Origin: Actinoallomurus soli | GTDB lineage: Bacteria > Actinomycetota > Actinomycetes > Streptosporangiales > Streptosporangiaceae | Assembly (NCBI RefSeq): GCF_024055715.1 | Contig: NZ_JAMXMV010000005.1 | Span: forward strand, 124,001-188,000 | DNA length: 64,000 bases | Reading direction: 5' to 3' | Shown: piece by piece, positions 1 to 64,000 of the stretch | Numbering within the stretch: the stretch's first letter is position 1 | How the letters are laid out: each line of letters starts with the position of its first letter | Notes under the pieces: generated by a model | Databases searched by the model: none | Told to the model about the DNA's origin: nothing | What the model saw: the letters and a program-made list of their open reading frames with translations, nothing else | Translations under genes and position numbers: made by a program

Positions 1-167
1 ACCGTGCCGTGGTCGTGCCCCAGGCGCTGCTCGGCGTAGACGGCCACGCCCAGCTTGAGCAGCAGTTTCTGCGCGCGCCGGTGCTCGTTCCACTCCTCGA
101 TGGCCTCGACGCCGATCGTGCCGTGTTCGACGGCGGCGGCACAGCCGGTCGGGTCACCGCGGCGAGA
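1..167 (-). pseudogene. possible gene fragment running off the left edge
   Basis: Reading leftward, an open frame begins just after an in-frame TGA at 168-170 and runs off the window. Its translation looks protein-like, with the stretch VEAIEEWNEHRRAQKLLLK followed by LGVAVYAEQRLGHDHGT. No ATG or GTG lies near its beginning; the first in-frame GTG is at position 47. It could be a 5'-truncated remnant, or a gene starting at 47 with most of its length outside the window. I do not recognise the family. Confidence 0.25.
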
Positions 168-474
168 TCAGAGAATCTTGCCGGTGTAGAGACGACGGGT
201 TGTCGCGACGATGAAATCCGTAGACGAGTCGCCGTCGCCGATCGGCGCATCGGCCAGAGGCTCTCGAACAGCGGCCGGACGACTTAGACCAGCATCAACG
301 CCGCACGAGGGTTGGCTGCCGGATCGAGCCGACGTCCGGGGGAAAAGTGGGGGGATGGCTCCGTGCCCCCTCGGACCCATGCGCAGCGTAGGTTCGAGCC
401 CATGTCCTGCCATCTCAGCCACGGTGCGTCGATCGAGCACGGCGACTACCTCACCCCGCCGGCCTCGTGACCCC
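168..474. other. non-coding stretch, nothing recognised
   Basis: About 300 bases between the left-edge fragment and the stop of the patatin-like gene. The open frames here have the composition of chance high-GC frames, and I see no convincing promoter, repeat or RNA gene. Confidence 0.4.
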
Positions 475-1347
475 TCACGCCGATCCGGAACCGGGTATCA
501 GGTGACGGACGGCGTCGGCCTCGTGGCGGCCCTGGGCGCGGCCCGCGTGTGCCGCGGCATCCCGGACCGATGGGTCGAGGGGATTGGGGCCCATCGCGGC
601 GAGGGACGCCTCGTCAGGGTGGATGACCGTGACGGTGGAACCCCGGCCGCGCAGCTGTTCGACGACCTCGTCCAGCGGGCCGCCCCAGGGCGGGACCGGG
701 GCGTCGGCGGGGACGGGGGACAGGATGAGGACGCGGTCGTATCCCAGCGCGAGGTCGGCGTTCTCGTTGGAGTGGGCGCCGCCGTCGACGTACTTGCGGC
801 CGTCGATGGAGACCGGAGGCCAGATCCCGGGAACGGCGCAACTGGCCGCCACCGCGTCGACCAACCCGACGCCGGACGCCGGGTCGAAGATCCGCCGCTC
901 GCCCGTCTCCGCGTCGACGGCGACGATGGCGATCGGGCGTTCCGGCCAGTCGAAGGACGGCAGACGTGAGGCGATGGCCTCCCGTCGTTCCTTCTCCGGG
1001 ACCGTACGGGCCTCTCGCGCCCACGCGCCGATGCGGCGGCGCATCTCCAGCGCGTCCTCCGCCCCCGCCATGACCTCCGCGATCGTCGAGGCATAGGCGG
1101 GCAGGTCAAGCTCGGCGGGGATCTCACGCGCCTGCAGCGCGGGGTCGACCTGCCGCCGGAACAGCTCCTCCAGCGGCAGGCCACTGCCCACCTGGGCGGT
1201 CACGGCGGATCCGGCCGACGTGCCGACGATCAGATCGGCGCCGAGCACGCCGGCGCCGGCGTCCGCCAGGCCCACGAGGACCCCGGTCTCCCAGGCGATC
1301 CCCGCGACGCCGCCGCCCCCGAGGACCAATGCGCTTCGTACGGTCAT
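475..1347 (-). CDS. patatin-like phospholipase (RssA/NTE-type)
   Basis: A 290-residue protein with the marks of the patatin-like acyl hydrolases. A glycine-rich oxyanion-hole loop (GGGGVAG) lies at residues 10-16. The nucleophile elbow GTSAG at 42-46 puts the catalytic serine at 44. A DGG motif near residue 190 (YVDGGAHSNENADLA) supplies the catalytic aspartate of the Ser-Asp dyad. Length fits the stand-alone bacterial RssA-like group, which hydrolyses phospholipids or other acyl esters. There is no signal peptide, so it is probably cytosolic. It stands alone, divergent from the MoxR gene. The substrate cannot be told from sequence. Confidence 0.9.
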   Translation of the reverse strand: MTVRSALVLGGGGVAGIAWETGVLVGLADAGAGVLGADLIVGTSAGSAVTAQVGSGLPLEELFRRQVDPALQAREIPAELDLPAYASTIAEVMAGAEDALEMRRRIGAWAREARTVPEKERREAIASRLPSFDWPERPIAIVAVDAETGERRIFDPASGVGLVDAVAASCAVPGIWPPVSIDGRKYVDGGAHSNENADLALGYDRVLILSPVPADAPVPPWGGPLDEVVEQLRGRGSTVTVIHPDEASLAAMGPNPLDPSVRDAAAHAGRAQGRHEADAVRHLIPGSGSA

Positions 1348-1485
1348 GTCCCCATCCTGACGTCCGGCCCCGGCCGGGCGCTTCCGCGTCCGTGGTGATC
1401 GTTCTCACGGCGTGCGCCGGGAATTCGCCCGACCGGCGGCGTGGGGTAGGTTCGAACGCGGTTCGGTTCGTTCCCTGGAGCGCAG

Positions 1486-2355
1486 ATGACCCTCAGCTCG
1501 CCCGCCGACGTCCGTGAGCGTCTCGCGGCCGTCGACTACCTGGCCGACGACGCGATCGCGACGACCGTCTACCTCGCCGCCGCGCTCGGCAAGCCGCTCC
1601 TGGTCGAGGGCCCCGCCGGGGTCGGCAAGACGGAGCTGGCCAAGGCCGTCGCCTCGATCACCGACGCGCGCCTCGTACGGCTCCAGTGCTACGAGGGCCT
1701 CGACGAGGCGCGCGCCCTGTACGAGTGGAACTACAAGAAGCAGCTGCTGCGCATCCAGGCGGCCGGCGACCAGTCGTGGAGCGCCACGCACGACGACATC
1801 TTCAGCGAGGAGTTCCTGCTGGAGCGGCCGCTGCTGACCGCCATCCGGCGCACCGATCCGACGGTCCTGCTGATCGACGAGATCGACAAGGCGGACGTCG
1901 AGGTCGAGGGACTGCTCCTGGAGGTGCTGTCGGACTTCCAGGTGACCATCCCCGAACTCGGGACGATCACGGCGGCGCGCCGGCCGATCGTCGTGCTCAC
2001 CTCCAACGCGACCCGCGAGCTGTCCGAGGCGCTCAAACGGCGTTGCCTCTACCTGCACCTGGACTACCCGTCCCCGGAGCGCGAGCGCGACATCGTACGG
2101 GCGCGGGTGCCCGGCATCGACGAGACCCTGGCGGCCCGGCTCGCCCAGGTCGTCGCGGTCCTGCGCGAACTGGAGCTGAAGAAGCCCCCGAGCATCGCCG
2201 AGACCGTCGACTGGGCGCGTACCCTGCTGGCGCTCGGCCTCGACCGGCTCGACGGGGAGGCGATCGCCGCGACCCTGGGCGTCGTCCTGAAACACCACTC
2301 CGACCAGGAACGCGCGCGCAAGGAGGTCGTCGCCGGCGATGCCGCGGCTCGATGA
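1486..2355 (+). CDS. MoxR-family AAA+ ATPase
   Basis: A 289-residue AAA+ ATPase of the MoxR class. Walker A (GPAGVGKT) is at residues 42-49 and Walker B (VLLIDEID) near 127-134, followed by a sensor-1 region (VVLTSNATRELSEALKRR) typical of MoxR. MoxR proteins act as chaperone-like remodellers that help assemble or activate metal-containing complexes, together with a von Willebrand factor A partner. That partner is the next gene, 15 bases downstream, so the two form an operon. The closest functional analogues are CoxD/CoxE-type pairs, but no carbon monoxide dehydrogenase genes are present, so the client is unknown. Confidence 0.93.
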   Translation: MTLSSPADVRERLAAVDYLADDAIATTVYLAAALGKPLLVEGPAGVGKTELAKAVASITDARLVRLQCYEGLDEARALYEWNYKKQLLRIQAAGDQSWSATHDDIFSEEFLLERPLLTAIRRTDPTVLLIDEIDKADVEVEGLLLEVLSDFQVTIPELGTITAARRPIVVLTSNATRELSEALKRRCLYLHLDYPSPERERDIVRARVPGIDETLAARLAQVVAVLRELELKKPPSIAETVDWARTLLALGLDRLDGEAIAATLGVVLKHHSDQERARKEVVAGDAAAR

Positions 2356-2370
2356 GATCCGGGGGTCGTG

Positions 2371-3726
2371 ATGGCCCTGCTGGACCGCCACCTCGGGTTC
2401 GTCGCGGCGCTGCGGGAGGCGGGCCTGCCCGTGTCGCTCGCCGAGGGGCTGGACGCCGTTCACGCCCTGGCCGCGATCGACCTCGCCGAGCGCGAGTCGC
2501 TCCGCGCGGCGTACGCGGCCACACTCGTCAAGCGGCAGGCGAGCCGGGAGGCGTTCGACACGCTGTTCGACCTGTGGTTCCCGCCGGTGACGGGCAGTCC
2601 CGAGGAGGCGCGGGAGCGCCCGGCGTACGGCGACCCGGAGGTGCGGCGGCTCCGTGACGAGCTGAGCCGCCTCCTGCTGGACGGCGACGACGACCTCCTG
2701 CGCGCCTTCGCCCGCCAGGCCGTCGGCACGTACGGCCGCGGGTCCGGCGGAGGGGCCGGTGAGAGCCGGTGGTTCTCCTACCAGGTGCTGCGGACGCTGT
2801 CCCCGGAGACGCTGATGGCCGGGCTGCTGACCGCCGTGCTGACCGAGCGCGGCGGCCTCGACGAGAAGGTCGCCCGCCGTACGTTCACGCGCCGCGTCGA
2901 GCGCTTCGAGAGGCTCGTCGCCGAGGACGTACGGCGGCGGATCGCCGAGGACGGCGGCGCCGAGAAGGCCGCCCGCGGCGCCGTGCGGCGGCCGCTGGAC
3001 GAGGTGGACTTCCTCCGGGCGACGCGCGCGGACCTGGCCGCGATCCGGCGTGAGATCCATCCGCTGGCCCGGCGGCTCGCCGCCCGCCTCGCCCACCGCC
3101 GCAGGCACGGCAGGCGCGGGCGACTGGACTTCCGCAGGACCGTGCGCGCGTCGCTGTCGACCGGCGGAGTCCCGCTGACCACGCACCACCGGCCGCCGCG
3201 CCCGCACAAGCCCGAGCTCGTCGTCCTCTGCGACGCCAGTGACTCGGTCTCCTCGTTCGCCCACTTCACGCTGCTGCTGACGTACGCGCTGCGCGAGCAG
3301 TTCGCCCGGGTCCGGGCGTTCGCGTTCATCGACGACCTGGACGAGATCACGCGGTTCTTCGCGCCGGGCGCCGACGTCGTCGAGGCGATGACCCGGATGA
3401 CCCGGGAGGCGCGGCTGGTCTGGATCAGCGGGCACAGCGACTACGGGCGTGCGTTCGGCGTCTTCGAGGACCGCTACGCGGACGCCGTCACGCCCAAGAC
3501 GTCCCTGCTGATCCTCGGGGACGCCCGGAGCAACTACGGATCGCTGAACCTGGAGACGGTCGAGCGGCTCGCGGGGCGGGCACGGCACGCGTACTGGCTC
3601 AACCCCGAACCCGTACGGGACTGGGACACCGGGGACTCGGCGGCCTCGGCGTACGGGGCGGTGGTGCCGATGCGCGAGTGCCGCAACCTCACCCAGCTCG
3701 CGGACTTCGTCGAGTCCCTGGCGTGA
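2371..3726 (+). CDS. CoxE-like von Willebrand factor A domain protein
   Basis: About 451 residues. The N-terminal half is helical, charged and has no named domain; the C-terminal part is a VWA fold of the CoxE type. The MIDAS metal site DASDS lies near residue 288 (VVLCDASDSVSSF), followed by the conserved segments HFTLLLTYALRE and WISGHSDYGRAF. ATG at 2371 is chosen because a G-run at 2361-2365 sits at good spacing; a GTG at 2368 is an alternative. It is co-transcribed with the MoxR ATPase and is probably its adaptor. No signal peptide or membrane segment is visible, so the pair should act in the cytosol. Confidence 0.88.
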   Translation: MALLDRHLGFVAALREAGLPVSLAEGLDAVHALAAIDLAERESLRAAYAATLVKRQASREAFDTLFDLWFPPVTGSPEEARERPAYGDPEVRRLRDELSRLLLDGDDDLLRAFARQAVGTYGRGSGGGAGESRWFSYQVLRTLSPETLMAGLLTAVLTERGGLDEKVARRTFTRRVERFERLVAEDVRRRIAEDGGAEKAARGAVRRPLDEVDFLRATRADLAAIRREIHPLARRLAARLAHRRRHGRRGRLDFRRTVRASLSTGGVPLTTHHRPPRPHKPELVVLCDASDSVSSFAHFTLLLTYALREQFARVRAFAFIDDLDEITRFFAPGADVVEAMTRMTREARLVWISGHSDYGRAFGVFEDRYADAVTPKTSLLILGDARSNYGSLNLETVERLAGRARHAYWLNPEPVRDWDTGDSAASAYGAVVPMRECRNLTQLADFVESLA

Positions 3727-3734
3727 GCTGCCCG

Positions 3735-3750
3735 CCTTCGGGGGCGAAGG
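3735..3750. terminator. small hairpin after the MoxR/VWA operon
   Basis: CCTTCG and CGAAGG form a perfect 6-bp stem around a GGGG loop just after the VWA stop codon. There is no U-tract, so termination is only a guess. Confidence 0.3.
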
Positions 3751-3824
3751 AGGTTCGGGGCGGGTTCTCCGGGTAGCTCCTTCGCCTGTCGGACGAGGCA
3801 ATGCCGCGCGTAAGAGGAGTTTCC

Positions 3825-4334
3825 GTGAATTCGGTGATCGACACCGTCAAGGAGAACGAACGCGAGTACAGCCAGGGCGAGCAACGGCCGCTGCGGTCCT
3901 ACGCGGGGACGCTCGCCGTCTACGGCGTGGCCGTCGGCGGCGCCGCGCTGGTCGCCCGGTTGACCGGGCGCCGGGCCCCCCGTCTGGGGTTGTGGGACGT
4001 CGCGCTGATGGCCGTCACCACCCACAAGGCGTCCCGCACGCTCGCCAAGGACTCGGTGACCAGTCCGCTGCGGGCCCCCTTCACCCGGTACAAGGGGACG
4101 GCCGGCCCCGCCGAGCTCGCCGAGGAGGTCCGGGGCAAGGGCGTCAAGCATGCGATCGGTGAGTTGATCACCTGCCCGTTCTGCATGGCGCAGTGGATCG
4201 GCACCGCCTACGCGGTCGGGATGACCTTCGCACCGGACGCGACCCGGCTGGCCGGGGCGACGATGACGGCCGTGGCGGGCGCCGACTGGCTTCAGCTCGC
4301 CTACGCGCGACTCCAGAAGGCCGCGGAGGGCTGA
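3825..4334 (+). CDS. DUF1360 membrane-associated protein
   Basis: A 169-residue protein of the DUF1360 family. Family hallmarks are the THKASRTLAKDSVTSPLRAPF segment split around the middle, the GELITCPFCMAQW motif with two cysteines, and hydrophobic helices at both ends. GTG at 3825 is chosen because AGAGGAG (3813-3819) is a strong ribosome-binding site five bases upstream. The in-frame ATG at 3801 would bury that site. Similar proteins occur in Bacillus spore coats and widely in actinomycetes, but no biochemical role is established. It stands alone on the plus strand, with about 200 bases of apparently empty sequence before the next gene. Confidence 0.85.
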   Translation: MNSVIDTVKENEREYSQGEQRPLRSYAGTLAVYGVAVGGAALVARLTGRRAPRLGLWDVALMAVTTHKASRTLAKDSVTSPLRAPFTRYKGTAGPAELAEEVRGKGVKHAIGELITCPFCMAQWIGTAYAVGMTFAPDATRLAGATMTAVAGADWLQLAYARLQKAAEG

Positions 4335-4533
4335 GACGGCCGGCGGGCCGCGATGCGCGGCAAGCCGGGAGGCACGACGGGCCGGGAAGCGCGACCGACG
4401 GGCCGCGGTGCGCCGGGAGCCGGCGCGTGGGGTGCGGCGCGTGCACGGACGGCTGCGGCGGGTGCCGGAGAGCCGTTCGCTTCGGCGGAGCGAATCGTGG
4501 GTTTGGGACAGTCTCGGCGGGTAGGCGGCCAGC

Positions 4534-5622
4534 ATGGACCTTAGCTTCCTCAAGTCGCTGTACGACAGTTCGGGCCCGTTCGCCTCCGTCTACCTGGACA
4601 TCAGGCGGATCACGGAGGACGCTCCGAAGGCCATCGAACTGCGCCGCAAGGCCCGGCAGCGGGAACTGGCCGACCAGGGAGCCCCGCCCGCGATGATCGA
4701 GGCGATGGCGCGGCTCGTCGATGAGGAGAACGGCCGGCGGGAGTCCGGCACCCTCGCGATGTTCGCGGCGGACGGCGAGGTCGTCCACCATGAGGTGCTG
4801 CAGGGGCCGCCGCCCGTCGAAGTGGCCCACTACTCGCGGCTTCCCCACGTCAAGCCGATGCTCGTCCAGCGCGGGGAGCCGATGGCCTACGTCGCCGTCA
4901 CGGTCGACCGGCTCGGCGGCGAGCTCACCTGCGTGTCCCGGGACGGCCACCGACGCGTGATCCACGTCAAGCCGGAAGAGGACTTCCCCGTCCGCAAGAC
5001 CAAGGCCGGCGACAGCTTCCGCACGGACAAGCAGCAGCGGGCCGCCGAGGAGGTCTGGCGGACCAACGGGAAGAAGGTCGCCCACGAGATCGCCGTGGCC
5101 GTCGACGACCGCGGCGCCGACCTCGTCGTGCTGGCCGGTGACATCCGCGCCCGCAAGGCCGTCGAGGGAGAGCTGCCCGAGGTGGTGCTGGCGCGCCTGG
5201 TCGACGCCGGCGGAGCGGGCCCGTCCCTGGAGGACGAGATCGCCCGGGCCGTCGAGCACAAGCGCGAGGAACAGCGCGCGGCGCTGCTCGGTCAGTTCGA
5301 CGAGCAGCTCACCAAGAAGGGGCGCGCGGTCGAGGGCCTGGCCGGTGTGACGGACGCGCTGCGCAAGGGCCAGGTCGCGACCCTGTTCCTGGAGGACCGG
5401 CCGGACTCGCCGGCCACGCTGTGGGTCGGCCCGCACCCGACCGACGTCGGCACCTCGGCCGGGCTCCTGCGCGAACTGGGCGTCACCGACCCCGTCGAGG
5501 AGCGCGCCGACGCCGCGCTGATCCGGGCGCTGGCCAGCACGGACGGGGAACTGCGGCTGCTGCCGGCGGAGTCGTTCCGGGCGGAGGCCGGCGTCGGGGC
5601 GTTGCTGCGGTATGTGGACTGA
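4534..5622 (+). CDS. Rv2629-like baeRF2/Vms1-type release-factor-like protein
   Basis: A 362-residue protein resembling mycobacterial Rv2629 and the bacterial-archaeal eRF1-like (baeRF family 2) group related to Vms1/Ankzf1. Visible features are the N-terminal stretch SGPFASVYLDIRR, a central charged region with FPVRKTKAGDSFRTD, and a C-terminal part with DRGADLVVLAGD and ATLFLEDRP, which alternates strands and helices as in eRF1 domains. By analogy these proteins may act on stalled or hibernating ribosomes or on peptidyl-tRNA, but this is not shown for actinomycete members. The HAD gene follows after 21 bases and may be co-transcribed. Confidence 0.75.
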   Translation: MDLSFLKSLYDSSGPFASVYLDIRRITEDAPKAIELRRKARQRELADQGAPPAMIEAMARLVDEENGRRESGTLAMFAADGEVVHHEVLQGPPPVEVAHYSRLPHVKPMLVQRGEPMAYVAVTVDRLGGELTCVSRDGHRRVIHVKPEEDFPVRKTKAGDSFRTDKQQRAAEEVWRTNGKKVAHEIAVAVDDRGADLVVLAGDIRARKAVEGELPEVVLARLVDAGGAGPSLEDEIARAVEHKREEQRAALLGQFDEQLTKKGRAVEGLAGVTDALRKGQVATLFLEDRPDSPATLWVGPHPTDVGTSAGLLRELGVTDPVEERADAALIRALASTDGELRLLPAESFRAEAGVGALLRYVD

Positions 5623-5643
5623 GCGGCCGGGGAGTCACGACCG

Positions 5644-6303
5644 ATGACCGAAGCGGTGATCTTCGATGTCGACGGCACGCTCGTCGACACCAACTACCTG
5701 CACGCCGTGACGTGGTGGGAGGCGTTCCGGCAGTACGGCCACGGCGTCGACATGGCCGCCGTCCACCGGGCGATCGGCATGGGGTCCGACAAGCTGCTCG
5801 ATCAGCTGCTGCCGGACGACCGTGACCGCGGCGAGGACGACGCGATCCGCGCGGCCCACAAGACCCTGTACCGCCTGTTCTGGAAACGGCTGCGCGCCTT
5901 CGACGGAGCCGCGGACCTGCTGCGTGCCTGTGCGGCGCTCGGCCTGAAGGTCGTCCTGGCCAGTTCCGCGGAGGGCGACGAGATGGAGGCGCTGCGCGCC
6001 GCGCTCGACGCGGACGACGCCATCACCGCCGCGACGTCCTCGGCCGACGCCGAGGAGAGCAAACCGGCTCCCGACATCGTCCAGGTGGCCCTGGAGAGGG
6101 CGGGCGTGCCGGCCGACCGGGCGATCTTCGTCGGCGACACCGTCTGGGACATACGGGCCTGCCAGAAGGCCGGCCTGCCGTGCATCGCCGTGCTGACCGG
6201 CGGCATCGGCGCGGACGAGGTCCGGGAGGCCGGTGCCGTCGCCGTCTATGACGGACCGGCGCACCTGCTCGCGGAGCTCGACCGCAGCCCGATCGCCGGG
6301 TGA
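5644..6303 (+). CDS. HAD-family hydrolase (phosphoglycolate-phosphatase-like)
   Basis: A 219-residue haloacid-dehalogenase-superfamily phosphatase. Motif I is DVDGT near residue 9, where the first Asp is the nucleophile. Motif II is the serine of LASSAEGD, motif III the lysine of SKPAPD, and motif IV GDTVWD. The helical cap inserted after motif I makes it subclass IA, like beta-phosphoglucomutase and phosphoglycolate phosphatases. It probably dephosphorylates a small sugar phosphate or similar metabolite in the cytosol. It lies just downstream of the baeRF2-like gene and ends at a strong hairpin. Confidence 0.88.
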   Translation: MTEAVIFDVDGTLVDTNYLHAVTWWEAFRQYGHGVDMAAVHRAIGMGSDKLLDQLLPDDRDRGEDDAIRAAHKTLYRLFWKRLRAFDGAADLLRACAALGLKVVLASSAEGDEMEALRAALDADDAITAATSSADAEESKPAPDIVQVALERAGVPADRAIFVGDTVWDIRACQKAGLPCIAVLTGGIGADEVREAGAVAVYDGPAHLLAELDRSPIAG

Positions 6304-6304
6304 C

Positions 6305-6346
6305 CCGGGGCGCCCGCCTCGCGGACGGACGAGGCGGGCGCCCCGG
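6305..6346. terminator. bidirectional terminator hairpin, 17-bp stem
   Basis: A perfect 17-bp inverted repeat (arms 6305-6321 and 6330-6346, eight-base loop) fills the gap between the convergent HAD phosphatase and cholesterol-oxidase genes. It lacks a strong U-tract, as is common in high-GC actinomycetes, and should serve both strands. Confidence 0.8.
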
Positions 6347-6358
6347 ATCGGGGCCGGC

Positions 6359-8050
6359 TCACGGCAGGAGGACGTCCAGGAACGTGTTACTGAAGACGCG
6401 GTACGGGTCGTACGTGTTCAGCGTGGCCCGCGCCGCGTCGAAGCCGTCGCCGGCGGCCTGTCCCGCGTTCACGGCGCTGCGGACGGTCGAGGTGAGCACG
6501 GTGGTGTCGGCCCATGCCGCGTCAGTCGTGATCGCCCACGCCTTGGACCACTCGGGGCGTACGGTCGCGTACGAACCGGTGTAGTTGGCGAAGATCCACT
6601 GCTCCATCTCCCGATAGAACGCGTTGCACTGCGGTGTGCCCGGAATGGTCCCCATGTCGAGCCAGACGCAGACGTCCCACTCCGGGTGGTCGGGGCGCGG
6701 CCGTACCGACGAGAGCTGTGGCGTGACCGCGCCGCCGACTCCGGTCTCGGACGGCTGGTCCAGGCCGGTCACCCGGATCTCGACCGGGCCGTTCATCGGA
6801 TACCGGCCCTGGGCACGGTAGGCGTTGATCCGGGAGACGTACCGGATGTAGAACTCGCTGACGACGCGCTGGACGTTCGCCCGCGCGGTGAGCACGGCGT
6901 ACCCGGCCTCGACGATCCGCAGGGTGGTCGGCTGGACGTACAGCAGGGTGTTCTTCGACCAGCCCCAGACGTCCCACGTGCCGGTGGTGATGAGCCCGGA
7001 GCCGACGATCGACATCTCGAGGTTCTCGAAGGCCGGGGTGACCGACACGTCACCGGCGACGATCTGCTCGATGTAGTCGGACTGCTGCTGGTCGATGAAG
7101 TTCGCGAAGGTGTAGTTGTACGGGGCGGTGACCTGCTTCGACAGCAGGGGCTTGGACGGGCTGACCGTCCAGAGCTTGATCCACGGGACGGTCGTGAACG
7201 GGAACCAGATCACCTCGATCCGCCCGCAGGCGTCCAGCAGGCTCGCGAACGAGTTCGACCCCGCGGCGGACGGCGCGGCGAAGACGTCGGTGACCTGGAT
7301 GTCGTACCGGCTCTGGCAGCGCAGGCGCTGGTTGACGCCGACCTCCAGGGTCACCTCGGTGACGAACGCCCGGCCCAGGTGGGTCAGGAACGCCTTCATC
7401 GCGGGATCGGTCCGGGTGAACGTCTTCAGCGTGAACGCGTTCCCGCTCCAGACGACCGCGGTGAGGGACCGGATCAGGTTGCTCAGCGAGCCGTAGCCGG
7501 TTCCGGGGAGCCGGCTCTCACCCTGGGCGGGGATCGCCGAGCCGTGCGCGTTGATCGCCAGCGCGCCGCCCAGGGTGATGTCCCCCGGGGCCGGGATGGC
7601 CGCGAACCCCAGCCCGGCCGTCTCGAGCGCGGCGAGCAGGGCGTCCATCGTGACGCCGGTCTGGGCGGTGACGGTGGAGGAGCCGATGCCGACCGCCGTC
7701 AGGTGCTGCGTCGTGTCGACGAGGATGACCTTGCCGGTGTCGGCGCCGTTCGGCAGGAGGATCGGCGACCAGTTGTGCCCCATTCCCTTCGGCCGGAGGC
7801 GGTAGCCGTTCTGCTGGGCCCAGTTCGCCGCGGCCACGACGTCGGCCGGGGTGGTCGGCGCACAGGTCAGTGCGTTCTCGATGGTGATCTCTTCGGACCA
7901 GTTCTGGTAGGCCTGCCGGTACAGCGGCAGGGGGAAGCCCGGCGCGTCGGCTCGGGCGGGCACGCGGAAGGCGGGGATCCAGGTGGTGAGGGCGGCCGCG
8001 CCCGCGGCCGCGAGCAGGCCACGGCGGGACAGGTGGGAGGAGGAGTCCAT
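6359..8050 (-). CDS. Tat-exported FAD oxidase, cholesterol oxidase type II-like
   Basis: A 563-residue protein with a twin-arginine signal (SRRGLLAAAG, Arg 9-10) and a cleavable hydrophobic segment, hence exported folded. The rest fits the vanillyl-alcohol-oxidase FAD fold of Brevibacterium-type (class II) cholesterol oxidase. There is an FAD-binding domain with KGMGHNWSP at 88-96, where His92 is the likely covalent FAD attachment residue, and GDITLGGALAINAHGSA. The substrate domain carries FPFTTVPWIKLWTV and EIRVTGLD, and the C-terminus ends in YDPYRVFSNTFLD. Start 8050 is chosen for the GGGAG upstream and for the Tat position. It likely oxidises cholesterol or another 3-hydroxysteroid. A KstR2-like palindrome lies about 180 bases upstream. 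The covalent link is inferred, not shown. Confidence 0.85.
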   Translation of the reverse strand: MDSSSHLSRRGLLAAAGAAALTTWIPAFRVPARADAPGFPLPLYRQAYQNWSEEITIENALTCAPTTPADVVAAANWAQQNGYRLRPKGMGHNWSPILLPNGADTGKVILVDTTQHLTAVGIGSSTVTAQTGVTMDALLAALETAGLGFAAIPAPGDITLGGALAINAHGSAIPAQGESRLPGTGYGSLSNLIRSLTAVVWSGNAFTLKTFTRTDPAMKAFLTHLGRAFVTEVTLEVGVNQRLRCQSRYDIQVTDVFAAPSAAGSNSFASLLDACGRIEVIWFPFTTVPWIKLWTVSPSKPLLSKQVTAPYNYTFANFIDQQQSDYIEQIVAGDVSVTPAFENLEMSIVGSGLITTGTWDVWGWSKNTLLYVQPTTLRIVEAGYAVLTARANVQRVVSEFYIRYVSRINAYRAQGRYPMNGPVEIRVTGLDQPSETGVGGAVTPQLSSVRPRPDHPEWDVCVWLDMGTIPGTPQCNAFYREMEQWIFANYTGSYATVRPEWSKAWAITTDAAWADTTVLTSTVRSAVNAGQAAGDGFDAARATLNTYDPYRVFSNTFLDVLLP

Positions 8051-8224
8051 GGGTGCTCCCGGGGGGAGCGGCGGTCCGGGACGGCGGACCGCCGGAATGC
8101 AGCGAGAAGACGGCGGGTGCCGGCCTGAGCGTCCCGCCGGGTGACTCGGCCGTGGAGGGGACCGAGCCGTCAGAGCGCGTGAGCGTCGACGCTTGCGCCG
8201 GTTATACGGCGGCCCGAGCTCTTG

Positions 8225-8238
8225 GTCAAGCACTTGCT
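8225..8238. promoter_or_regulatory. KstR2-like operator between cholesterol oxidase and phospholipase genes
   Basis: GTCAAGCACTTGCT contains the perfect palindrome CAAG-CA-CTTG, within a wider CAAGCA-CT-TGCTTG repeat (8227-8240). It matches the mycobacterial KstR2 consensus as I recall it (AnCAAGnnCTTGnT) in 13 of 14 defined or free positions. It lies in the divergent promoter region of the steroid oxidase and the phosphoesterase. Binding is inferred. Confidence 0.55.
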
Positions 8239-8354
8239 TGGTGACACGTGTCCTGGCGTGCCATGTCCGGAACCGGCCTCGTGATCGGCCGCTCCTCGCC
8301 GGACGCAGCCGTCATACTCGGCTCGGCATCCGATCATCACGCTGGGAGGCGACG

Positions 8355-9641
8355 GTGGGCGAGGTCAGCCGACGCGGGTTCATCGCCGGGACGGCCGGGG
8401 CGGTGGCGGCGGGCGTCGTCGCGGGCGAGGCCCTCACGGAGGGCCGGGCGGAGGCGGCCGTCCGCCTGCCCGCGCCGCAGCGATCGGGCATCGACCACAT
8501 CGTCGTCGTGATGATGGAGAACCGCTCCTTCGACCACTATCTCGGCTGGCTGCCGGGCGCGGACGGCCGGCAGGCCGGGCTGACGTACACCGACCGCGAC
8601 GGCGTCCCGCACGAGACGCACCACCTGACCGTGCCGCACGGCTGCGGGTTCAACGACCCCGACCACTCCTACGAGGGCGGCCGGGTCGAGTTCAACGCGG
8701 GCGCCTGCGACGGCTGGCTGCGCGCGGGCGACAACGACCTGCTCTCCATCGGCTACTTCGAGGCCGCCGACCTCGGGTTCTACGGCCGGGCGGCGCGGGA
8801 CTGGACGGTCTGCGACCGCTACTTCGCCGCCATGATGGCCCCGACGTTCCCCAACCGGTTCTTCCTGCACGCGGCGCAGACCGACCGGCGCACGACGTCG
8901 GTGGACAAGCTCGCCACCATGCCGACGATCTGGGACAGTCTGGCCGCGAAGGGCGTCAAGGGCCGCTATTACTACAGCGACGTGCCGTACACCGCGCTCT
9001 GGGGCACGCGCTACCTCGGGATCAGCCACCCGATCGCGGAGTTCTACACGGCGGCCGCGACCGGGACGCTCCCCGCGGTCTCGTTCGTCGAGCCGGGCTT
9101 CCTCGGCGAGGCGGTGCCCGGCCTGTCCGAGGACGAGCACCCCCTCGCCGACATCCGTCTCGGTCAGCACTTCCTGGGCAAGGTGCACGATGCGGTGGTC
9201 TCCGGCCCGAACTGGTCCAGGACGGTGCTGGTGGTCACGTACGACGAGTGGGGCGGATTCTTCGACCACGTCGCGCCGCCCGCCGGCCCGGACCCCAACC
9301 CCGATCTCGGCGCGGGCCTGCGCGGCTTCCGGGTGCCCTGCGTGGTCATCTCGCCGTGGGCCCGGCGCGGCCACGTGGCGCACCACGTGTACGACCACAC
9401 GTCGATCCTGAAGATGATCGAGTGGCGGTTCGGCCTGGCTCCGCTGACCGTACGCGACGCGGCGGCGCGCAACCTGGCCGAGGTCCTCGACTTCGGCCGG
9501 CGGCCCCGGCTCAAGGTCCCGAGGTACGACGTGCCACGTCCGCTGACCTTCGGCTGCGTCCTCCCCGACCACGCCCATTCCGGCGAGGACTGGCCGGACC
9601 TCGCCGAACTCGCCCGGCACCGCCGCTTCGCCACGCCCTGA
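8355..9641 (+). CDS. Tat-exported phospholipase C / acid phosphatase-type phosphoesterase
   Basis: A 428-residue member of the phosphoesterase family (PF04185) that includes bacterial phospholipases C and AcpA-type acid phosphatases. GTG at 8355 is chosen because CTGGGAGG is correctly spaced and SRRGFIAGTAG then forms a Tat signal at the N-terminus. Metal and substrate motifs are MMENRSFDHYLG near residue 55, MMAPTFPNRFFLH, VTYDEWGGFFDH and the C-terminal HHVYDHTSILKMIEWRF. The enzyme should be secreted and release phosphate from phospholipids or phosphate esters. It is divergent from the cholesterol oxidase and shares its promoter region, suggesting joint use on membrane lipids. Exact head-group preference is unknown. 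Confidence 0.88.
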   Translation: MGEVSRRGFIAGTAGAVAAGVVAGEALTEGRAEAAVRLPAPQRSGIDHIVVVMMENRSFDHYLGWLPGADGRQAGLTYTDRDGVPHETHHLTVPHGCGFNDPDHSYEGGRVEFNAGACDGWLRAGDNDLLSIGYFEAADLGFYGRAARDWTVCDRYFAAMMAPTFPNRFFLHAAQTDRRTTSVDKLATMPTIWDSLAAKGVKGRYYYSDVPYTALWGTRYLGISHPIAEFYTAAATGTLPAVSFVEPGFLGEAVPGLSEDEHPLADIRLGQHFLGKVHDAVVSGPNWSRTVLVVTYDEWGGFFDHVAPPAGPDPNPDLGAGLRGFRVPCVVISPWARRGHVAHHVYDHTSILKMIEWRFGLAPLTVRDAAARNLAEVLDFGRRPRLKVPRYDVPRPLTFGCVLPDHAHSGEDWPDLAELARHRRFATP

Positions 9642-9701
9642 CGGGCCGCGGCCCCGGCCGGCGCGTGACGCCCCGACGGTCCGGCCTGAGGGCGGGGGCG
9701 T

Positions 9702-11153
9702 TCAGGCGGGGGTCAGGACGTAGTCCTCCCGGTGGGCGCGCCGCGTGCGGGCCCAGTACTCGAAGGTGAAACCGGGCCACAGCGTGCGGTTGACGCCGTG
9801 CTCGTCGAGGTACCAGCTCACGCAGCCGCCCTCGTTCCAGACCGCCCGGCGCAACCTCTTCTGCAGGCGGTCGTTGTACCGCCGCTGGGCCTCGGGCCGT
9901 ACCTCGATCGTCTCGGCGTTCTCCTGCGAGAGCATGCGCAGGCAGCTCAGCACGTGCTGCACCTGCGACTCGATCATGAACACCACCGAGGTGTGGGCGA
10001 GCCCGGTGTTGGGACCCAGGAGCAGGAAGAGGTTCGGGAAGCCCGCCACCGTGACGCCGTGGTGGGCCTCGATGCCGTCGGCCCAGGCCTCCTGGATCTT
10101 CAGCCCGTCCCGTCCGACGATGTGCTGCTCGGACAGCGCCTCGGTGACCTTGAACCCGGTGCCGTAGATGATGACGTCCACGTCGTACGCGGTGCCGTCC
10201 GCGGTCACCAGCCCCGTCTCGGTGATCTCCTTGATCGGCTCCGTGACCACGTCGACGTGCGGGCGGGTCAGCGCCGGATAGTAGTCCGAGGACAGCAGGA
10301 TGCGCTTGCATCCGATCGTGTAGTCGGGGGTGACCTTCGCGCGCAGTTCCGGATCGTCGATCTGCCGCTCGATGTGGCGGCGGGCCCGCCGCTCCATCGG
10401 CGCCATGAGCCGCGGGTCCAGGGCGAAGCCGACCGCGCGGGCCTCCAGACCCCAGTAGATCGCGTCACGGAAGGCGCGCTGCGCCCCGGGAACGTGCCGG
10501 AAGACGCGCCGCACCCGCTCGGACAGCAGGAAGTCGGGCTTCCCCTGGACCCACGGCGGCGTGCGCTGGAAGACGTGCAGCCGGCCCGCCTCGTCGGCGA
10601 CCCGCGGAATGAACTGGATCGCCGACGCTCCGGTGCCGATGACGGCGACCCTCTTCCCGGACAGGTCGGCCGAGGAGTCCCACTGAGCCGAGTGGAAGGC
10701 CGTCCCCTGGAACCGCTCGGCGCCGGGGATGTCGGGAATGGACGGCACGTGCAGGGCGCCGATCGCGGAGACGACGGCCTTCGGAGTGAGCACCTCGCCG
10801 GACGCCAGGGTGACCCGCCAGTGGCGGGCCGTCTCCTCCCACTCCATCGCCTCGACGGTGCAGCCGAAGCGCAGGTGCGGGCCCAGGTCGTACTTGTCCA
10901 CGCAGTGGCGCAGGTAGTCCCAGATCTCCGGCTGCGGGGCGAACATCCGCGACCAGTCCGGGTTCAGCTCGAAGGAGAAGGAGTACATGTGCGACGGCAC
11001 GTCGCACGCGCACCCCGGGTACCGGTTGTCGCGCCAGGTGCCGCCGAGGTCGCCGGACTTCTCCAGGATCACGAAGTCGTGGAAGCCCGCCCGCTTCAGC
11101 TGGATGGCCATGCCGAGGCCGCCGAATCCGGAGCCGATGATCGCGATCTTCAC
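9702..11153 (-). CDS. flavin-containing / Baeyer-Villiger-type monooxygenase
   Basis: A 483-residue FAD/NADPH monooxygenase. An N-terminal FAD motif (GSGFGGLG) is near residues 7-14, and the NADPH motif VIGTGASAIQF lies in mid-protein. The fingerprint FQGTAFHSAQWD at about 145-156 corresponds to the Baeyer-Villiger signature FxGxxxHxxxW. Such enzymes insert oxygen into ketones or oxidise heteroatoms, as EthA does. GTG at 11153 is preferred because GGGAGG precedes it; the upstream GTG at 11195 would start inside the operator. It is divergent from a TetR gene that probably represses it. A ketosteroid or other cyclic ketone substrate is possible but not shown. Confidence 0.85.
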   Translation of the reverse strand: MKIAIIGSGFGGLGMAIQLKRAGFHDFVILEKSGDLGGTWRDNRYPGCACDVPSHMYSFSFELNPDWSRMFAPQPEIWDYLRHCVDKYDLGPHLRFGCTVEAMEWEETARHWRVTLASGEVLTPKAVVSAIGALHVPSIPDIPGAERFQGTAFHSAQWDSSADLSGKRVAVIGTGASAIQFIPRVADEAGRLHVFQRTPPWVQGKPDFLLSERVRRVFRHVPGAQRAFRDAIYWGLEARAVGFALDPRLMAPMERRARRHIERQIDDPELRAKVTPDYTIGCKRILLSSDYYPALTRPHVDVVTEPIKEITETGLVTADGTAYDVDVIIYGTGFKVTEALSEQHIVGRDGLKIQEAWADGIEAHHGVTVAGFPNLFLLLGPNTGLAHTSVVFMIESQVQHVLSCLRMLSQENAETIEVRPEAQRRYNDRLQKRLRRAVWNEGGCVSWYLDEHGVNRTLWPGFTFEYWARTRRAHREDYVLTPA

Positions 11154-11187
11154 TGCGCCTCCCGGGCGGCCGTCGCTCTCGTTCGGA

Positions 11188-11218
11188 GTTACCACTAGTA
11201 ACTTACCAGCGGTAGGTT
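11188..11218. promoter_or_regulatory. overlapping inverted repeats, likely TetR operator
   Basis: Two inverted repeats share the divergent promoter: GTTAC-CACTA-GTAAC (11188-11202) and AACTTACC-AGC-GGTAGGTT (11200-11218, one mismatch). A further GTTACC-GTC-GGTAGA follows. This crowding of GGTAAC-like half-sites 33 bases before the TetR start suggests autoregulation and control of the monooxygenase. Confidence 0.65.
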
Positions 11219-11250
11219 ACCGTCGGTAGATGGTGAGATAGAGTTCACAC

Positions 11251-11877
11251 GTGATCCGCAACGACTCCGTGAAGCCGCGCCGCACCCGGATGTCCCGCGC
11301 CGACCGTGAGCGGCAGATGCTCGACGTCGCCGAGGAGGTGTTCGCCGAGCGCGGCTACGGCGCGGTCTCCATGGAGGAGATCGCCGAGCTCGTCGGGCTG
11401 TCCAAGCCGATGCTGTACGAGTACTTCGGGTCGAAGGAGGGCCTCCTGCTCGGCGTCATCCGGCGGGCACGGGGAGAGCTGCGTGAGGTCACCGAGCGCG
11501 CGGTCGAGGTGGGCGGAACCCCCGAGGAGATGCTGCGGCGCGGCTACATCGCCTACTTCCGGTTCGGCGAGGCCCACCATCGCGCCTGGCTCGTCCTCCT
11601 TCAGGAGCCGGTGCTGGTGCGCAGCGCGGCCGAGGAGATCGAGGGGATCCGCCGTCAGCAGAGCGAGATGATGGTCGGGCTGCTCGCCGCGCACCTGCCG
11701 GACCGGCCGCGCCGCGCCCTGGAGGCCTACGCCGAGAGCGTCATCGGCGCCTGCGAGCGGATGGCCCTGTGGCGGGCGCGCAACCCGGAGGTCACCCCCG
11801 AGGAGGCCGCCGACCACCTCATGGACCTCACCTGGACGGGCCTGGCCACCCTCAACTCGTCAGGCGGGAGCGCCTGA
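11251..11877 (+). CDS. TetR-family regulator of the adjacent monooxygenase
   Basis: A 208-residue TetR repressor. After a basic leader, the DNA-binding domain spans about residues 20-66, with the helix-turn-helix segment AVSMEEIAELVGLSKPMLYEYFGSKEGLL. The C-terminal helical ligand domain resembles the group often annotated next to flavin monooxygenases and acyl-CoA genes (FRFGEAHHRAWLVLLQEP). It starts with GTG. Position and operator-like repeats point to control of the divergent monooxygenase gene and of itself. The inducer is unknown, probably a ketone or the monooxygenase substrate. Confidence 0.88.
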   Translation: MIRNDSVKPRRTRMSRADRERQMLDVAEEVFAERGYGAVSMEEIAELVGLSKPMLYEYFGSKEGLLLGVIRRARGELREVTERAVEVGGTPEEMLRRGYIAYFRFGEAHHRAWLVLLQEPVLVRSAAEEIEGIRRQQSEMMVGLLAAHLPDRPRRALEAYAESVIGACERMALWRARNPEVTPEEAADHLMDLTWTGLATLNSSGGSA

Positions 11878-11890
11878 CCACGACGGGTCT

Positions 11891-12346
11891 CTGAACCGAG
11901 AGTGGTCGATTGAACACAACCGCATCGTTTATCAGCTGCTCCTGCAGCTTCTCGCCGTAGTACAGGGTCAAGGGCGGCAGATCTGGAATGACATCACGCT
12001 CTTCCTCGGGCCGCAGCGGGATCGCTACCGGCCGGATTCGACCGTGGTACCGGCCGAGCCGAAGATGTGGGCGAAGGATCATGTCTACGGTGACCAGGTG
12101 CTCCTCGTGGTCGCGGTGGTATCGGCGAGCAGCATGACCGACGACCATGAGGTGAAACCGCGGCAGTACGCGGCGGGCGGCGTGCCGCTCTGCCTGGTGG
12201 TGGACGCCTTCGCGCGCAAGGTCCGCCTGCTGTCCCAGCCGGGGGCCGATGGCTATGAGCGGGAGACGGACGTCGCACTCGGCCGCCCGCTCGACCTGCC
12301 GGAGCCCTGGAAGCTGACCATCGACACCGCCGCGCTCGCGGAGTGA
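11891..12346 (+). pseudogene. truncated Uma2-family (PD-(D/E)XK) nuclease gene
   Basis: The open frame encodes the central and C-terminal parts of a Uma2 (DUF820) protein: HNRIVYQLLLQLL, then RDRYRPDSTVVPAE, which holds the PD of the nuclease motif, then LLVVAVVSASSMTDDHEVKPRQYAAGG. Usual Uma2 proteins have about 190 residues and begin with a segment containing a YELIDG-like motif; that part is absent, and no start codon is found before the GTG at 12044. The acidic residue normally found in the VVEV strand is alanine here (VVAV), so the catalytic site is broken. It abuts the TetR stop codon and is most likely a decayed remnant. Confidence 0.7.
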
Positions 12347-12362
12347 CCGGTCCGGGCGAGGA

Positions 12363-12794
12363 TCAGCCGATCGTGCGCCAGCACTGCTCCTGGACGAGTT
12401 CGCGACTGCGCCAGCCATCGGGCGTACGGACGAGCCGGTGGTGATACCAGCCGCCGCCGCGGACGAATCCGGGCTCCGTCGCGGCGACCGTCGACCGTGA
12501 GGGGGCGAGGGTGTCGGCGAACGACGCGCTGAGCCGCGCCTCGTCGCCGTCGACCGTCATCGTCACCGCCCCGATCAGGTGCTGCCGGCCCGGCCAGGCC
12601 GCCAGCACCTCGGCGAGCCAGCGCTTGACCGCCTCACGGTCGCCTCGCACGCCACCGGACGCCGAGAAGTCGATGATCGCGTCGGCGGTGAAGACGGAGT
12701 CGAGGAGCGCCCACTCCCCGCCGTCGACGGCCCGGACATAGCGGGCGAGCACCTCACCGAGCGCGAGCCGGTCGGAGATCTCCTGAACGTCCAT
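12363..12794 (-). CDS. SnoaL-like / NTF2-fold protein
   Basis: A 143-residue single-domain protein of the SnoaL-like (nuclear transport factor 2) superfamily. It opens with the helix MDVQEISDRLALGEVLARYVRAVDGGEW, then DSVFTADAIIDFSASG, and closes with the beta-sheet segment HHRLVRTPDGWRSRELVQEQCW. The fold forms a cone-shaped pocket used by polyketide cyclases, dehydratases, isomerases and non-catalytic binders. No partner genes indicate a pathway; it is divergent from the ABC exporter. Function is therefore unassigned. Confidence 0.8.
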   Translation of the reverse strand: MDVQEISDRLALGEVLARYVRAVDGGEWALLDSVFTADAIIDFSASGGVRGDREAVKRWLAEVLAAWPGRQHLIGAVTMTVDGDEARLSASFADTLAPSRSTVAATEPGFVRGGGWYHHRLVRTPDGWRSRELVQEQCWRTIG

Positions 12795-12906
12795 CTCCGG
12801 ATCATCCGTCTCGCCAAACGAACGATCAATACCCGAACGGTGCTACGAGCGGTGATCACCTCCGAACGGAGGGACACTGCGGTCGGCTGCCACTGGGGGA
12901 GGCGCG

Positions 12907-15000
12907 ATGCGACGCGGTTCGACCACGCGGACCGGGAACGGACGGGCGGGGAGCGAACGGGACGGGGACGATCGGGCACGTGCGGAGCGCGGCGGAAACG
13001 GGCGGGCCCGCGACCGGGATGCCCGCCACGGGCGGGCCGGAGACGCAGGGGCCGGAGACGAGCGGGCGCGGCAGGTCCGGGACGAGGCGCGGCCGGCGGA
13101 CGCGGGGGAGGGCGCCGTCGTCGGGGAGATGGCGGCGCTGCCCTGGCAGGCGCACTTAGGGGAGCTGGCAGCCACGAGCCTGGCGGGCATGAGCCGCCGG
13201 CTGCCCGCCCTGGTCGGCGCGGCCATCCGCCTGGCCTGGCGGGCGAGCCGATTCGACACGACGGCGACCGTCCTGCTGAACCTCGCCGCCGGCGTCTTCA
13301 CCGCGTACGGGCTGCTGGCCACGTCCGGCGTGCTGACGGCGCTGTTCGCCGGCGGGGCGACGCCCGACCGGGTGCGGGCGGCCCTGCCGGCGCTGGCGCT
13401 GGTCGCGGGGGCGGCGGCGTTGCGCTCCGGGCTGCAGGCGGGGGCGGGCTGGGCGCAGGCCCGGCTCAAACCCAAGGTCAACCGCATGGTCGAGACCCGC
13501 CTCTTCGACCTGACCATGCGGGTGGACCTGACGGCCTTCGACGACACCGACTTCCACGACGCCATGCACCGGGCCCGCCAGCGGGGCCTGTACGAGGCGT
13601 CGGCGGTGGTCCAGGAGGCGATCGACATCCTGACCGGCCTCGTCGGGCTCACCGCGGCGGCCGGGGCGCTCGGCCTGCTCCATCCCGTACTGCTGCCGCT
13701 GCTGCTCCTGACGGCGGTGCCCGACGGGTGGGCGGCGGCGCGATCGGCCCGGATGCGTTACCTGGCGATCTTCACCTTGTCCCCGGTGCGCCGGCGCAAG
13801 TGGGTGCTCGCGGAGCTGATGGCGGACCGGGACTCCGCCGCGGAGATCCGGGCCTTCACGATGCGCGGTTTCCTCGGCCGCGAACACGACCGGCTCGGTG
13901 CCGAGGAGTGCGGGGTCCACGTCGGCCTGGCCCGTCGGCAGACGGTCGTGCAGGTGCTCGGTGAGATCGTCGGTGGTCTGGCGACCGGGGCGGTGTACGT
14001 CGTGCTGGGCGTGCTGCTCGCGACCGGCGCCGTGCCCCTGCCCGTCGCGGGAACCGCGGTCCTGGCGATCCGCAGCGGGAAGACCTCGCTCGCCTCGCTC
14101 CTGTTCGCGGTCAACCAGTGCTACGAGTCGGGCCTGTACTTCGCCGACTACCTCGACTTCTGCGCCCAGGCCGAGCAGCGGATCCCCGAGCCGCGGAACG
14201 GACCGGTGCCGGTGACCTTCGCCGCCATCTCCGCCGAGGACGTCTGGTTCACCTACCCGGGAGCGGAGGAGCCCAGCCTCCGCGGCGTGTCGGTCCGGAT
14301 CCGCGCGGGACAGGTCGTCGCCCTCGTGGGCGAGAACGGCTCCGGCAAGACGACGCTGGCCAAGATCCTGGCCGGTCTGTACCGGCCCGACGCGGGCGAG
14401 GTCCGCTGGGACGCCGACCGCCTGTCCGAGGTCGACCTCGAACGTCTCCGCGAGAACGTCGCGATGATCCCGCAGGACTACACCCACTGGCCGATGACGG
14501 CACGGCACAACATCGCCATGGGCCGTACGCCCGACGACGCCGGGATCGCCGAGGCGGCCAGGGCCTCCGGGGCGGATGAGGTCATCGAGCCGCTCTCCCA
14601 CGGGTACGGCACGCTGCTCGACCGGCGTTTCAAGGACGGCCATGAGCTGTCGGGCGGGCAGTGGCAGCGGATCGCGGTCGCCCGCGGCTTCTACCGGGAC
14701 GCTCCGCTGCTGATCTGCGACGAGCCCACCGCCGCCCTCGACGCCCGTGCCGAACACGCGCTGTTCGAGCGGATCCGCGGCCACGCCGACGGCCGTACGG
14801 TGCTGCTGATCACCCATCGGCTCGCCAGCGTCCGCCACGCCGACCAGGTCTACGTCCTCGACCACGGCAAGGTCGTCGAGGAGGGGCCGCCCGCTGCGCT
14901 GCTTGCGGCCGGCGGCGTCTTCCGTGAGCTCTACGATCTGCAGGCGCGGGCGTACCGGCTGGAGACCGGACGGCCCGGCGAACGAGATTCGGGGCGATGA
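12907..15000 (+). CDS. ABC exporter, fused permease and ATPase
   Basis: A 697-residue half-transporter. Residues 1-65 are a low-complexity, charged Arg/Gly/Asp/Glu tract that is unusual for the family. A six-helix membrane domain covers about 95-430. The ATPase has Walker A GENGSGKTT near 477, signature LSGGQWQR near 581 and Walker B LLICDEPTAALD near 600. ATG 12907 is supported by GGGGGAGG five bases upstream, so the odd N-terminus seems to be translated. It probably works as a homodimer exporting a lipid, peptide or drug; no biosynthetic neighbours hint at the substrate. The region 12795-12906 before it should hold promoters for both divergent genes. Confidence 0.9.
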   Translation: MRRGSTTRTGNGRAGSERDGDDRARAERGGNGRARDRDARHGRAGDAGAGDERARQVRDEARPADAGEGAVVGEMAALPWQAHLGELAATSLAGMSRRLPALVGAAIRLAWRASRFDTTATVLLNLAAGVFTAYGLLATSGVLTALFAGGATPDRVRAALPALALVAGAAALRSGLQAGAGWAQARLKPKVNRMVETRLFDLTMRVDLTAFDDTDFHDAMHRARQRGLYEASAVVQEAIDILTGLVGLTAAAGALGLLHPVLLPLLLLTAVPDGWAAARSARMRYLAIFTLSPVRRRKWVLAELMADRDSAAEIRAFTMRGFLGREHDRLGAEECGVHVGLARRQTVVQVLGEIVGGLATGAVYVVLGVLLATGAVPLPVAGTAVLAIRSGKTSLASLLFAVNQCYESGLYFADYLDFCAQAEQRIPEPRNGPVPVTFAAISAEDVWFTYPGAEEPSLRGVSVRIRAGQVVALVGENGSGKTTLAKILAGLYRPDAGEVRWDADRLSEVDLERLRENVAMIPQDYTHWPMTARHNIAMGRTPDDAGIAEAARASGADEVIEPLSHGYGTLLDRRFKDGHELSGGQWQRIAVARGFYRDAPLLICDEPTAALDARAEHALFERIRGHADGRTVLLITHRLASVRHADQVYVLDHGKVVEEGPPAALLAAGGVFRELYDLQARAYRLETGRPGERDSGR

Positions 15001-15012
15001 GCCCGGCGGGCG

Positions 15013-15843
15013 TCAGAGGGTGGCGTGCCGCCGGATCCACTCGTACATCGCGACGCCGCTGGCGACACCGGCGTTGATCGAGCGGGTGGAACCGAACTGG
15101 GGGATGTGCAGGACGACGTCGGCGGCCTCCCGGGCCTCCTCCGACAGGCCCGGCCCCTCCTGCCCGAACAGCATGAGGCACGCGGTCGGCAGCTCCGCGC
15201 TCTGGATCGGACGGGATCCGGGCAGGTTGTCGATGCCGATGATCGGCAGGTCGCGCTCGCGGCACCAGGTCACCAGGTCGCTCGTCGCCGGATGGTGCCG
15301 TACGTGCTGGTAGCGGTCGGTGACCATGGCGCCGCGCCGGTTCCAGCGCCGCCGGCCGATGATGTGCACCTCCGCGGCGAGGAACGCGTTGGCGTTGCGG
15401 ACGACCGCGCCGATGTTGAAGTCGTGCTGCCAGTTCTCGACGGCGACGTGGAAGGGGTGCCGCCGGGTGTCGAGGTCGGCGACGATCGCCTCGTTGCTCC
15501 AGTACCGGTACTCGTCGACGACGTTGCGCCGGTCGCCGCCCGCGAGCAGGGCCGGGTCGAAGCGCGGGTCGTCCGGCCAGGGCAGCGGATGCGGCCCGAC
15601 CCCCACCGGCTCGGTCTCGCTCTCCGGAGCGCCCACCGGCGCCACGCCGTCTCGGGGACCGGCCACGGTCCCTGCGCCGTCTCGCGGGTCGATCACGGTC
15701 GCCGCGCCGTCTCGCGGACCGGCCACGGGCGCCGCGTCGCGTGGCGGAACGAGATGAGGCGCCGTGGTCTGCTCCGGGCTCGTGCGGCTCGTCGGATCCT
15801 GCGGGGGGTGTGGTGCGACGTCGGACGTCATGCGCCCGAGCAT
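15013..15843 (-). CDS. SpoU/TrmH-family RNA 2'-O-methyltransferase
   Basis: A 276-residue SPOUT methyltransferase. The catalytic domain (about 120-276) has the three family motifs: motif 1 NIGAVVRNANAF, motif 2 LFGQEGPGLS and motif 3 IPQFGSTRSINAGVASGVAMYEW in two parts. Such enzymes methylate a ribose in tRNA or rRNA using S-adenosylmethionine. Residues 1-90 are a low-complexity leader with four copies of a ten-residue PRDGAxxVxG unit, not part of the family. An internal ATG at 15831 could be the true start. It sits between the ABC exporter (convergent) and cydB. The target nucleotide cannot be named. Confidence 0.88.
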   Translation of the reverse strand: MLGRMTSDVAPHPPQDPTSRTSPEQTTAPHLVPPRDAAPVAGPRDGAATVIDPRDGAGTVAGPRDGVAPVGAPESETEPVGVGPHPLPWPDDPRFDPALLAGGDRRNVVDEYRYWSNEAIVADLDTRRHPFHVAVENWQHDFNIGAVVRNANAFLAAEVHIIGRRRWNRRGAMVTDRYQHVRHHPATSDLVTWCRERDLPIIGIDNLPGSRPIQSAELPTACLMLFGQEGPGLSEEAREAADVVLHIPQFGSTRSINAGVASGVAMYEWIRRHATL

Positions 15844-15857
15844 AGAAGGTCGTCACG

Positions 15858-16865
15858 CTAGTCCGGCTCGGCGTGCCTGCTGCGCTGGAACAGCGTGAAG
15901 AGCCAGACGAGCGACGGCACCAGGAGGACCAGCCCGATGAGCACCGAGGCCAGCGTCGTGCGCAGGACGGTGGGCTGGGCGGCGGCGTTCATCACGGTGA
16001 CGTGCGGCGGCAGGAGCAGCGGGTACTGCGCGACGGGCCAGCCCCAGATCACCGCGGCGACGGCGATGGCCGCGGTGATCCGCGCGAGGGCGTAGCGCCG
16101 TGCCGCGAGCAGCGCGAGGGAGACGATCCCGGCGACCGCGGACAGGACGACGATGGGAAGGGCCCGGCCGATCAGGCCGGAGTACAGGCGCGGCGCGTCC
16201 TGGTGGATGACGAAGATGCCGCCGATCACGACCACGCCCGTGACCACCGCGGCGATGATCCCGCGGTGCCGGAACGCGTCCGCCAGGTCCCGCCGGCCCT
16301 CCCGGCGCGCGTCCGCGGTGAGGTAGACGGCCGCGAGGTACGCGGTCGTTCCGATCGCGAGCACCCCTCCGAGGAACGAGGTGGGGTTCACCCAGCTCCC
16401 GATGATGTCGCCCTTCGCGAGGCCGGCCGGGACCCGCCCGGAGGCGACGCCGCCCGCGATGGCGCCGAGGAAGAAGGGGGTCACCACCGAGGACAGCGCG
16501 AACGCGCCGCCGAACAGCCGCAACTGCCAGAGCTCGGTGCTGGCCTTGCGGAACGCGAACGCCGCCCCACGCGCGATGATGCCGAACGCGACCAGCGTCA
16601 GCGGGATGTACATCGTGGAGGCGACCGACGCGAACACGATCGGGAAGCACGTCCAGAAGATCACCAGGACGAAGATCAGCCACACGTGGTTGGCCTCCCA
16701 CACCGGCCCGATCGAGTGCTCGATGAGACGGCGCTGGCCGTAACCGCGACGCGGGCTCCCCGCCAGGGCATCCCAGAACCCACCGCCGAAGTCGGCGCCG
16801 CCCAGCAGGGCGTACATCATGACCCCGGCCCAGGCCAGGGCCAGTACGGCCTGCGCGGCGGTCAC
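15858..16865 (-). CDS. cydB: cytochrome bd oxidase subunit II
   Basis: A 335-residue polytopic membrane protein with about nine helices. It begins with the CydB-type MMYALLGGADFGGGFWD and contains GPVWEANHVWLIF and NPTSFLGG, all typical of subunit II. With CydA it forms the bd-type quinol oxidase, which reduces oxygen to water at low oxygen tension without pumping protons. GTG at 16865 overlaps the cydA stop as GTGA, and GAGGAG inside the end of cydA serves as ribosome-binding site, so the two are translationally coupled. No cydCD exporter genes follow here. Confidence 0.95.
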   Translation of the reverse strand: MTAAQAVLALAWAGVMMYALLGGADFGGGFWDALAGSPRRGYGQRRLIEHSIGPVWEANHVWLIFVLVIFWTCFPIVFASVASTMYIPLTLVAFGIIARGAAFAFRKASTELWQLRLFGGAFALSSVVTPFFLGAIAGGVASGRVPAGLAKGDIIGSWVNPTSFLGGVLAIGTTAYLAAVYLTADARREGRRDLADAFRHRGIIAAVVTGVVVIGGIFVIHQDAPRLYSGLIGRALPIVVLSAVAGIVSLALLAARRYALARITAAIAVAAVIWGWPVAQYPLLLPPHVTVMNAAAQPTVLRTTLASVLIGLVLLVPSLVWLFTLFQRSRHAEPD

Positions 16866-18247
16866 GGTGTGTACTCCTCGGTCCAGCCCTCCTGCGGCGC
16901 GGTGACCCGCTGACGCCGCAGGCGGTCGAGCACGTACACGGCCGCCACGGTCAGGACGGTGTAGACGGCCAGCAGCGAGAGGAGGCTGATCCACAGCCCC
17001 GGCACCGGGTTGACGGCATCGGACGTGCGCATGTACCGCCAGACGATCCAGGGCTGCCGGCCCACCTCGGTGGTGACCCAGCCGGCCTCCAGGGCGACGA
17101 CGGCGGCCACGCCCGAGATCGCCGAGAGCCGCAGGAACCAGCGGGACCGCGGGAGGTCACGGTGCCGCCACCAGGCGAGCGCCAGCCAGAGCCCCAGCAG
17201 CACCAGCCCGAACCCGATGGCCACCATGACCTGGAATCCCAGGTGCACCGGGTTGACCGGAGGGCGGTCGGCGGGCGGGACCTCGGAGAGGCCGTGCACG
17301 ACCGTCCCGGGCCGGTACCCGACGAGCAGCGACAGTGCGTCCGGGACCCGCAGGGCGTACCGCATCCTCCCGTCGCTGTACAGCCCGCCGATCGACAGGG
17401 GCACGTGCGACCCGGTCTCGTTGAGGCCCTCGATCGCGGCGAGCTTGGTCTGCTGGTTGGTCGCCAGGAATCTCGCCATCGAGTCGCCGACGATGACCTG
17501 CACCGGGGCGATGATCGCGGCCGCGGTGAAGGGGAGCAGGAACCCGATGCGGTGGTACCGGTCCCGGCGGCCGCGGAGCATGCCCACCGCGTAGACGCCC
17601 GCGATCCCGAAGCCGGAGACCATGAACGCGGCCAGGATCATGTGGAGGACCTGGCGGGGCATCGCCGGGTTGAACATCGCCGCCCACGGCCGGACGTGGA
17701 CGGGCATCCCGTTCACCAGGTCGAAGCCGCGGGGCTGGTTCATCCAGGCGTTCGCCGACACGATGAAGAACGCGGACGCGACGCCGGCCACGCAGACCGG
17801 CAGTCCGGTCAGCACGTGCCAGCGGCGCGGCAACCGGTCCCACCCGTACAGGTAGATGCCCAGGAAGATCGCCTCGATGAAGAACGCGAACCCCTCCAGC
17901 GCGAACGGCAGCCCCACGACCTGGCCGTACCTCGCCATGAGCCCGGGCCACAGCTGGCCCATCTCGAACGACAGGATCGTGCCCGAAACCGCGCCGACGG
18001 CGAACAGCACTCCCATCGCCTTGGCCCAGCGGTGCGCCAGACGGATGTAGTCCTCGTTCCCCGTACGGTGCCCGCGCCACTCGGCGAACACGGTGAACGC
18101 GGGCATGCCGACGCCGAAACACGCGAGGATGATGTGCCAGCCGAGGGAGAATCCCATCTGCCCCCGCGCCGCGAACAGGTCGATCGGGCCACCTCCGGCC
18201 CCGAACGGTTCCGGCATGGCGACCGTGTACCCGCGGAGCACGAACAT
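16862..18247 (-). CDS. cydA: cytochrome bd oxidase subunit I
   Basis: A 461-residue haem-bearing subunit. GWHIILACFGVGMP near residue 40 carries the N-terminal haem-ligand histidine, QMGFSLGWH precedes it, and the quinol-side signature GRQPW lies near residue 390 (TEVGRQPWIVWRYMRTSDAV). The Q-loop between helices 6 and 7 is short, as in Gram-positive enzymes. ATG 18247 has GGAGA four bases upstream; a later ATG at 18217 has no ribosome-binding site. It is first gene of a cydAB operon and divergent from the winged-helix gene at 18307. Expression under low oxygen is expected, but no redox-sensor operator was recognised. Confidence 0.95.
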   Translation of the reverse strand: MFVLRGYTVAMPEPFGAGGGPIDLFAARGQMGFSLGWHIILACFGVGMPAFTVFAEWRGHRTGNEDYIRLAHRWAKAMGVLFAVGAVSGTILSFEMGQLWPGLMARYGQVVGLPFALEGFAFFIEAIFLGIYLYGWDRLPRRWHVLTGLPVCVAGVASAFFIVSANAWMNQPRGFDLVNGMPVHVRPWAAMFNPAMPRQVLHMILAAFMVSGFGIAGVYAVGMLRGRRDRYHRIGFLLPFTAAAIIAPVQVIVGDSMARFLATNQQTKLAAIEGLNETGSHVPLSIGGLYSDGRMRYALRVPDALSLLVGYRPGTVVHGLSEVPPADRPPVNPVHLGFQVMVAIGFGLVLLGLWLALAWWRHRDLPRSRWFLRLSAISGVAAVVALEAGWVTTEVGRQPWIVWRYMRTSDAVNPVPGLWISLLSLLAVYTVLTVAAVYVLDRLRRQRVTAPQEGWTEEYTP

Positions 18248-18306
18248 CACTCTCCGTGATCGCCGCAAATCCCGGAAATGTCGGCCGGTCCGGTCATAAT
18301 CGGCGG

Positions 18307-19482
18307 ATGACCGTACGGGCGATCAAGATCGAGGAGCGCCGGGCGCGCCTCGGAGCACGGCACCACCTGGCGGATCCGGCGGACACCGCCGTCGACGTCG
18401 CCCGCGCGCTCGTGGCGCTGCACGGCACCGACCCGGCGTCGGTGCACCTCGCCGCGGCGGCCCGCATGCGGGTTCCCGACGTCGGCGCGGTCGAGCGGGC
18501 GCTGTACGACGACCGTCTGCTGCTGCGGATGCTGGCCATGCGGCGGACCGTGTTCACCGTTCCGGCCGAGCTGGCCCCGGTCGTCCAGGCGGCCTGCTCC
18601 GACGAGGTGGCGCGGCGTGAGCGCCGTAAGACCGTGCGGTACATCGAGGAGGCGGGTCTCGGCGACGACGCCTGGCTGCGGGAGGTCGAGGAGGCCACGG
18701 TCGCCGCGCTGCGGGCCCGTGGTGAGGCCTTCACGCCCGACCTGTCCGCCGACGTGCCGCGGCTGAAGGAGCGGATCGTGCTGTCGGAGGGCAAGGCGTA
18801 CGAGGCCCGGCCGACCATCGCGAACCGCGTGCTGCTCGGCCTGGCCGTCGAGGGCCGGATCATCCGCGGCCGGCCGCGCGGCTCATGGACGAGCAGCCAG
18901 TTCAGCTGGTCCCCGGCCGAGGCGTGGTGGCCCGGCGGCCTGCCGCGCGTTCCCGCGGAGGAGGCGCGCGCCGCGCTGATCCGCCGATGGCTCGGCGCGT
19001 ACGGGCCCGGGACCGCCGCCGACCTGAAGTGGTGGACCGGGCTCACGCTCACCCAGGTCAGGAGGGCGCTGGAGCTGATCGCGGTCGAGCGGGTCGAGCT
19101 CGACGGCGAGGACGGGTACGTCCTGGCCGAGGACGTGGAGCCCGTGCCCGATCCCGGTCCCTGGGTCGCGCTGCTGCCCGCCCTGGACCCGACGGTCATG
19201 GGCTGGGCGGGCCGGGACTGGTATCTCGGCGAGCACGGCCCGCTCCTGTTCGACCGCAACGGCAACGCCGGTCCCACGGTCTGGTGCGACGGGCGGGCCG
19301 TCGGCGGCTGGGCGCAGCGCGCCGACGGCGAGGTGGTCTGCCGGCTGCTGGAGGACGTCGGCACGGAGGCCGCCGCCGCGATCGCCGCCGAGGCCGCCCG
19401 GCTCACTTCCTGGCTGGGCCCCGTCCGGCTCGCCCCGCGCGCCCGGGGCCGCTCCCCGATCGAGGCGGAGCTCGTCGCCTAG
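18307..19482 (+). CDS. AlkZ-type winged-helix DNA-binding protein (HTH_42)
   Basis: A 391-residue protein of the HTH_42/AlkZ superfamily, in which tandem winged helices bind DNA and some members act as DNA glycosylases. Matching segments are the N-terminal ARALVALHGTDPASV, RRTVFTVPAEL, and the late WYLGEHGPLLFDRNGNAGPTVWCDGRAVGGW. In E. coli AlkZ the motif QxQ performs unhooking of interstrand crosslinks; here the aligned residues read HGT, so activity on alkylated DNA is uncertain. A GTG at 18256 would extend the protein by 17 residues. It is divergent from cydAB and convergent with hrpA. Confidence 0.8.
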   Translation: MTVRAIKIEERRARLGARHHLADPADTAVDVARALVALHGTDPASVHLAAAARMRVPDVGAVERALYDDRLLLRMLAMRRTVFTVPAELAPVVQAACSDEVARRERRKTVRYIEEAGLGDDAWLREVEEATVAALRARGEAFTPDLSADVPRLKERIVLSEGKAYEARPTIANRVLLGLAVEGRIIRGRPRGSWTSSQFSWSPAEAWWPGGLPRVPAEEARAALIRRWLGAYGPGTAADLKWWTGLTLTQVRRALELIAVERVELDGEDGYVLAEDVEPVPDPGPWVALLPALDPTVMGWAGRDWYLGEHGPLLFDRNGNAGPTVWCDGRAVGGWAQRADGEVVCRLLEDVGTEAAAAIAAEAARLTSWLGPVRLAPRARGRSPIEAELVA

Positions 19483-19544
19483 AACGTGCCTCCAAGCCGC
19501 GCAGCAGGACGGCGGGGCTTTGAGACAGGCCCCAGGACCGGGGC

Positions 19545-22500
19545 TCAGGAGCCGGTGGCCTGGTCGAGGGCCTTGAGGATGCGCTTCTCCGAGACGGGGT
19601 AGGCGGTGCCGAGCTGCTGGGCGAAGACGCTGACCCGCAGCTCCTCGATCATCCAGCGGACCCGCCGGATCTCGGCGTTCCCGGGCCTGGCGTCGCGGGC
19701 CCGGATGTAGGCGGCCTCGACCTGCTGGACGCGCTGCATGCGCAGGCGGTCGCCGTGCGGGTCGTCGGGGAGCTTGTCGAGACGGCGTTCGATCGCGCGC
19801 AGGTAGCGCAGAAGGTCGGGCAGCCGCCGCCGGCCGGTGACCGTGACGAAGCCGGGGTAGATCAGCCGGGACAGCTGCGCCCGGATGTCGGTCAGCGCGG
19901 GGATCAGCGTCGGGCTGTTCGTGCTCTTCAGCCTGCGCTCGACCTGGTGTGCGGCCGCCAGGACGCGCTGCACGTGGCCGAGGACGTCGGCGGCGGTGTC
20001 GGCGAGGTCGGCGCGGACGTGGTCGGTCAGGCGCCGGAACCCCGCCTCGTCCCAGGCGGGGCCGCCGCCCTCGGTGATGAGATGGTCGGCGGCGCAGGCG
20101 ACGCAGTCGTCCAGCAGCTTCGGGACGCTGCCGTGGGGGTTGTGGCTGAGCACCAGCTTGGCCTGGTTGTCCAGTCTGCTCTGCAGGTACTTCAGCGGGG
20201 AGGGGCTGTTCAGCAGGACGAGCCGCCGCGTGCCGCGCCACATCGCCCGCTCCTGCTCGGCCTCCGTGGCGTACGTGCGCACGGCCACGCTGTCGCCCTC
20301 GTCGGTGAGCGCCGGATACGCCCTGACCCGGCCCTGCTCGTACACCCGCGGGAGCGTGCCGATGTCCCAGGCGCGCAGGCCCTTCCGCTCGAGGTCGTCG
20401 GCGGCCTTCGACAGCGTCGCGGACACCTTCGGCGCCAGGCGGCGCTTCAGCGCGGCGAGGTCCTTGCCCTCGGCGAGGGTGCGCCGCCGGTCGGTCACCC
20501 GGTAGGTGATCTTCAGGTGATCGGGGACACGGGACAGGTCCCAGGCCTCGCGCGGGACCGTGACGCCGGTCATCGCGCGCAGCTCGCGCTCCAGGGCGTC
20601 GAGGAGCGGCCCGGAGCCGGGGGTCATGCGGGCCAGGACCTCGCGGGCGACGTTCGGCGCGGGGACGAAGTTGACGCGCAGCTGCTTGGGCAGCGACCGG
20701 ATCAGCTCGGTCACGAGGTCCTGCCGCAGACCGGGGATCTGCCAGTCGAACTCCTCGCCGTCGACCTGGTTCAGCACCGGCAGCGGGATGTGCACGGTCA
20801 CGCCGTCGGCGTCCGTGCCCGGCTCGAACTGGTACGACAGCCGGAACCGGTGCCCGTCCGCCTGCCAGGCGTCGGGGTAGTCGGCCTCGCTGACCTCTCC
20901 GGCGGCGTCGTTGACCAGCATCGCCGTCGAGAAGGTGAGCAGCTCCGGCTCGTCGCGCTGCGCCTTCTTCCACCAGGAGTCGAAGTGGCGCGCGGAGACG
21001 ACGTCGGCGGGGACGCGCTCGTCGTAGAACGCGAACAGGGTCTCGTCGTCGACGACGATGTCGCGGCGCCGCGCCCGGTTCTCCAGCTCCTCGGCCTGCT
21101 CCAGCAGCCGGCGGTTGTCGCGCAGGAACCGGTGGTGGGAGTCCCAGTCGCCCTCGACCAGCGCGTGACGGATGAACAGCTCCCGGCACAGCTCCGGGTC
21201 GATCCTGGCGTAGTTCACCTTGCGCTGCGCCACGATCGGCACGCCGTACAGCGTGACCCTCTCGTACGCCATCACCGCGCCCTGGTTCTTCTCCCAGTGC
21301 GGTTCGCTGTAGGTGCGCTTGACCAGGTGGCCGGCGAGCGGCTCGACCCACTCCGGCTCGATCTTGGCGGCCATGCGCGCCCACAGCCGGGACGTCTCGA
21401 CCAGCTCCGCCGCCATCACCCAGCGCGGCGGCCGCTTGGCGAGCGCGGAGCCCGGGAAGATGGCGAACCGGGCGCCCCGGGCGCCGAGGTACTCACGGGG
21501 GCCGCGCCGGGCGTCGTCCTTGCCGCCTCCGCCGTTCTTCTTCTCGGTGTCCAGCAGGCCGATGTGCGACAGCAGGCCCGCCAGGAGCGAGACGTGGACG
21601 CGCTGCGGGTCGGCGGGCGTGGTGTTCATCGTGACGCCGAGGTCCCTGCCGACCTGCCGCAGCTGCCCGTAGATGTCCTGCCACTCGCGGATGCGCAGGT
21701 AGTGGAGGTACTCCTGCTTGCACAGCCTGCGGAACTGGTTGCCGGACAGCTCCTTCTGGCGCTCTCGCAGGTAGTTCCAGAGGTTGAGGTACGCCAGGAA
21801 GTCCGACTCCTTGTCGGCGAACCGCGCGTGCTGCTGGTCGGCGGCGGCGCGGTTGTCCGCCGGACGCTCGCGCGGGTCCTGGATCGACAGCGCCGCGGCG
21901 ATCACCATGACCTCGTCCACGCAGCCGTTCCGGTCGGCCTCCAGCACCATGCGGGCCAGCCGCGGGTCCACGGGGAGCTGCGCGAGCTTGCGGCCCAGCT
22001 GCGTCAGCCGGTCCCCGTCGAGCGCGCCGAGCTCCTGCAGGAGGTTCACGCCGTCCTTGACGTTGCGGCGGTCCGGCGGGTCGATGAACGGGAAGTCGAG
22101 GATGTCGCCCAGGCCCAGGTCGGTCATCTGCAGGATGACCGAGGCGAGGTTGGTGCGCAGGATCTCCGCGTCGGTGAACTCCGGGCGCGCGAGGAAGTCC
22201 TCCTCGGAGTACAGCCGGATGCAGATGCCCTCCGAGACCCGGCCGCACCGGCCCTTGCGCTGGTTGGCCGACGCCTGCGAGATCGGCTCGATCGGCAGCC
22301 GCTGGACCTTCGTACGGTGGCTGTAGCGCGAGATGCGGGCGGTGCCCGGGTCGATGACGTACTTGATGCCCGGAACGGTCAGCGACGTCTCCGCGACGTT
22401 GGTGGCCAGGACGATGCGGCGGCCGCGGTGCGACTGGAAGACCCGGTGCTGCTCGGCCGTCGACAGCCGGGCGAACAGCGGCAGCACCTCGGTGTTCTTG

Positions 22501-23417
22501 AGTTTGCGCTTCTCCAGGGCGTCGGCGGTGTCGCGGATCTCCCGCTCGCCGGACAGGAACACCAGGACGTCGCCCGGCTCCTCCAGGGCGAGCTCGTCCA
22601 CCGCGTCCATGATGGCCTGGACCTGGTCGTCGTCCTCCTCGACCGGGCGGTAGCGCACCTCGACCGGGTAGGTGCGGCCGGACACCTCGATGATCGGCGC
22701 GTCGTCGAAGTGCTTGGAGAACCGCTCGGGGTCGATCGTCGCCGAGGTGATGATCACCTTGAGGTCGGGGCGCTTGGGCAGCAGGCGCTTGAGGTACCCC
22801 AGGATGAAGTCGATGTTCAGGCTGCGCTCGTGCGCCTCGTCGATGATCAGCGTGTCGTAGCGGCGCAGCATCCGGTCGCGGGACATCTCGGCGAGGAGGA
22901 TGCCGTCGGTCATCAGCTTGACCAGCGTGTCCTCGCCGGAGTGGTCGGCGAAGCGCACCTGGTAGCCGACGGTCTCGCCCAGCTCGGTGCCCAGCTCCTC
23001 GGCGATCCGGTCGGCGACGGTCCGCGCGGCCAGCCGGCGCGGCTGCGTGTGCCCGATCAACCCCTTGACACCCCGGCCCAGCTCCAGGCAGACCTTGGGA
23101 AGCTGGGTCGTCTTGCCGGACCCCGTCTCACCGGCGACGATCACGACCTGGTGGTCCGCGATCGCCTTGAGGATCTCGTCCTTCTTCTGGCTGACCGGAA
23201 GGGCCTCGGGATAGGTGACCGCGGGGATCGCGGCGCGGCGGCGGGCGACGCGGCGCTCGGCGGCCTCGACCTCCGTGGCGACCTCCGCGAGGATCTTCTC
23301 GCGGGCCTCGGCGGCGCGCACCTTGCGCAGTCCGTCGAGACGACGACGTAGCCGATGCCGGTCGCGCAGCATCAGCTCGGGCAGGCGGGTCTGCAGGTCG
23401 GTAATCGAAGATCCCAT
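19545..23417 (-). CDS. hrpA: ATP-dependent RNA helicase HrpA
   Basis: A 1290-residue DEAH-box helicase. Walker A (GETGSGKTTQLPK) is near residue 117, the DEAH box (IIDEAHERSLNIDF) near 195, SATID follows, and the helicase C domain contains TNVAETSLTVPGI and QRKGRCGR. The HA2 and OB-fold regions follow, and the long C-terminal DUF3418 tail ends in WMIEELRVSVFAQ. Full length matches HrpA, a factor implicated in RNA processing and in rescuing collided or stalled ribosomes. ATG 23417 is chosen by alignment of the N-terminus (SITDLQTRLPELMLRDRHR); the open frame extends 24 codons upstream. It is a single-gene unit. Confidence 0.95.
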   Translation of the reverse strand: MGSSITDLQTRLPELMLRDRHRLRRRLDGLRKVRAAEAREKILAEVATEVEAAERRVARRRAAIPAVTYPEALPVSQKKDEILKAIADHQVVIVAGETGSGKTTQLPKVCLELGRGVKGLIGHTQPRRLAARTVADRIAEELGTELGETVGYQVRFADHSGEDTLVKLMTDGILLAEMSRDRMLRRYDTLIIDEAHERSLNIDFILGYLKRLLPKRPDLKVIITSATIDPERFSKHFDDAPIIEVSGRTYPVEVRYRPVEEDDDQVQAIMDAVDELALEEPGDVLVFLSGEREIRDTADALEKRKLKNTEVLPLFARLSTAEQHRVFQSHRGRRIVLATNVAETSLTVPGIKYVIDPGTARISRYSHRTKVQRLPIEPISQASANQRKGRCGRVSEGICIRLYSEEDFLARPEFTDAEILRTNLASVILQMTDLGLGDILDFPFIDPPDRRNVKDGVNLLQELGALDGDRLTQLGRKLAQLPVDPRLARMVLEADRNGCVDEVMVIAAALSIQDPRERPADNRAAADQQHARFADKESDFLAYLNLWNYLRERQKELSGNQFRRLCKQEYLHYLRIREWQDIYGQLRQVGRDLGVTMNTTPADPQRVHVSLLAGLLSHIGLLDTEKKNGGGGKDDARRGPREYLGARGARFAIFPGSALAKRPPRWVMAAELVETSRLWARMAAKIEPEWVEPLAGHLVKRTYSEPHWEKNQGAVMAYERVTLYGVPIVAQRKVNYARIDPELCRELFIRHALVEGDWDSHHRFLRDNRRLLEQAEELENRARRRDIVVDDETLFAFYDERVPADVVSARHFDSWWKKAQRDEPELLTFSTAMLVNDAAGEVSEADYPDAWQADGHRFRLSYQFEPGTDADGVTVHIPLPVLNQVDGEEFDWQIPGLRQDLVTELIRSLPKQLRVNFVPAPNVAREVLARMTPGSGPLLDALERELRAMTGVTVPREAWDLSRVPDHLKITYRVTDRRRTLAEGKDLAALKRRLAPKVSATLSKAADDLERKGLRAWDIGTLPRVYEQGRVRAYPALTDEGDSVAVRTYATEAEQERAMWRGTRRLVLLNSPSPLKYLQSRLDNQAKLVLSHNPHGSVPKLLDDCVACAADHLITEGGGPAWDEAGFRRLTDHVRADLADTAADVLGHVQRVLAAAHQVERRLKSTNSPTLIPALTDIRAQLSRLIYPGFVTVTGRRRLPDLLRYLRAIERRLDKLPDDPHGDRLRMQRVQQVEAAYIRARDARPGNAEIRRVRWMIEELRVSVFAQQLGTAYPVSEKRILKALDQATGS

Positions 23418-23607
23418 CGCAACCGGAAGAATAGGCAGGCAGCCGGACAGTCCAGCCTCCGGCGTCCACCGTGCCCGATCGGCGGGCACTGCGCCACCCG
23501 ATTTCCGCCGCCCTCAGGCCGGCGGACCGGGGCGCACGTTCCAACACCGTTTCGTCGTGATCTGTTCCGGCACGATCATCCGCGCCGGCTCTCGCTCGGT
23601 ATCGCGC

Positions 23608-24315
23608 TCACTCCAGCCAGATGAGCCCGGCGAACCGGCCGGTACGGCCCTCACGGCGGTAGGAGTACAGCTCGGGGCTCTCGATGGTGCAGCGCGCGTC
23701 GTGCCGTACGTCGGTCACGCCTGCGGCGGTGAGCTGCGCGGTGATCCCGGCCCTGATGTCGAGCGCGGGCGTCCCCTGCGGGGTCGTCGACCAGGCCGCG
23801 GGCAGCACGGCGGACACCTCGTCGCGCAGCTCGGCGGACACCTCGTAACACGAGCCGCAGGCGTTCGGGCCGATCAGCGCGACCATCCGGGCCGGGTCGG
23901 CGCCGCGCGCCGCCATCGCCTCGACCAACGCGGGGACGACACCGGCGGCCGTGCCCGCGCGGCCCGCGTGGGCGCCGCCCACCAGCCGCGCGACCGGATC
24001 GGCGACCAGCACCGGAGCGCAGTCGGCGACGAGTACCGCCAGGGCCAGGCCCCTCTCGCCGGTGTGGACGCCGTCGAGGGCCGGCGGGTCGTCGCCGAAG
24101 GGCTCGGTGACGTACCGGACGTCGGCGCTGTGCACCTGGCGCATGTACACCACCCGTTCGACCCCGAGCTCGGCGGCGGTCTTGGCGCGGTTCTCCCGGA
24201 CCGCGGCCGGATCGTCTCCGACGCCGCCCCCGAGGTTGCGCGAGTCGTACGGCGCGGCGCTCGTCCCGCCCGACCGGTCGGTGAAGACCGCGCCCACTCC
24301 ATCGGCCAGCTGCAT
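23608..24315 (-). CDS. laccase-domain protein YfiH/PgeF (purine nucleoside phosphorylase)
   Basis: A 235-residue protein of the multicopper-polyphenol-oxidase-like family. Metal-binding residues appear as QVHSADV (His), ADCAPVL (Cys) and GAHAGRAG (His). The usual HAGWRG reads HAGRAG here. Members act as zinc-dependent purine nucleoside phosphorylases or adenosine deaminases, and E. coli PgeF edits muropeptide precursors. ATG 24315 has GGGAGGAG seven bases upstream. In actinomycetes the family is usually encoded beside ftsZ, but here it lies between hrpA and an epimerase, so it may be a second copy. Confidence 0.85.
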   Translation of the reverse strand: MQLADGVGAVFTDRSGGTSAAPYDSRNLGGGVGDDPAAVRENRAKTAAELGVERVVYMRQVHSADVRYVTEPFGDDPPALDGVHTGERGLALAVLVADCAPVLVADPVARLVGGAHAGRAGTAAGVVPALVEAMAARGADPARMVALIGPNACGSCYEVSAELRDEVSAVLPAAWSTTPQGTPALDIRAGITAQLTAAGVTDVRHDARCTIESPELYSYRREGRTGRFAGLIWLE

Positions 24316-24347
24316 CGGCCCGCTCCTCCCGCTCTCGGCCCCCGACG

Positions 24348-25388
24348 TTACCGGGTTCTCGGGTGCTCGTCCGGGTCCGCGCCCGTCGCCGCCCACGCGG
24401 CGAGGATCCCGCGCTCCTTCTCCGGGGCGATGCCCTGTCCGCCTTCGGCGGCCCGGTCCCTGGTGATCTTCTCCTCCAGGATCCAGGACCACGTGTCGCG
24501 GACCGTCTCGGCGACCGGGCGGCAGCGCAGCCCGGCGCGCAGCGCCTTCTCGGAGGAGGGCAGCCAGACGCCCGCCGACGCGGAGCCGTCCGCGGTCCAC
24601 ATCGGCAGCTCGGTCCACTCGTCCACCTTCTGGGCGAGGAGGAAGTCGTCGTCCACCCACGTCGGCACGGCCTCCGACCCGGTGACGCGGACGCACTCGT
24701 CCAGCAGCGCGCCGAAGGTCGTGTTGCCCGGAACGCCGCTCAGCAGGAACCGTCCGGCCGCGCCGTCCGTCAGCCGCGCCAGACCGAACGCGGCGATGTC
24801 CCTCGCGTCGATCAGCTGCATCGCGCGGCCGGGGTCGCCCGGTGCGAGGACGGGCCCGCCGGCCGCGACGCGGGTCAGCCACCACGTCAGCCGGGGCACC
24901 TGCTCGCGCGGCCCGACGATCAGTCCCGGGTTCAGGATGAGGACCCGGCCGTCGAACCCGGACTCGACCGCGCGTTCGCATCCGGCCTTGAGGGCGTTGT
25001 ACGGGACGTCGGCGTCCGGACCGGCGTCCGGCGGGCACGGCAGCAGCGCGGAATCCTCGTCGACCCGCCGCTCCGGCCAGTCGGCGTAGGCGTGCACGGA
25101 CGAGACGAACAGGTAGGCGTCCGCGTGGCCCGACAAGGCCCGCGCCGACCGCCCGACGACCCTGGGCACGTACCCGCAGGTGTCGATGACCGCGTCCCAG
25201 CGGCGGCCCTCGACGAGCCGGCGCAGGTCGTCCTCGTCCTCTCGGTCGCCTCGGATCACCTCGGCCCCGGGCACGTCCGTGCCGCTCCGCCCGCGGTTGA
25301 AGGTCGTGACCCGGTCGCCCCGCCGGAGCGCCTGCGTCACGAAGTCACGGCCGAGGAAGACGGATCCGCCGATCACCAGGAGTCGCAT
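24348..25388 (-). CDS. NAD-dependent epimerase/dehydratase (extended SDR)
   Basis: A 346-residue extended short-chain dehydrogenase. The N-terminal nucleotide motif is GGSVFLGRD (GGxxFLG), and DRVTTFNRGRSG gives the Rossmann acidic/Asn region. VIDTCGYVPRVV and YLFVSSVHAYAD follow, then the catalytic-region lysine of PYNALKAGCE in place of the classic YxxxK, which reads YNALK. The family is commonly annotated as reductase or isoflavone-reductase-like; substrate unknown. It ends 32 bases upstream of the laccase-domain gene and is divergent from pcaI, whose operator-like repeat lies in the shared gap. Confidence 0.8.
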   Translation of the reverse strand: MRLLVIGGSVFLGRDFVTQALRRGDRVTTFNRGRSGTDVPGAEVIRGDREDEDDLRRLVEGRRWDAVIDTCGYVPRVVGRSARALSGHADAYLFVSSVHAYADWPERRVDEDSALLPCPPDAGPDADVPYNALKAGCERAVESGFDGRVLILNPGLIVGPREQVPRLTWWLTRVAAGGPVLAPGDPGRAMQLIDARDIAAFGLARLTDGAAGRFLLSGVPGNTTFGALLDECVRVTGSEAVPTWVDDDFLLAQKVDEWTELPMWTADGSASAGVWLPSSEKALRAGLRCRPVAETVRDTWSWILEEKITRDRAAEGGQGIAPEKERGILAAWAATGADPDEHPRTR

Positions 25389-25460
25389 GATCCGATCGTC
25401 GATCATCCCGCCCGGCCCGAGCGACATCTTTCGCGAGCGGCGGAAGCCGGACCCCGGGAT

Positions 25461-25475
25461 TTCCGCTCAGCGGAA
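25461..25475. promoter_or_regulatory. 15-bp inverted repeat upstream of pcaI (likely IclR operator)
   Basis: TTCCGC-TCA-GCGGAA is a perfect inverted repeat 43 bases before the pcaI start. A 14/15 match lies 68 bases before pobA (32070-32084). TTCCGC/GCGGAA arms are typical of IclR-family operators in actinomycetes, and an IclR gene lies inside this cluster. Confidence 0.65.
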
Positions 25476-25518
25476 GGAACGCGGTGGCCGGGGCGGGGCG
25501 GATTGGCAGGGTGGGGGC

Positions 25519-26271
25519 ATGGACAAGGTGCTTCCCTCGGCCGCCGAGGCCGTGGCGGACATCGGCGATGGCGCGTCGATCGCGGTCGGCGGGTTCGGGC
25601 TGTGCGGCGTCCCCTTCACGCTGATCGACGCGCTGTACGAACGGGGCAGCTCGGAGCTGTCCATCGTGTCGAACAACTGCGGCACCGTCGGCCGGGGGCT
25701 GGGACGCCTCCTGGACGCCGGTCGGATCATCCGGGCGATGGGGTCCTACGTCGGGGAGAACAAGGAGCTCGCCCGGCGCTACCTGTCGGGGGAGATCGAG
25801 CTGGAGCTCGTGCCGCAGGGGACTCTGTCCGAGCGCCTGCGCGCGGGCGGGAGCGGCATCCCGGCGTTCTACACCCCCGCGGGCGTGGGCACGCTCGTCG
25901 CGGAGGGCGGTCTGCCGTGGCGGTACGGGCCGGACGGCGACGTCGTCGTGGCCTCCCCGCCGAAGGAGGTCCGCGAGTTCGGCGGCCGGTCGTACGTCCT
26001 GGAGGAGAGCGTCCGGACCGACTTCGCGCTCGTCCGCGCCGCGCGCGGGGACCGGCACGGCAACCTGGTGTTCGACAAGGCCGCCCGGAACTTCAACCCC
26101 CTGTGCGCCATGGCGGCCCGGACCGCGATCGCCGAGGTCGACGAGCTCGTCGACTTCCTCGATCCGGACGAGGTCCATCTGCCGGGGATCTTCGTGCGGC
26201 GCGTGGTCGCGCTCACCCCGGAGCAGGCCGCCGACAAGCCGATCGAGAAGCGCACGGTGAGTGGGAAATGA
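25519..26271 (+). CDS. pcaI: 3-oxoadipate CoA-transferase subunit alpha
   Basis: A 250-residue family I CoA-transferase alpha subunit. The glycine-rich CoA-binding loop IAVGGFGLCGVP is near residue 21, and SNNCGTVGRGLG and DFALVRAARGDRHGNLVF are family segments. With PcaJ it moves CoA from succinyl-CoA to 3-oxoadipate, the step after ring cleavage. It is the first gene of the pca operon, behind an IclR-type inverted repeat. Its stop codon TGA overlaps the ATG of an 89-base tandem duplication (ATGA), so ribosomes reach pcaJ only through two extra mini-ORFs, an arrangement I have not seen elsewhere. Confidence 0.93.
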   Translation: MDKVLPSAAEAVADIGDGASIAVGGFGLCGVPFTLIDALYERGSSELSIVSNNCGTVGRGLGRLLDAGRIIRAMGSYVGENKELARRYLSGEIELELVPQGTLSERLRAGGSGIPAFYTPAGVGTLVAEGGLPWRYGPDGDVVVASPPKEVREFGGRSYVLEESVRTDFALVRAARGDRHGNLVFDKAARNFNPLCAMAARTAIAEVDELVDFLDPDEVHLPGIFVRRVVALTPEQAADKPIEKRTVSGK

Positions 26272-26360
26272 GCTGGAGTGAGGCCGCCGCAGCGAGTGGA
26301 GTGGCCGGGGGAGGAACGAGTCCGGCCGCGGAGCGAGTGAGAAGGTCGAGCGGCCAATGA
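26268..26360 (+). CDS. mini-ORF 1 in the pcaI-pcaJ repeat
   Basis: Thirty codons starting [11 protein letters not shown] and ending in RRSSGQ, overlapping the pcaI stop as ATGA and the next mini-ORF as ATGA. The first three codons are the same as those of pcaJ. It may only pass ribosomes along; no function for the peptide is evident. Confidence 0.3.
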   Translation: MSWSEAAAASGVAGGGTSPAAERVRRSSGQ

Positions 26361-26445
26361 GCTGGAGTGAGGCCGCCGCAGCGAGTGGAGTGGCCGGGGG
26401 AGGAACGAGTCCGGCCGCGGAGCGAGTGAGAAGGTCGAGCGACCA
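26268..26445 (+). repeat. two tandem 89-nt repeats between pcaI and pcaJ
   Basis: Copies at 26268-26356 and 26357-26445 are almost identical. Each begins with ATGAGCTGGAG, the same bases that begin pcaJ at 26446, so the unit carries a copy of the pcaJ start. Each copy also contains GGGGGAGG. Because the unit is 89 bases, each mini-ORF of 30 codons plus stop overlaps the next ATG by four bases. Confidence 0.95.
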
Positions 26446-26449
26446 ATGA
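26357..26449 (+). CDS. mini-ORF 2 in the pcaI-pcaJ repeat
   Basis: Near-identical second copy; the last residues read SSDQ instead of SSGQ. Its stop overlaps the pcaJ ATG at 26446, completing a chain of four overlapping reading frames. Translation is not proven. Confidence 0.3.
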
Positions 26450-27081
26450 GCTGGAGCAGGGACGAGATCGCCGCGCGGGCGGCGGCGGAGCTCTCCGACG
26501 GGATGTACGTCAATCTGGGCATCGGGCTGCCGACGCTCATCCCGGGGCACCTGCCCGCGGGTGTGGACGTGGTGATCCACTCGGAGAACGGCGTGCTGGG
26601 CGTCGGCCCGTACCCGGCCGAGGACGAGGTCGACCCCGACCTGATCAACGCGGGCAAGGAGACGGTGACGATCCGTCATGGGGCGTCGTTCTTCGACTCG
26701 GCGATGTCCTTCGGGATGATCCGCGGGGGGCACGTCGACCTGGCCGTGCTGGGCGCCATGCAGGTGTCGGTCCGCGGCGACCTGGCGAACTGGGCCGTTC
26801 CCGGGAAGATGATCAAGGGGATGGGTGGGGCGATGGACCTCGTCCACGGCGCCCGGCGGGTGATCGTGGTGATGGAGCACACCGCCAAGGACGGCAGCCC
26901 GAAGATCGTCGAAGAGTGCTCTCTGCCGCTGACCGGCGCGTCGTGCGTCCAGCGGATCATCACCGACCTGGGCGTGCTGGACGTCACCCCGGACGGCCTC
27001 GTCCTCGTCGAGACCGCGCCCGGCGTGAGCGAACAGGAGATCCGCGACCGCACCGAACCCCCGATCGGAGCATCTCGATGA
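26446..27081 (+). CDS. pcaJ: 3-oxoadipate CoA-transferase subunit beta
   Basis: A 211-residue beta subunit of the CoA-transferase. [15 protein letters not shown] near residue 24 and the SENG motif near 48 contain the catalytic glutamate that becomes the CoA thioester. [15 protein letters not shown] and [10 protein letters not shown] are further family blocks. Together with PcaI it activates 3-oxoadipate to the CoA ester. Its start region ATGAGCTGGAG is duplicated twice just upstream. The stop overlaps the pcaH ATG (ATGA), giving translational coupling. Confidence 0.93.
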
Positions 27082-27749
27082 CCGACCCGAATCCGCCCTA
27101 TCTGTACCCGCCGTACGGGAGCACGCCGCTGCGGGCGCCGTCCCGGCCGCTGGTCATGCCCGAGTACGGGCCCGACGCGATCGAGCTGGTCAGCCCCGTC
27201 TTCGGCCACGAGGAACTGGGCGTGCTCGACAACGACCTGACCAAGCACCACTCCGGCGACCCGCTCGGGGAGCGGATCGTCGTCACCGGCCGGGTCCTGG
27301 ACTCCACCGGCCGCCCCGTCCCGGGCGCGCTGGTCGAGATCTGGCAGGCGAACGCCGCCGGGCGCTACATCCACCTGCGCGAGCAGCATCCGGCGCCGCT
27401 GGACCCGAACTTCACCGGCGCCGGCCGCTGTCTCACCGACGCCGACGGCCGGTACCGCTTCGTCACGATCAAACCGGGCGCCTACCCGTGGGGGAACCAC
27501 CACAACGCCTGGCGGCCCGCGCACATCCACTTCTCGGTCTTCGGGACGGCGTTCACGCAGCGGCTGGTCACCCAGATGTACTTCCCGGGCGACCCGCTGT
27601 TCGCCTACGACCCGATCTTCCAGTCGATCCCCGACGAGAAGGCCAGGGAACGCCTCGTCTCCCGGTTCGACATCGACACGACCGTGCCGGACTGGGCCCT
27701 CGCCTACCAGTGGGACATCATCCTCGGCGCGACCCCGATGGAGGCCTGA
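27078..27749 (+). CDS. pcaH: protocatechuate 3,4-dioxygenase beta subunit
   Basis: A 223-residue intradiol dioxygenase subunit carrying the non-haem Fe(III) site. The tyrosine of AGRYIH, and the tyrosine and two histidines in the [19 protein letters not shown] region, match the four iron ligands. [23 protein letters not shown] is the intradiol signature. It opens the aromatic ring of protocatechuate between the hydroxyls to give 3-carboxy-cis,cis-muconate. ATG overlaps the pcaJ stop, and its own stop overlaps the pcaG ATG. Confidence 0.95.
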
Positions 27750-28297
27750 TGACCGAGCGGCACATGACCACCCCCTCGCAGACGGTCGGCCCGTTCTTCG
27801 GCTACGCCCTGCCGTACGCCGACGGTCCGTACGTCGTGCCGGAGTGGCATCCGGACGCGATCCGGATCCGCGGCCGGGTCCTGGACGGCGCCGGCGAGCC
27901 GCTCCCGGACGCGCTCGTGGAGATCTGGCAGGCGGACGCGGACGGCAACGTCGCCCGGGGCGGCGGTGCGCTGCGGCGCGCCGGCAAGGACTTCTCCGGC
28001 TTCGGCCGCTGCGGCACCGACGCGGCCGGGAACTACTGGTTCTCCACGCTCAAGCCCGGCGGCCCGGCCCCGCACATCGCGGTGCTGGTCTTCGCCCGCG
28101 GCCTGCTCAAGCCGGTCGCGACCCGCATCTACTTCCCGGGCGAGCCCGGCAACGCCACGGACCCCGTGCTGTCCGCGGTGCCGGACGACCGGCGTGACAC
28201 GCTGGTCGCCGTACGGGAGGGCGAGCGGTCCTACCGCTTCGACGTCCACCTGCGTGGAGAACGGGAGACGGTCTTCTTTGAACGGTACTTCGGCTGA
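27749..28297 (+). CDS. pcaG: protocatechuate 3,4-dioxygenase alpha subunit
   Basis: A 182-residue alpha subunit with the same fold as PcaH ([23 protein letters not shown]) but without the iron-ligand set, as in all alpha subunits. It begins with TPSQTVGPFFGYALP, the typical N-terminus. ATG 27749 overlaps the pcaH stop as TGATG. It completes the alpha-beta dioxygenase. Its 3' end overlaps the start of pcaB. Confidence 0.94.
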   Translation: MTERHMTTPSQTVGPFFGYALPYADGPYVVPEWHPDAIRIRGRVLDGAGEPLPDALVEIWQADADGNVARGGGALRRAGKDFSGFGRCGTDAAGNYWFSTLKPGGPAPHIAVLVFARGLLKPVATRIYFPGEPGNATDPVLSAVPDDRRDTLVAVREGERSYRFDVHLRGERETVFFERYFG

Positions 28298-29531
28298 CCT
28301 GCTGTCCCCGGTCGCCGCCGGAACCGCGGCCGAGGCGGCGACGTCCGCCGAGGCGTGGGTGCGCGCCCTGATCGACGCGGAGGCGGCCCTGGCCCGGGCC
28401 CAGGCCCGGCTCGGGCTGGTCTCCGATGACGTCGCGCGCGCCCTCGCCGGCGCCCGGATCGACCCGGCCGACCTGGCCGTACGGGCGCGCGGCGCGGGCA
28501 ACCCGGTCGTGCCGCTCGTCGCCGCGCTCCGCGAGGTCGCGGGCGACCAGGTCCACGCCGGCGCGACCAGCCAGGACATCATGGACACCGCCGCGATGCT
28601 GGTCGCCTCGCACGTCCGCGCGACGATCCTCGCGGACCTCGGCCGTACGGCGGACGCCCTCGCCGGCCTGGCCCGCCGGCACCGGGACACCCCCATGGCG
28701 GGGCGGACCCTCGGCCGGCAGGCCGTGCCCACCACCTTCGGGCTGCGGGCCGCCGGCTGGCTCACCGCGGTCGCAGAGGCACGGGACCGGCTCGCGGCCG
28801 TGCGGCTGCCCGCCCAGCTCGGCGGTGCCGCCGGGACCCTGGCCGCGCTCGGCACCGCCGACCTGCTGCCGCTGTTCGCCGAGGAGACCGGACTGGCCGA
28901 GCCGGTGCTGCCCTGGCACACGCTGCGCGCGCCCGTCGCCGAACTCGGCGCCGCGCTCGCCCTGGTCGCCGGCGCCCTCGGCAAGATCGCCACGGATGTC
29001 GTGCTGCTCGCCCAGACCGAGATCGGGGAGGTCGCCGAGCCGGCCGCGCCCGGACGCGGCGGGTCCTCGGCGATGCCGCACAAGCGCAACCCGGTGCTCG
29101 CCACGATGATCAGGTCCGCCGCGCTGCGGGTTCCCGCGTACGTCCAGATCCTGTTCGCCGCGCAGACCGCCGGCCTCGACCGGCCGACGGGGGAGTGGCA
29201 CGCGGAGTGGCAGCCGTTCAACGACTGCCTGCGCCTGGTCGGCGGCGCCGCCGAGACCGCCGCCGAGTTGACCGCGGGCCTGGAGGTACTCCCGGACCGC
29301 ATGCGCGCCAACCTCCGCGACGAACTCCTCGCCGAGTACGTCGCCGGCCGGCTCGCCGAACGGGAGGGCCGGGCGGCCGCCAAGGAGACGGTCGCGCGGG
29401 CGGTCCGCGAGGGACGCCCACTCGGCGACCTGCTCGCGGAGGACATCGACCTGGCCGAGGTGATCGGCCGCGCGCCGGAACTCGTCGACCGCGCCCTCGA
29501 CGCCTACGCCGGAAAGGACCGGAGTGAGTGA
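28278..29531 (+). CDS. pcaB: 3-carboxy-cis,cis-muconate cycloisomerase
   Basis: A 417-residue member of the fumarase/aspartase superfamily. The signature GSSAMPHKRNPV near residue 260 closes the active site, and GATSQDIMDTAAM near 95 is the second conserved block. It converts carboxymuconate to 4-carboxymuconolactone. TTG at 28278 is chosen because GGGAG lies ten bases upstream; this gives a 20-base overlap with pcaG. An in-frame GTG at 28254 is the alternative. The 3' end overlaps pcaD by eight bases. Confidence 0.9.
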   Translation: MNGTSADLLSPVAAGTAAEAATSAEAWVRALIDAEAALARAQARLGLVSDDVARALAGARIDPADLAVRARGAGNPVVPLVAALREVAGDQVHAGATSQDIMDTAAMLVASHVRATILADLGRTADALAGLARRHRDTPMAGRTLGRQAVPTTFGLRAAGWLTAVAEARDRLAAVRLPAQLGGAAGTLAALGTADLLPLFAEETGLAEPVLPWHTLRAPVAELGAALALVAGALGKIATDVVLLAQTEIGEVAEPAAPGRGGSSAMPHKRNPVLATMIRSAALRVPAYVQILFAAQTAGLDRPTGEWHAEWQPFNDCLRLVGGAAETAAELTAGLEVLPDRMRANLRDELLAEYVAGRLAEREGRAAAKETVARAVREGRPLGDLLAEDIDLAEVIGRAPELVDRALDAYAGKDRSE

Positions 29532-30273
29532 GCTGAACCATCGTCTCGACGGCCCGGAGGAGGCGCCCGTCCTGATCCTGGGCCCCTCCCTCGGCACGAC
29601 CCTCGACCTGTGGCGGCCGCAGCTGCCGGCCCTGACCGGCTCGTGGCGGACCCTCCGGTTCGACCTCCCCGGCCACAACGGTTCCCCCGCGCTCCACGGC
29701 TCGGTCGCGGACTTCGCGGACGCGGTCGTGGACCTGCTCGACGGCCTCGGCGTCGGCCGCGCGGCCTACGCCGGAGTGTCCCTGGGCGGGGCGATCGGCA
29801 CCAGCCTCGCGCTGCGTTACCCGGACCGGCTGACGAGCCTGGCCCTGTGCTGCACCTCGGCCCGGTTCGGGGACCCGGGCCCGTGGCACGAGCGCGCCGC
29901 GCGGGTCCGGGCGGGCGGACTCGAGCCGCTGACCGGCATGTTCCTCGAACGCTGGTTCACCGCCGGTTACGCAGGCCCCGGTGTGGCCGCCGTACGGGAC
30001 ATGCTCCGGCGGATCGACCCGGAGGGGTACGCCGCGTGCTGCGAGGCGCTCGCCGGCTTCGACGTCCGGGACCGGCTCGGCGACGTGACCGCCCCCACGG
30101 TGATCATCGCGGGTGCCGTGGACGTGGCCACCCCGCTCGACCACGCCGAGATCCTCGCCGGCGGCATCCCGGGCGCGGAGCTCGTCGTGGTGCCCGGGGC
30201 CCATCTGGCCGGCCTGGAGAACCCCGGTCCGGTCACCGAGGCGCTGGTACGCCACGTGGAGAGGACGGCATGA
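29524..30273 (+). CDS. pcaD: 3-oxoadipate enol-lactonase
   Basis: A 249-residue alpha/beta hydrolase. The nucleophile elbow is GVSLGG near residue 86, the acid lies in IIAGAVDVATP, and the histidine in PGAHLAGLENP. It hydrolyses 3-oxoadipate enol-lactone to 3-oxoadipate. In many actinomycetes this domain is fused to the decarboxylase as PcaL; here pcaD and pcaC are separate but overlap (ATGA). GTG start lies within the end of pcaB. Confidence 0.92.
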   Translation: MSELNHRLDGPEEAPVLILGPSLGTTLDLWRPQLPALTGSWRTLRFDLPGHNGSPALHGSVADFADAVVDLLDGLGVGRAAYAGVSLGGAIGTSLALRYPDRLTSLALCCTSARFGDPGPWHERAARVRAGGLEPLTGMFLERWFTAGYAGPGVAAVRDMLRRIDPEGYAACCEALAGFDVRDRLGDVTAPTVIIAGAVDVATPLDHAEILAGGIPGAELVVVPGAHLAGLENPGPVTEALVRHVERTA

Positions 30274-30647
30274 GCGAGGGAATGAGGGTTCGCCGGGAGG
30301 TCCTCGGCGACGCGCACGTCGACCGCGCGCAGGCCCGTACGACGGAGTTCACCGCCGACTTCCAGGACTTCATCACGCGGTACGCGTGGGGGGAGATCTG
30401 GACCCGGCCCGGCCTGGACCGCCGGACGCGCAGCTGCATCACGCTGACCGCGCTGGTCGCCCGCGGGCACCTGGACGAACTCGCGATGCACGTGCGCGCC
30501 GCCGTCCGCAACGGCCTCACGGTCGACGAGATCAAGGAGGTCCTGCTGCAGACCGCGGTATATTGCGGTGTCCCGGCGGCCAACTCCGCCTTCGCGGTGG
30601 CCCAGCGGGTCCTCGCGGAGGAAGGGCTCATCGCCGAGAGTGAGTGA
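30270..30647 (+). CDS. pcaC: 4-carboxymuconolactone decarboxylase
   Basis: A 125-residue all-helical protein of the AhpD/CMD family. Conserved blocks are DFQDFITRYAWGEIWTRPG, RTRSCITLTALVARGHLDEL and EIKEVLLQTAVYCGVPAAN. It decarboxylates 4-carboxymuconolactone to the enol-lactone used by PcaD. ATG overlaps the pcaD stop. It is the last enzyme gene of the run; 116 bases follow before the next gene. Confidence 0.94.
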   Translation: MSEGMRVRREVLGDAHVDRAQARTTEFTADFQDFITRYAWGEIWTRPGLDRRTRSCITLTALVARGHLDELAMHVRAAVRNGLTVDEIKEVLLQTAVYCGVPAANSAFAVAQRVLAEEGLIAESE

Positions 30648-30763
30648 TCGATTTCTCTCCGTGTTCGCTCTGAGCGTAATCTGTCGCTCACGCTCCGCGT
30701 CGGCGGGTGCGTGATCGAGTTCCCCGATCCCCCCAGGGAACGCGAAGCACGGGAGGTAGGGTC

Positions 30764-31231
30764 ATGGACGTGGCGGACACCGAGCGGCGGATCAGCCAGC
30801 TCAACAACGACGTTTACGCGATCTACGACCAGCTGACGATCATTCAGCAGACGCAGCAGTCGCACGGTCGCCAGCTGACGGCACACGGCCGTCAGCTGGC
30901 GGAGCATGGCCGTCAGCTGACAGAACATGGCCGTCAGCTGACCGAGCAAAGCCGTCAGCTGACCGAGCACGGCCGTCAGCTGGCGTCCCTGAACGACACG
31001 GTCACCCGCATCTGGACCACCCAGCAGGACCACGGCGAGCGGCTCAACCACCTCGACAGCGCCATCGCGGTGCTGACCGAGAAGGTCGAAGGGTACGACG
31101 AGCGCTTCGCCCAGGTCGACCAGCGGTTCGGGCAGATCGACGAGCGGTTCGGGCAGATCGACGAGCGGCTCGACGAGCAGGGCAGGAAGCTGGACCTGAT
31201 CATCGAGGCGCTGAACATCCGCGCCAACTGA
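30764..31231 (+). CDS. heptad-repeat coiled-coil protein, unknown function
   Basis: A 155-residue protein built almost wholly of seven-residue repeats. Residues 33-75 contain six HGRQLTE-type units, and 105-140 contain three FGQIDER/FAQVDQR-type units, so two long coiled coils are predicted. There is no signal peptide or membrane segment. ATG 30764 follows GGGAGG at good spacing. The repeats are also visible in DNA as near-identical 21-base units. It lies inside the pca/pob cluster and is followed by a strong terminator. I do not recognise a family; a scaffold or filament role can only be guessed from the coiled coils. Confidence 0.75.
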   Translation: MDVADTERRISQLNNDVYAIYDQLTIIQQTQQSHGRQLTAHGRQLAEHGRQLTEHGRQLTEQSRQLTEHGRQLASLNDTVTRIWTTQQDHGERLNHLDSAIAVLTEKVEGYDERFAQVDQRFGQIDERFGQIDERLDEQGRKLDLIIEALNIRAN

Positions 31232-31242
31232 TCGGGGCGCTC

Positions 31243-31276
31243 ACGCCCCGCGACCCGGTGCCGGGTCGCGGGGCGT
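31243..31276. terminator. terminator hairpin, perfect 16-bp stem
   Basis: ACGCCCCGCGACCCGG pairs perfectly with the arm after a two-base loop (TG). It stands between the coiled-coil gene and the IclR gene and should end the pca transcript. No U-tract follows. Confidence 0.8.
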
Positions 31277-31314
31277 TGCCTATCGTGAAGGTCCAGGGTG
31301 AGAAAGCGGGAGCG

Positions 31315-32097
31315 ATGCCGAGTGTCGATCGCCCGCCCAGCGTGGCGGGCAAGGTGATGGCCATTCTCGAGTCGTTCGCGCCCGGCGGCGTCCGGCTGAC
31401 CCTCACCGAGATCTGCGGCCGCGCGGGGCTGCCGCTCGCCACGGGGCATCGCCTCGTCCGGGAGCTGACCGGCGGCGGCTTCCTCGAACGCCTGCCCGAC
31501 GGGTCGTACCGCATCGGAACCCGTCTGTGGCGCATCGGTGCACAGGCCTCGGCGGCGCGGAGCCTGCGCGAGCTCGCCCTGCCGCACATGGAGGAGCTGT
31601 ACGCGGCCACCCACGAGAACGTCCAGCTCGCGGTGCTCAGCGGCGACAAGGCGCTCTACCTCGAACGGCTGCGCGGACCCCGGTCGGTGCCGATCGTGAC
31701 GCGGGTCGGGGCCGAGCTCCCGTTGCACGCCACGGGGGTGGGCATGATCCTGCTCGCCTTCGCCGAGGGCGACTTCGCCGAGAAGGTCATCGCACAGGGG
31801 CTGCCGTCGTACACCCCCCACACCGTCACCGACGCCGATCGCCTGCGGGCGTGTCTCGTGGAGGTGCGGCGCTCCGGATACGCCGTGACCCGTGAGGAGA
31901 TGTCCCTCGGGACCTGCTCGGTCGCGGCCCCGGTCCGTGACCCCGCCGGTGCGGTGTTCGCGGCGTTGTCGCTCGTCACCCGGCGGAACGTCGTGGATCT
32001 GCGGCGTCTGGTGCCGGCGGTCCTCGCGGCGGCGAACGCGCTGGCCCGGGACGTCGACGCCCATGGCGGTTCCGCTGAGTGGAAGGACTGGGGGTGA
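31315..32097 (+). CDS. IclR-family regulator of the pca/pob genes
   Basis: A 260-residue IclR protein. A winged helix-turn-helix covers about residues 8-65 (LTEICGRAGLPLATGHRLVRELTGGGFLE), and the effector-binding domain about 80-255 (LPLHATGVGMILLAF, GYAVTREEMSLGTCSVAAPV). Related proteins (PcaR, PobR, PcaU) control protocatechuate and 4-hydroxybenzoate genes. Its place between pcaC and pobA, and two matching 15-bp inverted repeats in front of pcaI and pobA, support the same role here. ATG 31315 is preferred over an upstream in-frame start inside the terminator. Activator or repressor mode cannot be told. Confidence 0.88.
   Translation: MPSVDRPPSVAGKVMAILESFAPGGVRLTLTEICGRAGLPLATGHRLVRELTGGGFLERLPDGSYRIGTRLWRIGAQASAARSLRELALPHMEELYAATHENVQLAVLSGDKALYLERLRGPRSVPIVTRVGAELPLHATGVGMILLAFAEGDFAEKVIAQGLPSYTPHTVTDADRLRACLVEVRRSGYAVTREEMSLGTCSVAAPVRDPAGAVFAALSLVTRRNVVDLRRLVPAVLAAANALARDVDAHGGSAEWKDWG
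32070..32084. promoter_or_regulatory. 15-bp inverted repeat upstream of pobA (likely IclR operator)
   Basis: TTCCGC-TGA-GTGGAA lies inside the last codons of the iclR gene, 68 bases before the pobA ATG. It pairs as a palindrome with one G-T mismatch and resembles the perfect repeat at 25461-25475 before pcaI in 13 of 15 bases. Confidence 0.5.
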
Positions 32098-32152
32098 CAA
32101 CGGGGGCGCCGGCGCGAGGATCGTGCCGAGGACATTCGAAAGAGGATGATCG

Positions 32153-33316
32153 ATGCGCACCCAAGTCGCGATCGCCGGGGCCGGACCCGCCGGACTGCTG
32201 CTCTCCCACCTGCTGCGGCTGCGCGGCATCGACTCGGTCGTACTGGAGAGCCGGGACCGCGCGTACGTGGAGAAGCGGCAGCGGGCCGGGATGCTGGAGC
32301 AGGGCACCGTGGACGTACTCCGCGAGAGCGGCGTCGGAGAACGGCTCGATCGCGAAGGCCTCACCCATCACGGCCTCGAACTCCGCTTCGCCGGCGCCGC
32401 GCACCGGATCCCGCTGTCCGAGCTGACGGGCGGGCGCACGGTGACGGTCTACGCGCAGACCGAGATCGTCAAGGACCTGATCGCCGCGCGGCTGGCCGCC
32501 GGGGGAGAGATCCACTTCGAGGCCGAGGTGCTGGAGGTCGACCCGAGCACGCCGACGGTGACCTTCCGTCGTGACGGGCGCGTCGAGACGCTGGAGTGCG
32601 ACGTCATCGCGGGCTGTGACGGCTTCCACGGCGTGTGCCGCCCGGCCGTTCCGGACACGCGGATCCGCGAGCGCGAGTACCCCTTCGCGTGGCTGGGCAT
32701 CCTCGCCGACGTCCCGCCGTCGACGGACGAGCTGATCTACGCCTACAGCGAGCGCGGGTTCGCGCTGCACAGCCTGCGCTCCCCGAAGATCAGCAGGCTG
32801 TATCTCCAGGTCGACCCCGCCGAGGACCTCGCCGCGTGGCCCGACGAGCGGATCTGGTCCGAGCTGCGCGCGCGGTTCGCCACCGACGACGGCTGGGAGC
32901 TGCGGGACGGGCCGATCCTGGAGAAGTCGATCACGCCGATGCGCAGCTTCGTCGCGGAGCCGATGCGCCACGACCGCCTGTTCCTCGCGGGAGACGCCGC
33001 GCACATCGTGCCGCCCACCGGAGCGAAGGGCCTGAACCTCGCGATCTCCGACGTCGTCGTCCTCGCCGAGGCGCTGGGCGCCTGGTACGGCTCCGGGACG
33101 ACCGGGCTGCTCGACGCCTACTCCGACACCTGCCTGCGCCGGGTGTGGCGGGCCGAGCACTTCTCGTACTGGATGACGACGCTGCTGCACAAGGACCCGC
33201 GCCAGGACGCCTTCGGGCATCGGCTTCAGCTGTCCCACCTGGAGTACGTCGCCGCGTCCACGGCGGCCGCGACGACGCTCGCCGAGAACTACGTCGGCGC
33301 CGCGCCCTTGCTCTGA
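32153..33316 (+). CDS. pobA: 4-hydroxybenzoate 3-monooxygenase
   Basis: A 387-residue class A flavoprotein hydroxylase. The FAD motif GAGPAG is at residues 9-14, the second FAD/NADPH block CDGFHGVCR near 158, and the GDAAH motif LFLAGDAAHIVPPTGAKGLN in two parts near 280. AGMLEQGTVD and SHLEY match known PobA proteins. It hydroxylates 4-hydroxybenzoate to protocatechuate using NAD(P)H and oxygen, feeding the pca genes upstream. AAAGAGG precedes the start. Adjacency to the IclR gene suggests induction by 4-hydroxybenzoate. Confidence 0.93.
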   Translation: MRTQVAIAGAGPAGLLLSHLLRLRGIDSVVLESRDRAYVEKRQRAGMLEQGTVDVLRESGVGERLDREGLTHHGLELRFAGAAHRIPLSELTGGRTVTVYAQTEIVKDLIAARLAAGGEIHFEAEVLEVDPSTPTVTFRRDGRVETLECDVIAGCDGFHGVCRPAVPDTRIREREYPFAWLGILADVPPSTDELIYAYSERGFALHSLRSPKISRLYLQVDPAEDLAAWPDERIWSELRARFATDDGWELRDGPILEKSITPMRSFVAEPMRHDRLFLAGDAAHIVPPTGAKGLNLAISDVVVLAEALGAWYGSGTTGLLDAYSDTCLRRVWRAEHFSYWMTTLLHKDPRQDAFGHRLQLSHLEYVAASTAAATTLAENYVGAAPLL

Positions 33317-33332
33317 GGATGTGGGCGGACGG

Positions 33333-34178
33333 TCAGAAGATCCCCTTGGGCGGGGGAGGCGACGGGCGGGCGGTCGCGTCGGTGACCGGGGCGGCCCCGG
33401 CCGTGAACCGCGCCAGCTCATCCCCGTCCAGGACCCGGCCGGGGAAGGGGTCCCCGGCGGCCCTGCGGGTGAGCTCCGCCACGGGCGGAGGTGTCCGCCC
33501 GGCGATGAGGATCAGATTGCCGAACCGGCGGCCGCGCAGCACGGCGGGATCGGCGATGAGGCACACCTCCGGGAGGACGGCCCGCAGCGTCGCGACCTGC
33601 GCCCGGGCGAAGGACAGCGGTGCGCCGTCGGCGACGTTCGCGGCGTACCACCCGTCCGCGCGCAGCGCCCGGGCCACGGCGCCGGCGAACTCCACGGTCG
33701 TCAGGTGCGCGGGCGACCGGGTTCCCGCGTACGCGTCACCGACCACCAGGTCGAAGGAGTCCTCGTGGGCCCGCGTCAGGACCTCACGGGCGTCGCCGTG
33801 CCGGATCCGGATCCGATGGCCCTTCTCCAGCGGGAGTTCGCGCCGGACGAACTCGATGAGCGCCGCGTCGACCTCGACCACCTGCTGGGTCGAGCGCGGC
33901 CGGGTCGCGGCGACGTAGCGCGGCAGGGTGAGGGCGCCGCCGCCCAGGTGCAGCACCCGCAGCGGACGCCGCTCCGGAGCCGCCAGGTCGACGACGTGGC
34001 CGAGCCGCCGCACGTACTCGAAGTCGAGGTAGGCCGGGTCGTCGAGGTCCACGTGGGACTGCGGCGCGCCGTCCAGCATGAGGACGTGGGCCCGGGGGCG
34101 GTAGGGATCGGGGACCAGCTGCGCGATGCCGGAGTCGACCTTCGCCTCCACGGTTCGAGCGCTCTGCCGGTGTGCCAC
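33333..34178 (-). CDS. spermidine-synthase-like methyltransferase-fold protein
   Basis: A 281-residue protein with the Rossmann fold of spermidine synthases and class I methyltransferases. Motif I is VLHLGGGALTLPRY near residue 75, the acidic ribose site VVEVDAALIEF follows, then GDAREVL, and FDLVVGDAYAG in place of the DxxD/PxGP catalytic motif. Many actinomycete proteins annotated as spermidine synthase look like this and probably do not make polyamines. It is convergent with pobA and divergent from the conserved unknown gene at 34248. Substrate unknown. Confidence 0.8.
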   Translation of the reverse strand: MAHRQSARTVEAKVDSGIAQLVPDPYRPRAHVLMLDGAPQSHVDLDDPAYLDFEYVRRLGHVVDLAAPERRPLRVLHLGGGALTLPRYVAATRPRSTQQVVEVDAALIEFVRRELPLEKGHRIRIRHGDAREVLTRAHEDSFDLVVGDAYAGTRSPAHLTTVEFAGAVARALRADGWYAANVADGAPLSFARAQVATLRAVLPEVCLIADPAVLRGRRFGNLILIAGRTPPPVAELTRRAAGDPFPGRVLDGDELARFTAGAAPVTDATARPSPPPPKGIF

Positions 34179-34247
34179 CGGCCCACATTAATGGACCTGC
34201 GCGCCGAACGAAGATCGCGATACCGTGCGTGCTGCCAGAAAGGGGGC

Positions 34248-34982
34248 ATGGTGGCGAAACTGAACCAGATCATCGCCGTCGAGAAGGGGATCAAGAGCGG
34301 GACGCTCCGCGACCTGACCGACGCTCATCACGGGCTGCAGAAGCAGGCTCTGCTGTCCGGCATCTCGCGTACCTACCAGCCGAAGGACGAGGAGGGCGAG
34401 CAGCTTCCGCCCGAGTCGACCCGGGTGCAGGTGAAGGCCGATGAGGTTCTGCGCCGGACGGCCGAGATCATGACGCGGCTGTTCGACGTGACCGCCACCA
34501 AGGACTGGGCGAACTGCGAGGCCAGGGCGGACGTCACGGTCGACGGCCAGACGCTGCTGCGGGACGTCCCCGTCACGTACCTGCTCTTCCTGGAGAAGCA
34601 GCTCACCGACCTGCACACCTTCGTCAAGAAGCTTCCGGCGCTGGACGCCGCCGAGACCTGGGCGTTCGACGACTCCGCGGACGCCTGGCGGACCGAGCCG
34701 GTACGCACGATCCGTACGAAGAAGGTCCCGCGTAACCACGTCAAGGCGGAGGCGACGGACAAGCACCCGGCGCAGGTGGAGGTCTACTACGAGGACGTCG
34801 CCGTCGGCTACTGGACCACGGTGAAGTTCTCCGGCGCGCTGCCCGCCCGGCGGATCAACGAGCTGCTGGAGCGGGTGGAGAAACTGCAGCAGGCCGTGAA
34901 GTTCGCCCGGGAGGAGGCGAACGGGACCGAGGTCACCGACCGGCGGGTCGGAGACGTGGTCTTCCGCTACCTCTTCGGGTAA
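34248..34982 (+). CDS. conserved actinobacterial protein of unknown function, next to permuted tRNA-like RNAs
   Basis: A 244-residue soluble protein that I believe belongs to a conserved family annotated DUF7873; no enzyme motif is visible. It starts MVAKLNQIIAVEKGIKSGT, has a charged central part (RTIRTKKVPRNHVKAEATDK), the tryptophan-rich EDVAVGYWTTVKFSG, a C-terminal coiled-coil-like helix (RINELLERVEKLQQAVKF) and ends VVFRYLFG. AAAGGGGG precedes ATG 34248. The protein is rich in basic residues in the middle, compatible with RNA binding. Two permuted tRNA-like RNAs lie 50-300 bases downstream on the same strand, which raises the idea of a ribonucleoprotein or RNA-processing partner; that link is inference only. 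Confidence 0.7.
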   Translation: MVAKLNQIIAVEKGIKSGTLRDLTDAHHGLQKQALLSGISRTYQPKDEEGEQLPPESTRVQVKADEVLRRTAEIMTRLFDVTATKDWANCEARADVTVDGQTLLRDVPVTYLLFLEKQLTDLHTFVKKLPALDAAETWAFDDSADAWRTEPVRTIRTKKVPRNHVKAEATDKHPAQVEVYYEDVAVGYWTTVKFSGALPARRINELLERVEKLQQAVKFAREEANGTEVTDRRVGDVVFRYLFG

Positions 34983-34992
34983 CGTCTCAGAC

Positions 34993-35013
34993 TCCCTCGC
35001 CTTGCGCGAGGGA
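34993..35013. terminator. 8-bp hairpin after the conserved unknown gene
   Basis: TCCCTCGC and GCGAGGGA pair perfectly around CTTGC, ten bases after the stop codon. It may end the mRNA, or separate it from the tRNA-like RNAs that begin within about 20 bases. No U-tract follows. Confidence 0.5.
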
Positions 35014-35029
35014 AGCGCGAGGAGCGCAA

Positions 35030-35158
35030 GCTGAAACTGAAGTTCAGTCTGATCGCGGTGACAGTGGGGGTTCGAGTCCTCCTCCCGGCACCCGTGCCGG
35101 GATGGCCCAACATGGCAGAGGCGGCCGCTCAAGCTCAGGCTCTCGCTCCAGATTCAGC
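35030..35158 (+). ncRNA. circularly permuted tRNA-like gene 1
   Basis: The halves of a tRNA appear in reversed order. First comes the 3' half: anticodon-stem strand GCGGT (35055-35059), variable GACAGT, T-arm GGGGG-TTCGAGT-CCTCC (35066-35082), acceptor strand TCCCGGC (35083-35089) and discriminator A. After five bases comes the 5' half: acceptor strand GCCGGGA (35096-35102), TG, D-arm GCC-(12-base loop with GG)-GGC (35105-35122), G, and anticodon-stem strand GCCGC (35124-35128). Acceptor pairing is 7 of 7 and anticodon stem 5 of 5 with one G-T. The outer flanks 35030-35043 and 35145-35158 form about 12 further pairs with two mismatches. The anticodon is unclear: either CAA with a shifted stem, or AAG with an abnormal C33. 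No CCA is encoded. Confidence 0.8.
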
Positions 35159-35184
35159 ATTCGCCGCCGAACGCCGGATCAAGT

Positions 35185-35293
35185 GAGAACGGACGGAACT
35201 CGTCGGGGTGCCGGTTCGAGCCCGGCATGCGCCTCTCCGCGGCGCGTTAGCTCAATAGGCAGAGCACGGCGATCTCAGGACTGATCCGTTCTC
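35185..35293 (+). ncRNA. circularly permuted tRNA-like gene 2
   Basis: Same reversed order. The 3' half has anticodon-stem strand CGTCG (35201-35205), variable GGGT, T-arm GCCGG-TTCGAGC-CCGGC (35210-35226), acceptor strand ATGCGCC (35227-35233) and discriminator T. Six bases later the 5' half has acceptor strand GGCGCGT (35241-35247), TA, a textbook D-arm GCTC-AATAGGCA-GAGC (35250-35265), A, and anticodon-stem strand CGGCG (35267-35271). Acceptor pairs 7 of 7 with one G-T; anticodon stem 5 of 5 with one G-T. The loop then reads ATCTCA, giving a possible CTC anticodon. The flanks GAGAACGGA (35185-35193) and TCCGTTCTC (35285-35293) pair perfectly over nine bases, closing the unit at its anticodon end. 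Confidence 0.85.
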
Positions 35294-35330
35294 TTAAACG
35301 CCGCCGGCGTGCGCAAATGGGCGGCAACCC

Positions 35331-35364
35331 GGGGTCCGGGAGATGGACAAAGCTCCCGGACCCC
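35331..35364. terminator. bidirectional terminator hairpin, 12-bp stem
   Basis: GGGGTCCGGGAG and CTCCCGGACCCC pair perfectly around a ten-base loop, between the tRNA-like genes (plus strand) and the end of the thiolase gene (minus strand). It should terminate both transcripts. Confidence 0.8.
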
Positions 35365-35396
35365 ACCGCCGCGCGTCGCCGAATCCCACCGCCGGA

Positions 35397-36548
35397 TCAG
35401 AGACGTTCGATGATGGTGACGTTGGCCTGCCCGCCGCCCTCGCACATGGTCTGCAGGCCGTACCGTCCGCCGGTGCGCTCCAGTTCATGCAGCAGCGTCG
35501 TCATCAGCCGGGCGCCGGTCGCTCCGAGCGGGTGGCCGAGCGCGATCGCGCCGCCGTTGGGGTTGGTCACGGCCGGGTCGGCGCCGGTCTCCTTCAGCCA
35601 GGCCAGCACGACCGGCGCGAACGCCTCGTTGATCTCCACGACGTCGATGTCGCCGATCGTCATCCCGGCCCTCTTCAGGGCGTACGCGGTCGCCGGGATG
35701 GGCGCGGAGAGCATCCGGATCGGGTCCTCGCCGCGTACGGACAGGTGGTGGACGCGGGCGCGCGGGGTCAGGCCGTGGTCGCGTACGGCGCGTTCGGAGG
35801 CGAGGAGCAGGGCCGCGGCGCCGTCGGAGATCTGCGACGCCAGCGCGGCGGTCAGCCGGCCGCCCTCGACGAGCGGTTTCAGCGCGGCCATCTTCTCCAG
35901 GGACGTGTCGCGGCGGGGCCCCTCGTCGGCGGTGACGCCGCCGTACGGGGCGATCTCCCGGTCGAACCGGCCCTCGTCGATGGCGCGGACCGCGCGCCGG
36001 TGGGACTCCAGCGCGAACTCCTCCATCTCCGCCCGGCCGATGCCCCACCGCTCGGCGATCATCTCGGCGCCGCGGAACTGCGAGACCTCCTGGTCGCCGT
36101 AGCGCGCCTCCCAGCCGCGCGAGCCCGCGAACGGACCGGCGAACCCCAGCTGTGCCCCGGCGATCATCGCGTACGCGATCGGGACCTGCGACATGTTCTG
36201 CACGCCGCCCGCGACGACGAGATCGCAGGTGCCGCTGAGCACGGACTGGGCGGCGAAGTGGACGGCCTGCTGCGAGGAGCCGCACTGACGGTCGACGGTG
36301 ACGCCCGGCACCTCCTCCGGCAGTCCCGCCGCCAGCCAGCAGGTACGGGCGATGTCACCGGCCTGCGGCCCCACCGTGTCGACGCACCCGAAGATCACGT
36401 CCTCGACCGCCTCCGGGTCGGCGCCGGACCGCTCGACCAGCGCCGTCAGCACGTGCGCGCCGAGATCCGCCGGGTGAACCCCGGCCAGGCCGCCGTTCCG
36501 CCGGCCGACGGGCGTACGGACCGCCTCGACGATGTAGGCCTCCGCCAT
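35397..36548 (-). CDS. fadA6: acetyl-CoA acetyltransferase, FadA6-like
   Basis: A 383-residue thiolase. The acyl-enzyme cysteine is Cys89 in VDRQCGSSQQA; EINEAFAPVVLAW, NPNGGAIALGHPLGATGAR (split) and CEGGGQAN near the C-terminus provide the His and second Cys. In mycobacteria FadA6 carries out thiolysis at the end of steroid C/D-ring breakdown and lies directly beside kstR2, as here. AGGAGG six bases before ATG 36548 fixes the start. It is ten bases downstream of the TetR gene and probably co-transcribed with it and the SDR gene. Confidence 0.88.
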   Translation of the reverse strand: MAEAYIVEAVRTPVGRRNGGLAGVHPADLGAHVLTALVERSGADPEAVEDVIFGCVDTVGPQAGDIARTCWLAAGLPEEVPGVTVDRQCGSSQQAVHFAAQSVLSGTCDLVVAGGVQNMSQVPIAYAMIAGAQLGFAGPFAGSRGWEARYGDQEVSQFRGAEMIAERWGIGRAEMEEFALESHRRAVRAIDEGRFDREIAPYGGVTADEGPRRDTSLEKMAALKPLVEGGRLTAALASQISDGAAALLLASERAVRDHGLTPRARVHHLSVRGEDPIRMLSAPIPATAYALKRAGMTIGDIDVVEINEAFAPVVLAWLKETGADPAVTNPNGGAIALGHPLGATGARLMTTLLHELERTGGRYGLQTMCEGGGQANVTIIERL

Positions 36549-36558
36549 CACATGCCTC

Positions 36559-37176
36559 CTACTCGTGCTGGATCCCCCCGAGGACCATGGCGAGGTACTG
36601 CCCGGCGATCTCCTCCGCGGTCAGCCTGCCGCCGCGCTGGTACCAGGTCGCCGCCACCCAGACGGTGTCGCGGATGAAGCGGTAGACGAGGGCGGTGTCC
36701 AGGTCCGCCCGGAACGCGCCCTCACGGACGCCGCGCTCCAGCAGCGTCATCCACATGTCCTCGAACCGGCGCCGCGACTCGGTCAGGTATGCGAACCGGG
36801 GGCCGGTCGCCAGGTGCCGCGACTCGTTCTGGTACATCACGACCGCCGGCCGGTGCCGGTCGATGCAGCGGAACGACTCGACGACGAGGGCGGTCAGGGT
36901 GTCGCGCGCCCCCAGACCCGCGGCGAGCACCCGGTCGTACGCCGCCCACATCTCGTTCAGGAAGGTCGAGAGGATCTCATCGGCCATCGATTCCTTGGAA
37001 TCGAAGTGGTAGTAGAGGCTGCCGCCGAGGATGCCGGCGGCGTCCGCGACCTCCCGCACGGTCGTGGCGGCGTAGCCGCGGGTGGCGAAGACCTCCGCGG
37101 CGGTGGCGAGCAGCTCGGCCCGCCGTTCGGCTCGTGCGGCGGCGGTGCCCTCGGCGTCACGCCGTCGTGGACTCAT
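36559..37176 (-). CDS. kstR2: TetR-family repressor, KstR2-like
   Basis: A 205-residue TetR protein. The N-terminal helix-turn-helix (about 20-66) reads AATTVREVADAAGILGGSLYYHFDSKESM, and the ligand domain has FRCIDRHRPAVVMYQNESRHL and YRFIRDTVWVAATWYQRGG. These segments strongly resemble mycobacterial KstR2 as I remember it, which represses the HIP (steroid C/D-ring) genes until HIP-CoA binds. Neighbours on both sides are HIP-pathway genes, and KstR2-like palindromes lie at 38010, 44186 and 8225. It sits between the ipdF-like SDR and fadA6, the order found in Mycobacterium apart from an inserted PPE gene there. Confidence 0.85.
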   Translation of the reverse strand: MSPRRRDAEGTAAARAERRAELLATAAEVFATRGYAATTVREVADAAGILGGSLYYHFDSKESMADEILSTFLNEMWAAYDRVLAAGLGARDTLTALVVESFRCIDRHRPAVVMYQNESRHLATGPRFAYLTESRRRFEDMWMTLLERGVREGAFRADLDTALVYRFIRDTVWVAATWYQRGGRLTAEEIAGQYLAMVLGGIQHE

Positions 37177-37195
37177 GGGATACCTCGGAGCTGGC

Positions 37196-37996
37196 TCAGG
37201 GGTGCTGGCTGGAGACGGCGACGACCTCGCCCGTCATGTACGACGAGTAGTCGGTGGCCAGGAAGACGATAACGTTGGCCACCTCCCACGGCTCCGCGTA
37301 CCGGCCGTACGCCTCCCGGCGCGTCAGCTCCGTCAGCAGGTCCTCGCTCGTCACCTTCACCAGGTGCGGGTGCATGGCGAGGCTGGGCGCCACCGCGTTG
37401 ATCCGCACGCCGTACTCCGCGGCCTCCAGCGCGGCGCAGCGGGTCAGCGCCATCACCCCGGCCTTGGCCGCCGCGTAGTGCGACTGCCCGCGCTGCGCCC
37501 GCCAGCCGATCACCGACGCGTTGTTCACGATCACACCGTGCCCCTGGCCGCGCATGATCCGCAGAGCCGCACGGGTGCAGCGCATGGTGCCGTTCAGCGT
37601 GACGTCCAGCACCCGCGACCACTGCTCGTCGGCCATCTCGACGAGGTCCGCCGTGCCGCCGAGGCCGGCGTTGTTGACCGCGACGTCGATCCGGCCGAAG
37701 CGCTCGGCCGCCGCGGCGAACAGCCGCCGTACGTCGTCCTCGGAGGTCACGTCGCAGGGTGCGGCCGCCACCAGGTCCTCGCCGAACTCGTCCGCCAGCT
37801 CCGTCAGCGACCGGCCGAGCCGTCGTTCGTGCGCGTCACTGATCATCACCCGCGCGCCCTCCTCCAGGCAGCGCCGGGCCGTCGCCCCGCCGATGCCCGC
37901 GCCGGCCGCCGCCGTCACCACGACGACGCGGTCGCGCAGGAGCCCGTGGCCGGGGACGGGCGTCGCCCGGGTGGAGGGAGTGCCGGTCTCGCTCAC
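37196..37996 (-). CDS. short-chain dehydrogenase, IpdF/Rv3559c-like
   Basis: A classical SDR of about 266 residues. The cofactor motif is TAAAGAGIGGATA, then NNAGLGG, the catalytic Ser in NNASVIGW, and YAAAK as active-site YxxxK. In Mycobacterium tuberculosis the gene at this place (Rv3559c, IpdF) oxidises a hydroxylated HIP-CoA intermediate. GTG at 37996 is preferred, because the upstream GTG at 38017 lies inside the KstR2-like operator. It heads a minus-strand unit with kstR2 and fadA6, divergent from the acyl-CoA dehydrogenases. Confidence 0.85.
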   Translation of the reverse strand: MSETGTPSTRATPVPGHGLLRDRVVVVTAAAGAGIGGATARRCLEEGARVMISDAHERRLGRSLTELADEFGEDLVAAAPCDVTSEDDVRRLFAAAAERFGRIDVAVNNAGLGGTADLVEMADEQWSRVLDVTLNGTMRCTRAALRIMRGQGHGVIVNNASVIGWRAQRGQSHYAAAKAGVMALTRCAALEAAEYGVRINAVAPSLAMHPHLVKVTSEDLLTELTRREAYGRYAEPWEVANVIVFLATDYSSYMTGEVVAVSSQHP

Positions 37997-38009
37997 GTGG
38001 GTTACTCTA

Positions 38010-38023
38010 CCAAACACTTGTTA
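38010..38023. promoter_or_regulatory. KstR2-like operator in the ipdF/fadE promoter
   Basis: Within CTACCAAACACTTGTTAG (38008-38025), the core ACCAAACACTTGTT matches the recalled KstR2 consensus AnCAAGnnCTTGnT with one mismatch. It sits between two divergent HIP-type genes. Confidence 0.7.
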
Positions 38024-38046
38024 GAAAGAATCTGAGGCGGACGGCC

Positions 38047-39171
38047 ATGGATCTGGACCTGTCGTCGGTGGAGCCCTTCCGGGCCGAGGTGCGCGACTGG
38101 CTGCGCCGGAACGTTCCGGCGACGCCGTCGCCGTCGCTGGAGACCGAAGAGGGCTTCGCCGCCCACCGGGAGTGGGAGCGGACGCTCGCGGCGGCCCGGC
38201 TGTCCGTGGTGTCCTGGCCCGAGGAGTACGGCGGCCGGGGCGCGTCCCCGCTGGAATGGCTCGTCTTCGAGGAGGAGTACTACGCCGCCGGCGCCCCGGG
38301 CCGGGTGAGCCAGAACGGCATCAACCTGCTCGCCCCGACGCTCTTCGCCCACGGCACCCCGGACCAGCGCGAACGCGTCCTGCCGCCGATGGCCTCCGGA
38401 GAGGTGATCTGGGCCCAGGCCTGGTCCGAGCCCGGCGCCGGCAGCGACCTGGCCGCCCTGCGCGCGACCGCCACCCGCGTCGACGGCGGCTGGCGGCTGA
38501 ACGGCCAGAAGACCTGGAGTTCGCGCGCCGCCTTCGCCGACCGGGCGTTCGGGCTGTTCCGCTCCGACCCCGCCGCCGAACGCCACCGCGGGCTGACGTA
38601 CCTGATGTTCCCGCTCGGCGCCGACGGCGTGACCGTACGGCCCATCGGGCGGCTCGACGGAAAACCGGCGTTCGCCGAGCTGTTCCTCGACGAGGTGTTC
38701 GTGCCCGACCGGGACGTCATCGGCGACCCTGGTCGGGGCTGGGCCGTCGCGATGAGCACGGCCGGCAACGAACGCGGGCTCACCCTCCGCAGCCCCGGCC
38801 GGTTCCTCGCCGCAGCCGACCGCCTCGTGACACTGTGGCGCGCGCACGGCGCCGACCCGCTGCTGCGCGACCGCGTCGCCGACGCCTGGATCAAGGCGCG
38901 CGCCTACCGGCTCAAGGGGTTCGAGACGATCTCCCGCGCCGACGACGTCGGCGCCGAGGCCAGCGTGAACAAGGTCTTCTGGTCCGAACTCGACGTCGAG
39001 CTGCACGAGACCGCGCTCGACATCCTCGGCGCGGACGCCGAACTCGACGGGGACTGGCTGGAAGGCTACGTCTTCTCCCTCGCCGGCCCGATCTACGCCG
39101 GCACGAACGAGATCCAGCGCAACGTCATCGCCGAGCGCGTCCTCGGCCTGCCCAGGGAGACCCGGAGATGA
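38047..39171 (+). CDS. acyl-CoA dehydrogenase, FadE30/FadE-type steroid enzyme
   Basis: A 374-residue acyl-CoA dehydrogenase. WSEPGAGSDLAALR near residue 128 is the FAD/substrate signature, GQKTWSSRA follows, and GPIYAGTNEIQRNVIAERVLG closes the protein. Steroid-type enzymes of this group work as alpha2beta2 heterotetramers in which only one subunit has the full active site, and the next gene encodes a shorter partner. It probably dehydrogenates a CoA ester of the HIP pathway. It is first gene of a plus-strand unit behind a KstR2-like operator. Assignment to FadE30, 31 or 32 is not certain. Confidence 0.88.
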   Translation: MDLDLSSVEPFRAEVRDWLRRNVPATPSPSLETEEGFAAHREWERTLAAARLSVVSWPEEYGGRGASPLEWLVFEEEYYAAGAPGRVSQNGINLLAPTLFAHGTPDQRERVLPPMASGEVIWAQAWSEPGAGSDLAALRATATRVDGGWRLNGQKTWSSRAAFADRAFGLFRSDPAAERHRGLTYLMFPLGADGVTVRPIGRLDGKPAFAELFLDEVFVPDRDVIGDPGRGWAVAMSTAGNERGLTLRSPGRFLAAADRLVTLWRAHGADPLLRDRVADAWIKARAYRLKGFETISRADDVGAEASVNKVFWSELDVELHETALDILGADAELDGDWLEGYVFSLAGPIYAGTNEIQRNVIAERVLGLPRETRR

Positions 39172-40154
39172 GGTTCGCCCTCGACGCCGAGCAGCGGCTG
39201 TTCGGCGACACCCTGCACGAGCTCCTCACCGGGGCCGGCACTCCCGCCCTGACCCGCCGATGGGCGGCCGGCGACCACGACCGCACGCTGTGGTCCGCGC
39301 TGGGTGAGGCCGGGGTGTTCACCCTGACGGTGCCCGAACGCCACGGTGGGACCGGGCCGCTCCCGGTCGAACTCGTCGTCGCCGCGCACGAGCTGGGCCG
39401 CCACGCGGCGCCCGGACCGGTCGTCGAGACCCTCGCCGCGGGCGCGCTCATCGACGGGAGCGGCGACGCGGGTCCGGCCGCCGAATGGCTGCCGAGGATC
39501 GCGGGCGGACAGGCCGTCGTCTCGCTGGCGTCGCCCGGCCAGGTCCGCCGCGCCCTCGACGCGGACGCCGCCGACCTGGTCCTGCTGGCGGATGGGGAGT
39601 CCCTGTCGTCGGCCGCGCCCGCAGGCCCCGCCGTACGCTCTCTGGACCCCGCACGCCGGCTGTTCCCGGTGCGCGCGGCGGAACGCCTGACCGCCGGACC
39701 GGCCGTGTCCCGCGCCGCCGCGACGGCGTACGACCTGGCCGCGCTGGCCTGCGCCGCGCAGCTGCTCGGCCTGGGACGGGCCCTGCTCGACGCGACGGTG
39801 GAGTACGCGCGGACGCGGCGGCAGTTCGGCCGCCCGATCGGGGAGTTCCAGGCGGTCAAGCACCACCTGGCGAACGCCTTGACCGGCCTGGAATTCGCCC
39901 GGCCGCTGGCGTACGGCGCCGCGCTGTCCTTCGGCTCACCGGACTTCCCGCGCGACGTGTCGGCCGCCAAGGCCGCGGCCTCCGACGCGGCGTACGCGGC
40001 CGCCCGGATCGCCCTCCAGACGCACGGCGCGATCGGCTACACCGACGAGTACGACCCGTCCCTGTGGATCCGCAAGATCCGTGCGCTGCGCTCGGCCTGG
40101 GGCACCCCCGCCGAGCACCGCGCCCGCGTCCTGGACGCGCTGCGCCACGGGTAG
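39168..40154 (+). CDS. acyl-CoA dehydrogenase, short partner subunit
   Basis: A 328-residue divergent acyl-CoA dehydrogenase. The N-terminal and middle domains are shortened, while the C-terminal helix bundle is clear (RTRRQFGRPIGEFQAVKHHLANA, QTHGAIGYTDEYDPSLWIRKI in parts). In steroid-degrading actinobacteria such shortened subunits (for example FadE33) pair with a full-length one. Its ATG overlaps the stop of the preceding gene (ATGA), which fits a heteromeric enzyme made in equal amounts. Exact substrate unknown, likely a C/D-ring CoA intermediate. Confidence 0.85.
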   Translation: MRFALDAEQRLFGDTLHELLTGAGTPALTRRWAAGDHDRTLWSALGEAGVFTLTVPERHGGTGPLPVELVVAAHELGRHAAPGPVVETLAAGALIDGSGDAGPAAEWLPRIAGGQAVVSLASPGQVRRALDADAADLVLLADGESLSSAAPAGPAVRSLDPARRLFPVRAAERLTAGPAVSRAAATAYDLAALACAAQLLGLGRALLDATVEYARTRRQFGRPIGEFQAVKHHLANALTGLEFARPLAYGAALSFGSPDFPRDVSAAKAAASDAAYAAARIALQTHGAIGYTDEYDPSLWIRKIRALRSAWGTPAEHRARVLDALRHG

Positions 40155-40165
40155 GCTGCCGGTTC

Positions 40166-40564
40166 ATGCCGGGAACCGGGGAGACCGATCTGGCGCGGCT
40201 GCTGGCCGGGCTGGACCCGGTGCCGCACGACGGTGAGTACGTCTTCGTCACGCTGGCGGACCGGCGGACGCCGGCCGGAGCCGACCCGGTCTTCGCCTTC
40301 GACGAGGACGAAGGCCGGACGCTGGTCCTGCCGCGGGCTCAGGCCGAGGAATCCGGGTTGACCGGTGTCTTCCCCAGCGCGTGGATCACGCTGCGGATCC
40401 ACTCGTCGCTGGAGGCCGTCGGAATGCTCGCGGCCGTCACCGCCGCGCTGGCGGAGGCGGGTATCGCCTGCAACGCCGTCTCGGCCTTCTACCACGACCA
40501 CCTCTTCGTCCCGTACGACCGCGCCCGCGACGCGCTCGCCGTCCTCCGGACGCTCGCCGGATGA
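40166..40564 (+). CDS. ACT-domain protein (DUF2241-like)
   Basis: A 132-residue protein made of two ACT-like halves. The second, WITLRIHSSLEAVGMLAAVTAALAEAGIACNAVSAFYHDHLFVPYDRARDAL, matches small ACT proteins of the YkfJ/DUF2241 type in segments. ACT domains bind amino acids or other small ligands. It follows the acyl-CoA dehydrogenase by eleven bases but has no clear link to steroid metabolism. Convergent with ipdC. Confidence 0.8.
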   Translation: MPGTGETDLARLLAGLDPVPHDGEYVFVTLADRRTPAGADPVFAFDEDEGRTLVLPRAQAEESGLTGVFPSAWITLRIHSSLEAVGMLAAVTAALAEAGIACNAVSAFYHDHLFVPYDRARDALAVLRTLAG

Positions 40565-40624
40565 ACACACAGGCGACGTACGGCCGAGGGTTCTCATCGC
40601 CGGGACGACGGAAGCCCTCGGCGC

Positions 40625-41674
40625 TCAGCCGGTGGTCAGGCCCGGGAGGGCCGTCATGATCGCGGTGGCCTCCGCGACGACGCGGTCGATCAGGTCCCGG
40701 CAGGAGGGCAGGTCGTCGATGACGGCGACGGCCTGGCCGGAGGCCAGCACGCCGAGGTCGGGGCGGCCGTCGACCATGGCGGCCTTCAGCAGCATCGGGG
40801 TGTTCGCGGCCATCAGCACCTGCGACCAGGACAGCTCCTTGCCGTGCCGCATCGCCAGCCCGTCCCGGACCATCGTGCGCCACGACGTCCCGGACACCCG
40901 CTTGAAGCGGGCGGCGTTGCGCAGCGCGCGGGCCAGGCCGGTGACCCGGCCGGAGCGCTCCAGCGCGTCGACCAGGTCCGTGCGCAGGACCCGGTGCGGC
41001 ATGCCGTCGACCCGCCGGGTGACGACGGTGTCGGCCATGCCGAGGTAGACCCGCTTCACCGCGTCGGGCACCGGACTGTCGGAGGTCAGCAGGAAACGCG
41101 TGCCCATCGCCACACCGGCCGCCCCGTACGCCAGCGCCGCCGCCAGGCCCCGGCCGTCGAAGAAGCCGCCCGCCGCGATCACCGGGATGTCCACGGCGTC
41201 GAGGACCTGGGGGAGCAGCAGCGTGGTGGCGACCGGGCCGGTGTGCCCGCCGCCCTCGCCGCCCTGGACGAGGACGGCGTCGGCGCCCCACGCCGCCACC
41301 TTCTCGGCGTGCCGGCGCGCTCCCACGGAGGGGATGACGACGACGCCGGCGTCCTTCAGCCGCGCGATCAGCTCCGGTCTGGGCGCCAGCGCGAAGGACG
41401 CGACCCGTACGCCCTCCTGGATGAGCAGGTCGATCCGCTGCGCGGCGTCCGCGGCGTCGGCCCGCAGGTTGACCCCGAACGGCGCCTCGGTGCGCTCCCT
41501 CACCTCGCGGATCGCGGCGGCGAGTCCGTCGAGCGTCATGGTGGCGGAGGCGAGGATGCCGAGGCCGCCCGCGTTCGCCACCGCCGACACCAGGCGCGGA
41601 CCGGCCACCCAGCCCATGCCGGTCTGCACGACCGGGTGCCGCACCCCGGTCAGTTCGGTCAGCGCCGTCCGCAC
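40625..41674 (-). CDS. ipdC: flavin oxidoreductase IpdC-like (nitronate monooxygenase family)
   Basis: A 349-residue TIM-barrel FMN protein. RHPVVQTGMGWVAGPRLVSAVANAGGLG is the N-terminal family block (in two parts), VVVIPSVGARRHAEK and VQGGEGGGHTG the FMN phosphate sites, and VIAAGGFFDGRGLAAAL follows. The fold is that of 2-nitropropane dioxygenases, but in the HIP cluster the equivalent gene (Rv3553, ipdC) works in steroid C/D-ring breakdown. Place next to ipdAB supports IpdC. GTG 41674 start. A 20-base direct repeat covers the start region and recurs 60 bases upstream (41722-41741). Confidence 0.85.
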   Translation of the reverse strand: MRTALTELTGVRHPVVQTGMGWVAGPRLVSAVANAGGLGILASATMTLDGLAAAIREVRERTEAPFGVNLRADAADAAQRIDLLIQEGVRVASFALAPRPELIARLKDAGVVVIPSVGARRHAEKVAAWGADAVLVQGGEGGGHTGPVATTLLLPQVLDAVDIPVIAAGGFFDGRGLAAALAYGAAGVAMGTRFLLTSDSPVPDAVKRVYLGMADTVVTRRVDGMPHRVLRTDLVDALERSGRVTGLARALRNAARFKRVSGTSWRTMVRDGLAMRHGKELSWSQVLMAANTPMLLKAAMVDGRPDLGVLASGQAVAVIDDLPSCRDLIDRVVAEATAIMTALPGLTTG

Positions 41675-41777
41675 GGTTCGACCCTCTCTCGTCTCGCACC
41701 GGTCGGGTCCGGGTCCGGCCGGCGCCGTCCGCGCGGTTCGAACCCCGGAGCCGGCCGACGCCGCTGCGTCCGCTCCC

Positions 41778-42542
41778 TCATCGGCGGGAGCCTTCCGGGA
41801 CCTCGCGGTCGCGCAGGCCGTCGGGGTCGAGGACCTCGCGGATGACGCGCAGCTCCTCCGCGTCCGGGACGCGGGTGGTGGGGACCGCGTCGGGGACGGC
41901 GAGGTCGAAGCCCGTGGCCGCGACGACCTGGTCGAGGGTCACGCCAGGGTGGACCGAGCGCAGTCGCATCCGCCGGTCCGGGGTGGCGAAGTCGAGGACG
42001 GCCAGATCGGTGACGACGACGCGGATCTCATGAGCACCCCGGTCGTACCCGACGCCGCTGACCATGTCGACCGTCTCGACGAACACCCGCGGCGAGTGGC
42101 GGGGGATCCAGTAGCTGGTCGTGTCGCACCGGGTGTTGCCCGGCACGCCGCGCACGCCGAGCAGCTGGGCCTTCGGGCGCGCCCAGTCGCCGATGCACGA
42201 GATGTTCGTGTTGCCGAACCGGTCGATCTGGCTCGCGCCGAGCATGACGTGGCGGCGGCCGTTCAGCACCAGCCACAGGTGCTCGCGGAACGGCAGCCAG
42301 CCCTCGACCTCACCAGGGCTCTCGCCGAGCGCGGGAACGTCGCCGGTCAGCAGGCACACGCCGTCGTGCGTGAGCAGGCCGGGCTCGAACGTCAGCCGGG
42401 CGAGCCGGGCGGCCAGGACGGTGACGGCGCCGCCGATGCCCGCAGCGAGGGTCTCGCCGTCGCCGCGGAACGCCTCCGCGCACGCCGTCACGCACACCTC
42501 GGCCCTCGTCGCGCTCGTCGAGGCCTCGCTTCGCTCGGTCAT
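41778..42542 (-). CDS. ipdB: IpdB-like CoA-transferase-fold beta subunit
   Basis: A 254-residue protein of the CoA-transferase fold. With IpdA it forms the hydrolase that opens steroid ring C (COCHEA-CoA) in mycobacteria rather than transferring CoA. Segments typical of the family are HVMLGASQIDRFGNTNIS and FGN-containing loops, then RCDTTSYWIPRHSPRVFVE and DLAVLDF. ATG 42542 overlaps the ipdA stop (ATGA). The first 14 residues (TERSEASTSATRAE) are low in complexity. Expressed with echA20 and ipdA. Confidence 0.88.
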   Translation of the reverse strand: MTERSEASTSATRAEVCVTACAEAFRGDGETLAAGIGGAVTVLAARLARLTFEPGLLTHDGVCLLTGDVPALGESPGEVEGWLPFREHLWLVLNGRRHVMLGASQIDRFGNTNISCIGDWARPKAQLLGVRGVPGNTRCDTTSYWIPRHSPRVFVETVDMVSGVGYDRGAHEIRVVVTDLAVLDFATPDRRMRLRSVHPGVTLDQVVAATGFDLAVPDAVPTTRVPDAEELRVIREVLDPDGLRDREVPEGSRR

Positions 42543-43423
42543 CGGCCCTCCTCCTGCCGCCAGGCGCGGACGGCGGACTGGTAGGCCGCCTCGTCGCCGG
42601 CCAGGAACCGCTCGCGGAACGCCGTCCAGGCCGCCGGGTCGCCGGCCGCGGCGGCGTACGCCCGCTGGAACGCCTCGTCGCGGCCGTGGTCCGGTTCGCA
42701 GGAGGTGAAGTGGGCGCCGTTCGGCGTCTCGACGACGCCCGTCACGTGGGACCGGCTGATCAGCAGGCTCTGCACCGGGCCCTCCTTGAGGAGGTCGGCC
42801 GTCTCGACGAGGCGTTCGCACGAGACGTACGTCCGGGCCGCCGCCTTGGCGAACAGGTCGTCGAGGTACGGGTCGGGGCCGAGGTACTGACCGTTGCCGC
42901 GCCGGTCCGCCCGGTTGAGGTGGATCAGGGCGACGTCCATCGTCAGCGCGGGCATCGCGACCAGCTCCTCGCGGCCGTCGTACGGGGAGCGGACCGTCCT
43001 CAGCTCGGGGTTCACGCGCATGACGTCGGAGCCGAGGCCGGAGGGGGTGGGCAGGAAGGGCAGTCGGTGCGCCGCCGCGTACAGCCCGAACATGAACATG
43101 CCCTCGTCGTACTCGGTGAAGGCGATCGTCCCCTGCTGCCGGGCCCGGCGGAAGTGCGGTTCGAGGGGGATCGAGTCGAGCGTCGCGAACGGCGCGACGA
43201 CGCGCCGGACCTTGCCGTACGCGCACAGCAGCCCGACGTCCGGGCCGCCGTAGGAGATCACGGTGAGGTCGGTGAGTCCGGAGCGGCAGATCGCCCGGAC
43301 GAGGGCCATCGGCTTGCGCCGCGAGCCCCAGCCGCCGATGCCGACGGTCATCCCGGACTCGATCGAGCCGACCACCTCCTCGATCGGGAGCTCCTTCGCG
43401 GCGGCGTTCGACGCGGTGGTCAC
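42539..43423 (-). CDS. ipdA: IpdA-like CoA-transferase-fold alpha subunit
   Basis: A 294-residue alpha subunit. The glycine loop VGIGGWGSRRKPMALVR is near residue 26 and identifies the Ipd subgroup; YGGPDVGLLCAYGKVRRV and FTEYDEGMFMFGLYAAAHRLPF follow. In Mycobacterium IpdAB hydrolyses the last carbocycle of the steroid nucleus. GTG 43423 has AAGGAGA upstream and overlaps the echA20 stop as GTGA. Order echA20-ipdA-ipdB-ipdC is as in M. tuberculosis Rv3550-Rv3553. Confidence 0.9.
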   Translation of the reverse strand: MTTASNAAAKELPIEEVVGSIESGMTVGIGGWGSRRKPMALVRAICRSGLTDLTVISYGGPDVGLLCAYGKVRRVVAPFATLDSIPLEPHFRRARQQGTIAFTEYDEGMFMFGLYAAAHRLPFLPTPSGLGSDVMRVNPELRTVRSPYDGREELVAMPALTMDVALIHLNRADRRGNGQYLGPDPYLDDLFAKAAARTYVSCERLVETADLLKEGPVQSLLISRSHVTGVVETPNGAHFTSCEPDHGRDEAFQRAYAAAAGDPAAWTAFRERFLAGDEAAYQSAVRAWRQEEGR

Positions 43424-44172
43424 GTCGTCTCCTTGTCCGCGACGAAGGCGGCGCGGTGGCGGTCGCCGGCGCCGGCGAGGTTCAGCTCGAAGGTGAAGCC
43501 CTGTTCGAACCGGTAGCTGCGTTTCGGATCGACCGGGTCGATGCCGTTCAGCGACTCCTTGGCCCGGCGGATGACGTACGGGTCCTTGGCGGCGATCGTC
43601 CCGGCGAGCTCCAGCGCGCGGTCGCGCAGGTCGGCGGCGGGAACGACCTCGAGCACGGACCCGTGCCGGTGCAGCTCCGCCGCGGTGACGGTACGGCAGG
43701 TGTAGACCATCGCCCGCATCAGGTGCTGCGGCACGAGCCGGGCCAGGTGGGTCGCCGCGCCGAGGGCCCCGCGGTCCACTTCGGGCAGGCCGAAGTAGGC
43801 GTCCTCGGCCGCCACCACGATGTCGGCGTTGCCGACCAGGCCGATGCCGCCGCCCAGGCAGAAGCCGTGCACCGCCGCGATGACCGGCACCGCGCACTCG
43901 TAGACGGCCGCGAACGCGGCGTAGCAGCCGCGGTTGGCCCCGAGCAGCGCCGTGTGCCCTTCGGCGGCCTGCATCTCCTTGATGTCGACGCCGGCGTTGA
44001 AACCGCGCCCCTCGGAGCGGAGCACCACCGCGCGGACGGCCGGGTCGCGGCCGGCGGTCAGCAGCACGTCGGCCAGGTCCTGCCAGCCCCGGGCGGTCAG
44101 CGCGTTGACGGGTGGAACGTTCATGACGACCTCGGCGACGCCCGGTCGGTGAAGCGTGGTGGAGATGCCCAT
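43420..44172 (-). CDS. echA20: enoyl-CoA hydratase-family ring hydrolase EchA20-like
   Basis: A 250-residue crotonase-fold protein. The oxyanion hole comes from FNAGVDIKEMQ near residue 58 and HGFCLGGGIGLVGNADIV near 105. It lacks the usual pair of glutamates at the typical spacing; instead GLPEVDRGALGAATHL and the C-terminal tail (RSYRFEQGFTFELNLAGAGDRHRAAFV, in parts) resemble EchA20, which opens ring D in steroid breakdown. First gene of the minus-strand echA20-ipdAB-ipdC run, behind a KstR2-like palindrome. Confidence 0.87.
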   Translation of the reverse strand: MGISTTLHRPGVAEVVMNVPPVNALTARGWQDLADVLLTAGRDPAVRAVVLRSEGRGFNAGVDIKEMQAAEGHTALLGANRGCYAAFAAVYECAVPVIAAVHGFCLGGGIGLVGNADIVVAAEDAYFGLPEVDRGALGAATHLARLVPQHLMRAMVYTCRTVTAAELHRHGSVLEVVPAADLRDRALELAGTIAAKDPYVIRRAKESLNGIDPVDPKRSYRFEQGFTFELNLAGAGDRHRAAFVADKETT

Positions 44173-44185
44173 GCGCTACCTTTCC

Positions 44186-44199
44186 ACCAAACGTTTGTT
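44186..44199. promoter_or_regulatory. KstR2-like operator in the echA20/SDR promoter
   Basis: ACCAAACGTTTGTT holds the perfect ten-base palindrome CAAACGTTTG. It differs from the recalled KstR2 consensus at the two symmetric positions (A and T instead of G and C). It stands between divergent echA20 and the SDR gene, the same setting as the site at 38010. Confidence 0.65.
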
Positions 44200-44226
44200 A
44201 GAAGTATCGTACAGGGGGAGGGTGCG

Positions 44227-44994
44227 ATGGCCTACACGCTCGATCTCAGCGGCAAGGTCGCGGTCGTGACCGGGGGCGTGCGCGGGGTCGGTCTCGGCAT
44301 CAGCCGGGCGTTCCTCGACGCCGGCGCCGAGGTGATCGCCGTCGCCCGCCACGCGCCGGAGCGGCCGCCGCCCGGTCTGGGGTTCGTCCCGCTCGACGTA
44401 CGCGACGCCGGCGCCGTACGGGACCTCGTCGAGAGCCTCGACCGGCTCGACGTCCTGGTGAACAACGCGGGCGGCACCCCGTACCTGCCGGCCGCCGACG
44501 GCGATCCCCGCACGCACGCCAAGATCATTGAGCTGAACCTCGTCGCCCCCCTCTTCGCCGCCCGGGCGGCCAACGCGGTCATGCAGCGCGGCGACGGCGG
44601 CTCGATCATCATGGTCGGCAGCGTGAGCGGGGTGCGCCCGTCGCCGGGCACCGCGGCGTACGGCGCGGCGAAGGCGGGCCTGGACAACCTCACCCGCAGC
44701 CTGGCCGTCGAGTGGGCGCCGAAGGTGCGCGTCAACGCGCTGACCCTCGGCATGGTCCGCACCGAGCGATCGCACCTGCACTACGGCGACGAGGAGGGCA
44801 TCGCCGCCGTCGAGCGCACCGTGCCCCTGGGCCGGCTGGCCGACCCGTACGACGCCGGGGCCGCGTGCGTCTTCCTCGCCTCCGACCTCGCCGGGTACGT
44901 CAGCGGCTCGGCGCTGCTGGTGCACGGCGGCGGCGAGCGCCCCGCCTTCCTCGGCGCGGCCAACACGGACCGGACGAACCGGGAGGATGAATGA
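44227..44994 (+). CDS. short-chain dehydrogenase, Rv3549c-like
   Basis: A 255-residue classical SDR with TGGVRGVGLG as cofactor motif, NNAGG, VGSVSG as the catalytic Ser region and YGAAK. GGGGGAGG precedes ATG 44227. The equivalent gene in M. tuberculosis (Rv3549c) lies divergently beside echA20 in the KstR2 regulon. It likely oxidises or reduces a hydroxyl of a C/D-ring CoA intermediate. The stop overlaps the ATG of the next SDR, so both are co-translated. Confidence 0.85.
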   Translation: MAYTLDLSGKVAVVTGGVRGVGLGISRAFLDAGAEVIAVARHAPERPPPGLGFVPLDVRDAGAVRDLVESLDRLDVLVNNAGGTPYLPAADGDPRTHAKIIELNLVAPLFAARAANAVMQRGDGGSIIMVGSVSGVRPSPGTAAYGAAKAGLDNLTRSLAVEWAPKVRVNALTLGMVRTERSHLHYGDEEGIAAVERTVPLGRLADPYDAGAACVFLASDLAGYVSGSALLVHGGGERPAFLGAANTDRTNREDE

Positions 44995-45890
44995 TCTGTG
45001 AGGGCCGTGTCGTCGTCGTCACCGGGGCCGGGCGCGGGCTCGGGCGTGCCCACGCCCTGGAGTTCGCCCGGCAGGGCGCGGCGGTCGTGGTGAACGACAT
45101 CGGGGCCGGGCCGGACGGCTCGGGCGGCTCCCCGGGCCCGGCCGACGACGTGGTCGCGGAGATCCGGGGAACGGGCGGGGAGGCGGTCGCCGCGCCGTAC
45201 GACGTCGCCACCTCCGAGGGCGCGGAGGCGCTGGTGCGGACCGCCCTCGACGCGTTCGGGCGGCTCGACACGCTCGTCTGCAACGCCGGGTTCCTGCGCG
45301 ACCGCATGCTCGTGAACCTGTCGGAGGAGGAGTGGGACGCGGTCACGCGCGTCCACCTCAAGGGGCACTTCCTGCCGCTGCGGCAGGCGGGTCTGCACTG
45401 GCGGGCCGAGGCGAAGGCGGGCCGTCCCGGGACCGGCCGCGTCGTCATGACCTCCTCGGGGGCGGGACTGCTCGGCAGCGTCGGCCAGGGCAACTACGCG
45501 GCGGCCAAGGCGGGCGTCGTCGGGCTGGCCCTGGTGGCGGCGGCCGAGCTGGGGCGCTACGGCGTACGGGTCAACGCGATCGCCCCGGCGGCCCGTACCC
45601 GTATGACCGAGGAGGTGTTCGCCGCGACGATGGCGGCGCCCGGGGACGGCGGCTTCGACGCGATGGCGCCGGAGAACGTGTCGCCGCTCGTCGCCTGGCT
45701 CGGGTCGTCCGGCTGTGACGTCACGGGCCGGGTGTTCGAGGCCGAGGGCGGCCGGATCTGCGTGATGGAGGGGTTCCGGCACGGGCCGGCCGTCGACAAG
45801 GGGGCGCGGTGGGACGCCGCGGAGCTGGGGCCCGTGGTCCGCGGCCTGCTGGCCGGGGCCGCGTCACCGGAGCCGGTGTACGGCGCCTGA
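44991..45890 (+). CDS. short-chain dehydrogenase, Rv3548c-like
   Basis: A 299-residue SDR with TGAGRGLGRAHALEFARQGA and VVNDIGA (the NAD-binding acid D and extra loop of the multifunctional-enzyme type), CNAGFLRDRM, TSSGAGLLGS and YAAAK. This subgroup resembles 3-hydroxyacyl-CoA dehydrogenase domains of peroxisomal MFE2. It overlaps the previous gene (ATGA). The M. tuberculosis counterpart Rv3548c has the same place in the HIP cluster. The last gene of the cluster seen here. Confidence 0.85.
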   Translation: MICEGRVVVVTGAGRGLGRAHALEFARQGAAVVVNDIGAGPDGSGGSPGPADDVVAEIRGTGGEAVAAPYDVATSEGAEALVRTALDAFGRLDTLVCNAGFLRDRMLVNLSEEEWDAVTRVHLKGHFLPLRQAGLHWRAEAKAGRPGTGRVVMTSSGAGLLGSVGQGNYAAAKAGVVGLALVAAAELGRYGVRVNAIAPAARTRMTEEVFAATMAAPGDGGFDAMAPENVSPLVAWLGSSGCDVTGRVFEAEGGRICVMEGFRHGPAVDKGARWDAAELGPVVRGLLAGAASPEPVYGA

Positions 45891-45972
45891 GACCCGCAGA
45901 TGGCCGGCGCGTTCTCTCCCTGATTGCCTACTTGGGACGTATCTCGCCGGGCGGGCGTCTCGGACGAACCGG

Positions 45973-46003
45973 GTTGCTCTATAGTTAGTTAGCGCTAAGC
46001 AAC
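45973..46003. promoter_or_regulatory. palindromes upstream of the MFS gene, likely MarR operator
   Basis: TTAGCGCTAA (45989-45998) is a perfect ten-base palindrome. It lies inside a wider pair GTTGCT (45973-45978) and AGCAAC (45998-46003). TATAGT at 45980-45985 looks like a -10 box. A MarR gene follows the MFS gene, so feedback control is likely. Confidence 0.6.
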
Positions 46004-46038
46004 ATTTGTGCTGACGAACTATCAGGAGCGCATCCCCC

Positions 46039-48441
46039 ATGACGACGGGCGCACACGCGACCGGACGACCAGACCACCGGGCCCTCGGGCCCGGATACAA
46101 GTGGATCGCGCTGTCGAACACGACGCTCGGCGTGCTGATGGTCATGATCAATCAGTCGATCGTGCTCATCGCGCTGCCGAACATCTTCGACGGCATCGGT
46201 CTCGACCCTCTCGGCGCCGGAAACACCAGTTACCTGCTGTGGATGATGATGGGCTTCATGGTCGTCACCGCGGTACTGGTGGTGTCCTTCGGCCGGCTCG
46301 GCGACATGTACGGCCGGGTCCGGATGTACAACCTCGGCTTCGCCGTCTTCACCGTCTGCTCGATCCTGCTGTCGATCTGCTGGATGCACGGATCGGCGGC
46401 GGCCCTCTGGCTCATCGGCTGGCGGATCGTCCAGGGCGTCGGCGGCGCGCTGCTGTTCGCCAACTCGACCGCCATTCTCACCGACGCGTTCCCCGCCACC
46501 AAGCGCGGCATGGCCCTCGGCATCAACGCGATCGCGGGCATCGCCGGCTCGTTCATCGGGCTGATCCTCGGCGGCATCCTCGGCCCGGTCAACTGGCACT
46601 ACGTCTTCCTGGTCTCGGTGCCGTTCGGCATCTTCGGGACGTTCTGGGCCTACATCAAGCTGCACGACACCGGTGTCCGCAAGAAGGCCAAGATCGACTG
46701 GTGGGGCAACCTCACCTTCGCTATCGGTTTGATCTCGGTTCTGATCGGCATCACCTACGGGATCCAGCCGTACAAGGATCACACCATGGGATGGACCAAC
46801 CCGTGGGTGCTCACCGCGCTGATCGGCGGCGCGCTCGTCCTGTGCGTCTTCCTCTTCATCGAGACGAGGATCGCCGAGCCGCTGTTCAACCTCTCGCTGT
46901 TCAAGAACCGCACCTTCACCGCGGGGAACCTGGCGAGCCTGCTGACCGCGCTCGGCCGCGGTGGCCTGCAGTTCATGCTGATCATCTGGCTGCAGGGCAT
47001 CTGGCTGCCCCAGCACGGCTACAGCTTCGAGGACACGCCGCTGTGGGCGGGCATCTACATGATCCCGCTGACCGTCGGCTTCCTGCTGTCGGCACCGCTG
47101 TCCGGGATCCTGTCGGACCGGCTCGGCGCGCGGGTGTTCACGGTCGGCGGCGCGCTCGTCACGGGGCTCAGCTTCCTGCTGCTCCTCGCCATCCCGGTGA
47201 ACTTCTCCTACTGGGTCTTCGCCCTGCTGCTCGTGATCAACGGCATCGGGTCCGGCATGTTCGCCTCGCCGAACCGCGCCGACATCATGAACTCGGTCCC
47301 GGCCGACCAGCGGGGCGTCGGCGCCGGCATGACCGCGACCTTCCAGAACGCCGCGATGGTGCTGTCGATCGGCATCTTCTTCAGCCTGATGGTGGCGGGC
47401 CTGTCGCACAGCCTGCCGTCGTCGATGGAGAGCGGCCTGACGGCCCAGGGCGTCCCGGCCCAGACGGCCCACGGAATCTCGCAGCTGCCGCCGATCGCGG
47501 TGCTGTTCGCGGCGTTCCTCGGCTACAACCCGATGCAGCAGCTGCTCGGCCCCGAGCTGCACAAGCTGCCCGCCGACCACGCCTCGTACCTCACCGGGCG
47601 CAGCTTCTTCCCGCACCTGATCACGCAGCCGTTCCACGACGGCCTGACGGTCGCGTTCTGGTTCGCGATCGTCGCCTGTGTCGTCGCCGCGATCGCGTCG
47701 CTGCTGACCAAGCGGAACAAGCCGGGCCAGGAGCCCGCCGAGCACGAGTCGCTCGGCTCGGAGCTGGCCGGGGTGACCGGCGAGGCCGGGATCGCGCTCA
47801 GCGAGCCCACCGTCCCGCAGATGGTCCCGACGGCCGGCCACGCGCCGGCGGACGCCCGGCCCACGGCCCAGGACCTCGTCACCACGCACGCGCCGGGGGC
47901 GGCCCAGCGGGCCGTGTCGAACGGCCGGCAGGGCCCGGTCATCGCGGGTCTCATCCACGACGGGTCGGGCGCGCCCGTGAGGGGCGCCGCCGTCACGGTC
48001 ACCGGCCCCGACGGACACCAGCTCGGGCGGGCCACGACCGGCCCGGACGGCCGGTACTCCATCGCGGTCACGGACGGCGACCACCTCGTGATCGCCACCG
48101 CGCCCGGCCGCGTCCCGCAGGCCGCGACCGTCATCGTGGGGGAGGCGTCGGTCGTACGGGACTTCCCGCTCGTTCCCGACAGCGTCGCCCCGACCGGCGC
48201 GCTGCACGGCGTGGTGCGCTCCCCGCACGGAGAGCCGGTCGCCGGGATCACCACGACCGTCACCGACGAGAACGGCGAGGTGGTCGCGACCACCGTCACC
48301 GACGAGAACGGCGCGTACCGGATCACCGGGCTGGCGGACGGCGGTTACACGCTGGTCGCGGCCGGCCACCGTCCCGTGACGGCGACCGTCCAGGTGACGC
48401 CCGGCGTGCCGTCCGACGTGCGCGTGGCGCTGGGCGACTGA
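46039..48441 (+). CDS. MFS exporter (DHA2, 14 TM) fused to carboxypeptidase-regulatory-like domains
   Basis: An 800-residue protein. Residues 1-560 are a 14-helix drug:proton antiporter of the EmrB/QacA type: LGVLMVMINQSIVLIALPNIF, GRLGDMYGRVRMYN and GINAIAGIAGSFIGLILGG (each a family block). After a linker with a LTKRNKPGQEPAEHESL stretch, two beta-sandwich carboxypeptidase-regulatory-like domains occupy about 630-800 (VRGAAVTVTGPDGHQLG, GRYSIAVTDGDHLVIATAPG and a second copy). Such soluble tails are unusual for MFS exporters and by topology should be cytoplasmic or, with an odd helix count, outside. The downstream MarR and two more proteins share the same domain. Confidence 0.88.
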   Translation: MTTGAHATGRPDHRALGPGYKWIALSNTTLGVLMVMINQSIVLIALPNIFDGIGLDPLGAGNTSYLLWMMMGFMVVTAVLVVSFGRLGDMYGRVRMYNLGFAVFTVCSILLSICWMHGSAAALWLIGWRIVQGVGGALLFANSTAILTDAFPATKRGMALGINAIAGIAGSFIGLILGGILGPVNWHYVFLVSVPFGIFGTFWAYIKLHDTGVRKKAKIDWWGNLTFAIGLISVLIGITYGIQPYKDHTMGWTNPWVLTALIGGALVLCVFLFIETRIAEPLFNLSLFKNRTFTAGNLASLLTALGRGGLQFMLIIWLQGIWLPQHGYSFEDTPLWAGIYMIPLTVGFLLSAPLSGILSDRLGARVFTVGGALVTGLSFLLLLAIPVNFSYWVFALLLVINGIGSGMFASPNRADIMNSVPADQRGVGAGMTATFQNAAMVLSIGIFFSLMVAGLSHSLPSSMESGLTAQGVPAQTAHGISQLPPIAVLFAAFLGYNPMQQLLGPELHKLPADHASYLTGRSFFPHLITQPFHDGLTVAFWFAIVACVVAAIASLLTKRNKPGQEPAEHESLGSELAGVTGEAGIALSEPTVPQMVPTAGHAPADARPTAQDLVTTHAPGAAQRAVSNGRQGPVIAGLIHDGSGAPVRGAAVTVTGPDGHQLGRATTGPDGRYSIAVTDGDHLVIATAPGRVPQAATVIVGEASVVRDFPLVPDSVAPTGALHGVVRSPHGEPVAGITTTVTDENGEVVATTVTDENGAYRITGLADGGYTLVAAGHRPVTATVQVTPGVPSDVRVALGD

Positions 48442-48443
48442 CC

Positions 48444-49067
48444 GTGGACGCCGATCCGCGGGCGGACCGCGCGGACGCGGACCGCGCGGACGCGGACCGC
48501 CTGGACGGGGTCCGCACGGACGCGGGCGCAACGGACGCGGACCGTACGGCCACGGACCGTGCGAACGGGGAGCGCGCGGGCGCGGGCCGGGAGCACGTCG
48601 GCCCGGTCCCCGTCGGCGAGGGGTCCGGGGCCGTCGCGGGGCGGCTCAGGGTCGCCCTCGTCGCCCTCAACCGCAGGATGCGCAAGGACTGGCCGGAGCA
48701 CCTGACCCCGAGCCGGCTGTCGGCGCTGACCACCATCGCCGCCGACGGGCCGCTCCCCGTCGGGGAGCTCGCCCGTCGGATGGCGGTCAGCACCCCGACC
48801 GTCTCCCACATCGTGGACGCGCTGGCGAAACTCGAACTGATCGATCGGCGGCCCGACCCACGGGACCGCCGGGTGTGCCGGCTCGTCCTGAGCGACGCCG
48901 GCGACGAACTGCTGGACGATCTCGGGCGGCGTACGACCGGGTTCCTCGAGGAGGAGATTCGGCGGCTGCCGGCGGAGCAGCGGGCCGGCCTCGCCGCCGC
49001 GCTGCCCGCCCTCGAAGCCCTGGCCGCGGCCCCGGAACGGCCGCACGACGGAGGAATGGACCGATGA
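48444..49067 (+). CDS. MarR-family regulator
   Basis: A 207-residue MarR protein. The winged helix (about 85-165) reads TPSRLSALTTIAADGPLPVGELARRMAVSTPTVSHIVDAL in pieces, with the wing RRPDPRDRRVCRLVLSDAG. Residues 1-50 are a low-complexity tract of repeated ADRADADR units coded by repeated GGACGCGGACCGC. GTG 48444 lies two bases after the MFS stop. A shorter form without the tract cannot be excluded. It likely controls the MFS operon through the palindrome at 45989. Confidence 0.88.
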   Translation: MDADPRADRADADRADADRLDGVRTDAGATDADRTATDRANGERAGAGREHVGPVPVGEGSGAVAGRLRVALVALNRRMRKDWPEHLTPSRLSALTTIAADGPLPVGELARRMAVSTPTVSHIVDALAKLELIDRRPDPRDRRVCRLVLSDAGDELLDDLGRRTTGFLEEEIRRLPAEQRAGLAAALPALEALAAAPERPHDGGMDR

Positions 49068-49840
49068 CTGAGAACACGGCGCTGAGCGAGACGCTCACCG
49101 TCTTCGGCACGGTGCAGCGGACGGAGGGACCGCCGGTCGCCGACGCGGTGGTCACGCTGGCCGACATGGCCGGCCGCAAGATCGGCTCCGCGTACACGGG
49201 GATGGACGGGGAGTACCGCCTGACCGTGCAGAAGGGCGGTACCTACCTGATCATCGCCTCGGCGCCCGGACACGAGCCGATCGCCTCGCTCGTGGCGGTC
49301 GGAACGGGGACCGTCCGCCACGACATGACGATCGCCGGCGTCGGGGGACTGATCGGCATCGTCCGGTTGTCCGGCACCCGCCGGCCGGTCTCGGACGCCA
49401 CGATCACCGTGACCGACGTCCAGGGCGACGTGGTCGCGACGGCGCGCAGCACGGAGGGGGGCGGCTTCTCGTTCATCAGCCTCCCCGAGGGCGCCTACAC
49501 GCTGGTCGCCTCGGCGCCCGGACAGCGACCGGTGGCCGTCGCCGTGACGGTCCGGCAGGGCACGCAGACCCGGCAGGACCTGGAACTCCTGGCCCGCGGC
49601 ACGCTGAACGGCGAGGTACGGCTGCACGACCGGCCGTATGACGGCGCGCGGATCACGCTGATGGACCAGGCGGGCGGCATCGTCGGGAACGCCGTGAGCG
49701 GCGCGGCCGGTGAGTTCTCCTTCGAGGACCTCGAACCGGGGACGTACACCGTCGTCGCCGCGGGTCCCGGCCCGGCCGCCGTCCCCGTCCACATCATCGG
49801 CGGCCGGCCCGTCGAGGCCGACGTCACGCTGACCGCCTGA
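49064..49840 (+). CDS. triple carboxypeptidase-regulatory-like domain protein
   Basis: A 258-residue protein of three repeated beta-sandwich units of about 80 residues. Each has the pattern of GxxV...A.VTL.D..G......TD..G.Y.......G.Y.L.ASAPGH: AGRKIGSAYTGMDGEYRLTV, then VVATARSTEGGGFSF, then IVGNAVSGAAGEFSF. No signal peptide or catalytic site is seen. ATG overlaps the marR stop (ATGA). The same domain ends the MFS protein and begins the YceI protein, so this operon holds six related units in three proteins. Ligand unknown. Confidence 0.85.
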   Translation: MTENTALSETLTVFGTVQRTEGPPVADAVVTLADMAGRKIGSAYTGMDGEYRLTVQKGGTYLIIASAPGHEPIASLVAVGTGTVRHDMTIAGVGGLIGIVRLSGTRRPVSDATITVTDVQGDVVATARSTEGGGFSFISLPEGAYTLVASAPGQRPVAVAVTVRQGTQTRQDLELLARGTLNGEVRLHDRPYDGARITLMDQAGGIVGNAVSGAAGEFSFEDLEPGTYTVVAAGPGPAAVPVHIIGGRPVEADVTLTA

Positions 49841-49853
49841 AAGGGGCCTCTGA

Positions 49854-50660
49854 GTGAACAACGCGAACGCCGTCACGGCCCGGATCGTCGCCCCCGGCGG
49901 ATGGCCGGTCGAGCACGCGATCCTGACGCTCACCGACGCGACGGGCCGCCAGGCGGCCCGCACCGCGGTCGACTCGACCGGCCGCGCCGCCCTGGAGGGG
50001 GTCGCGCCCGGCGTCTACACGCTGATCGTCTCCGCCGCGGGACACCAGCCGGAGGCCCGGACCGCGGTCGTCGGCCCGGCCGGCCTCGACCTCGGTGACA
50101 TCGAGATCGCGGGGACCGGCGGGCGACGGCTCCCCGAACCGGGGGTCTGGGACATCGACCCGGTGCACTCTTCGGTGCAGGTCCGGGCCCGGCACATCGG
50201 GCTCGTCAGCGTGCGCGGGCGGATCGCCGACTTCAGCGGCGAGATCGTCGTCACCGATCCGGTGGAGAACTCCACGGTGGAGGTCGCGCTGCGGGCCGCC
50301 AGCATCGACACCGGGAACTCCGACCGCGACACCCACCTGCGCAGCAAGGACTTCCTGTACGTCGACGAGTACCCCGAGATCACCTTCCGCAGCAAGGGAC
50401 TGCGGCGGCTCGCCGACGACCGGTGGGCGATGGACGGTGAGCTGACCATCCGCGGGACGACGCGCCCGGTGACGCTCGACACCACCTACCTCGGCACGGG
50501 CCCGGACCCGTGGGGCGGCGTGCGCTGCGGCTTCCACGCGATCACGGAGCTGAACCGCGACGAGTTCGCCGTCGACTGGAACCAGGCCGTGCGCGTCGGA
50601 ATCGCCGCGGTGGGCGGGACGCTCCTGGTCGAACTCGACATCGAACTCGTGAAGCGCTGA
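49854..50660 (+). CDS. carboxypeptidase-regulatory-like domain fused to YceI
   Basis: A 268-residue fusion. Residues 1-85 are one beta-sandwich unit (HAILTLTDATGRQAARTAVDSTG), and residues 95-268 a YceI lipocalin-like domain: WDIDPVHSSVQVRARHIGLVSVRGR, then RDTHLRSKDFLYVDEYPEITFRS in parts, and RTTRPVTLDTTYLG. YceI proteins bind isoprenoids or other lipophilic molecules. No export signal is seen at the N-terminus. GTG start 14 bases after the previous gene. Together with the exporter it suggests handling of a hydrophobic compound. Confidence 0.88.
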   Translation: MNNANAVTARIVAPGGWPVEHAILTLTDATGRQAARTAVDSTGRAALEGVAPGVYTLIVSAAGHQPEARTAVVGPAGLDLGDIEIAGTGGRRLPEPGVWDIDPVHSSVQVRARHIGLVSVRGRIADFSGEIVVTDPVENSTVEVALRAASIDTGNSDRDTHLRSKDFLYVDEYPEITFRSKGLRRLADDRWAMDGELTIRGTTRPVTLDTTYLGTGPDPWGGVRCGFHAITELNRDEFAVDWNQAVRVGIAAVGGTLLVELDIELVKR

Positions 50661-50697
50661 GGGGCCCGGGCCGGCGCCCCGGGGCCGCCGATCGCCA

Positions 50698-50716
50698 GTA
50701 CTACATCCCGTAGTAC
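50698..50716. promoter_or_regulatory. inverted repeat upstream of small membrane-protein genes
   Basis: GTACTAC-ATCCC-GTAGTAC is a perfect 7-bp inverted repeat 53 bases before the GTG at 50769. ACTAC/GTAGT arms recall BlaI/CopY-type operators in actinomycetes, but no such regulator gene lies in the window. Confidence 0.5.
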
Positions 50717-50768
50717 GGTCTTCGTCCTGGAGAGGAAGCGAACGGCGAACCCAGAGGAAGGCTGACGC

Positions 50769-51128
50769 GTGGTCCACGCCCTGGCGGTGTCACTGATCAT
50801 CGGCGCGCTCGTGCTCGCCGGTCTGGCCCTGGTGACGGCCGCCCTGAACCGCCGGGTCGGAGTCGTCCTGCTGGGCGCGGCCGCGCTGGGCGAGGCCGGG
50901 CTGCTCCTCCAGGTGATGTGGGCGATCGTCCGGCTGGCGGGCGGCGCCCGGCCGGCCGGCGGGATGCCGATCTTCATCGGCTACCTCGCGGGATCGCTGG
51001 TCATCCTGCCCGTCGCCGCCTTCTGGGGACTGGCCGAGCGCACCCGATGGGGCCCGGTCGTCCTCGCCGCCGGCTTCCTCGTGATCGCCGTCCTCGTCGT
51101 CCGCATGCAGCAGGTGTGGCATGGCTGA
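50769..51128 (+). CDS. small membrane protein, four helices
   Basis: A 119-residue hydrophobic protein with four predicted transmembrane helices (VSLIIGALVLAGLALVTAAL, then VLLGAAALGEAGLLLQVMWAIV, VILPVAAFWGLAE, VVLAAGFLVIAVLVVRM). It has no charged functional motif. Many actinomycetes carry such proteins in a pair with another small membrane protein, as here: the next gene overlaps by eight bases. Function unknown; possibly under the inverted repeat at 50698. Confidence 0.75.
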   Translation: MVHALAVSLIIGALVLAGLALVTAALNRRVGVVLLGAAALGEAGLLLQVMWAIVRLAGGARPAGGMPIFIGYLAGSLVILPVAAFWGLAERTRWGPVVLAAGFLVIAVLVVRMQQVWHG

Positions 51129-51528
51129 GCCGGTCGCGCGGCGATCCGGACCCGGGCGGGTGCTGGTCGCCGTCTACGGCGTGTTCGCCCTCGCCGCCGG
51201 ATCGCGGGCGGGCGTGCAGCTCGCCACGAAGTTCCACGAGGCGCCGGTCGCGTACCTGCTGTCGGCGTTCGCCGCGGTCGTGTACGTGCTCGCCACCGTG
51301 ATGCTGGCCCGCTCCGGTCGTACGTCGTATCGCGTCGCCGTCGTGTCCTGCACCGTCGAACTCGTCGGCGTGCTCGCGGTCGGCACCTACAGCCTGGCCG
51401 ACCGCGCCGCCTTCCCCGACGCGACGGTGTGGTCGGGCTACGGCAGCGGGTACGGCTTCGTGCCGCTCGTGCTCCCGGTGCTCGGCCTGCTCTGGCTGCG
51501 CCGGACCGCGCCCCGTTCCGCCTCCTGA
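51121..51528 (+). CDS. small membrane protein, four helices
   Basis: A 135-residue hydrophobic protein overlapping the previous gene. Helices are visible around residues 13-28 (VLVAVYGVFALAAGSRAG), 38-58, 67-87 and 110-128 (YGFVPLVLPVLGLLWLRR). Its sequence suggests a paired integral membrane unit with the preceding protein. No function recognised. Confidence 0.75.
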   Translation: MAEPVARRSGPGRVLVAVYGVFALAAGSRAGVQLATKFHEAPVAYLLSAFAAVVYVLATVMLARSGRTSYRVAVVSCTVELVGVLAVGTYSLADRAAFPDATVWSGYGSGYGFVPLVLPVLGLLWLRRTAPRSAS

Positions 51529-51589
51529 GCCGCGCCGGCCGCCCGTGCCGGCCTCGAGGCGGCGGATCGACCCGGTGCCGTGAGCGTGC

Positions 51590-51970
51590 TCACCGCCACG
51601 TCCGCGTCCAGACGCGCAGCGCGAAGACGGCGCAGGCGGCGCCGAACGGCAGTTCCAGCGCGAGCGCCATCACGATCGACGTGGGCCGGTAGGCGGGCCG
51701 GGCCGTCATCACGTCGAACCAGACGTCGGCGAGCATGAGCGCGGCCAGCCCGGCGGCGGTCAGGGCCGCTCGCCCGTCCCGGCGGCGGGCCAGCCATCCG
51801 GTCAGCGCCATTCCGGCGACGAGCAGCAGGTCGAATCCGATCCAGAGAGGACGGACGGCGGCGGAGGCGTGGAAGCCGAGCAGCACGGTCCATGCTCCGA
51901 CGGCGATGGCTCCGCCGAGGAAGACGAACGCCGCGATGGCACTGTCCCGGTGGGCGATGTGTGTCGTCAT
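51590..51970 (-). CDS. small membrane protein
   Basis: A 126-residue protein with four predicted transmembrane helices (IAAFVFLGGAIAVGAWTVLL, LWIGFDLLLVAGMALTGWLA, ALTAAGLAALMLADVWFDVM, LPFGAACAVFALRVWTR). The aspartates in the third helix (ADVWFDVMTARPAY) are conserved in similar actinomycete proteins. It is convergent with the preceding pair and divergent from the histidine kinase. Function unknown. Confidence 0.75.
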   Translation of the reverse strand: MTTHIAHRDSAIAAFVFLGGAIAVGAWTVLLGFHASAAVRPLWIGFDLLLVAGMALTGWLARRRDGRAALTAAGLAALMLADVWFDVMTARPAYRPTSIVMALALELPFGAACAVFALRVWTRTWR

Positions 51971-52102
51971 GCCCCTACCCTCCGCGGCGACGTGCGGGTG
52001 GCGCGTCCGCCGAGCGGCCCGACCCGGCGGCCGGTCGGAGGAGCCGCCCTCCTCCCACAGGAGGACCGTGGGGCTTCGGGACAGGCCCTAGTCTCGGGCG
52101 GT

Positions 52103-53284
52103 GTGGACAGGATCCGGCTCGGCCGCCCGCGCGGGAACGACCTCCCCCCGGCGCGGACGGCCCTGCTCGGGAGCGGGTTCGGCCCCCTGCGGGCGGTCCT
52201 GCTCGCCTGTGCGTTCGGCTACCTCCTCCTGCACCGGACCACCGCTCCGCAGGCGCCGGCCGACTGGGGCCCGGCGCTCGGCTCGCTCGCACTGGGAACG
52301 CTCGGCGGACGGCTGCCGCTGACCGTGGCCCTCGGGCAGGCGGCGCTCCTCGTCATGGCCGAGCGATTCGGACACCTGCCGCCGATCGGCATCAAGATCA
52401 TGGCGAGCATGGCGCTGTTCGAGGTCGCGCTCCGCCGCTGGGGCGCGCCCGCTCTGCTCACCGCGTCCGCGCTGACCACGGTCTACGTCGCCATCGGCCT
52501 GCCGGGCGACGTCCCGGCCCTGCTGTACAAGCTGGCCGCGGTCGTGGGCGGCCCGATGCTGCTCGCCGCGTACGTCCGCTCGCTCGAACAGGTCGCGCGC
52601 AGTGCTCAGGAACGCGCCGCGGAGGCGGAGCGAGCCACCCGGATGAGCGAGCGCACCGCGATCGCCCGCGAACTGCACGACATGGTCGCTCACCATCTGG
52701 CCTCGGTGGCGCTCCGGGTCGGCGTGGCCCGGCACGTCATCCCGCAAACCGACCCGAGAGTGACCGAGGTACTCGACGACGTGCACGCCAGTGCCTCCAG
52801 CGCCCTGGCCGACCTGCGGCGGCTGCTCACCGCGCTGCGCGACCCGGACGACCCCGGCCGCCTGCTCGCCGAGCCGACGGACCTGCCCGTCGCGCTGGAC
52901 GGTCTCGTGGACCGGGCCCGTCAGGCGGGGCTCACCGTGGTGTCGTCGGTCGCCCCCGAACTCGCCGGGCTCGACGCCGTGCGCGGCCTGACGCTGCTGC
53001 GGCTCGTCCAGGAGGGACTCACGAACATCGTCAAGCACGCGGGGCGGCAGGCGTCCGTACGGCTCGACGCGGCGATGACGGGGGACGGCTCCGTCAGCTT
53101 GGAGATCCGCAATGACGTTCCCGGCGGCCTCGCGGCGGCCGGCGACCGTCCGGCGGTCGGCGGCGCCGGGCACGGCCTGCTCGGCATGCGCGAGCGCGTG
53201 GACCTGGTCGGCGGCAGCCTCCAGGTCGGTGCCACTTCCGGTGGATGGCGGCTGTCCGCCCTGCTGCCGGAGCCGAGGTCGTGA
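52103..53284 (+). CDS. NarL-type sensor histidine kinase
   Basis: A 393-residue kinase. The N-terminal 150 residues hold about five membrane helices. The HisKA_3 dimerisation domain has the phospho-acceptor in RTAIARELHDMVAHHLASV near residue 195. The ATPase domain has LRLVQEGLTNIVKHA (N box) and GHGLLGMRERVDLVGG (G box). GTG 52103 is chosen from the frame; the ribosome-binding site is weak. The cognate response regulator follows after 12 bases. The signal sensed is unknown. Confidence 0.9.
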   Translation: MDRIRLGRPRGNDLPPARTALLGSGFGPLRAVLLACAFGYLLLHRTTAPQAPADWGPALGSLALGTLGGRLPLTVALGQAALLVMAERFGHLPPIGIKIMASMALFEVALRRWGAPALLTASALTTVYVAIGLPGDVPALLYKLAAVVGGPMLLAAYVRSLEQVARSAQERAAEAERATRMSERTAIARELHDMVAHHLASVALRVGVARHVIPQTDPRVTEVLDDVHASASSALADLRRLLTALRDPDDPGRLLAEPTDLPVALDGLVDRARQAGLTVVSSVAPELAGLDAVRGLTLLRLVQEGLTNIVKHAGRQASVRLDAAMTGDGSVSLEIRNDVPGGLAAAGDRPAVGGAGHGLLGMRERVDLVGGSLQVGATSGGWRLSALLPEPRS

Positions 53285-53296
53285 TCGGATGAGGGA

Positions 53297-53935
53297 ATGA
53301 TCCAGGTGCTCATCGTCGACGACCAGCATCTCGTGCGGGCGGGCCTGCGGATGCTGTGCGAATCGACCGACGACATCGAGGTGGCCGGAGAGGCGGCCGG
53401 CGGGGCCGAGGCCGTACGGCTCGCGGCGCGCCTGACACCGGACGTCGTCATCATGGACCTGCGGATGCCGGGCGTGGACGGCATCGCCGCGACGGCGCGG
53501 ATCCTCGCCGAACGGCCCGCCACGCGTGTCGTCGTCCTCACGACGTTCGATGACGACGACCATCTCTACCCGGCGCTCGCCGCCGGGGCATGCGGCTTCC
53601 TCGCCAAGGACGTCGCGCCGGGGGCGCTGGTGGACGCGATCCGGAGGGCGGCCGACGGGGACAGCCCCTTCAGCGCGCCGGTGCTGCGGAGGCTGGTCGC
53701 CCAGGCGGTCGGCGCTCGCCAGGACGATTCCGCGGCCCCCGGCCTGCACCTCACGGAGCGGGAGCGCACCGTCCTGTCGCTCCTGGCGGAGGGCTCGTCC
53801 AACGCGGAGATCGCCGAACGCCTGCACATCGGCGTCACGACGGTGAAGACGCACGTGGCGGGTCTCATGGCCAAGACGGGATGTCCGAACCGGGTGCGCC
53901 TCGCGGTCTTCGCCGCCCGGCACGGCCTGGCCTGA
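53297..53935 (+). CDS. NarL/LuxR-family response regulator
   Basis: A 212-residue regulator. The receiver domain (1-120) has acidic D8-D9, the phospho-acceptor D54 in VVIMDLRMPG, and the conserved Thr and Lys (VVVLTTF, FLAKDVAPG). The LuxR helix-turn-helix covers about 145-207 (LTERERTVLSLLAEGSSNAEIAERLHIG in parts). It pairs with the kinase just upstream. The last codons lie within a 16-base unit repeated three times. Confidence 0.92.
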   Translation: MIQVLIVDDQHLVRAGLRMLCESTDDIEVAGEAAGGAEAVRLAARLTPDVVIMDLRMPGVDGIAATARILAERPATRVVVLTTFDDDDHLYPALAAGACGFLAKDVAPGALVDAIRRAADGDSPFSAPVLRRLVAQAVGARQDDSAAPGLHLTERERTVLSLLAEGSSNAEIAERLHIGVTTVKTHVAGLMAKTGCPNRVRLAVFAARHGLA

Positions 53936-53968
53936 CCACGGCCTGGCCTGACCACGGCCTGGCCTGAC
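53921..53968. repeat. three tandem 16-bp repeats over the response-regulator stop
   Basis: CACGGCCTGGCCTGAC occurs three times in a row (53921, 53937, 53953). The first copy holds the final codons and TGA stop of the response regulator. Copies two and three lie behind the stop. Confidence 0.95.
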
Positions 53969-53997
53969 CGGACGGACGGCCCGGTGCCCGGGGAGGG

Positions 53998-55089
53998 CTA
54001 CAGCCCGTGCCTGCGGCGCAGGAGCCGGGTGCTGAGCACGCCCACCGGGACCGGCGCCCAGAAGGTCATGGCCCGGAAGAGCAGGACCCCTTCGGCCGCC
54101 TGACCGGTCGGGACGTGCGCGGCCGCCAGCGCGGTGATCAGCGCGGCCTCGGTCGATCCCACCCCGGCGGGTGTCGGGATCGCGGCGCCGGCCGTGGCGC
54201 CGAGCAGGTAGACGGCCGGCAGCGCGACGAAGCCCCCGCCGACCGTACCGGGGACGGCGAGCAGGCTGACCGCGAACGCCAGCGCCAGCGCGACGTGCGC
54301 GCCGGTCGACGCGGCGAGCGTCCACAGCAGGCAGCGCGGCCGATGGAGGAGGTGCCGCAGCGATCGGCCCACCCCGGCGATGGTGGCGCGGGTCCAGGCC
54401 CGTGCCCGGCCGCCCGGCCAGCAGAGAACGATCAGGGCGAGCAGGACCGCGGCGCCCGCCACCCCGAGGAGGATCGGGACGATCACCCCGGAGTGACGGC
54501 TCACGGCCCGGTCGAGGCGGATGGCCGGCACCGACGGGTCGTCCAGGCCGTTCCACACGCCCACGGCCAGCACCATGAGGCCGAGCTTCGTCACGCCCCG
54601 CAGGACACCGGCCGCGGCCATCGCCGCCGTCGCCTCGTACACCGGCAGGCCGCGCCGGGTGAGGTACCGGCACGTGACGGCCGCGGAGCCGAGCCCGCTG
54701 GGCGCCAGGCGGTTGGCCGCGGCCCCGGCGAACTGCGACGCCGTCACCTCCCACAGGCGGAGCCGCCGGCCGGAGACGCCGTCGGCCGCGGCGCGTACGC
54801 CGAGACCCGACGCGAGGTAGTGCAGCGACGCCAGGGCGGCGATCAGCGGCACGAACTCCCAGCGGATCCGGCCGGCCCGGGCGGACAGATCCTCGGCCCA
54901 GTCGCCGACGTCGATGTCGTGGAAGCCGAGGTCGGCCAGGCGCGCGCCGGCGACCACCCCGCACAGCGCGGCGGCGAGCAGTCCGGCGGCCACCCACGTA
55001 CGCAGCGGGAATCGCGCGGCGATCGACCCGTCGAGTCGCTCGGCGACCGGCTCGGACACCCGTCGTCGGGTCAGGATGCGCGGGCTCAT
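53998..55089 (-). CDS. flippase-like / lysylphosphatidylglycerol-synthase TM region (UPF0104)
   Basis: A 363-residue polytopic membrane protein with about eight helices, of the UPF0104/AglD2 family. Motifs are TASQFAGAAANRLAPSGLGSAAVTCRYL (in parts) and LLGATAGAAIPTPAGVGSTEAALI, which carry the family's PxPxGxGxxE pattern. Members flip or synthesise lipids or polyprenyl-linked sugars. ATG 55089 has GGGGGAGGT at good spacing; the longer frame upstream has no such site. It is divergent from the PAP2-like gene. No partner aminoacyl-transfer domain is present. Confidence 0.85.
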   Translation of the reverse strand: MSPRILTRRRVSEPVAERLDGSIAARFPLRTWVAAGLLAAALCGVVAGARLADLGFHDIDVGDWAEDLSARAGRIRWEFVPLIAALASLHYLASGLGVRAAADGVSGRRLRLWEVTASQFAGAAANRLAPSGLGSAAVTCRYLTRRGLPVYEATAAMAAAGVLRGVTKLGLMVLAVGVWNGLDDPSVPAIRLDRAVSRHSGVIVPILLGVAGAAVLLALIVLCWPGGRARAWTRATIAGVGRSLRHLLHRPRCLLWTLAASTGAHVALALAFAVSLLAVPGTVGGGFVALPAVYLLGATAGAAIPTPAGVGSTEAALITALAAAHVPTGQAAEGVLLFRAMTFWAPVPVGVLSTRLLRRRHGL

Positions 55090-55442
55090 GACCTCGACCT
55101 CCCCCGTCGGATCAAGCATTCGTCGAACGGGGGATGAGGGACGGATGACGTGATGGGTTCCTCCAGGTCCACCGGCGGAGGGTGCCGGACTCGACCGGCG
55201 GCCGCCGTGGGTCTCACTGCCTGAATGGTACAACGTGACTGCTGTGGGTGATCATTGTTACCGCGTTGCCCGGTGCCGGAGAGACGATCGCACCCGGAGC
55301 CGAGCGCCGCATCCAGGGCGACTGGAAGAAAGGTGAGCGTTCCGCTAACCAGGCGTTGAACGAGTGCTGACCATCCGATTCCTACGCTGTCCGCAGCGAT
55401 GTCGAGGGGATTGGATCAACGCTCCCGCGGGAGCAAGAACAC
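55090..55442. other. intergenic region, no gene recognised
   Basis: About 350 bases between divergent genes. It should carry promoters for the flippase-like gene and for the PAP2-like/esterase unit. I see no RNA gene, repeat or clear operator; composition is slightly less GC-rich than coding DNA near 55240-55270. Confidence 0.4.
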
Positions 55443-55985
55443 ATGCTGAACGCTCATTCGGTCGGCGGTCACCTGGCGCACCTGGCCCTGGTCGGCTGGG
55501 CGACGTTCGGACCGGTCCTGTACGCGGCCCTGCTCGTCGGCGGCTGGTGGACGGCCCGGCGCCGGCGCGCCGCCGTCATGGCCGCGGCGATCTGGGCGCC
55601 GTTGGGCGTCATCGCCGCCGTGCTGGTCAACCAGCCGATCGAGGAGATGCCGACCGTACGGCTGCCGGTGCCGCACGAGGCGACGGCGCACACGGCCGAG
55701 CTTCCCGCGCCGAGTGATCATGTGGCGGTCGCGGCGGCCACCGCCGCCGGCCTGGTCCTCGTCCATCGCCGGCTGGGACTGGTGGCGGCCGGCGCTGCGC
55801 TGATCATGGCAGCGACCTTCGCCGTCGGCGGCGTGCCGCTGAAGGACATCGCGGGCGGAGCCGTCGTCGGGTCCACGGTCACGCTGATCGGTTACGTCCT
55901 GTTCGAAGGGCCGGTACGGCGTCTCGTCGCGCGAGCCCGCCGGACGCGGCTGCGCCCGATCACCGGGCCGGGGAAGGTGTCCTGA
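55443..55985 (+). CDS. PAP2-like membrane protein with incomplete phosphatase motifs
   Basis: A 180-residue protein with about five helices resembling PAP2 (lipid phosphate phosphatase). APSDHVAVAAATAAGLVL recalls motif C2 (PSGH), and FAVGGVPLKDIAGGAVVG recalls motif C3 (HxxxDxxxG), but the C3 histidine is absent and motif C1 (KxxxxxxRP) is not found. Catalysis is therefore doubtful. The stop overlaps the ATG of the following esterase gene (TGATG), linking the three genes into one operon. Confidence 0.6.
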   Translation: MLNAHSVGGHLAHLALVGWATFGPVLYAALLVGGWWTARRRRAAVMAAAIWAPLGVIAAVLVNQPIEEMPTVRLPVPHEATAHTAELPAPSDHVAVAAATAAGLVLVHRRLGLVAAGAALIMAATFAVGGVPLKDIAGGAVVGSTVTLIGYVLFEGPVRRLVARARRTRLRPITGPGKVS

Positions 55986-57070
55986 TGGGTCTGACCGACG
56001 GCCCGTTCGCCGTCCTTCTCGGCGTCCTGGGCCTCGTCGCGTTCACGGCCTGCGTCGTCCTGCTGCCCCGGGTCGCGGGCCGCGGTCCGCGACAGGTGGC
56101 GGCGCGGGCGGGGCTCGTGGTGGGCGCCCAGTCCATCGTGGTGTTCGCGGTGCTCGTGGCGGTGAACTCCTCGTTCGGCTTCTTCGGGTCCTGGGCCGAC
56201 CTGCTCGGCACGGACAAGAGCCGGGTGCGAGTCGTCGGGGGAGCGGCCGTGGCCGCGCCGCCCGCCGCCGCGCAGCCGTCTCTGCGGCCCACCTCCGACG
56301 CGTTGTCGCGCGCCCTGTCCCCGAAGGATGGGCGCCTGGACGCGGTGGTCTTCCACGGCCTTCGCTCCGGCGTCACGGCCACGGGCTACGTGTACCTGCC
56401 CCCGCAGTACACCCGGCGGGCCTACCGCCATCGGCGGCTGCCCGTCGTGCTCGTCCTCACGGCGGACGTGCGGGGCACGCTCACCCGGCTGCGCCTGCCG
56501 GCGGTCGCGGCCGGTCAGATCGCCGGCGGCGCGGTACAGCCGACCGTGTACGTCCTCATGAGCCCGGTCGGCGCCTGCGTCGACGTGCCCGGCGGGCAGC
56601 AGGCGAACACCTTCTTCGCCGAGGACGTGCCGATGGCGGTGGCGACCTCCTACCGGGTCGCGCAGGACGGCCCCGGCTGGGGCGTCATCGGCGACGCGTC
56701 CGGTGGTTACTGCGCGGCCAAGCTCGCCCTGCGGGACGGTGACCGCTTCACCGCGGCGGCCTCCGCCGCGTCGTCGTACGGCGCTCCGCCCGGCGACCTG
56801 TACGGCGACCGGTACGGGCGCAGCACGGCGATCCAGCACGAGAACGACCTGCTCTGGACGCTGGGCCACCGTCCGCCGCCCCCGGCGCACCTCCTCGTCC
56901 TCACCGCCGGCGGCACGGGCGAGGCGGCGCGGCGGCTCACCGCACTGGTCCGCCCGCCGACGAGCGCCGACTCCCTCACCGTCCACGGTGGCGGCGCGCT
57001 CCCGACCTGGCAGCGGGACCTTCCTGCCGTACTGCGATGGCTCAGCGGCCGGCTGAGTCCGGAGAACTGA
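55985..57070 (+). CDS. membrane-anchored esterase-D-type protein, probably inactive
   Basis: A 361-residue protein with two N-terminal helices (residues 8-28 and 40-60) and an extracellular alpha/beta-hydrolase domain of the esterase D/mycolyltransferase type. The serine motif reads GDASGGYCA near residue 238. The C-terminal histidine region, GGHHFSVW in the next gene, reads GGGALPTW here, and the acid region is altered too. Thus the triad looks broken. It is a paralogue of the next gene (same GLT N-terminus, same LRWLSGRL end), most likely from tandem duplication. Confidence 0.8.
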   Translation: MGLTDGPFAVLLGVLGLVAFTACVVLLPRVAGRGPRQVAARAGLVVGAQSIVVFAVLVAVNSSFGFFGSWADLLGTDKSRVRVVGGAAVAAPPAAAQPSLRPTSDALSRALSPKDGRLDAVVFHGLRSGVTATGYVYLPPQYTRRAYRHRRLPVVLVLTADVRGTLTRLRLPAVAAGQIAGGAVQPTVYVLMSPVGACVDVPGGQQANTFFAEDVPMAVATSYRVAQDGPGWGVIGDASGGYCAAKLALRDGDRFTAAASAASSYGAPPGDLYGDRYGRSTAIQHENDLLWTLGHRPPPPAHLLVLTAGGTGEAARRLTALVRPPTSADSLTVHGGGALPTWQRDLPAVLRWLSGRLSPEN

Positions 57071-57075
57071 CGTCA

Positions 57076-58197
57076 ATGGGCCTTACCGGCACCCCGTTCA
57101 TCCTCCTCATCTGCGTCCTCGCCCTGGCGGCCCTGGCCGGCGTGGTGTGGGCCGCGCCCCGTGCCGGACGCGTGCTCCCGGCGCGGGTGGGCCTGCTCCT
57201 GGTCTCCCAGGTCCTCCTCCTGGCGGCCCTGCTCACCGTCGCCAACGCGTACTTCGCCTTCTACGGGTCGTGGGGCGACCTGCTGGGCATGTCCGGGGGC
57301 GCGGGAAGCGGCACCGGCGATCCGGCCGGCCACCGTCCTCAGGGCGGGAGCGGCCCGGACGGACCGGACCCGCTGCTCGTCCCGGTGCACGACGCCTTCA
57401 TCGACGGCCATCGGCTGCCCGCCCAGGACGGGCGGCTGGAGGCGGTGACGATCCACGGCGCGCGGTCGGGGATCACCGCCCTGGCCTACGTCTACCTGCC
57501 GCCGCAGTACTTCCAGGACCGGACCCGCCGGTTCCCGGTGACGCTGGCGCTCACCGGCTACCCGGGGAACGCCCAGAACCTCGTCACCCGCCTCCGGCTC
57601 CCGCAGACCGCCGCCCAGGAGATCGCCGCCCACCGCATCAAGCCGATGATCTTCGTCATGATGCGGCCCATGGTCACCCCGCCGCGCGACACGGAGTGCA
57701 CCGACGTCCCGAACGGCCCGCTCGCCGAGACGTTCTTCGCGCGGGACCTGCCCGCCGCGGTCCAGGCGGCGTACCGCACCGCCCCCGCGCCGGCCGGATG
57801 GAGCGCGCTGGGGGACTCCACCGGCGGCTACTGCGCGCTGAAGCTGGCCATGCGCCACTCGGACCGCTTCGCCGCGGCGATCTCACTCTCGGGCTACTAC
57901 AAGGCGCTGCGCGACATCACCACCGGCGATCTGTACGGCGGGAGCCCGGCGTACCGGAACGAGAACGACCTGGACTGGCGGCTCCGGCACCTGCCCGCCC
58001 CGCCGGTCGACGTGCTCGTCACGACCAGCCGGGTGGGGGAGAAGGACTACCAGGCGACCCGGCGGTTCATCGCGCTCGTCCGTCCCCCGATGCGCGTCGC
58101 CTCGATCACCCTGCCCACGGGCGGGCACCACTTCAGCGTCTGGAACCGCGAGCTCACCCCCGCGCTCCGCTGGCTGAGCGGCCGCCTCGGCGTGTGA
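57076..58197 (+). CDS. membrane-anchored esterase-D-type hydrolase
   Basis: A 373-residue protein with two N-terminal membrane helices, then an alpha/beta-hydrolase domain. The nucleophile is in GDSTGGYCA near residue 245, the acid probably in VGEKDYQ, and His in TGGHHFSVW near 350. Family members include actinomycete membrane esterases related to the mycolyltransferase/antigen 85 fold. ATG 57076 lies five bases after the stop of its paralogue. It is expected to act on the outer face of the membrane on an envelope ester. Substrate unknown. Confidence 0.83.
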   Translation: MGLTGTPFILLICVLALAALAGVVWAAPRAGRVLPARVGLLLVSQVLLLAALLTVANAYFAFYGSWGDLLGMSGGAGSGTGDPAGHRPQGGSGPDGPDPLLVPVHDAFIDGHRLPAQDGRLEAVTIHGARSGITALAYVYLPPQYFQDRTRRFPVTLALTGYPGNAQNLVTRLRLPQTAAQEIAAHRIKPMIFVMMRPMVTPPRDTECTDVPNGPLAETFFARDLPAAVQAAYRTAPAPAGWSALGDSTGGYCALKLAMRHSDRFAAAISLSGYYKALRDITTGDLYGGSPAYRNENDLDWRLRHLPAPPVDVLVTTSRVGEKDYQATRRFIALVRPPMRVASITLPTGGHHFSVWNRELTPALRWLSGRLGV

Positions 58198-58294
58198 CCC
58201 GCCCGCCGGCGCCCCTCGTTCGTCCGGGCACCGCGCGATCCGGGAACCCGGGGAACCCGGGCGCCGACGCGGCCCAGGACCCGGGATGGCCGAC

Positions 58295-58367
58295 GTGCTC
58301 CCAGGAACCCCGGGGTGTCAGCGCGATCCGGACCCCGGGGTGTCGGCGTGCTCCCAGGAGCCCCGGG
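58295..58367. repeat. GC-rich direct repeats after the esterase operon
   Basis: GTGCTCCCAGGAACCCCGGG (58295) recurs with one change at 58348, and ACCCCGGGGTGTC occurs at 58307 and 58332. The gap (58198-58406) otherwise holds CCCGGG-rich hairpins that may act as terminator between convergent genes. Confidence 0.7.
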
Positions 58368-58406
58368 CGCCGGTGCGGCCGAGGAGCCGGGCCACCGGCG
58401 CGTCGT

Positions 58407-60020
58407 TCAGCTCGGGCAGGAGGAGCCGCGGGGGAGGCGGTACGGAGCGCCGATGCGGTAGCGGCCGGGGGTGGGAGCGTACAGCCGGGTCCAGTCGCCG
58501 GCCTTCGCCAGGCAGCCCGGCCGGCCGTCGAGGACCGCCAGCCACGGCGACCAGGGGACCCGGAGCAGCACGGAGCCGGTGGCCGGGACCGTGACGTCCA
58601 GTTCGTTGTCGAGCGCGTGGTTCACGGTCGCCGGCGGGTCGGCGAGCGGGACGGCGTCGGTGACGCGGTACAGCCGCCAGTGCCGGTTGTGCCACACCGG
58701 CTGCAGCCACGGCTGGCCCGAGCGGACGATGCGGGCCTCGTCGATGGCCTGCCAGTCGGGCTGTGCGGAGGGCAGGACGACATAGCCCACGGCCCAGCGG
58801 CGCAGCCACGCGTGGTAGGTGTCCGGGTTCAGCGTCCCGTCATAGAACAGGGCGTTGCGCTGGACGTCGGCCTGGCGGTTCCAGCCGCGCGCCAGGTTGA
58901 TCTGCGAGGCGAGCTCGGACGCCTCCAGGTGAGTGCGCTCGGGCACGACCTCGACCCGGCTCTGGTCGGCGCGCACCCGGCGCAGTTCGCCGACCAGGCT
59001 CGTCGTGTGCCCGACGGTCGCGGCGGTGTTGACGAGGTCGAAGACCGGCCGGGCCACCTGGGAGACGACCGTGGCCGCGAAGGCGACGAACAGGACGGCC
59101 GTGCGCCGGTGCAGCGCCGCGGCCAGCAGCGCGGTGCCGCCGAACAGCAGTGCCATCCGGTCGACGTTGCTGCCCACCTGGGACGGGATCACCCAGGTGA
59201 GGAGGGTCCCGATCGCGTACACCACCGCTCCCAGGCGCACGGTCCGCCACTCGCGCGGCGCGAACGCGACCAGGGCCACCGAGGCGACGACGGGCGCCAC
59301 CACGAGGTACCAGGGGAACGGCTGGACGCCCTGGAAGGGGAAGAGCAGCGCGGAGCCGGCCACGACGACCGGCGGACCGGCGGCCACCGCGTACGCGGCC
59401 GGGCGGCGCCGGGTGAGGAACAACGCGCCGGCGACCACCTCGAGGAAGAGGCCCGCGACCGGGCTGGCGAGCGTGGCCAGCACGCCGAGGCCGATGATGG
59501 CGACCGCTCGGAGCGCGCGAGGGCCGCGCGTCACGAACACCACCGTCACGGCGGCCAGCCCGAAGAACACGCCCAGCGCGAAGGTCACGCGGCCGGACGC
59601 GGCGTTGCAGGACAGGGAGAACGCGGCCCACAGCGCGGGCGCCAGCGGGCGTGAGACGCCGGAGCGGACGAGCAGCAGGGCGACGAGGGCGGCGGAGAGT
59701 GTGCCGGCGATGACCGCGGCCGTGCGCACCCCGATCAGCGCCATGAGGTACGGCGAGATGACGCTGTAGGACATCGGGTGCATGCCGCCGTACCACGCGA
59801 AGTCGTACGCGGAGCCGGGATGACGCCCCACGAATCGCGTCCAGGCGTACTGCGCGGCGAGGTCGCCGCCGTCGGTCGCGGCGTATTTGGCCCACAACAG
59901 GTGCAGGACGGCCGCGGCGGCCGTCGCGACCACGATCGGATGGAACAGCCATCGCCGATGGGTCGCGCGGCGGGTACGTGGAACGTCGGCCCTGGGGGCC
60001 GGCTGCAGGGTGGTGGTCAT
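58407..60020 (-). CDS. large integral membrane protein (GT-C-like)
   Basis: A 537-residue protein with about eleven membrane helices in the first 330 residues and a soluble C-terminal domain. WAKYAATDGGDLAAQYAW after helix 1 places an acidic loop outside, as in GT-C glycosyltransferases and similar actinomycete membrane proteins; YGGMHPMSYSVISPYL follows. The C-terminal part (LFYDGTLNPDTYHAWLRRWAVGYVVLP in parts) looks like the extracellular domain of polyprenyl-phosphate-dependent enzymes. It is often annotated simply as membrane or MFS protein. A role in cell-envelope sugar transfer is possible, not shown. It ends convergent to the esterase operon. Confidence 0.7.
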   Translation of the reverse strand: MTTTLQPAPRADVPRTRRATHRRWLFHPIVVATAAAAVLHLLWAKYAATDGGDLAAQYAWTRFVGRHPGSAYDFAWYGGMHPMSYSVISPYLMALIGVRTAAVIAGTLSAALVALLLVRSGVSRPLAPALWAAFSLSCNAASGRVTFALGVFFGLAAVTVVFVTRGPRALRAVAIIGLGVLATLASPVAGLFLEVVAGALFLTRRRPAAYAVAAGPPVVVAGSALLFPFQGVQPFPWYLVVAPVVASVALVAFAPREWRTVRLGAVVYAIGTLLTWVIPSQVGSNVDRMALLFGGTALLAAALHRRTAVLFVAFAATVVSQVARPVFDLVNTAATVGHTTSLVGELRRVRADQSRVEVVPERTHLEASELASQINLARGWNRQADVQRNALFYDGTLNPDTYHAWLRRWAVGYVVLPSAQPDWQAIDEARIVRSGQPWLQPVWHNRHWRLYRVTDAVPLADPPATVNHALDNELDVTVPATGSVLLRVPWSPWLAVLDGRPGCLAKAGDWTRLYAPTPGRYRIGAPYRLPRGSSCPS

Positions 60021-60190
60021 CGCCCGGCGGCACTCTCCGGATGCGCCTGGTGAGACGCTTGAGGCTCGGGGGACATTCGGTCAATGATCGAGGATGCGCG
60101 GCTCGGGGGCAAATCAGGCGCGCGAATGTGAGATGAATGTCCTCCCCGGCATATCGCTCCCAAGGTGATCCGTCCCAGTTTTGCGAAACA

Positions 60191-60220
60191 TTGCAGCGTT
60201 TGTCGGCGAAGCCCTAGTGT
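60191..60220 (+). promoter_or_regulatory. possible promoter of the FHA-ABC gene
   Basis: TTGCAG (60191-60196) and TAGTGT (60215-60220) with 18-base spacing resemble a sigma-70-type promoter, 76 bases before the GTG start. Match is moderate. Confidence 0.4.
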
Positions 60221-60296
60221 TTAGCCTCGGCCAGGGGGCACGCGTGCGGAGAGCCGCTCCACCCGGCTTACGGGGCAGTGACGGGAAGGCGGTTTC

Positions 60297-63200
60297 GTGA
60301 CTCAGCTTTTCGTGGATGGCAACGGCACTTCGGTGGCTCTGGATCCACGACGCGCCTACCGCGTGGGCCGGGATCCGGGATCGGACATCGTCATCGCCGT
60401 CGACGGCGTCTCCCGGACGCACGCGATCCTTCGCTTCGAAGCCGGTCAGTGGCTTCTTGAGGACAACGGCAGCGCCAACGGAACCTACCAGGACGGCCAC
60501 CGGATCCAGCGGATCGTCGTCGCCTCCGGCAGCCAGGTCCGCCTCGGCCACCCGGCGGAGGGCGTCCCGCTCGTCTTCCGGGCCGCCCAAGCCGAGCCCC
60601 CTGCCGGCCCGGGCGCCATGGGACCGGGCTCGGCCGCCCCAGGCTCGCCCGCCGGTTTCCCGGGCTCGCCCGCCGGTCTCCCGGGCTCGCCCGCCGGCCC
60701 CGGGCACCTGCCGCCGGGGTCTCCGGGCGCCGCGCCCGCCACCCAGGGCGGCGGCGCCCCCGCGCCGGGCCGTCCGCCCGTCTCCGAGCCGTCCCCCCGC
60801 CCCGCGGCGCCGTACCAGCAGGACGCCTCCTGGCAGGGGGTGCCGCCCGCCGGCCCGTCGCAGCCGGGCGTCCCCGGCCAGTACCCGCCGCCTCCGCAGG
60901 CCGCCGCGGGCGGGACCGCGCCCCACGTCTATCCGCCGGTCTCCCCGGGTGTCCCGGCGGGCGGGACCGCGCCCCACGCCTATCCGCCCGTCTCCCCGGG
61001 TGCCCCGGCGGGCGGGACCGGCTCGCACGGGTACCCGCCCGCGCCCGAGGCGTACCCCGGTCAGAACGCCCCGACGGTGGATCCGTCCGCCACGGGCCGG
61101 CCCGGTCCGTACCCCGGCGGGGCACCCGACCGGCAGGCCGCGCCGTACGGCGGCACCGCCCCTCAGACGCCCCCCGGATACGGCGGCGGCCCGGCCCCGT
61201 ACCAGGCTCCCCCCGGCCCCGCCCCGGCCCCGTACCAGGCTCCGCCCGCCGCCGGCCCAGGCCCCGCTCCGGGGCCCGGTGGCGCGGCGACCGCGGCCGG
61301 TCAGCCCGGACCCGGCCCACGGCCGCGGTCGCCGATCGTGCAGACGATGAGCGGGCAGTACCGCGAGCCGACGCAGATCCGCAGGCTCGAAGGCTCGCGG
61401 GTGGTGCGCATCGGCCGCGGCCCCGAGAACGACCTGGTGGTCGCGGACCTGCGGGTCTCGCGCCAGCACGCCGAACTGCGCTCCAACGGCGGGTCGTATG
61501 AGATCGTCGACCTGGGCAGCCGGAGCGGCACCTACGTCAACGGCCGGCAGGTGCAGCGCGCGCCGATCGGGCCGCAGGACATCATCGGCATCGGGCCCTC
61601 GACGTTCCACCTCGTCGACGACGTCCTCATGCAGTACGTCGACACCGGCGCGGTGCGCCTGAGCGCGCACGACCTCACCGTCACCGTCGACAAGGGCAAG
61701 GTGCTGCTCGACCACGTGTCGTTCCCGCTCGGCGAGAAGTGCCTCGTCGCGGTCATCGGGCCCAGCGGCTCGGGCAAGTCGACGCTGCTGCGCGCGCTCA
61801 CCGGCCTGCGCCCCGCCGACCAGGGCATGGTGTCGTACGACGGGCGTGACCTGTACCGGGACTACGCGGAGCTGCGCTCCCGGATCGGGCTCGTGCCGCA
61901 GGACGACATCCTCCACACCCAGCTGACGGTGCGCCGCGCGCTCCTGTACGCCGCGGAGCTGCGGTTCCCCGACGACACCCGGCAGAGCGAGCGCAAGGCG
62001 CGCGTCGACGAGGTCCTCAAGGAACTCGCCCTGGACCACCGCAGGGACAACAAGGTCTCCGCGCTGTCCGGCGGCCAGCGCAAGCGCGTCAGCGTCGCCC
62101 TGGAGCTGCTGACCAAGCCGTCGCTGCTCTTCCTCGACGAGCCGACCTCCGGCCTGGACCCGGGCCTGGACAAGTCGGTGATGCAGATGTTGCGCGGCCT
62201 GGCCGACGACGGCCGCACGGTCGCCGTGGTCACCCACAGCGTCGCGAACCTCGACATCTGCGACCGCCTGCTCGTCATGGCGCCGGGCGGCCGGATCGCC
62301 TACTTCGGCCCGCCGAAGGAGGCGCTGCCGTTCCTGGGCTTCGACGACTGGGCGGACGTCTTCCAGGCGTTCGACGACCCGTCCATCGACTGGGGCGGCC
62401 GCTACCTGCGGTCCGCCGAGCACCAGCGGTACGTCCAGGCGGAGCTGGTCCAGCCGGTGGCGCCGCAGACCGGGCCGGTCGCCTCGTACCAGCCGCCGCC
62501 CAAGCCGCAGAAATGGCCGGAGCAGCTGAGTACGCTGATCCGCCGCTACGTGCGGGGCATCGCCGCCGACCCGATGTTCCTCGGCATCACCGTGCTGCTG
62601 CCGATCATCATGGGCCTGCTGGCCCGGGTGGTGCCCACCGGCGACCTGCTCGCGCGCCCCGGCACGAACGGTCAGGCGGCCAACCTCCTGCTCATCCTGT
62701 GCATCGGCGGCTGTCTCACCGGCGCCGCGAACGCGGTGCGCGAGCTCGTCAAGGAAAGACCGATCTATCAGCGAGAACGCGCGGTCGGACTGTCCAGATC
62801 CGCGTATCTCGCCTCGAAGCTGCTCGTGCTCGGCCTGATCACCATCGGCCAGGGGATCGTGCTGACCCTGGTGGCCATGCTCGGCGTCAAGACGCACGAC
62901 AAGGGCGTGCTCACGACTCCGCTCACCGAACTGGTGCTCGCGATCGCCCTGCTGTCCTTCACCGCGATGACCCTGGGCCTGCTGATCTCGGCGATGGTCA
63001 AGACCAGCGAGATGACGATGCCGCTCCTGGTGATGTCGACGCTCGTCCAGGTCGTCTTCTGCGGTGCCCTCGTCCACCTGGACGGCAAGCCGGTGCTGGA
63101 GCAGATCTCGTGGCTGGTGCCCGCCCGATGGGCGCTCGCCGCGATGGCCGGAACGCTGAACGCGGGCCAGCTGATCCCGCACCGGGACACCCCGCCGGAC

Positions 63201-63329
63201 CCCCTCTGGAAGCAGGACCTCGGCACCTGGAGCCTGGACATGGGCATCATGGTCCTGCAGGTCGTCGTGCTGTCCTTCCTGGTCGCCCGGATGCTCCGCC
63301 GCCAGGAGCCGGAGGTCATGCGGAAGTGA
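60297..63329 (+). CDS. Rv1747-like FHA-domain ABC transporter
   Basis: A 1010-residue fusion. FHA domain 1 is at about 20-95 (VGRDPGSDIVI, VSRTHAIL). A Pro/Gly-rich linker of about 240 residues with repeats follows. FHA domain 2 is at about 355-430 (IGRGPENDLVV, RVSRQHAEL). The ATPase has Walker A GPSGSGKST near 488, signature LSGGQRKR near 588 and Walker B LLFLDEPTSGLD near 612. An ABC-2 membrane domain with six helices spans about 760-1005. FHA domains bind phosphothreonine, so a Ser/Thr kinase should control it, as PknF controls Rv1747 in mycobacteria, where lipooligosaccharide export is proposed. The GTG start is supported by position. Confidence 0.92.
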   Translation: MTQLFVDGNGTSVALDPRRAYRVGRDPGSDIVIAVDGVSRTHAILRFEAGQWLLEDNGSANGTYQDGHRIQRIVVASGSQVRLGHPAEGVPLVFRAAQAEPPAGPGAMGPGSAAPGSPAGFPGSPAGLPGSPAGPGHLPPGSPGAAPATQGGGAPAPGRPPVSEPSPRPAAPYQQDASWQGVPPAGPSQPGVPGQYPPPPQAAAGGTAPHVYPPVSPGVPAGGTAPHAYPPVSPGAPAGGTGSHGYPPAPEAYPGQNAPTVDPSATGRPGPYPGGAPDRQAAPYGGTAPQTPPGYGGGPAPYQAPPGPAPAPYQAPPAAGPGPAPGPGGAATAAGQPGPGPRPRSPIVQTMSGQYREPTQIRRLEGSRVVRIGRGPENDLVVADLRVSRQHAELRSNGGSYEIVDLGSRSGTYVNGRQVQRAPIGPQDIIGIGPSTFHLVDDVLMQYVDTGAVRLSAHDLTVTVDKGKVLLDHVSFPLGEKCLVAVIGPSGSGKSTLLRALTGLRPADQGMVSYDGRDLYRDYAELRSRIGLVPQDDILHTQLTVRRALLYAAELRFPDDTRQSERKARVDEVLKELALDHRRDNKVSALSGGQRKRVSVALELLTKPSLLFLDEPTSGLDPGLDKSVMQMLRGLADDGRTVAVVTHSVANLDICDRLLVMAPGGRIAYFGPPKEALPFLGFDDWADVFQAFDDPSIDWGGRYLRSAEHQRYVQAELVQPVAPQTGPVASYQPPPKPQKWPEQLSTLIRRYVRGIAADPMFLGITVLLPIIMGLLARVVPTGDLLARPGTNGQAANLLLILCIGGCLTGAANAVRELVKERPIYQRERAVGLSRSAYLASKLLVLGLITIGQGIVLTLVAMLGVKTHDKGVLTTPLTELVLAIALLSFTAMTLGLLISAMVKTSEMTMPLLVMSTLVQVVFCGALVHLDGKPVLEQISWLVPARWALAAMAGTLNAGQLIPHRDTPPDPLWKQDLGTWSLDMGIMVLQVVVLSFLVARMLRRQEPEVMRK

Positions 63330-64000
63330 CGCCGGACCCGCGCGGAACGGGCTCGCATCCGGGCATCGACACCTCGGTGCCGCACACGGCCCGCATGTAC
63401 GACTACCTGCTGGGCGGCAAGGACAACTTCGCGGTCGACCGGGCGGCCGTGCGGAAGGTCCTCGAGGCGATGCCGGACATGCCGCAGAGCATCCGGCTGA
63501 GCCGGCTGTTCCTGCGCCGCGCGGTCCGGTACGCCATCCGACGGGGCGTCACCCAGTTCCTCGACATCGGCACCGGGATCCCGACCGCCGGCAACGTGCA
63601 CGAGGTCGCCCACGAGCTCGCCCCCGGGGCCCGTGTCGCCTACGTCGACCACGATCCGATCGTGCTGACCCACGCGCGGGCGCTCCTCTCGCGCGAGCAG
63701 CAGGACCGGGTCACGATCGTGGCGGCCGACCTGCGCGAGCCGGAGAAGATCCTGGCGGCTCCCGAGATACGCGATGTCCTCGACTTCGAGCGGCCGGTCG
63801 CGCTGATGCTGGTGTCGGTGCTGCACTTCCTGCGGGACGACGAGGACCCGTACGGCGTGGTGAAGAGGCTCTGCGACGGGCTGGCGCCGGGCAGCATGCT
63901 GATGCTGACGCACGCGTCCCTGGACCCGGATCCGGAGACCGGCCTGGCCGCCTCCGCCGGCTGGGCCAACGCCACGTCCACGATGAACATGCGGACCCAT
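63326..64000 (+). CDS. SAM-dependent methyltransferase, DUF574 type (partial)
   Basis: The first 225 residues of an actinomycete methyltransferase of the DUF574 (PF04672) family; the gene runs off the right edge. TSVPHTARMYDYLLGGKDNFAVDR near residue 17 (in parts) is the family opening, and FLDIGTGIPT near 75 the SAM-binding motif I. VAYVDHDPIVLTHARALL binds the ribose, and VLHFLRDDEDPYGVV follows. GTG overlaps the stop of the transporter gene (GTGA). Family members are numerous in filamentous actinomycetes; substrates are mostly unknown. The usual full length is about 265-280 residues, so some 40-55 are missing. Confidence 0.9.
   Translation, partial: MTPDPRGTGSHPGIDTSVPHTARMYDYLLGGKDNFAVDRAAVRKVLEAMPDMPQSIRLSRLFLRRAVRYAIRRGVTQFLDIGTGIPTAGNVHEVAHELAPGARVAYVDHDPIVLTHARALLSREQQDRVTIVAADLREPEKILAAPEIRDVLDFERPVALMLVSVLHFLRDDEDPYGVVKRLCDGLAPGSMLMLTHASLDPDPETGLAASAGWANATSTMNMRTH

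Follow-up and report, generated by a model that had tools for sequence, protein, structure and literature searches.

The question raised by this locus is whether two tandem units that carry the parts of a tRNA in an unusual order are tRNA genes or something else. They lie on the forward strand of a contig of Actinoallomurus soli, in a window of 64,000 nucleotides (the whole stretch of DNA analysed). An earlier note, made from the letters alone, had described positions 35030–35293 as two tandem permuted tRNA genes, with a YrlA-type (bacterial Y RNA) mimic as the alternative. What lies here is a structured RNA that carries two tRNA look-alikes turned inside out, rather than working tRNA genes. 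Structured RNA does occupy the interval first described, but the true span is wider, about 34994–35364. The RNA adjoins a gene for a DUF7873 protein, a link that was not seen in the first reading.

The DUF7873 domain was detected by a Pfam scan with 399.6 bits at residues 312–552 of a long open reading frame (33321–34982), and the start codon, ATG 34248, was picked by alignment with homologues. The outer neighbours in this 9.4 Mb genome, which encode a 4-hydroxybenzoate 3-monooxygenase, a PcaC-type decarboxylase, a thiolase and a TetR regulator, look unrelated to the module. The features are listed below, where R1 denotes a covariance model built from 71 units, all of them linked to DUF7873.

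34248–34982, +: DUF7873 gene (PF25283), 244 aa, immediately upstream of the RNA
34994–35012, +: 5′ hairpin CCCTCG/CGAGGG, separating gene and RNA, read from the sequence
35021–35026, +: 5′ strand of helix P1, GGAGCG, partner 35144–35149
35028–35053, +: hexamer-periodic strand of RRNYTN repeats, a possible protein-binding segment
35055–35128, +: tRNA mimic 1, permuted; R1 67.9 bits at 35066–35127; covariation
35055–35059, +: mimic 1 anticodon-like 3′ strand GCGGT, pairs with GCCGC 35124–35128
35066–35082, +: mimic 1 T-arm
35083–35089, +: mimic 1 3′ acceptor TCCCGGC, pairs with 35096–35102
35090–35095, +: mimic 1 acceptor loop ACCCGT, 6 bases
35096–35102, +: mimic 1 5′ acceptor GCCGGGA, 7/7
35105–35122, +: mimic 1 D-arm, 3-bp stem
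35124–35128, +: mimic 1 anticodon-like 5′ strand GCCGC, 5/5 including one G-U
35130–35162, +: strand folding back against the segment 5′ of mimic 1; includes the P1 3′ strand CGCTCC, 35144–35149
35172–35177, +: 5′ strand of the unit 2 outer basal stem, CGCCGG, partner 35304–35309; covarying column pairs 171–173/292–294
35185–35193, +: 5′ strand of the unit 2 9-bp basal helix, GAGAACGGA, partner 35285–35293; covarying column pairs 182–190/273–281
35201–35271, +: tRNA mimic 2, permuted; R1 67.6 bits at 35210–35271; covariation
35201–35205, +: mimic 2 anticodon-like 3′ strand CGTCG, pairs with CGGCG 35267–35271
35210–35226, +: mimic 2 T-arm
35227–35233, +: mimic 2 3′ acceptor ATGCGCC, pairs with 35241–35247
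35234–35240, +: mimic 2 acceptor loop TCTCCGC, 7 bases
35241–35247, +: mimic 2 5′ acceptor GGCGCGT, 7/7 including one G-U
35250–35265, +: mimic 2 D-arm, 4-bp stem
35267–35271, +: mimic 2 anticodon-like 5′ strand CGGCG, 5/5
35285–35309, +: 3′ strands of the unit 2 basal helices, TCCGTTCTC (35285–35293) and CCGGCG (35304–35309)
35294–35300, +: recurring TTAAACG, internal loop of the unit 2 basal helices
35331–35364, +: GC-rich terminator-like hairpin GGGGTCCGGGAG/CTCCCGGACCCC, without a T-run

A base-by-base check bore out the permuted order of both units, the T-arm and 3′ acceptor being followed by a loop and then by the 5′ acceptor and D-arm. The stems read in the earlier note also hold, with one G-U pair in the anticodon-like stem of unit 1 and one in the acceptor of unit 2. 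The acceptor loops, given there as 5–6 bases, are of 6 in unit 1, as claimed, and of 7 in unit 2. By eye, a counterpart of the 34994–35012 hairpin is found at the equivalent site in many homologous loci, as is a comparable GC-rich 3′ hairpin; a T-run scan at 35331–35364 gave no site. Mimic 1 is present in the minimum-energy fold, and the folding energies of single sequences are unremarkable.

Standard models of tRNA and tmRNA do not account for the element. ARAGORN returned no tRNA and no tmRNA in the window, the Rfam tRNA model gave 16.3 bits against a cut-off of 29, and nothing in the window passed the curated Rfam cut-offs. The tmRNA model RF00023 had no match in the window at its gathering score; at E 10 it was absent among the matches listed for 34970–35400, a list outside which stood one lower-scoring overlapping clan member. 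The best relaxed match in 34970–35400 was YrlA (“Y RNA-like”, RF02553), which covered unit 2 over the full model (35186–35295) with 30.8 bits and unit 1 with a sub-threshold 19.9 bits. Both units have the permuted module of YrlA (T-arm, acceptor, D-arm) and a flanking basal stem, as the helices of unit 2 covary and the strands of unit 1 co-evolve, but neither reaches the gathering score of 69 bits. The TROVE-linked YrlA arrays of eight relatives, at 31.8–53.8 bits, likewise stay below 69. The cut-off therefore discriminates poorly here, and RF02553 may miss many actinobacterial Y RNAs. The best units of these eight arrays, at 42.5–53.8 bits, score above the DUF7873-linked units of the window. 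The suggestion of a YrlA-type mimic came much nearer than that of tRNA genes, except that the partner is DUF7873 and that no match to Ro60/TROVE (PF05731) was found in the A. soli genome.

DUF7873 is present in 99 of 297 genomes of the source family, in 7 of 396 genomes sampled across the phylum (A. soli included) and in 73 phage records. Homologous loci were taken as the best 80 from viral contigs and the best 80 from bacterial genomes, and the 700 nt past the DUF7873 stop were searched with a descriptor of the permuted order (score of at least 12, anticodon-like stem excluded). Three of the 160 loci, with under 400 nt of sequence to search, were dropped from this count. At least one unit was found in 146 of the remaining 157, and two in 104. 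Among the 77 viral loci, 38 had two units, 28 one and 11 none, so the twin heads are not found everywhere; the 80 bacterial loci had two (66) or one (14). The same descriptor gave 2/157 upstream (viral 2/77, bacterial 0/80), 1/157 on the reverse strand (viral 0/77, bacterial 1/80) and 0/1570 units in dinucleotide shuffles; the permuted order far exceeds what chance would give. The same gene and RNA are found together in actinobacteria and in phages infecting Arthrobacter, Gordonia, Rhodococcus, Klebsiella, Rhizobium, Vibrio and Pseudanabaena.

R1 was applied to a subset of 25 out of these 80 viral loci, picked mostly where the descriptor had given fewer than two units, and 22 had a downstream match of at least 20 bits; L073, L098 and L113 had none at that score. 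Over the 297 family genomes, 142 of the best 150 R1 matches listed have DUF7873 no more than 1.5 kb away, and for the remaining eight TROVE is no more than 3.5 kb away. Conversely, 91 of the 98 DUF7873 matches compared had an R1 match among the best 150 listed, 51 of them two. At weaker scores (E up to 0.01), 294 of the 297 genomes have R1 matches, some of these matches probably lying in tRNA clusters; the A. soli genome has six, four of them outside the window. As R1 was trained on DUF7873-linked units, gives weak matches nearly everywhere and reaches 49.4 bits inside a phage tRNA array (Arthrobacter phage Mimi, L047 186–246), low R1 scores are no evidence by themselves. From these sequence comparisons, the RNA itself and its link to DUF7873 are very probably real.

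The paired elements were then examined in the alignments. Covariation among homologues, which the earlier note had set as a test of its reading, was observed for the permuted stems: 99.4% of the cells in the unit alignment are paired, and the covariation score is 0.777, compared with no more than 0.184 once the partners are slid. These values are favoured by the descriptor, which demands pairing, so that more weight is placed on helices that it does not demand. In a column-pair analysis of 57 nonredundant loci, the 9-bp helix and the outer helix enclosing unit 2 rank besides the arms. The strands enclosing unit 1 form their own duplex with a mean of −35.7 kcal/mol, whereas permuted pairings average −29.5 and the lowest of 2000 permutations is −31.6. 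In 50 of the 57 loci the own duplex is better than the mean obtained with strands swapped in from other loci. The anticodon-like stem pairs 5/5 in 34 of 57 nonredundant loci for unit 1 (permuted mean 9.2, maximum 18) and in 34 of 52 for unit 2 (mean 10.3, maximum 19; 1000 permutations each). Together, the co-evolving basal helices and the anticodon-like stems indicate that each mimic sits on a basal stem, without an anticodon loop. It is on this point that the claim of tandem permuted tRNA genes failed: the stem ends, which in such a gene could be joined to a 7-nt anticodon loop, run on into the basal helices. Support for P1 is moderate: it pairs 6/6 in 29 of 56 nonredundant loci (permuted mean 19.0, maximum 25; 1000 permutations), but among the 25 loci whose 3′ strand departs from the consensus it pairs in 9, against a mean of 6.6, which is not above chance.

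The two heads are of different types. The D-stem has 3 bp in mimic 1 in 56 of 57 loci, and 4 bp in mimic 2 in 52 of 57; a 3-bp D-stem is a feature of class II tRNAs. The RRNYTN rhythm before mimic 1 reaches a score of at least 14/16 in 46 of the 57 loci, but in only 14 of 1140 shuffles. CCA was counted in 105 loci with both units (39 viral, 66 bacterial). The acceptor loop starts with N-CCA in 21/39 viral and 23/66 bacterial copies of unit 1, and in 18/39 and 7/66 of unit 2, respectively; the window loops, ACCCGT and TCTCCGC, are without it. The second loop position is a nearly constant C in viral type 2 units (37/39), listed loop lengths range from 4 to 49 nt, and the 39 viral loci have 26 distinct 3′ acceptors. 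The encoded CCA hints, at the level of sequence, at processing by RNase P or at descent from adjacent tRNA genes.

Twelve phage loci were read individually. Eleven have at least one unit 3′ of DUF7873, and seven have two: Arthrobacter phage Mimi, Gordonia phages Phendrix and Keelan, Rhodococcus phage NiceHouse, Pseudanabaena phage Pam2, and Klebsiella phages KpLz-2_45 and FBKp24. The units of Keelan are about 530 nt past the DUF7873 stop, with a tRNA in between. A single type 2 unit is found in Vibrio phage D491 (only 23.9 bits) and in Rhizobium phages RHph_TM30, TM16 and Y1_11. Microcoleus phage My-WqHQDG lacks a unit in the first 500 nt; the closest match to score more than 20 bits (29.5 bits) is 2.1 kb downstream. 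The DUF7873 gene is annotated “hypothetical protein” in all 12 loci and in every annotated phage record listed. The RNA is unannotated in most of the 12, and small CDS calls overlie it in Keelan (gene 126) and D491 (0061). Part of the RNA region of FBKp24 (L229 5018–5097) is annotated tRNA-Sup-TTA, which is probably a misread permuted fold. Phendrix seems to carry a tmRNA gene, an unannotated RF00023 match of 89 bits (L048 4063–4591) flanked by annotated tRNAs. Natural variants were also noticed by eye downstream of DUF7873. Mimic 1 is gone from L018 and replaced by unlike sequence in L006 and L013, the basal parts and mimic 2 being kept in all three; these variants are useful for telling the roles of the two heads apart.

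The confident AlphaFold model of the DUF7873 protein (pLDDT 92.8, pTM 0.67) predicts long helices and β-strands. Foldseek matched it to no solved structure at E 0.001 or better, and a second structure comparison gave middling scores only. The Pfam scan finds DUF7873 alone, with neither TROVE nor vWA, and the protein has 244 aa against 523 for a TROVE open reading frame from the same family. With pI values of 5.0–7.0 in eight proteins, DUF7873 is not basic, and as it also has no known fold, RNA binding cannot be read from the protein. PADLOC gave nothing better than E 0.027. In a tree of 78 DUF7873 proteins, the 13 bacterial ones are shallow and fall among phage sequences of greater diversity; because the tree is unrooted and weakly resolved, the order of phages first and hosts later can only be inferred.

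The relation to Ro60 was examined through TROVE, which occurs in 129 of the 297 family genomes: in 58 of the 99 with DUF7873 and in 71 of the other 198 (odds ratio 2.5, kinship ignored). The two genes are about 2–8 kb apart in three genomes, and at L055, L224 and L225 a TROVE gene lies within the same stretch as the DUF7873 module, the two systems adjoining. Given this co-occurrence and the three close pairs, the module may act together with Ro60 in some hosts. The TROVE profile, on the other hand, matched 19 of the 20 controls but not one of the 160 DUF7873 loci, which indicates that the systems are mostly separate and adjoin in some genomes; tblastn found no TROVE in the DUF7873 loci either, but is too insensitive to count. 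The TROVE-linked arrays of the eight genomes have one to three permuted units with mostly different basal sequences, for example GCCCGGTGCGCAGG..TTACTTC / CGATCTCGGGC. At three family TROVE loci (L217, L219, L221), the descriptor found YrlA units in tandem threes, with GTGCGCAGG..TACTTC-like flanks. Both systems are also carried by one phage, RHph_TM30, where three R1 units (33–48 bits) stand just upstream of a TROVE gene (L052 11581–12389), about 5 kb from the DUF7873 module.

DUF7873 and the twin-mimic RNA look, from their sequences, like a previously undescribed relative of the bacterial Y RNA system. The module has two parts, the DUF7873 gene and then one predicted noncoding RNA of about 300–370 nt, which, as the comparison shows, bears two permuted heads of different type, each on an anticodon-like stem that runs on into its own basal stem. 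DUF7873 would bind the basal parts, possibly at the hexamer-periodic strands, in the way that Rsr/Ro60 binds YrlA, giving a second Y-type ribonucleoprotein independent of Ro60. Its heads might be recognised by host tRNA-handling proteins (TruB, Dus, RNase P, or a 3′ exonuclease such as PNPase), and either tether DUF7873 to these proteins or occupy them. Phages might steer or protect RNA metabolism during infection by this module, which actinobacteria would have taken over. The logic is copied from that of YrlA, DUF7873 replacing Rsr and two heads replacing one; according to the review PMC8394870, the tRNA-like domain of YrlA tethers the Rsr ring to PNPase, and DusA and TruB modify that domain. 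As a whole, a second Y-RNA-like ribonucleoprotein of DUF7873 and a twin tRNA-mimic RNA is the best explanation and a probable one. By analogy with Rsr, binding of the RNA by DUF7873 is likewise rather likely, whereas any particular task of the heads can be put forward only tentatively. A fuller version is somewhat more doubtful: DUF7873 would hold one RNA that displays two unlike tRNA-like ends a fixed distance apart, both of them opened at the acceptor by RNase P to a CCA end, in a system spread by phages across several phyla, domesticated by actinobacteria, and working beside and independently of Ro60-Y RNA.

Alternative explanations were weighed against this one. The units could be ordinary YrlA Y RNAs for a Ro60 orthologue, with DUF7873 an inconsequential neighbour. 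The permuted head and basal stem are the same, the sub-threshold RF02553 scores are matched by the TROVE-linked arrays that fail the same cut-off, and DUF7873 and TROVE co-occur somewhat. This reading is nevertheless improbable, as the A. soli genome is without a TROVE match, nearly all of the best 150 listed R1 matches adjoin DUF7873, and TROVE-linked units mostly have other basal sequences and sometimes stand alongside a DUF7873 module (L224, L225). Alternatively, the look-alikes, lacking an anticodon, could be decoys that occupy host defence proteins attacking or sensing tRNAs, with DUF7873 as a stabiliser. Carriage by phages, several of them with large tRNA arrays, and acceptors that are free to vary while the fold stays constant would suit such a role, and the same idea is offered for Salmonella YrlA in PMC7790460. 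Bacterial chromosomes carry the module too, however, here amid catabolic genes; no nuclease target is known, and the PADLOC result is no help. As a rival, the decoy is unlikely, although it is compatible with the ribonucleoprotein preferred here, as the task of its heads.

Two further possibilities take the tRNA likeness more literally. The RNA could be akin to a two-piece permuted tmRNA, its loops being opened by RNase P and 3′ trimming, and its CCA ends being aminoacylated or bound by EF-Tu. The N-CCA loop starts, the near-constant C at the second position and loop lengths that fit a discarded spacer speak for this. The acceptor sequences, however, are too variable for a single identity, an unsystematic look noticed no tag reading frame, and the encoded CCA is missing from most bacterial units, including those of the window, and could be a relic of neighbouring tRNA genes; we give this possibility little credence. 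Least probable by far are true permuted tRNA genes that yield working tRNAs via a circular intermediate. They would explain the permuted arrangement of the acceptor, D-, T- and anticodon-like stems, but not an open stem that enters other co-evolving helices in place of an anticodon loop, and the known route, as described in PMC3978253, requires a BHB motif and the tRNA-splicing machinery.

The literature searched contained no description of such a ribonucleoprotein class and did not name DUF7873; the founding YrlA papers fall outside it, so earlier notice is possible. The papers found on phage Y RNAs treat Ro60/TROVE or YrlA generally (PMC7765460, PMC7824862). What appears new, judging by the sequences, is that a Y-RNA-like tRNA mimic has a twin head and a different partner. 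The literature searched ties bacterial Y RNAs to one protein, Ro60/Rsr; if the proposal is true, mimicking a tRNA on top of a Y-type stem is a design used more generally, and DUF7873 would gain a concrete RNA and a testable function. Since some copies lack mimic 1 and some hosts lack TROVE, the role of each head and of each protein can be tested across lineages.

Among known systems, the permuted tRNA genes of algae and archaea share the order of the arms and the short acceptor loop, but differ at the would-be joined ends, where basal helices are found here and no anticodon loop. Permuted two-piece tmRNA also has the 3′ acceptor before the 5′ acceptor, with a spacer between them, and CCA is likewise encoded in many of the phage copies; unlike tmRNA, the present RNA has two tRNA-like domains, a neighbour that is DUF7873 and not SmpB, and no tag reading frame noticed in the unsystematic look. 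The closest system is YrlA (RF02553) with Rsr/Ro60. It differs in its partner, TROVE instead of DUF7873, whereas the RNA described here has two head types whose order is fixed, different basal sequences that show a hexamer periodicity, acceptor loops in which phage copies often carry CCA, and scores far under the Rfam cut-off. In both, a basal stem carries a permuted head made of T-arm, closed acceptor and D-arm, and tandem copies adjoin the partner gene; they also share the layout in which, for YrlA, the basal stem binds the protein and the tRNA-like head is the effector.
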